Of a stretch of DNA of 15,409 nucleotides, positions 1 to 15,409 are shown piece after piece. Under the pieces are notes generated by a model that did no database searches, had not been told where the DNA came from, and worked only from the letters and a program-made list of their open reading frames with translations. The number at the start of each line of letters is the position of its first letter. The stretch's first letter is position 1. The position numbers and the translations under genes are program-made. The stretch is from Oscillospiraceae bacterium (GTDB taxonomy: Bacteria > Bacillota > Clostridia > Oscillospirales > Acutalibacteraceae): NCBI GenBank assembly GCA_009786735.1, contig WQRM01000011.1:1-15409 (forward strand), written 5' to 3'.

Positions 1-144
1 TTCCCTGCGATTGAGGGCGCATGGCAGCCGCTAACGTTTGCGCTGTTTGGTGTGCATGCGGGGCTTGCGGCTGCGCCGCTTGTGCTCGCCGCTGCGCCAT
101 TTGCGCTCGCCGCGCGGGCGTTACTTTTCTTGAAAGAAAAGTAA
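1..144 (+). CDS. C-terminal tail of a hydrophobic protein, possibly ECF transporter membrane component (5' end outside window)
   Basis: Frame 1 is open from the window edge to a TAA at 142-144 and gives the last 47 residues of a protein. The tail is very hydrophobic and alanine/leucine rich and ends in a basic/acidic LKEK, as in a membrane segment followed by a cytoplasmic end. It lies just before a twin ABC ATPase of the ECF importer type. In such clusters the gene in front of the ATPase is often the T or S membrane component, so that is the most likely identity, but 47 residues do not identify a family. Two sequence oddities shape the tail: a 21-bp near-tandem duplication (70-111) and a perfect palindrome (121-144) that supplies the last eight codons including the stop. 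The native end may therefore lie upstream, with this tail added by repeat DNA. Confidence 0.5.
   Translation, partial: FPAIEGAWQPLTFALFGVHAGLAAAPLVLAAAPFALAARALLFLKEK
70..111 (+). repeat. two tandem 21-bp imperfect repeats
   Basis: Positions 70-90 and 91-111 match at 18 of 21 bases. In frame they encode the related heptapeptides AAPLVLA and AAPFALA near the end of the partial protein. This looks like a local tandem duplication within coding sequence. Confidence 0.6.
121..144. repeat. perfect 11-bp inverted repeat with 2-nt spacer
   Basis: TTACTTTTCTT (121-131) and AAGAAAAGTAA (134-144) are exact reverse complements around GA. The repeat contains the stop codon of the partial upstream gene. 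From memory, near-identical palindromes recur between and at the ends of genes in many bacterial genomes, so this is probably a dispersed repeat. A transcription terminator on the + strand is unlikely because C and A residues follow the stem, with no T run. Confidence 0.7.
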
Positions 145-237
145 CCAAAAAAACCTAGATTTAACTTGATTATGATAGACCACAGCGAAGCGACGGAACT
201 CCACCGCAGGTGGCAAAAACATAGCGAAAGGAGCCTC

Positions 238-1845
238 ATGTTAACCATCCGCAACTTCAGCTTCACTTACCCCGAGCGCGACAAACCTGCCCTCGACGGC
301 ATCAACCTGGCGGTGCAGCCGGGCGAGTTCGTCGTGATCTGCGGGGCTTCGGGCAGCGGCAAAACCACGCTGCTGCGACAGCTTAAACCTGCGATGACAC
401 CGCATGGCACATCGACGGGGGAGTTGCTTGTTCACGGCGAGCCATTGAGCGCGCTGGATGTCCGCGCAACTGCGGCGGACATCGGCTTTGTGCAGCAGTG
501 CCCCGAAAACCAAATTGTAACCGACAGCGTGTGGCACGAGCTCGCCTTTGGGCTGGAAAGCCTGGGCGAACCCACTGCGGTCATTCGCTTGCGCGTGGCG
601 GAAATGGCGGCGTTCTTCGGCATTGAGCCATGGTTTCACCAGCGCACCGCCTCGCTTTCCGGCGGGCAAAAGCAACTGCTAAACCTCGCCAGCATCATGG
701 CCATGCAGCCGCAACTGCTGCTCCTTGATGAACCCACCAGCCAGCTTGATCCCATTGCGGCGGCGGAGTTTTTGTCCACCGTGGCGAAGCTCAACCGCGA
801 CTTGGGCATCACTGTCATCCTCACCGAGCACCGCCTGGAAGAAGCCTTCGCGCATGCCAGCCGCGCCATCGTGATGGACGGCGGGCGCATCCTCTGCGAC
901 GACGAGCCGCGCGCGGTGGGGAAGATGTTGCGTGACACAAAGCACCCCATGCAGCTCGCCATGCCCACACCCATGCGCGTGTTCGGCGATTGCTTGACCG
1001 TGGCAGAGGCGCGCGCGCGGCTTGCACAATGCGTAATTCGTAATGCGCAATGCGCAATTGATTCACCGCCTGCGCAAGGCAAATCTGTGCTCAACATGAA
1101 AGACATCAGGTTTCGCTACGACAAGCAGGGCAGCGACGTGCTGCGCGGCATGGATTTCACTGCACACGCGGGAGAGATTACGGCGATTCTCGGCGGCAAT
1201 GGTGCGGGCAAAAGCACCGCACTGGGCGTGATGTTAGGCTTGAATAAACCGCAGCGTGGCAAGGTGATGATCGGTTGCCCCCTCAGTCACGCTTCGCGTG
1301 CCAGCTCCCCCGCAAGCAGGGGAGCCTATAAGGAAGAATTTTCAATCGCCGCCGTGCCGCAAAACCCGCAGGCGCTGTTCATCGGCAAAACCGTGGAAGA
1401 AGACCTGCGCGAAATCTCGCACGACTTCGCCGAAACGGCAGTCTTATGCGCGCTTGAGGGCTTGCTGCAACATCACCCGTATGACTTGTCCGGCGGCGAG
1501 CAACAGCGGCTGGCGCTGGCAAAAGCGCTGTTGACCCGCCCGCAAATCCTGCTGCTGGACGAACCCACCAAAGGTCTTGATGCGCAGTTCAAGCAGCAAC
1601 TGGCGGGCATGTTGCACACGCTTGCGGGGCAGGGCACGTGCATCGTGTTGGTGAGCCATGACATCGAATTTTGCGCCGAATACGCCCAAGCCTGCGCGCT
1701 GATGTTTGATGGGCAGGTCATCACACAAAACACTGCGCGGGCGTTCTTCAGCGGCAATAGTTTCTACACCACGGCCGCCAATCGCATTGACCGCCGGGCG
1801 GTGACCTGCGAGGAACTGTGCACGCTCTGGTTGAACAAGAATTAG
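238..1845 (+). CDS. twin-domain ABC transporter ATP-binding protein, ECF importer type
   Basis: This 535-residue protein carries two complete ABC ATPase domains in one chain. Domain 1 has Walker A GASGSGKTT (36-44), signature LSGGQ (140-144) and Walker B LLLLDEP (160-166). Domain 2 has Walker A GGNGAGKST (319-327), signature LSGGEQQR (417-424) and Walker B ILLLDEP (437-443). This matches fused EcfA1/EcfA2-type ATPases, which power uptake of vitamins or other small substrates with a T and an S membrane protein. The substrate cannot be read from the ATPase. ATG 238 was chosen because AAAGGAG (227-233) sits 4 nt upstream and the protein then starts directly at the first ABC strand; an in-frame ATG at 166 would add 24 unsupported residues. 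Two short dispersed repeats lie in frame: about residues 262-275 in the interdomain linker, and about 347-368 between Walker A and the Q-loop of domain 2. Both nucleotide-binding motif sets remain intact. Confidence 0.9.
   Translation: MLTIRNFSFTYPERDKPALDGINLAVQPGEFVVICGASGSGKTTLLRQLKPAMTPHGTSTGELLVHGEPLSALDVRATAADIGFVQQCPENQIVTDSVWHELAFGLESLGEPTAVIRLRVAEMAAFFGIEPWFHQRTASLSGGQKQLLNLASIMAMQPQLLLLDEPTSQLDPIAAAEFLSTVAKLNRDLGITVILTEHRLEEAFAHASRAIVMDGGRILCDDEPRAVGKMLRDTKHPMQLAMPTPMRVFGDCLTVAEARARLAQCVIRNAQCAIDSPPAQGKSVLNMKDIRFRYDKQGSDVLRGMDFTAHAGEITAILGGNGAGKSTALGVMLGLNKPQRGKVMIGCPLSHASRASSPASRGAYKEEFSIAAVPQNPQALFIGKTVEEDLREISHDFAETAVLCALEGLLQHHPYDLSGGEQQRLALAKALLTRPQILLLDEPTKGLDAQFKQQLAGMLHTLAGQGTCIVLVSHDIEFCAEYAQACALMFDGQVITQNTARAFFSGNSFYTTAANRIDRRAVTCEELCTLWLNKN
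1021..1060. repeat. dispersed IRNAQ-encoding short repeat inside the ABC ATPase gene (copy A)
   Basis: The segment is built from alternating units resembling AATTCGT and AATGCGC and encodes LAQCVIRNAQCAI in the linker between the two ATPase domains. Its core at 1036-1052 matches 16 of 17 bases with 11794-11810 in the pseudouridine synthase gene. Both copies are read in the same frame. It interrupts no conserved ATPase motif. Confidence 0.65.
1276..1341. repeat. dispersed two-hairpin repeat element inserted in frame in the ABC ATPase gene
   Basis: The segment contains two adjacent perfect hairpins. CACGC/GCGTG has a 3-nt loop (1288-1300), and GCTCCCC/GGGGAGC has an 8-nt loop (1304-1325). It encodes a stretch starting CPLSHASRASS, with no counterpart in the usual ABC fold, between the strand after Walker A and the Q-loop (VPQNPQ). 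From memory, elements of this look (CCCCTCAGTCACGC... followed by GCTCCCC...GGGGAGC) are abundant dispersed repeats in clostridial and related genomes, usually between genes. The length of about 66 bp is an estimate because the borders are unclear. Confidence 0.65.
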
Positions 1846-1865
1846 CAAAACTCGTGCGAAAAGCC

Positions 1866-1894
1866 TTGCATGTCAGCACAAAATGTGGTACAAT
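1866..1894 (+). promoter_or_regulatory. sigma-A type promoter of the hydrolase-nrdR unit
   Basis: TTGCAT (1866-1871) is separated by 17 bp from TACAAT (1889-1894). A TG at 1886-1887 forms an extended -10. Transcription would start near 1901, about 43 nt before the hydrolase start codon. Confidence 0.7.
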
Positions 1895-1943
1895 AAGTTG
1901 GTTGCTAACGTCATCTGAACGATAGCGCGCAAAGGAGCATCCC

Positions 1944-2705
1944 ATGCCAAAACAACGCAAACACAAACACTCCGCCCCGGGACAGCTTGTTCAAATCAAC
2001 GGACGCAACATGCATGTCTTTTCTGCGGGCGAAGGCGCAAACACGTTTATCTTTTTAGCTGGCAGCGGCACACGCTACCCCACAACAGACTTTGAGCCGC
2101 TTTGGTCGATTCTTGCCAAAAGCAACAAAATTGCTGTGGTTGAGCGAGCCGGTTACGGCTGGAGCGACATCTCGGACAACGCACCGCGCGATATCGACAC
2201 GTTGCTCGCTGAAACACGCGAAGCACTGCGCCAAGCGCAAATTGCGCCGCCATATATTCTTGTGCCGCACTCCATGTCCGGGCTGGAAACCTTGTATTGG
2301 GCGCAAAATCACCGTGAAGAAGTCCGCGCGATCATTGGTCTAGACTCAACGCACCCAGAATATTACGACAACGCTGAAGTACAACTCGGCATTGTCAAAA
2401 TCATGGCAAAGCTCGGCATCATCACTTCCGACATGCTAAACGAGGGGCTTTGTATTTATAAAAATTCCGACATCGTCAAGGCAAAGCCATTCCCCGCCGA
2501 TGTGCCCGCGTATATCTTTATCTCGGATGGGAAATTCGCTCGCCCCGCCAAATGCAAAAACTGGGGCGAATTATTGGCAGCACACGCGCAACAATTCACC
2601 AACGGCAAGCACATGTTCACCGATTGCGGGCACTATGTGCACCACCACAAAGCAAAAGAAATTGCTGCGGAAATTGAAACGTTTATCGCGGCTATTACCC
2701 CATAA
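1944..2705 (+). CDS. alpha/beta hydrolase
   Basis: A 253-residue single-domain alpha/beta hydrolase without signal peptide, so probably cytoplasmic. The oxyanion-hole strand reads FIFLAGSGTRYP (about 35-46). The nucleophile elbow is VPHSMSG with Ser110 as nucleophile; the usual small residues around it are replaced by Pro and Ser, a variant seen in some Firmicutes members of the family. His230 in DCGHYVHHH fits the catalytic histidine, and Asp195 in FISDG is the likely acid. The family includes esterases, peptidases and lactonases, and the substrate cannot be told. ATG 1944 follows AAAGGAG (1931-1937) by 6 nt. It is the first gene after a promoter, and only 23 nt separate it from nrdR, so the two are probably cotranscribed. 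Confidence 0.85.
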   Translation: MPKQRKHKHSAPGQLVQINGRNMHVFSAGEGANTFIFLAGSGTRYPTTDFEPLWSILAKSNKIAVVERAGYGWSDISDNAPRDIDTLLAETREALRQAQIAPPYILVPHSMSGLETLYWAQNHREEVRAIIGLDSTHPEYYDNAEVQLGIVKIMAKLGIITSDMLNEGLCIYKNSDIVKAKPFPADVPAYIFISDGKFARPAKCKNWGELLAAHAQQFTNGKHMFTDCGHYVHHHKAKEIAAEIETFIAAITP

Positions 2706-2728
2706 ATTCACCAACCGGAGGTCTCCTC

Positions 2729-3187
2729 ATGAAATGCCCATATTGCTCCTGCGACGAAAGCAAAGTGATTGACTCACGCCCCACCGATGACAACGAGCGC
2801 ATCCGCCGCCGCCGCGAGTGCATCGAGTGCCGCAAGCGCTTCACCACCTACGAAATCGTGGAAACCGTGCCGCTAACGGTCATCAAAAAAGGCGGCGCGC
2901 GTGAAAGCTTTGACCGGCAAAAGCTGTTTAACTCCCTGCGCCGTGCGTGCGACAAACGCGCCGTGCCGCTTGATGCCATCGACCAAGCCGTGGATGCCAT
3001 TGAGCTTGCGCTGCAAAACTCCATGGAGCGCGAAATCCCCACCGAGCGCATCGGCCAGCTGGCCATGGAGCACCTGAAAGTTCTCGACGAGGTTAGCTAC
3101 ATCCGCTTCGCCAGCGTGTATCGCGAGTTCAAAGACCTGCATTCCTTCATGGAAGAGCTGGAAACCATGCTGAAAATGAAGAAGTAG
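2729..3187 (+). CDS. nrdR: transcriptional repressor NrdR
   Basis: This 152-residue protein has the family's full length and layout. The N-terminal zinc ribbon has Cys3-Pro-Tyr-Cys6 and Cys31-Ile-Glu-Cys34, followed by the basic KRFTTYE junction. An ATP-cone domain covers about residues 46-136 (VIKKGGARESFDRQKL onward). NrdR senses the ATP/dATP balance through the ATP cone and represses ribonucleotide reductase genes by binding NrdR boxes. No ribonucleotide reductase gene lies in this window, so it acts in trans. ATG 2729 has GGAGG at 2717-2721. It is probably cotranscribed with the upstream hydrolase. Confidence 0.97.
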   Translation: MKCPYCSCDESKVIDSRPTDDNERIRRRRECIECRKRFTTYEIVETVPLTVIKKGGARESFDRQKLFNSLRRACDKRAVPLDAIDQAVDAIELALQNSMEREIPTERIGQLAMEHLKVLDEVSYIRFASVYREFKDLHSFMEELETMLKMKK

Positions 3188-3189
3188 TA

Positions 3190-3218
3190 TTGACAACGCA
3201 CATCTTTTGTGCTACAAT
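3190..3218 (+). promoter_or_regulatory. consensus sigma-A promoter of the antitoxin-yibE/F unit
   Basis: A perfect TTGACA (3190-3195) is separated by 17 bp from TACAAT (3213-3218), with an extended -10 TG at 3210-3211. It begins 3 bp after the nrdR stop. This is the closest match to consensus in the window, as expected for a toxin-antitoxin promoter, which is usually repressed by its own antitoxin. A small imperfect palindrome, GCACATCTTTTGTGC (3198-3212), lies in the spacer and could be an operator. Confidence 0.85.
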
Positions 3219-3247
3219 GCATATACTACGACAAAAAGGAGATGTGC

Positions 3248-3517
3248 ATGATGACCACGAACATTAGCCTGCGCATGGACCCCGAACTGAAAAAACAAGC
3301 GGAAGAATTATTCTATGACCTTGGGCTGAACATGTCCACTGCGTTAACCATGTTTTTGCGGCAAGCGGTGCGTAGCCAGGGCATTCCCTTTGAAGTGTCG
3401 CGCACGCCCAATGCCGACACCATGGAAGCTTTGGAAGAAAGCTTGCGCATTGCGCGTGATCCAAACGCCAAAAGTTACCGCAACCTTGACGAACTATTCG
3501 GGGATTTGCGCGCATGA
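3248..3517 (+). CDS. DinJ/RelB-family antitoxin (orphaned)
   Basis: An 89-residue protein with the ribbon-helix-helix N-terminus of the RelB/DinJ family. The strand TTNISLRMD is followed by helices running through KKQAEELFYDLGLNMSTALTMFLRQAV, and IPFEVSR is the typical family hinge. The C-terminal half (EESLRIARDPNAKSYRNLDE) matches the toxin-wrapping tail of DinJ-type antitoxins. Such proteins neutralise a YafQ-type mRNA interferase and repress their own promoter. AAGGAG at 3236-3241 serves ATG 3248; ATG 3251 (MTTNIS) is equally plausible, and ATG 3242 is too close to the SD. The toxin expected immediately downstream survives only as a fragment, so this antitoxin appears to be without its partner and may now act as an autorepressor or against another toxin elsewhere. 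Confidence 0.88.
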   Translation: MMTTNISLRMDPELKKQAEELFYDLGLNMSTALTMFLRQAVRSQGIPFEVSRTPNADTMEALEESLRIARDPNAKSYRNLDELFGDLRA

Positions 3518-3617
3518 AATACACATCCAACCAGATTGGCTGCTGGTGTATCGCATAGAAGAAGACATTCTCGTTCTGGTGCTTTCCAGAACGGGAACGC
3601 GTAGCGATTTGTTTTGA
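3514..3617 (+). pseudogene. 3' remnant of a YafQ-type toxin gene
   Basis: From 3516 one frame reads EIHIQPDWLLVYRIEED and continues to RTGTRSDLF, stopping at TGA 3615-3617. This is the C-terminal third (33 codons) of a YafQ-family mRNA interferase, normally about 90 residues. The conserved HxxPDW block is intact. The histidine expected in the RTGTH segment, a catalytic residue in E. coli YafQ, is Arg. The first roughly 60 codons are missing and the homology starts directly at the antitoxin stop. The ATG at 3514 overlaps that stop (ATGA), as toxin starts often do, but leads after 14 codons to TAG in the wrong frame. A deletion that removed the toxin body is the simplest explanation. No functional toxin can be made. 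Confidence 0.8.
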
Positions 3618-3630
3618 CATAAGGAGTCAC

Positions 3631-4821
3631 ATGAAAAAACTCAACAAAAACCGCGTCATCTACTTCACCGCCGTGCTGCTGGCCTGCGCGATCTTCCTGC
3701 TGGTAGGCAATCGGCTGGCAGGGGAATGGTCGCTGGGCGCGTTTGCGGGCGATTATGGCGACATCTATCAACGTGCGCGCGTGCTGCGCATCATCGACCG
3801 CAGCGTGGAAGAAAGCGAGTGGACCGGCGACATCCTCACCGACATCATCTTCAGCGCCGAAATCACCCACGGACCACAGCGCGGCAGCCGGCTCATTGGC
3901 ACGCAAACGCTGTCCACCATGACCGGAACGGACGAGCGTGAGGTGCGCGAAGGCGACCGCGTGCTGGTGGGCACAATCCCCGGCACGGACATGCACTACC
4001 TCGGCAACTTTTTGCGCAGCAACACGCTGCTTGTGCTGGCGGGCATTTTCTTTCTGCTGGTGGTGCTGTTTGGTGGCATCAAAGGCTTCAATTCGCTGGT
4101 CGCGCTGGGGCTCATCGGCGCGTCGATTTTCATGATTTTCATCCCCGCGCTGTTCAGCGGCCGCAACATCTATGCGCTGACGATGATCATCAGCGTGTTT
4201 GCGGTGCTGGCGACCCTCGCCATCGTCGTGGGTCCACACAAAAAGACGCTCACGGCCATTGCGGGCTGTTTGGGCGGCGTGGCGGTGAGCGCAGGGCTGA
4301 TGCTGCTGATGACCCGCCTGCTGCACCTCACCGGCGACTACAGCAGCGACACGATGATGTTGCAAAACCTCCCCATTGCCATTGACCTGCAGGGCATTGT
4401 GTTCGCGGGGGTCATTTTGGGCGCTGTGGGCGCGATCATGGACGTGGCGATGTCCATGTCCTCCTCGCTGTGGGAATTGCGCGAAGCCGACCCAACCGCC
4501 AGCGTCAAGCGGCTGTTCAGCTCCGGCATGAACATCGGGCGCGATGTGCTGGGCACGATGCTCAACACCCTGGTGCTGGCCTATGTGGGCAGCTCGCTCA
4601 CCGTGATTTTGCTGCTGGTGAGCTACAGCGGCTCGGTGATGGAAGTGCTGAACATGGAGATGATTGTGGTGGAGATTCTGCGTGCGCTGGTGGGCAGCTT
4701 TGGCATGCTGCTGACCATCCCGCTCACGGCGGGCATCTGCGCGTGGTTGTACTCCCGCAACGCAACAACTGCCGCACCCGCTGAACCCGCCATTGCCACC
4801 GACACTGACGAAGACCTGTAA
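3631..4821 (+). CDS. YibE/F family membrane protein
   Basis: A 396-residue polytopic membrane protein with about eight predicted membrane segments. A signal-anchor helix lies at about 9-26, followed by an extracytoplasmic region of about 100 residues (27-129). Helices then follow at about 131-148, 153-175, 180-200, 206-230, 250-275, 308-333 and 345-372. The blocks MDVAMSMSSSLWEL (270-283) and LNTLVLAYVGSSL (from 311) are hallmarks of the YibE/F family (PF07907), whose biochemical role is not established. The C-terminus is Ala/Thr rich and acidic. ATG 3631 follows AAGGAG (3621-3626) and lies 13 nt after the toxin remnant. It is probably read from the antitoxin promoter, which would put it under antitoxin control, and is followed at once by a lipoprotein gene. 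Confidence 0.88.
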   Translation: MKKLNKNRVIYFTAVLLACAIFLLVGNRLAGEWSLGAFAGDYGDIYQRARVLRIIDRSVEESEWTGDILTDIIFSAEITHGPQRGSRLIGTQTLSTMTGTDEREVREGDRVLVGTIPGTDMHYLGNFLRSNTLLVLAGIFFLLVVLFGGIKGFNSLVALGLIGASIFMIFIPALFSGRNIYALTMIISVFAVLATLAIVVGPHKKTLTAIAGCLGGVAVSAGLMLLMTRLLHLTGDYSSDTMMLQNLPIAIDLQGIVFAGVILGAVGAIMDVAMSMSSSLWELREADPTASVKRLFSSGMNIGRDVLGTMLNTLVLAYVGSSLTVILLLVSYSGSVMEVLNMEMIVVEILRALVGSFGMLLTIPLTAGICAWLYSRNATTAAPAEPAIATDTDEDL

Positions 4822-4833
4822 GGAGGATTCGCG

Positions 4834-5328
4834 ATGAAGAAACTAACTGTATTGTTGCTTTGCCTTGCGCTGCTTGGCGCGTGTGCCGCGCCTTTGCAAG
4901 ATGGACCCGAACCGTTAATCGTGTCGCAAACTGAAGAGTTGGTTGCCTTGCTGGCTGAGCACGGCTTCGCATTGGACGAACAGTATTGGTCACAGGAGAT
5001 AACTCGCCACACACACCTTGAAGTCTACGCGCGATATTTCCGCAATGCCGAGGACATATTTATCGGCATCACGGTTTATGAGTTTGCCTCCACTGAAGAT
5101 GCACAGCGCAACGCAAACTTTGTGCAACCAAATGGTCTGACCATCGAACGACCAAGCGACGACATCCACCGCTATGTCACGTCAATTAGTTTCATCAGCC
5201 AGCCCCATTGGTTTTTACACGACACAATGATTGTGCGTTACGTTGGCAGCAACGCCGAGTTCATTGACGTGCTCACCGAGGTTTTGGGCGAGCACTTTGC
5301 GGGGCATGGCATCGTTAACCCGCGCTAA
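4834..5328 (+). CDS. small putative lipoprotein of unknown function
   Basis: A 164-residue protein with a clear type II signal peptide: MKK, a hydrophobic core, then lipobox LGAC with Cys17 as the expected lipidation site. The mature part would therefore be tethered to the outer face of the membrane. It is a single globular stretch of about 145 residues with alternating strands and helices (EVYARYFRNAEDIFIGITVY, then STEDAQRNANF). I do not recognise the family. The SD TAAGGAGG (4819-4826) overlaps the stop of the YibE/F gene, and 12 nt separate the two genes, so they should be cotranscribed and may work together at the membrane. Confidence 0.8.
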   Translation: MKKLTVLLLCLALLGACAAPLQDGPEPLIVSQTEELVALLAEHGFALDEQYWSQEITRHTHLEVYARYFRNAEDIFIGITVYEFASTEDAQRNANFVQPNGLTIERPSDDIHRYVTSISFISQPHWFLHDTMIVRYVGSNAEFIDVLTEVLGEHFAGHGIVNPR

Positions 5329-5478
5329 TCCTGCACCGATGTACCGCACAAAACTTCACCGCATCGAAGACTAAAGCGACAAAATTCCGAAATATACCAC
5401 GCCACAGCGTTGTCACGGCAAAACCTGCCACTGCCGCCACAATCAAAAAATCTTTCCTGTTTTAACAAGCATTTCCTA
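5329..5478. other. intergenic stretch without recognisable gene or terminator
   Basis: The sequence between the lipoprotein stop and the next promoter is more AT rich than its surroundings. I see only a 4-bp GGCA/TGCC stem around 5419-5431 without a T run, and no coding signal. Confidence 0.5.
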
Positions 5479-5507
5479 TTGACTTTCACGCTTTCATGCA
5501 CTATAAT
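5479..5507 (+). promoter_or_regulatory. near-consensus sigma-A promoter of the YerC-like regulator unit
   Basis: TTGACT (5479-5484), a 17-bp spacer and a perfect TATAAT (5502-5507). Transcription would start near 5514, giving a leader of about 90 nt before the TTG start codon of the regulator. Confidence 0.85.
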
Positions 5508-5548
5508 GCTGTTATAAGCTTGCGGCGTGGTCTAGGGGAGGCAGCACC

Positions 5549-5563
5549 GTGTGTATGGCTTAA
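5549..5563 (+). other. possible four-codon mini-ORF in the leader of the YerC-like gene
   Basis: AGGGGAGG at 5534-5541 is a strong Shine-Dalgarno 7 nt upstream of GTG TGT ATG GCT TAA. It lies in the leader, about 40 nt before the TTG start of the regulator. Spacing and SD strength are as good as for real genes in the window. Function is unknown and chance is possible. Confidence 0.25.
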
Positions 5564-5603
5564 CAGACGTAAAAAAAAGAAGTGAAACAGGAGGAGAAGC
5601 ATC

Positions 5604-5948
5604 TTGAACAACAGTATTCAAAAACTCAGCAACGATTATCTATTCCGGGCAGTGCTTTCGCTAAAAAACATGGACGAGTGCCGCGATTTTTTTGAGGACC
5701 TGTGCACCGCGCAGGAGCTCAAAGCCATTTCGCAGCGCATCATCGTGGCAAAAATGCTTAGCGACAAACGCGTGTACAGCGACATCGTGAAGGAAACTTC
5801 TGCGTCCACCGCAACCATCAGCCGCGTGAACCGCAGCTTGGTTTATGGCAACGACAGCTTCCGCACCGTTTTCCCGCGCCTTCCCCGCCGCTGGGACGTT
5901 GAAATGAGCGAAACCGAGTTCGACGACGAGGATATACAAGGCGAATGA
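5604..5948 (+). CDS. YerC/YecD family TrpR-like DNA-binding protein
   Basis: A 114-residue protein of the Trp-repressor superfamily, YerC/YecD type. The N-terminal helices contain FFEDLCTAQELKAISQRI (about 29-46), which matches the family. The helix-turn-helix ends in the strongly conserved SASTATISRVNRSL block (about 66-79). Its target genes are unknown; the family binds DNA as a dimer, and tryptophan binding has not been shown for this branch. A very acidic tail (SETEFDDEDIQGE) follows. The start is TTG 5604, chosen because AGGAGGAG (5589-5596) sits 7 nt upstream and the protein then has the normal N-terminus. The stop overlaps the ATG of the methyltransferase gene (ATGA), indicating translational coupling. 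Confidence 0.88.
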   Translation: MNNSIQKLSNDYLFRAVLSLKNMDECRDFFEDLCTAQELKAISQRIIVAKMLSDKRVYSDIVKETSASTATISRVNRSLVYGNDSFRTVFPRLPRRWDVEMSETEFDDEDIQGE

Positions 5949-6634
5949 GCTACCACACCTTGGCACGTTATTACGACGCCTTCACGCAACAAAACATGGA
6001 CTACAAAAAGCGCACGGAGTTTATCTGTGCGCTGTTGTCTTGTTATGCGAAACCCGAAGACACCGTGCTGGACTTGGCCTGCGGAACAGGGGTGTACTCC
6101 CACGCGCTGTTCGCCCGCGGCTACGATGTCATCGGCGTGGACGCAAGCGCGGACATGCTCGCCGTGGCACGCGAGCGCAACCCGCAGCAGCTGTTGCTGT
6201 GCCAGCGTCTCGAACAGCTTGATCTGTATGGCACCGCCCAAGCCGCCATTTGCCTGACCGACAGCCTCAACCACATCACCAACCCGGTGCACGTGCGGCG
6301 CTTCTTCAAGCGGCTCGCGCTGTTTTTAGAGCCCGGTGCGCCGTTCATCTTCGACATCAACACCCTGCACAAGCACGAGCATGTGCTCGCCAACCACACG
6401 TTTATCTACGAGCATAGCGGCGCGACGCTCGCGTGGCACAACCGCTGGCTGCCCGAGCAACGCATAACCGAAATCACCCTGGACTTCGGCGACGTGACCG
6501 AGCAATTCTGCGAGCGTGTGTACTCGGTGGAAGAACTCACCGCGTGGCTGGGCAAAGCGGGTTTCGCTGTGGAGCGCACCATCCCCGCGCCGGGCGAAGA
6601 AGAGGAAAGATTGTATATCGTATGCAGAAAGTGA
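5945..6634 (+). CDS. class I SAM-dependent methyltransferase
   Basis: A 229-residue protein with the Rossmann-type SAM fold. Motif I is VLDLACGTG (41-49), and Asp66 in GVDAS is the acidic residue that binds the SAM ribose. The post-II strand AICLTDSLNHI and the motif III region GAPFIFDINTL follow. The N-terminus SYHTLARYYDAF is typical of small Firmicutes class I methyltransferases, whose substrates are mostly unknown; this sequence does not show whether it acts on a small molecule, RNA or protein. It overlaps the YerC-like gene by 4 nt and has only a weak SD of its own (AAGGCG, 5938-5943), so translation is probably coupled. A terminator-like hairpin overlaps its stop codon. Confidence 0.88.
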   Translation: MSYHTLARYYDAFTQQNMDYKKRTEFICALLSCYAKPEDTVLDLACGTGVYSHALFARGYDVIGVDASADMLAVARERNPQQLLLCQRLEQLDLYGTAQAAICLTDSLNHITNPVHVRRFFKRLALFLEPGAPFIFDINTLHKHEHVLANHTFIYEHSGATLAWHNRWLPEQRITEITLDFGDVTEQFCERVYSVEELTAWLGKAGFAVERTIPAPGEEEERLYIVCRK

Positions 6635-6652
6635 ACCTTCTGCTGTTTTTTT
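6624..6652 (+). terminator. likely intrinsic terminator of the yerC-methyltransferase unit
   Basis: GCAGAA (6624-6629) pairs with TTCTGC (6638-6643) over an 8-nt loop, followed by TG and seven T (6646-6652). The stem is short with three G-C pairs, so termination may be partial. It overlaps the methyltransferase stop codon. Confidence 0.45.
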
Positions 6653-6657
6653 GCGTC
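6632..6657 (+). promoter_or_regulatory. possible ECF-type promoter upstream of the sigma-factor fusion
   Basis: TGAAC (6632-6636), a 17-bp spacer and CGTC (6654-6657) resemble the general ECF promoter pattern (an AAC-type -35 and a CGT-type -10). ECF sigma factors commonly transcribe their own gene. No sigma-A type promoter was found in the gap. The match is short and could be chance. Confidence 0.3.
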
Positions 6658-6704
6658 TTTATGGGTGAAGTCGATTTCAAATTCAAACATGGCGGGTGGT
6701 GAAC

Positions 6705-7979
6705 ATGGATAGGGACATCTTTGCGCGGCTTTATGCGTCGTGCGAGCCTGCGCTCAAGCGCTTCGTGGTCTTCAAGCTGCCGTCAACAGCCGATGCCGAC
6801 GATGTGCTGCAGGAAGTCGCCATCGCGGCATACAAAAACATGCACGCGGTGAAGAACCCCGAGAGCTTCAAGCCGTGGATTTTGAAAATTGCGGCGAACA
6901 AGTGCAACGATTTTTATCGTGCGATGGCCAAGCGGCACGAAATCCCGTTTGACGAGATGGTGGACACCGTTGTCTCAATGGGGCGCTATGGCATTTCGGA
7001 CACCGAAGTCGTGCGGGACACGCTTGAGGGCATGGCGGACAAAGACAAGCAAATCTTGTTTTTGTTTTACTTCAAGCAAATGCCGCAAGCGCAAATTGCC
7101 GAGCTGCTGGGCATTCCGCTCGGCACTGTCAAGAGCAGGCTGCACACCGCAAAGCAACAGTTCAAGCAGGCTTATCCTTTCCCACACCGCCCAACAAAAG
7201 GAGAAAACACGATGAAAACTTTCCCCAACACAATGCCGGCATACACCATCACGCCGTCCGACCAACCGCCCTTCACCTGCAAGTGGGAGGAAATGATGGG
7301 CTGGTTCATTGTGCCCAAGCTCGGCGAGAGAATCGCGTGGGCGATGTATGACTTCCCGCAGCGCAAGCGCACCCTGCTGTGCACGATGGAAGTCGTTGGT
7401 CCAGCGGCGGTGCATGGCATCGAAGGCGTGGAGATCACCGCGCAGGACAACGACACACCACGCAGCTTCGTCGCGCAACTCACCGACACACACTGCCGCA
7501 TCCTCGCTGAAAGCCACCGCGAAAACGGCGTGAAGAAATTCTTCACCTTCCTCGACGGCGATGATTTTTTGCCCAACTGGGGCTTTGGCGAAAACAACTG
7601 CGGCAACGAAACCAACCTGCACGCGCGCGGCACCGTGACCAAACAAGGCAGCGCATACACCTGCCACGCAGGCAAGCACACGATGGACGTCGTGGGGCGC
7701 TTTTGCGTGGAACTGGGCGAGAAGTCCTACGACACCATCTGCGTGGTGGACAACGAGCTGTATAACTCCGGCGTGTTCAGCGAGCAATACATCGACCAAC
7801 ACGGCAAAACTGTGCTGTGGCGCAGGTTCAACCGCAACAACTGGAACATTGAGCGCTACCGCAAGCGTTATCCCGGCGGCGACCGCTGGAGCGAAATGCT
7901 GCCGAACAATGCGCAAATCACCGTCAACGGCGAAACCTATGTGCACTGGTACGACTGCATCACAGATTATATGCTGTGA
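6705..7979 (+). CDS. ECF-type sigma-70 factor fused to a large uncharacterised C-terminal module
   Basis: A 424-residue protein. Residues 1-160 form an ECF sigma factor. Region 2 contains ADADDVLQEVAIAAYKN and SFKPWILKIAANKCNDFYR. Region 4 has a helix-turn-helix with MPQAQIAELLGIPLGTVKSR (about 126-145; GTVKSRLH 140-147). A short linker (PHRPTKGENT) leads to about 255 further residues that I cannot assign to a family. They have no membrane segment, contain many Trp and Cys, and include blocks MGWFIVPKLGE, GKHTMDVVGRF and HGKTVLWRRFN. C-terminal extensions in other ECF groups control sigma activity in place of an anti-sigma factor. None is encoded nearby, so the module may sense a signal. ATG 6705 was preferred (GGGTGG at 6694-6699); GTG 6696 is an alternative. 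An internal SD-ATG at 7196-7214 could produce the module alone. Confidence 0.85.
   Translation: MDRDIFARLYASCEPALKRFVVFKLPSTADADDVLQEVAIAAYKNMHAVKNPESFKPWILKIAANKCNDFYRAMAKRHEIPFDEMVDTVVSMGRYGISDTEVVRDTLEGMADKDKQILFLFYFKQMPQAQIAELLGIPLGTVKSRLHTAKQQFKQAYPFPHRPTKGENTMKTFPNTMPAYTITPSDQPPFTCKWEEMMGWFIVPKLGERIAWAMYDFPQRKRTLLCTMEVVGPAAVHGIEGVEITAQDNDTPRSFVAQLTDTHCRILAESHRENGVKKFFTFLDGDDFLPNWGFGENNCGNETNLHARGTVTKQGSAYTCHAGKHTMDVVGRFCVELGEKSYDTICVVDNELYNSGVFSEQYIDQHGKTVLWRRFNRNNWNIERYRKRYPGGDRWSEMLPNNAQITVNGETYVHWYDCITDYML
7212..7979 (+). CDS. possible separately translated C-terminal module of the sigma fusion (nested start)
   Basis: AAAAGGAG (7196-7203) lies 8 nt upstream of ATG 7212, in the same frame as the sigma-factor ORF. 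It falls exactly at the boundary between the sigma domain and the C-terminal module. This is as strong as any ribosome binding site in the window and would give a free 255-residue protein. Either the two were once separate overlapping genes and the sigma stop codon was lost, or both a fusion and a free module are made. The nested product is inferred from the sequence only. Confidence 0.45.
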   Translation: MKTFPNTMPAYTITPSDQPPFTCKWEEMMGWFIVPKLGERIAWAMYDFPQRKRTLLCTMEVVGPAAVHGIEGVEITAQDNDTPRSFVAQLTDTHCRILAESHRENGVKKFFTFLDGDDFLPNWGFGENNCGNETNLHARGTVTKQGSAYTCHAGKHTMDVVGRFCVELGEKSYDTICVVDNELYNSGVFSEQYIDQHGKTVLWRRFNRNNWNIERYRKRYPGGDRWSEMLPNNAQITVNGETYVHWYDCITDYML

Positions 7980-7993
7980 GCAAGACTTCGTGC

Positions 7994-8022
7994 TTGCATT
8001 TAAACGATAAGTGTGCTATACT
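7994..8022 (+). promoter_or_regulatory. promoter of the metG-tatD-DUF4932-rluA operon
   Basis: TTGCAT (7994-7999), a 17-bp spacer and TATACT (8017-8022), with TG at 8014-8015 making an extended -10. Transcription would start near 8029, leaving a leader of only about 30 nt, too short for a T-box riboswitch. The -10 box is part of one arm of a hairpin (8012-8037). Confidence 0.7.
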
Positions 8023-8047
8023 ATAGAGTATAGCGCATTTTTATTTT
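8012..8047 (+). terminator. intrinsic terminator of the sigma-fusion gene, overlapping the metG promoter
   Basis: TGTGCTATACT (8012-8022) pairs with AGTATAGCGCA (8027-8037) around ATAG, 11 bp with one G-U pair. TTTTTATTTT (8038-8047) follows. Transcripts coming from the sigma-fusion gene would fold it fully; transcripts from the metG promoter start inside it. Confidence 0.6.
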
Positions 8048-8059
8048 GAGGAGGACATC

Positions 8060-9616
8060 ATGTCAAAGCAACCGTACTACATCACCACCGCCATTCTCTA
8101 TGCCACCGGCAAGCCGCACATCGGCAACTTCTATGACCAAGTGGCAGCCGACCTGCTCGCACGCTGGCGGCGAATGCGCGGCTTTGACGTGAAATTCCTG
8201 GTGGGTACCGACGAACACGGGCAAAAAGTTGAAACCCTTGCCGCGCAACACAACCTCTCGCCCTATGACTTCACCACCGGCGTGGTCAACGTCATCAAGG
8301 AGAGCTTCGCTGCGCTGCAAATCAGCTACGACCAATTCATCCGCACCACAGACGACTACCACAAAGCCGCTGTGCAGAATATCTTTCAACAGCTGCTCGA
8401 CCAAGGCAACATCTACAAAGACGAGTACGAGGGTTTATATTGCACGCCCTGCGAGTCGTTCTGGACGGACTCGCAGCTGCAAGGCGGCATGTGCCCGGAC
8501 TGCAACCGCGCCGTGCAACCCGCCAAAGAGGAAGCCTACTTCCTGCGGTTAAGCAAGTATCAAGCTTGGCTGGAACAACTTTACGCTGACCAGCCGGACT
8601 TCATCGTGCCCAAAAGCCGCATGAACGAGATGCTCAACAGCTTCATCAAACCCGGCCTGCAAGACCTGTGCGTCACGCGCAGCACCATCAAGTGGGGGAT
8701 TCCCGTGCCGAACGACCCCGCGCACGTGCTGTATGTTTGGATTGACGCGCTGAGCAATTACATCACCGCCTTGGGCTATGACGCCAAAGACAACAGCGAC
8801 GCATACCGCAAGCATTGGCCCGCCGACCTGCACGTGATTGGCAAAGACATCTGCCGCTTCCACACCATCATTTGGCCGATCATGCTGCATGCGCTGGGGC
8901 AGCCATTGCCCAAGCGCGTGTTTGCGCATCCGTGGCTGCTGTTTGGGGCAGACAAAATGAGCAAATCCCGCGGGAACATGATTTACGCCGACGAGCTGGC
9001 CGAGCTGCTGGGCAGCGACGCTGTGCGTTACTATCTGCTTGCTGAGATGCCGCAGGCCACCGACGGCTCCATCACCCGAGAGGCCGTGATTGAACGCTAC
9101 AACGGCGACCTCGCCAATGTGCTGGGCAACCTTGTCAACCGCACACTCGCCATGACCAACAAGTACTTCGGCGGCGTGGTGCCTGCGATGGGCGAGCTGA
9201 CCGACCTTGAGCGCGAGCTGAAAGCCTTCGCCCAGCAAGCCGTGGCGGACTACAGCCAAGCCTTGGAGGAATATCGCATCGCCGACGCGATGGAAGCCGC
9301 CATGAGCCTAGCCAAGCGCAGCAACAAATACATCGACGAAACCACGCCCTGGGCGCTTGCTAAAGACCCCGACAAGCTCGCCTACCTCGGCACGGTGATG
9401 GCGCATCTGCTGGGCTGCATTCGCACCTTGGCAGGGCTGTTCGCGCCCGTGATGCCGCAGGCCGCTGCGAGCATCTACGAGCAACTGGGCTGCGCGCCGC
9501 ACGCCAACTGGGATGAACTGAGCGAGTTTAGTCTCGTCACCGGCACGCAAGTGACCGACACGCCCAAGGCGCTGTTTGCGCGGGTGGATGCCGAGAAATT
9601 CCTAAGCCATGAATAA
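8060..9616 (+). CDS. metG: methionine--tRNA ligase (methionyl-tRNA synthetase)
   Basis: This 518-residue class I aminoacyl-tRNA synthetase charges tRNA-Met with methionine for initiation and elongation. The HIGH-type motif is PHIG (19-22). A zinc knuckle Cys128-X2-Cys131-X13-Cys145-X2-Cys148 lies in the connective domain. The KMSKS loop is exact at 299-303. The anticodon-binding helical domain covers about 360-510. The protein ends there and lacks the C-terminal Trbp111-like tRNA-binding domain that many Firmicutes MetRS carry (about 650 residues), so it is the short monomeric form. GAGGAGG (8048-8054) precedes ATG 8060. Its last 8 nt overlap the start of tatD. Confidence 0.97.
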   Translation: MSKQPYYITTAILYATGKPHIGNFYDQVAADLLARWRRMRGFDVKFLVGTDEHGQKVETLAAQHNLSPYDFTTGVVNVIKESFAALQISYDQFIRTTDDYHKAAVQNIFQQLLDQGNIYKDEYEGLYCTPCESFWTDSQLQGGMCPDCNRAVQPAKEEAYFLRLSKYQAWLEQLYADQPDFIVPKSRMNEMLNSFIKPGLQDLCVTRSTIKWGIPVPNDPAHVLYVWIDALSNYITALGYDAKDNSDAYRKHWPADLHVIGKDICRFHTIIWPIMLHALGQPLPKRVFAHPWLLFGADKMSKSRGNMIYADELAELLGSDAVRYYLLAEMPQATDGSITREAVIERYNGDLANVLGNLVNRTLAMTNKYFGGVVPAMGELTDLERELKAFAQQAVADYSQALEEYRIADAMEAAMSLAKRSNKYIDETTPWALAKDPDKLAYLGTVMAHLLGCIRTLAGLFAPVMPQAAASIYEQLGCAPHANWDELSEFSLVTGTQVTDTPKALFARVDAEKFLSHE

Positions 9617-10367
9617 CATCTTCGACACCCACGCCCACTACACCTCCCCACGCTTTGATGCCGACCGCGCTGCCGTACTGGCCGCGTTGCCGCAGCAGGG
9701 CGTGATTGGTGTGCTGTGCTGCGGCACGGACATCCCCGACAGCCGTGCGGCACTCGCCATCGCCGAGCAGTATGCCTACATCTTCGCCGCGGCGGGCACG
9801 CACCCGCACGAGGCCAAGCATGGCATCAACGGTCTGCGCGAGCTGCTGCAACACCCCAAATGCGTGGCAGCAGGGGAGATGGGGCTCGACTATCACTACG
9901 ACTTTTCGCCGCGTGACGTGCAGCAGGCCGTCTTCACCGCGCAGCTGGAGCTCGCCCGCGAGTTGGACAAACCCGTCATCGTCCACTGCCGCGACGCATA
10001 TGCCGACACCCTGCGCATTCTGCGTGACTTCGCGCCGCTGCGTGGCGTGATGCATTGCTTCAGTGGCAGCGTGGAGTTTTTGCACGAGATTTTGCCGCTG
10101 GGGCTGCACATCAGCTTGGGCGGAGCGGTGACGTTCAACAACGCCCGCAAGCCGCTTGAAGTCGCTGCCGCCGTGCCGCTTGAGCGTCTGCTGCTGGAGA
10201 CCGACGCGCCCTACATGGCACCCGTGCCGCACCGTGGCAAGCGTTGCGACAGCACGCACATCGCCCTGGTGGCAGAGAAAATCGCCGCCGTGCGGGGGAT
10301 GGACACGCAAGCGCTGCTGGACATCTGCGCCGACAATGCGAGGGGGTTGTTCTTATGCACGCCATAA
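9609..10367 (+). CDS. tatD: TatD family metal-dependent hydrolase (DNase)
   Basis: A 252-residue TIM-barrel amidohydrolase-type nuclease of the TatD family. The metal and catalytic residues are all visible: His8-x-His10 in FDTHAHY, Glu90 in GEMGLDYHY, His126 in VIVHCRDA, His149 in VMHCFSGS and Asp199 in LLETDAPY. Family members are 3'-exonucleases or DNases acting in DNA repair or turnover; some are called YcfH or YabD. The metG-tatD order is common in Firmicutes. ATG 9609 lies inside the end of metG in another frame, with no good SD, so translation is probably coupled to metG. The 3' end overlaps the next gene by 13 nt. Confidence 0.95.
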   Translation: MNNIFDTHAHYTSPRFDADRAAVLAALPQQGVIGVLCCGTDIPDSRAALAIAEQYAYIFAAAGTHPHEAKHGINGLRELLQHPKCVAAGEMGLDYHYDFSPRDVQQAVFTAQLELARELDKPVIVHCRDAYADTLRILRDFAPLRGVMHCFSGSVEFLHEILPLGLHISLGGAVTFNNARKPLEVAAAVPLERLLLETDAPYMAPVPHRGKRCDSTHIALVAEKIAAVRGMDTQALLDICADNARGLFLCTP

Positions 10368-11230
10368 CCGTTGACGAGCGCATGGAGCTGGTGTCGCTGG
10401 TGTTTCGGCTGGCGGGAAAAAACAAAGACTACCGCTGCACACGCACGCGATATCAACGAAAGCTGTCACGGCAATTCAAGCCAAACAACCACCATCCTGC
10501 GGTGTTGTTCGCTAGGGAACTTATCGCCGAGGGTGGGCAAGCGTTTTTCTTCGCCATGCATTTGACCAAAGATGGCGAGAGCTTTCAGTTGCTGCCAGCC
10601 GACCCCGCGCTCGTCGCCCGCATGGAAACCGCAATGCCCGGGCAATCGTGGCTGTGGAACATGAGCATCGCAGCAAAGTTTCTGCCACTGCTCAACGATT
10701 TCTATCGCGACACGAACTTCGCCGCGTTTTTTCGCGCACAGGCAGCGTACTACAAACGCGCCGCCGAGCGCTATGCGCGAAAATATCTCAGCCACATTGA
10801 CCTCGCATGGTTTGATCGCTATGTTAACCCCGCGCAGCTGCGCTGTGTGCTTTTGCCTTCGCTGCAGTGGTTGAACCTTGGCATGACCGTGGGCGATTTG
10901 GTCTACGCCGGCGTTTGCGCGGGCTACACACTGGGCGGCAGCGTGATTGTGCACGAGTTTTGCCATCACTTTGCCAACCCCATCGCCGAACAATGGTATG
11001 CGCAAAACTCGACCTTCAACGCTTTGTGCGATGAACCCATTCTCCCAAACACACACGCCATGCAATACACACCGGGGCTTGTCATGGCCTGCGAATACGT
11101 CACCCGCGCGTTCACCGTGCTCTATCACGTGCAACACGGCGAAGCACCCGCACCCCTGCTGCGGCAAGAGGTGAGCAACGGCTTCCCGCACATCGCGCAA
11201 GTGTATGACATGGTAAAGGAGTTGCCATGA
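10355..11230 (+). CDS. DUF4932-like putative zinc metallopeptidase
   Basis: A 291-residue protein with a gluzincin-type zinc motif, His200-Glu201-Phe-Cys-His204 in VIVHEFCHHFANP. Glu247 in MACEYVTRAF, 43 residues further on, is a candidate third ligand. The stretch before it (WFDRYVNP, then LGGSVIVHEF) resembles DUF4932 proteins, which are proposed peptidases, often secreted in Bacteroidetes. Here there is no signal peptide or membrane segment, so it should be cytoplasmic. The substrate is unknown. ATG 10355 was chosen for AGGGGG (10341-10346) 8 nt upstream; it overlaps tatD by 13 nt. The 3' end overlaps the pseudouridine synthase start by 4 nt (ATGA). The homology call is from memory of the motif and is moderate. 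Confidence 0.7.
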   Translation: MHAITVDERMELVSLVFRLAGKNKDYRCTRTRYQRKLSRQFKPNNHHPAVLFARELIAEGGQAFFFAMHLTKDGESFQLLPADPALVARMETAMPGQSWLWNMSIAAKFLPLLNDFYRDTNFAAFFRAQAAYYKRAAERYARKYLSHIDLAWFDRYVNPAQLRCVLLPSLQWLNLGMTVGDLVYAGVCAGYTLGGSVIVHEFCHHFANPIAEQWYAQNSTFNALCDEPILPNTHAMQYTPGLVMACEYVTRAFTVLYHVQHGEAPAPLLRQEVSNGFPHIAQVYDMVKELP

Positions 11231-12228
11231 CCCAATTCACCATCACCCCAAACGACGCCGCCCAACGCTTGGACAAATTCCTGCAAAAGGCCGCGCCCAA
11301 CCTGCCGCCCGCCGCGCTCTACAAAGCCTTGCGCACCAAGCACATCAAGGTCAACCGCAAGCGCGCCGAGGGCAGCACGCGCCTGCAAGTCGGCGACGTG
11401 GTGGACTGCTATCTGCCGGACGAATTTTTCGCGCCACCCGCTTGGCAGCATGACTTCCTCTGCGCACCGGCGCAACTGCGTGTGCTGTATGAAGACGAGC
11501 ACATCCTGCTCGCCAACAAACCCGCTGGGTTGCTCTCGCACGCGGGCGACGGCGAGTACATCGACAACCTGCTGGCGCGCATCCAGCGCTATCTGCACGA
11601 AACAGGGGAGTATAACCCCGACCGCGAGCACAGCTTTGCCCCCGCGCTCGTCAACCGCATCGACCGCAACACGCAGGGCATCGTCATCGCCGCAAAAACG
11701 GCAGTTGCGCTGCGCGTGCTCAACGAGAAAATGAAAGCCCGCCAGTTGCGCAAGTTTTATCTCTGCGCCGTGCATGGCGGTGCGCAATTCGCAATTCGCA
11801 ATGCGCAATGGCAAACGATTACCAGTTACATGCGCAAAGATGAGCAAAAAGCCTTGGTACGTGTTTATGATACGCCGCACCCCGGCGCAAAAGAGTGCAT
11901 CACGCGCTACCGCAGCTTAGCGCACGCGGGCGACTTCACGCTCGTGCAGGTTGAGCTGCTCACCGGACGCACACACCAGATCCGCGCACAGTTCGCGCAC
12001 ATGGGGCATGCGCTGGTGGGCGACGGCAAGTATGCGCCGCGCGCGTTGTATCAATCTGCGCCATATAAATCGCAGTGTTTGTGCGCCTGGCAGCTGACTT
12101 TTGACTTCAGCGGCGAAAAGACAGCGCTGGACTACCTGCATAAATTGGACATTTTTGCCGACGAACCTGCGTTTTTATCCCGTTTATTTCCTGACACCAC
12201 GTTAGTGCGTGAAAATCCGGGGGGATAA
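11227..12228 (+). CDS. RluA family pseudouridine synthase
   Basis: A 333-residue enzyme that converts uridine to pseudouridine in structured RNA. An S4-type RNA-binding domain (QRLDKFLQKAAPNLPPAALYK, then IKVNRKR) covers about residues 12-60. The catalytic domain has Asp146 in VNRIDRNTQG as nucleophile, LLTGRTHQIRAQ as the second conserved block, and HMGHALVGDGKY after it. It belongs to the RluC/RluD group, but the exact target uridines cannot be read. AAAGGAG (11215-11221) serves ATG 11227, which overlaps the preceding stop. Residues about 186-194 (AQFAIRNAQ) are an in-frame dispersed repeat in a loop after KFYLCAVHG. The active-site motifs are intact, so the enzyme is probably functional. 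Confidence 0.93.
   Translation: MTQFTITPNDAAQRLDKFLQKAAPNLPPAALYKALRTKHIKVNRKRAEGSTRLQVGDVVDCYLPDEFFAPPAWQHDFLCAPAQLRVLYEDEHILLANKPAGLLSHAGDGEYIDNLLARIQRYLHETGEYNPDREHSFAPALVNRIDRNTQGIVIAAKTAVALRVLNEKMKARQLRKFYLCAVHGGAQFAIRNAQWQTITSYMRKDEQKALVRVYDTPHPGAKECITRYRSLAHAGDFTLVQVELLTGRTHQIRAQFAHMGHALVGDGKYAPRALYQSAPYKSQCLCAWQLTFDFSGEKTALDYLHKLDIFADEPAFLSRLFPDTTLVRENPGG
11782..11811. repeat. dispersed IRNAQ-encoding short repeat inside the pseudouridine synthase gene (copy B)
   Basis: Short units resembling GCAATTC and GCAATGC follow one another, encoding AQFAIRNAQ. The core 11794-11810 matches copy A (1036-1052) at 16 of 17 bases, in the same reading frame, although the two host genes are unrelated. 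Confidence 0.65.
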
Positions 12229-12242
12229 TTTGCAAGTTTTGC

Positions 12243-12271
12243 TTGCTATAATTGGCAAGATAGTGTATAAT
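12243..12271 (+). promoter_or_regulatory. promoter region of the SurA-like/O-antigen ligase unit
   Basis: TTGCTA (12243-12248), a 17-bp spacer and a perfect TATAAT (12266-12271). A second perfect TATAAT at 12247-12252, with TGC before it, is an extended -10 that could start transcription about 19 nt earlier. GCAAG (12232-12236), CTTGC (12242-12246) and GCAAG (12254-12258) form two alternative small inverted repeats around them and may be an operator. Confidence 0.7.
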
Positions 12272-12310
12272 ATGAGATGAACGTTTTGCACCAAAGAAAG
12301 GGACAAGCAC

Positions 12311-14233
12311 ATGGCTGAAAACAAATTCGAGAAACAACGCCAAAAAGATAAGGCGAAATTTGAGAAAGAGCGCGCCCAATGGCAGAAAAAAGACGCCAAA
12401 GCGCGCAACAAAAAGAAAGCGAAGTTCGACGTTACCCGCGTTGTGTTCACCGTCATCGCTGTGGTGGTGGTGGGCGCGCTGGTGCTGAGTTTGGGCGGCG
12501 TTTTCGCCGTCACCTACGGCATTCCCGCACGCTGGATGCCCGTAATCACCGTGGCCGGCACTTCCATTCGTCAACCCGAATACATCGTGCTGATGGAGAA
12601 CGAATTCCAAAACGCACACGCGCATGCGCGGCAACTGTATGAGTTTGGGCAACAGCTCGCCGCCTTGGGGCTAAATATCGGCGACCATTTCGGGCTTGAT
12701 CCCTGGGCTTCGCCCATCGGTCAGCCTGTGCTGGAGGCTGAATCGCAAGTGCCTGTGCTTGATGCCCAAGGCAACCCCGTGTTGGATGCCACCGGCACAC
12801 CCATGTTCACCTCCCACCGCGAGCGCGTGCTGGATGACGACGGCAACCCCATGTATTGGGAAGATCAACTGGCCGCAAACACCAACTTCAACTTCCACGC
12901 GCAAATCGTGATGTATAACGAAGCGCGCCGTTTGGGTCTCACCCTCACCGACCTCCAAGCCACGCAGCTGGAGGCGCGCATGAACCAAGAACGCGCACAA
13001 GCCAGCGGTATTGCGGCTTCACTCAACGCGTTTTTGCGCCTGCAAACCCAGCTGCCCGGCTACACGGCGCGTGTGCTGGAGCGCTCCATTGAACGCAGCA
13101 TGATGGTGTCGAACTTCCATGAATACCAGCAAGAAGTCCTAGCTGACAGCTTTAGCGATGCAGACGTGCGCACCTTTGTGGACGAAGACAGCACCCTGTT
13201 TGACTTTGTGGATGTGCGCATTCAACCGTTCGTGGTTGAGCAAGTGACGCGCGAAGAAGGTGAGTCGGACGAAGACTTTGCCACACGCCAAGCGCAAGCC
13301 GCCGAAGACACCCGCCAGCAAGCCGCGGCTTTCTTGGCAGGGGTGAGCGACGAAGCGAGCTTTATCGCCGCCGCACAAGCCATTTTGGATGCCGACGTTG
13401 ATCCCGAAGACGAAGACGACGTTGCGCTGGATGCCGCCACAAGCACGGACTTCCTGCGCCACCGCCGCCAACACTTTGACCAAAACTTCAGCGTGCAGCG
13501 CGACGGCGAAGAAGAGCCGGACCGTCTGGCTGACTGGCTGTATGACCCCGCCCGCAGCAATGGCGACACCGTTGTGTTTGAGCAAAACAACATCGTGCAT
13601 GCCGTGATGCTCGTGCGCACCGCGCATGCCATCTACGCTGTGGATTTCTACACCCTGCGTCTGCCGGTCACCCCGGCCACGCCCGAGCAACCCGAAGATG
13701 ATGCCGAATGGGATGCCGCTGCCGCTGCCGTGCTCGCACACGAAGCAGCTGTTGCCGAAACCCTCGCACAAGCCGACGCTCTGCTTGCGCAGTTTGAAGA
13801 AAACGGCGGCAACTCTGCTGCCTTCCGTGCGCTGGGGCAACCTGGGCTGCTCACTGGCGCGCTGCCCGGCTCTGAAAGCTTTGAGCACGCCGAAAGCGAG
13901 CAATGGCTGTTCGAGCACGCCCGCCAAGTGGGCGACGCCGTCATCCTGCCCATCCTCAACCAAGCCGGTGCCATTGGCGAAGTGATTCTCGTGTTCCTCG
14001 ACAACGTGCAGCAAGACGTGCCCAACTGGCTGGTTGAAGGCCGCCAAATCCTCACGCGTGATGCCTTTGACGACCACATCGACGAGCTGCTGGCGCGCTA
14101 TCCCATCCGTGAGCATCGCCTTGGCATGTGGTTTGTGCGCAACACCATTTCCCCCAGAATGGACTGGTTTGTGCTCAGCGAACGCCAAGCATTTTTGCAT
14201 GAACAACAAATGCAAGCCGACGGACGCTTCTAG
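12311..14233 (+). CDS. membrane-anchored SurA/PrsA-like protein, putative peptidylprolyl isomerase or chaperone
   Basis: A 640-residue protein. Residues 1-43 are cytoplasmic and extremely basic (many Lys/Arg, probably helical). A single membrane helix spans about 44-67, and the rest should be outside the membrane. The helical region after it (AGTSIRQPEYIVLM, then RLGLTLTDLQATQLEARMNQ) resembles the SurA N-terminal chaperone domain. The C-terminal part (GQPGLLTGALPGS, then SEQWLFEHARQVGDAVILPI) resembles a degenerate parvulin domain as in clostridial foldases. The role would be folding of exported proteins. Catalytic parvulin residues cannot be confirmed, so isomerase activity is doubtful. A VLDxxGNP-type segment repeats about three times near residues 147-183. 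The middle is very acidic. AAAGGGA (12297-12303) precedes ATG 12311. Confidence 0.65.
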   Translation: MAENKFEKQRQKDKAKFEKERAQWQKKDAKARNKKKAKFDVTRVVFTVIAVVVVGALVLSLGGVFAVTYGIPARWMPVITVAGTSIRQPEYIVLMENEFQNAHAHARQLYEFGQQLAALGLNIGDHFGLDPWASPIGQPVLEAESQVPVLDAQGNPVLDATGTPMFTSHRERVLDDDGNPMYWEDQLAANTNFNFHAQIVMYNEARRLGLTLTDLQATQLEARMNQERAQASGIAASLNAFLRLQTQLPGYTARVLERSIERSMMVSNFHEYQQEVLADSFSDADVRTFVDEDSTLFDFVDVRIQPFVVEQVTREEGESDEDFATRQAQAAEDTRQQAAAFLAGVSDEASFIAAAQAILDADVDPEDEDDVALDAATSTDFLRHRRQHFDQNFSVQRDGEEEPDRLADWLYDPARSNGDTVVFEQNNIVHAVMLVRTAHAIYAVDFYTLRLPVTPATPEQPEDDAEWDAAAAAVLAHEAAVAETLAQADALLAQFEENGGNSAAFRALGQPGLLTGALPGSESFEHAESEQWLFEHARQVGDAVILPILNQAGAIGEVILVFLDNVQQDVPNWLVEGRQILTRDAFDDHIDELLARYPIREHRLGMWFVRNTISPRMDWFVLSERQAFLHEQQMQADGRF

Positions 14234-14236
14234 CCC

Positions 14237-15409
14237 ATGTTCAACACGCTAACCAAAACTCAACAACCACCGTGGCTTGCATGGCTGCGGTGGTTTGTCA
14301 TGAGCGGCTGGGGCGTTGCCGCGCAAGGGCTGCTGGCTGCCGTGCTGGTGGTCTTGCGCGCAGATGTCCTCGGCGTGTTCGTGTTTCTGCCAATTTTCAG
14401 CGCCATTGCGCTGCTGTGCAACAAGCTGCTGGCAACCGCCACGCCGTTTTTTCTCGCCACGCTGCTGATGATTCAAAGCCAGCACACCACGGCGTATGCA
14501 CGCGTCCGCCCGCTGCTTTGGGTGGTGGCGCTGCCGATCTTGGCGCTGGTGCTGCATTTGATTATCTACCGCCCGCGCAAGCTTGTGCTGGGGCGCGCAT
14601 GTTGGCCCATGCTCGCGGTGTCGGTGGTGATCGTACTGGGCGGCGTGGGCTACATTTCCGCCCAAGAATATTTCGCGCTCACGAGCTTCGCCATCATGCT
14701 CATGCTGGGCTTTGGCATGCTCATCGCCTATGTTTGGCTCAGCAGCACAGTGGAAGAAAGCGACAGCGACGAACTGCCGCGCTACCTCACTAGCGTCATG
14801 CTTGCCATCGGCTTGGTGGGCGCGTTCATGGTGTTCCACCACTATGCCGTGTGGCTGCTTGCGGTGCCGGGGCGGTCGTTTCGGCTGCTGGCGTTCCAGT
14901 GGCGCAACAACGTGAGCACATTCTTGATGATGGCGCTGCCGTTTGCGTTTTATCGCGCGCTCAAGCAGCCCGCTTGGCTCTTGGCAGCGGCGGCAATGTT
15001 CGCGGCCATGCTGCTGAGCGGCTCACGCGGGGGGCTGGTGTTCGGCGCGGTCACGCTGGTGCTGTGCGTGGTCTATCTGCTGGTGTTCGACCGGCGGCGA
15101 CGCAACGTCTACCTCGCCACACTGGGCGTATTGCTGCTGGGTTTCGTCATCAGCCTGCGCTGGCTGCTGCCGTTTTTCGCGCCCGTCATTGACCGCTTGG
15201 TAGACACCATCCGATACAGCGACGACGAAATTCGTGTCGCGCTGTATCGCCGCGGCGTGGAGGACTTCCTGCGCCGCCCGGTCTTCGGCACGGGCTTGGG
15301 CTACATGGGCAACCGCGACATCCACGCCTCCGCACCCGGCGCGCTGTGTTGGTATCACAACAGCATCATCCAAATCATCGGCTCGTTCGGCGCAGCGGGC
15401 ATCCTCGCC
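14237..15409 (+). CDS. O-antigen ligase/Wzy-type polytopic membrane protein (3' end outside window)
   Basis: The frame is open from ATG 14237 to the window end, giving 391 residues. The protein is almost entirely hydrophobic helices with short basic loops; about ten membrane segments are visible. SGSRGG (261-266), then YRRGVEDFLRRPVFGTGLGY (337-356), followed by a His in WYHNSIIQIIGSFG, are characteristic of the Wzy_C/O-antigen ligase family (PF04932). These proteins join or polymerise lipid-linked glycans on the outer face of the membrane. In a Gram-positive cell the substrate would be a capsule or other surface polysaccharide. ATG lies 3 nt after the preceding stop with no SD, so translation is probably coupled to the SurA-like gene. 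More glycan genes may lie downstream. Confidence 0.85.
   Translation, partial: MFNTLTKTQQPPWLAWLRWFVMSGWGVAAQGLLAAVLVVLRADVLGVFVFLPIFSAIALLCNKLLATATPFFLATLLMIQSQHTTAYARVRPLLWVVALPILALVLHLIIYRPRKLVLGRACWPMLAVSVVIVLGGVGYISAQEYFALTSFAIMLMLGFGMLIAYVWLSSTVEESDSDELPRYLTSVMLAIGLVGAFMVFHHYAVWLLAVPGRSFRLLAFQWRNNVSTFLMMALPFAFYRALKQPAWLLAAAAMFAAMLLSGSRGGLVFGAVTLVLCVVYLLVFDRRRRNVYLATLGVLLLGFVISLRWLLPFFAPVIDRLVDTIRYSDDEIRVALYRRGVEDFLRRPVFGTGLGYMGNRDIHASAPGALCWYHNSIIQIIGSFGAAGILA

Follow-up and report, generated by a model that had tools for sequence, protein, structure and literature searches.

In the usual description, an ECF sigma factor is a switch for genes located elsewhere. The gene at positions 6705–7979 of the window (the whole 15,409-nucleotide stretch of DNA analyzed here) raises two questions: does it specify one protein or two, and what does its sigma factor transcribe? 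The parts of the gene and its flanking signals between 6632 and 8040 lie on the + strand. Counted from ATG 6705, the gene encodes a full fusion of 424 residues that consists of an ECF sigma factor, a linker and a C-terminal module; the program-made list of open reading frames begins at GTG 6696. Sigma region 2 (residues 9–73, positions 6729–6923) matches Pfam PF04542 (Sigma70_r2) with an E value of 2.4e-11, and region 4 (residues 102–152, positions 7008–7160) matches PF08281 (Sigma70_r4_2) with an E value of 1.1e-12, both above the cut-off. The sigma part contains regions 2 and 4 only, as defines an ECF factor, and TIGR02937 of NCBIfam scores 82.4 bits against a cut-off of 42.9. On its sequence, the window protein is a member of the ECF family.

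The initial annotation had described these two regions as joined in frame to a 255-residue module, with AAAAGGAG at 7196–7203 and ATG 7212 at the boundary. The Pfam matches and the reading frame bear out the first point, and the two signals are exactly where they had been placed. ATG 7212 corresponds to residue 170 and is in frame, leaving an inner ORF of 255 residues (7212–7979) with a start of its own, from which conservation suggests that a free second product is made. The putative internal Shine-Dalgarno (SD) sequence AAAAGGAG lies in the linker (7173–7211), which is variable in peptide sequence and in which residues 162–170 fall below a pLDDT of 50 when the fusion is modeled.

We compared the inner start in 88 loci, including the window; six of 94 loci (L037 and L090–L094) were left out because they do not have an intact sigma part and module. 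To define the boundary start, we took whichever in-frame ATG had the best SD no more than 10 codons from its expected place, a choice that was not made for the controls and that favors the boundary somewhat. The inner start is ATG in 87 of the 88 loci and TTG in one. GGAG is found in 74 loci, with its first G 12 nt before the start in 72. The longer AAAGGAG is present in 66 of the 88, compared to a mean of 11.7 and a maximum of 23 in 1000 synonymous-codon resamplings from each ORF. The glycine codon of the SD is GGA in 72 of 73 cases (17.2 expected from the same ORFs), and the lysine codon is AAA in 74 of 76 (41.9 expected). Relatedness was controlled for by means of the 23 alignment columns that contain 50 or more glycines: GGA accounts for 96% (74/77) at the SD, 42% in the next column and 24% at the median. 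In the window ORF, the sole GGA among 26 glycine codons is that of the SD, the others being GGC (22), GGG (2) and GGT (1). At 75% identity, the 88 loci group into 39 clusters, and the site is present in at least one member of 34 clusters and in all members of 32.

Remoter relatives carry a similar signal. A second set of 47 loci, obtained from an order search, has GGAG at 12 nt in 37 of 43 high-scoring loci; it is not independent of the first, as several loci are the same (L210 is L002 and L200 is L075, for example). Among 24 rows of that search without a locus, the window and five fragments were left out, and the other 18 are new, mostly lower-scoring and partly alike; GGAG is located 12 nt before the ATG in 10 of these and 9–14 nt before it in 14, with weaker SD sites in L215, L219, L229 and L230. 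AAGGAG is read as AAA-GGA-G in most loci, as GAA-AGG-AGT in L216 and as AAG-GAG in L213 and L214. Since the phases in these three loci differ from that of the main family, a peptide motif cannot explain the SD.

L215 and L216, from which all DNA of this group was taken, belong to a sister family that shares this layout and whose module is about 26% identical to that of the main family. A protein search for it yielded 214 clusters from 425 candidates, of which 120 (P0121–P0240) were listed. In all 17 fused sister proteins that were read (20 fetched), the boundary Met follows K-G-R-x-x. Pfam gives no match for the module of L216. In the nearly identical L213 and L214, a relative of the module is attached to a different DNA-binding domain, a Mor-like helix-turn-helix (HTH) of the CD3324 family (NF040785, E 8e-25), again with AAGGAG and an ATG at the joint. 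The recurrence of the inner start behind another DNA-binding domain fits a portable sensor module.

SD duplex energies point in the same direction, with a median of −9.0 at the boundary compared to −2.9 for 661 other in-frame ATGs and −2.1 for 1135 out-of-frame ATGs of the 88 loci. However, the codons of a WEE motif inside the module (TGGGAGGAA), which are driven by coding, have an SD energy as strong as the boundary or stronger. Energy alone is thus no proof, and the case for the inner start rests on codon choice. The mRNA at the boundary is open: across 22 loci it is, at the median, less folded than about 97% of windows, with a mean of −5.1 kcal/mol compared to −12.3 kcal/mol for random windows. 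The linker peptide around the inner start is variable among the 88 loci. That SD-like sites can arise inside genes by coding, and that K-G-E-x-x-M is also a peptide motif, would suit an explanation in which only the fusion matters and the conserved SD acts as a translational pause or a linker peptide motif, the ATG being hardly used. We consider this quite improbable, as it has to contend with the choice of GGA in all but one of the SD glycine codons, the three codon phases, a Met in 87 of the 88 loci, the open mRNA and the low confidence of the linker in the model. The SD and the start codon are both conserved at the nucleotide level, as expected of a functional in-frame inner start. Judging from these comparisons, both the fusion and the free module very probably come from one gene. 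Thus, the proposal of two products from one gene in the initial annotation is strongly supported, and a fusion kept without a conserved internal SD, the case that would have spoken against it, is not what the homologues show.

A recent fusion of two neighboring genes, which had been offered as the other reading of the locus, is rejected. A sigma match precedes the module in 91 of 94 loci (counting the window), and 85 of the 91 are a single open frame. The rest bear stops or are degraded: L010, L023 and L078 are whole fusions with one stop each, and L090, L091 and L094 are degraded, L091 and L094 being the same place. Three loci have no sigma match (L037, L092 and L093), the latter two being fragments. 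The fusion is old. Of the two forms that the initial annotation had asked for among homologues, the fused one is general and the split one apparently rare, with one stand-alone module (L037) in the 94 loci. This module is downstream of a gene that looks Fic-type when its translation is judged by eye. The linker, from a VKS motif to the ATG, is mostly 25–28 codons long, with a few longer examples.

Upstream of the gene, on which the initial annotation was silent, are a promoter and a palindrome. The window promoter (6632–6661) consists of a −35 element, TGAACCTTC (6632–6640), and a −10 element, CGTCTTTA (6654–6661; consensus CGWCTATA), 13 nt past the −35, the spacer of the best match in 84 of the 88 loci. 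The consensus TGAACCTTT-N13-CGWCTATA, which we take to be an ECF-type promoter by the general rules for such promoters, matches upstream of 84 of the 88 loci at 13 or more of 17 positions and at all 17 in 54. The remaining four loci score 11–12 of 17, which is chance level, some of them perhaps owing to contig ends. The gene is thus preceded by a conserved promoter of the type its own product would recognize, as in autoregulated ECF genes. The TGA of the −35 element doubles as the stop codon of the methyltransferase gene upstream, and a terminator-like hairpin with a T run (6624–6643) overlaps the same element. A second hairpin resembling an intrinsic terminator follows the gene (8009–8040); three such sites in the region, compared to 1.8 expected, are weak evidence alone. 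Terminators are found 3′ of the gene in 37 of the 88 loci by a crude rule, and we do not count them as a defining part for this reason.

No clear second target of the sigma factor emerged from pattern searches for this promoter. The window genome contains two matches at up to two mismatches, of which the exact one is the gene's own, compared to 10 for a reversed-pattern control. In nine further genomes, the strict pattern gave 11 matches (6 own and 5 others; control 15) and the core pattern 15 (7 own and 8 others; control 20). Pattern searches of the ten genomes thus identified no surplus of promoters beyond the gene's own, the controls exceeding the non-own matches, within limits set by pattern strictness, which missed some own promoters, and by the 70.6% completeness of the window genome. 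In the class sample, 12 matches occur in 11 of 391 genomes, with none for the control. Five are own promoters, and the others are a remnant (L180), another ECF gene (in genome G255) and five elsewhere; of the four of these five that were inspected, two precede genes for exported-looking proteins and two are probably chance. The CD3324-module genes lack this promoter upstream, the best scores being 11 (L213) and 10 (L214) of 17, which indicates that the promoter goes with the sigma part. As there are no surplus sites and the promoter is tied to the sigma part, the sigma factor appears to serve its own promoter and little else.

We propose from this conservation that RNA polymerase carrying this ECF sigma factor would transcribe the sigma factor's own gene from TGAACCTTT-N13-CGWCTATA. 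Translation from ATG 6705 would then yield sigma factor plus module, and independent translation from ATG 7212, directed by the SD in the linker, would yield the free module. Self-transcription and the two translation starts are each, in our assessment, highly likely.

A site resembling TGAAANCGNTTTYA is located directly 3′ of the −10 element. Measured from the first base of the −10, its center lies at 19 nt in 72 of the 88 loci; the center is CG in 71. In the window it is the imperfect palindrome TGAAGTCGATTTCA (6666–6679), which has a LacI-operator-like form and lies close to where transcription is expected to start. Complementarity at the ±2 positions is found in 30 of 39 representatives, by four different pairs (11.3 expected), and at the ±4 positions in 32 of 39 (24.1 expected), with none of 2000 shuffles as high for either; the ±3, ±5 and ±6 pairs are not above shuffles (129, 186 and 572 of 2000). 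Across 775,434 bases of 95 loci, the palindrome (judged by eye) occurs only at these promoters, save for one coding site in L032 that matches on both strands. An exact TGAAACCGGTTTYA is found at the own promoter in four of nine genomes, and the one other exact site precedes another ECF gene in G255. There (L130, G255:C78:23827), the exact palindrome TGAAACCGGTTTTA stands just past the −10 (CGTATTAT) of a different ECF sigma gene; the ORF that follows this gene is perhaps its anti-sigma. Given this exact copy, ECF promoters in these bacteria may carry the palindrome more widely.

Were the palindrome to serve as a 5′ RNA hairpin, its covarying ±2 pair would have to close a loop of 2 nt; this reading is therefore disfavored, and a site in double-stranded DNA fits better. 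A central CG is the rule in the LacI-family motifs compiled in PMC4052901 (1173 of 1303 factors), where it is flanked by a symmetric variable pair, as also described in PMC2978694. An even palindrome with a central CG, the form of LacI/CcpA operators, is what we observe, and the site fits in form as a candidate LacI-type operator. A protein bound at the start site would add a second layer of control, and the form suggests a repressor of the LacI/CcpA type; we place this slightly short of an even chance.

The family is large and uncharacterized. A protein search with the module identified 3653 clusters at E values up to 0.001 among 3873 candidates. Among the 120 protein matches listed, most are 410–480 residues long with sigma domains, and five are 261–268 residues long without them, three of these from contigs of about 1 kb. 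A genome scan gave 275 loci, of which the best 80 were kept. With the window's genome counted in each sample, the module is present in 13 of 391 class-sample genomes (four only partial), in 49 of 394 order genomes (34 of 169 genera, some as fragments) and in 3 of 398 phylum genomes. A class search with a wider alignment (14 of 371 genomes) revealed no new layout. Within the window's own family, seven of the nine genomes listed have no module match, and presence is thus patchy. The single-gene layout is found repeatedly across many gut bacteria. Genomes G802 and G1033 each have two sigma-module genes, and G862 and G899 each have one sigma-module gene and one CD3324-module gene.

No neighbor recurs in the flanks of the 88 loci (up to 5 kb, often shorter), the largest neighbor cluster being ABC ATPases (judged by eye) in 12 loci, and a conserved operon partner is rejected. 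In the window, the neighbors are a methyltransferase gene upstream and a methionyl-tRNA synthetase gene downstream. The window also contains, at 3209–3617, an intact antitoxin gene of the RelB type (PF04221). After it, in another frame, comes what looks like a toxin remnant: of YafQ (PF15738), just the C-terminal end is present, covering profile positions 55–87 of 88. The lack of a nearby anti-sigma gene, remarked upon in the initial annotation, thus extends to the flanks of these loci; a cognate anti-sigma next door is typical of ECF factors and is not required for groups with extensions. The gene is lost by decay, and two remnants, L180 and L175, still bear the promoter. In L180, the promoter and the sigma start are kept, and an internal deletion runs directly into the last residues of the module, as in a decayed copy.

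A self-transcribing gene that is of little use to its host, and that spreads or decays as one unit, could account for the patchy presence, the lack of fixed neighbors and the retention of the promoter in the remnants. We regard such a selfish cassette as improbable: no plasmid, phage or viral contig matched the module, whose invariant residues suggest a useful activity. The 28 and 6 pattern matches in viral contigs were not confirmed in any case, and an origin from a mobile element or phage is rejected.

The initial annotation had found the module to fit no recognized family, and this holds for Pfam, NCBIfam, PHROGs and PADLOC, in which the window module has no match. A weak Pfam scan of 64 members returned scattered matches only (best E 0.014), comparison with PDB sequences gave E values of 0.48 and above, and a Foldseek search gave nothing at E up to 0.001. 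The predicted structure is a nearly all-β domain resembling open barrels, and a possible likeness to the LolA/LprG/RseB/VioE-like open β barrels would lie in this modeled fold. In the 64 members, Cys177 and Cys249 are invariant and Cys130 nearly so; with remote relatives included, all three vary. Many invariant residues are kept in the module across the main family, which suggests that it probably has a useful activity. The role as a sensor that the initial annotation suggested is plausible, and it gains from the occurrence of a module relative on a different DNA-binding domain.

In the fusion, the module would bind a ligand and set the activity of the sigma part, replacing an anti-sigma factor; we rate this step as evenly balanced. 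A sigma factor without another target must act through its own products. More speculatively, since the searches turned up no further clear target promoter, the module itself would be the output: a signal would switch on the fusion, which would produce more module, and the free module would bind, alter or buffer the same ligand and so end the response, a step that we put forward as possible and somewhat doubtful. Taken together, a single-gene regulatory unit with two products is the best explanation overall, and we consider it reasonably probable.

The free module could have other roles. By analogy with Cas11 of type I CRISPR, it may be a structural partner that forms a hetero-oligomer with the fusion, the extra copies serving folding or inhibition and not ligand buffering. 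Cas11 arises from an in-frame start inside the large-subunit gene that gives a separate C-terminal protein (described for this system in PMC10212523); the proteins are unrelated to those of the window, and Cas11 is a structural subunit. Such a stoichiometric role needs no ligand and agrees with both products seemingly being selected. However, it leaves the absence of another clear target promoter unexplained, and we think it rather unlikely. A soluble free module might also act in trans as an anti-sigma, by binding the sigma part or by competing with the fused module, and so provide negative feedback; we judge this unlikely.

For the single-gene unit with two products, the fullest version of our proposal is that the ECF sigma factor naturally targets its own gene alone and that the response consists of its own two products, a sensing fusion and a nested-start module. 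The unit would be orthogonal to the other promoters of the host, free of fixed neighbors and patchily distributed in gut Clostridia, with the nested-start layout also found behind an unrelated DNA-binding domain. We advance this complete version tentatively. If true, it would be a minimal one-gene sense-and-respond unit that is easily moved, orthogonal to host promoters and a possible genetic part. The family is also strong comparative evidence that bacteria have conserved in-frame inner starts; annotation, which records one product per frame, overlooks them.

We found no paper on this family in the literature; the main ECF reclassification may describe its sigma group. The closest known systems are the ECF sigma factors with a regulatory C-terminal extension, as outlined in PMC8999054. 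The window protein shares with these regions 2 and 4, a fused C-terminal domain, the absence of an anti-sigma gene and control that is probably exerted within the protein. In contrast, its extension comprises 255 residues, is nearly all-β in the model and belongs to no named family that we found; in addition, the inner start would give the module separately, and we found no clear target promoter beyond its own. The SnoaL extension of ECF41 and ECF56 has no match in the window module or the 64 members (Pfam, E up to 1), as far as sequence can tell. The ECF238/CorE type has a C-terminal Cys-rich metal-binding domain; here, Cys177 and Cys249 are invariant in the 64 members and not among the remote relatives. 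The CD3324-family fusions, found in two genomes, share the module relative and the AAGGAG and ATG that separate it from the HTH, and differ in their DNA-binding domain and in having no ECF promoter of this kind upstream. The review's table (PMC8999054) lists ECF262 (SFB89493.1, Ruminococcus albus) as a group with an extension and a mechanism classed as “others”. The likeness to the window protein, drawn from this description only, consists of the extension and a similar host, and the window protein may belong to ECF262.
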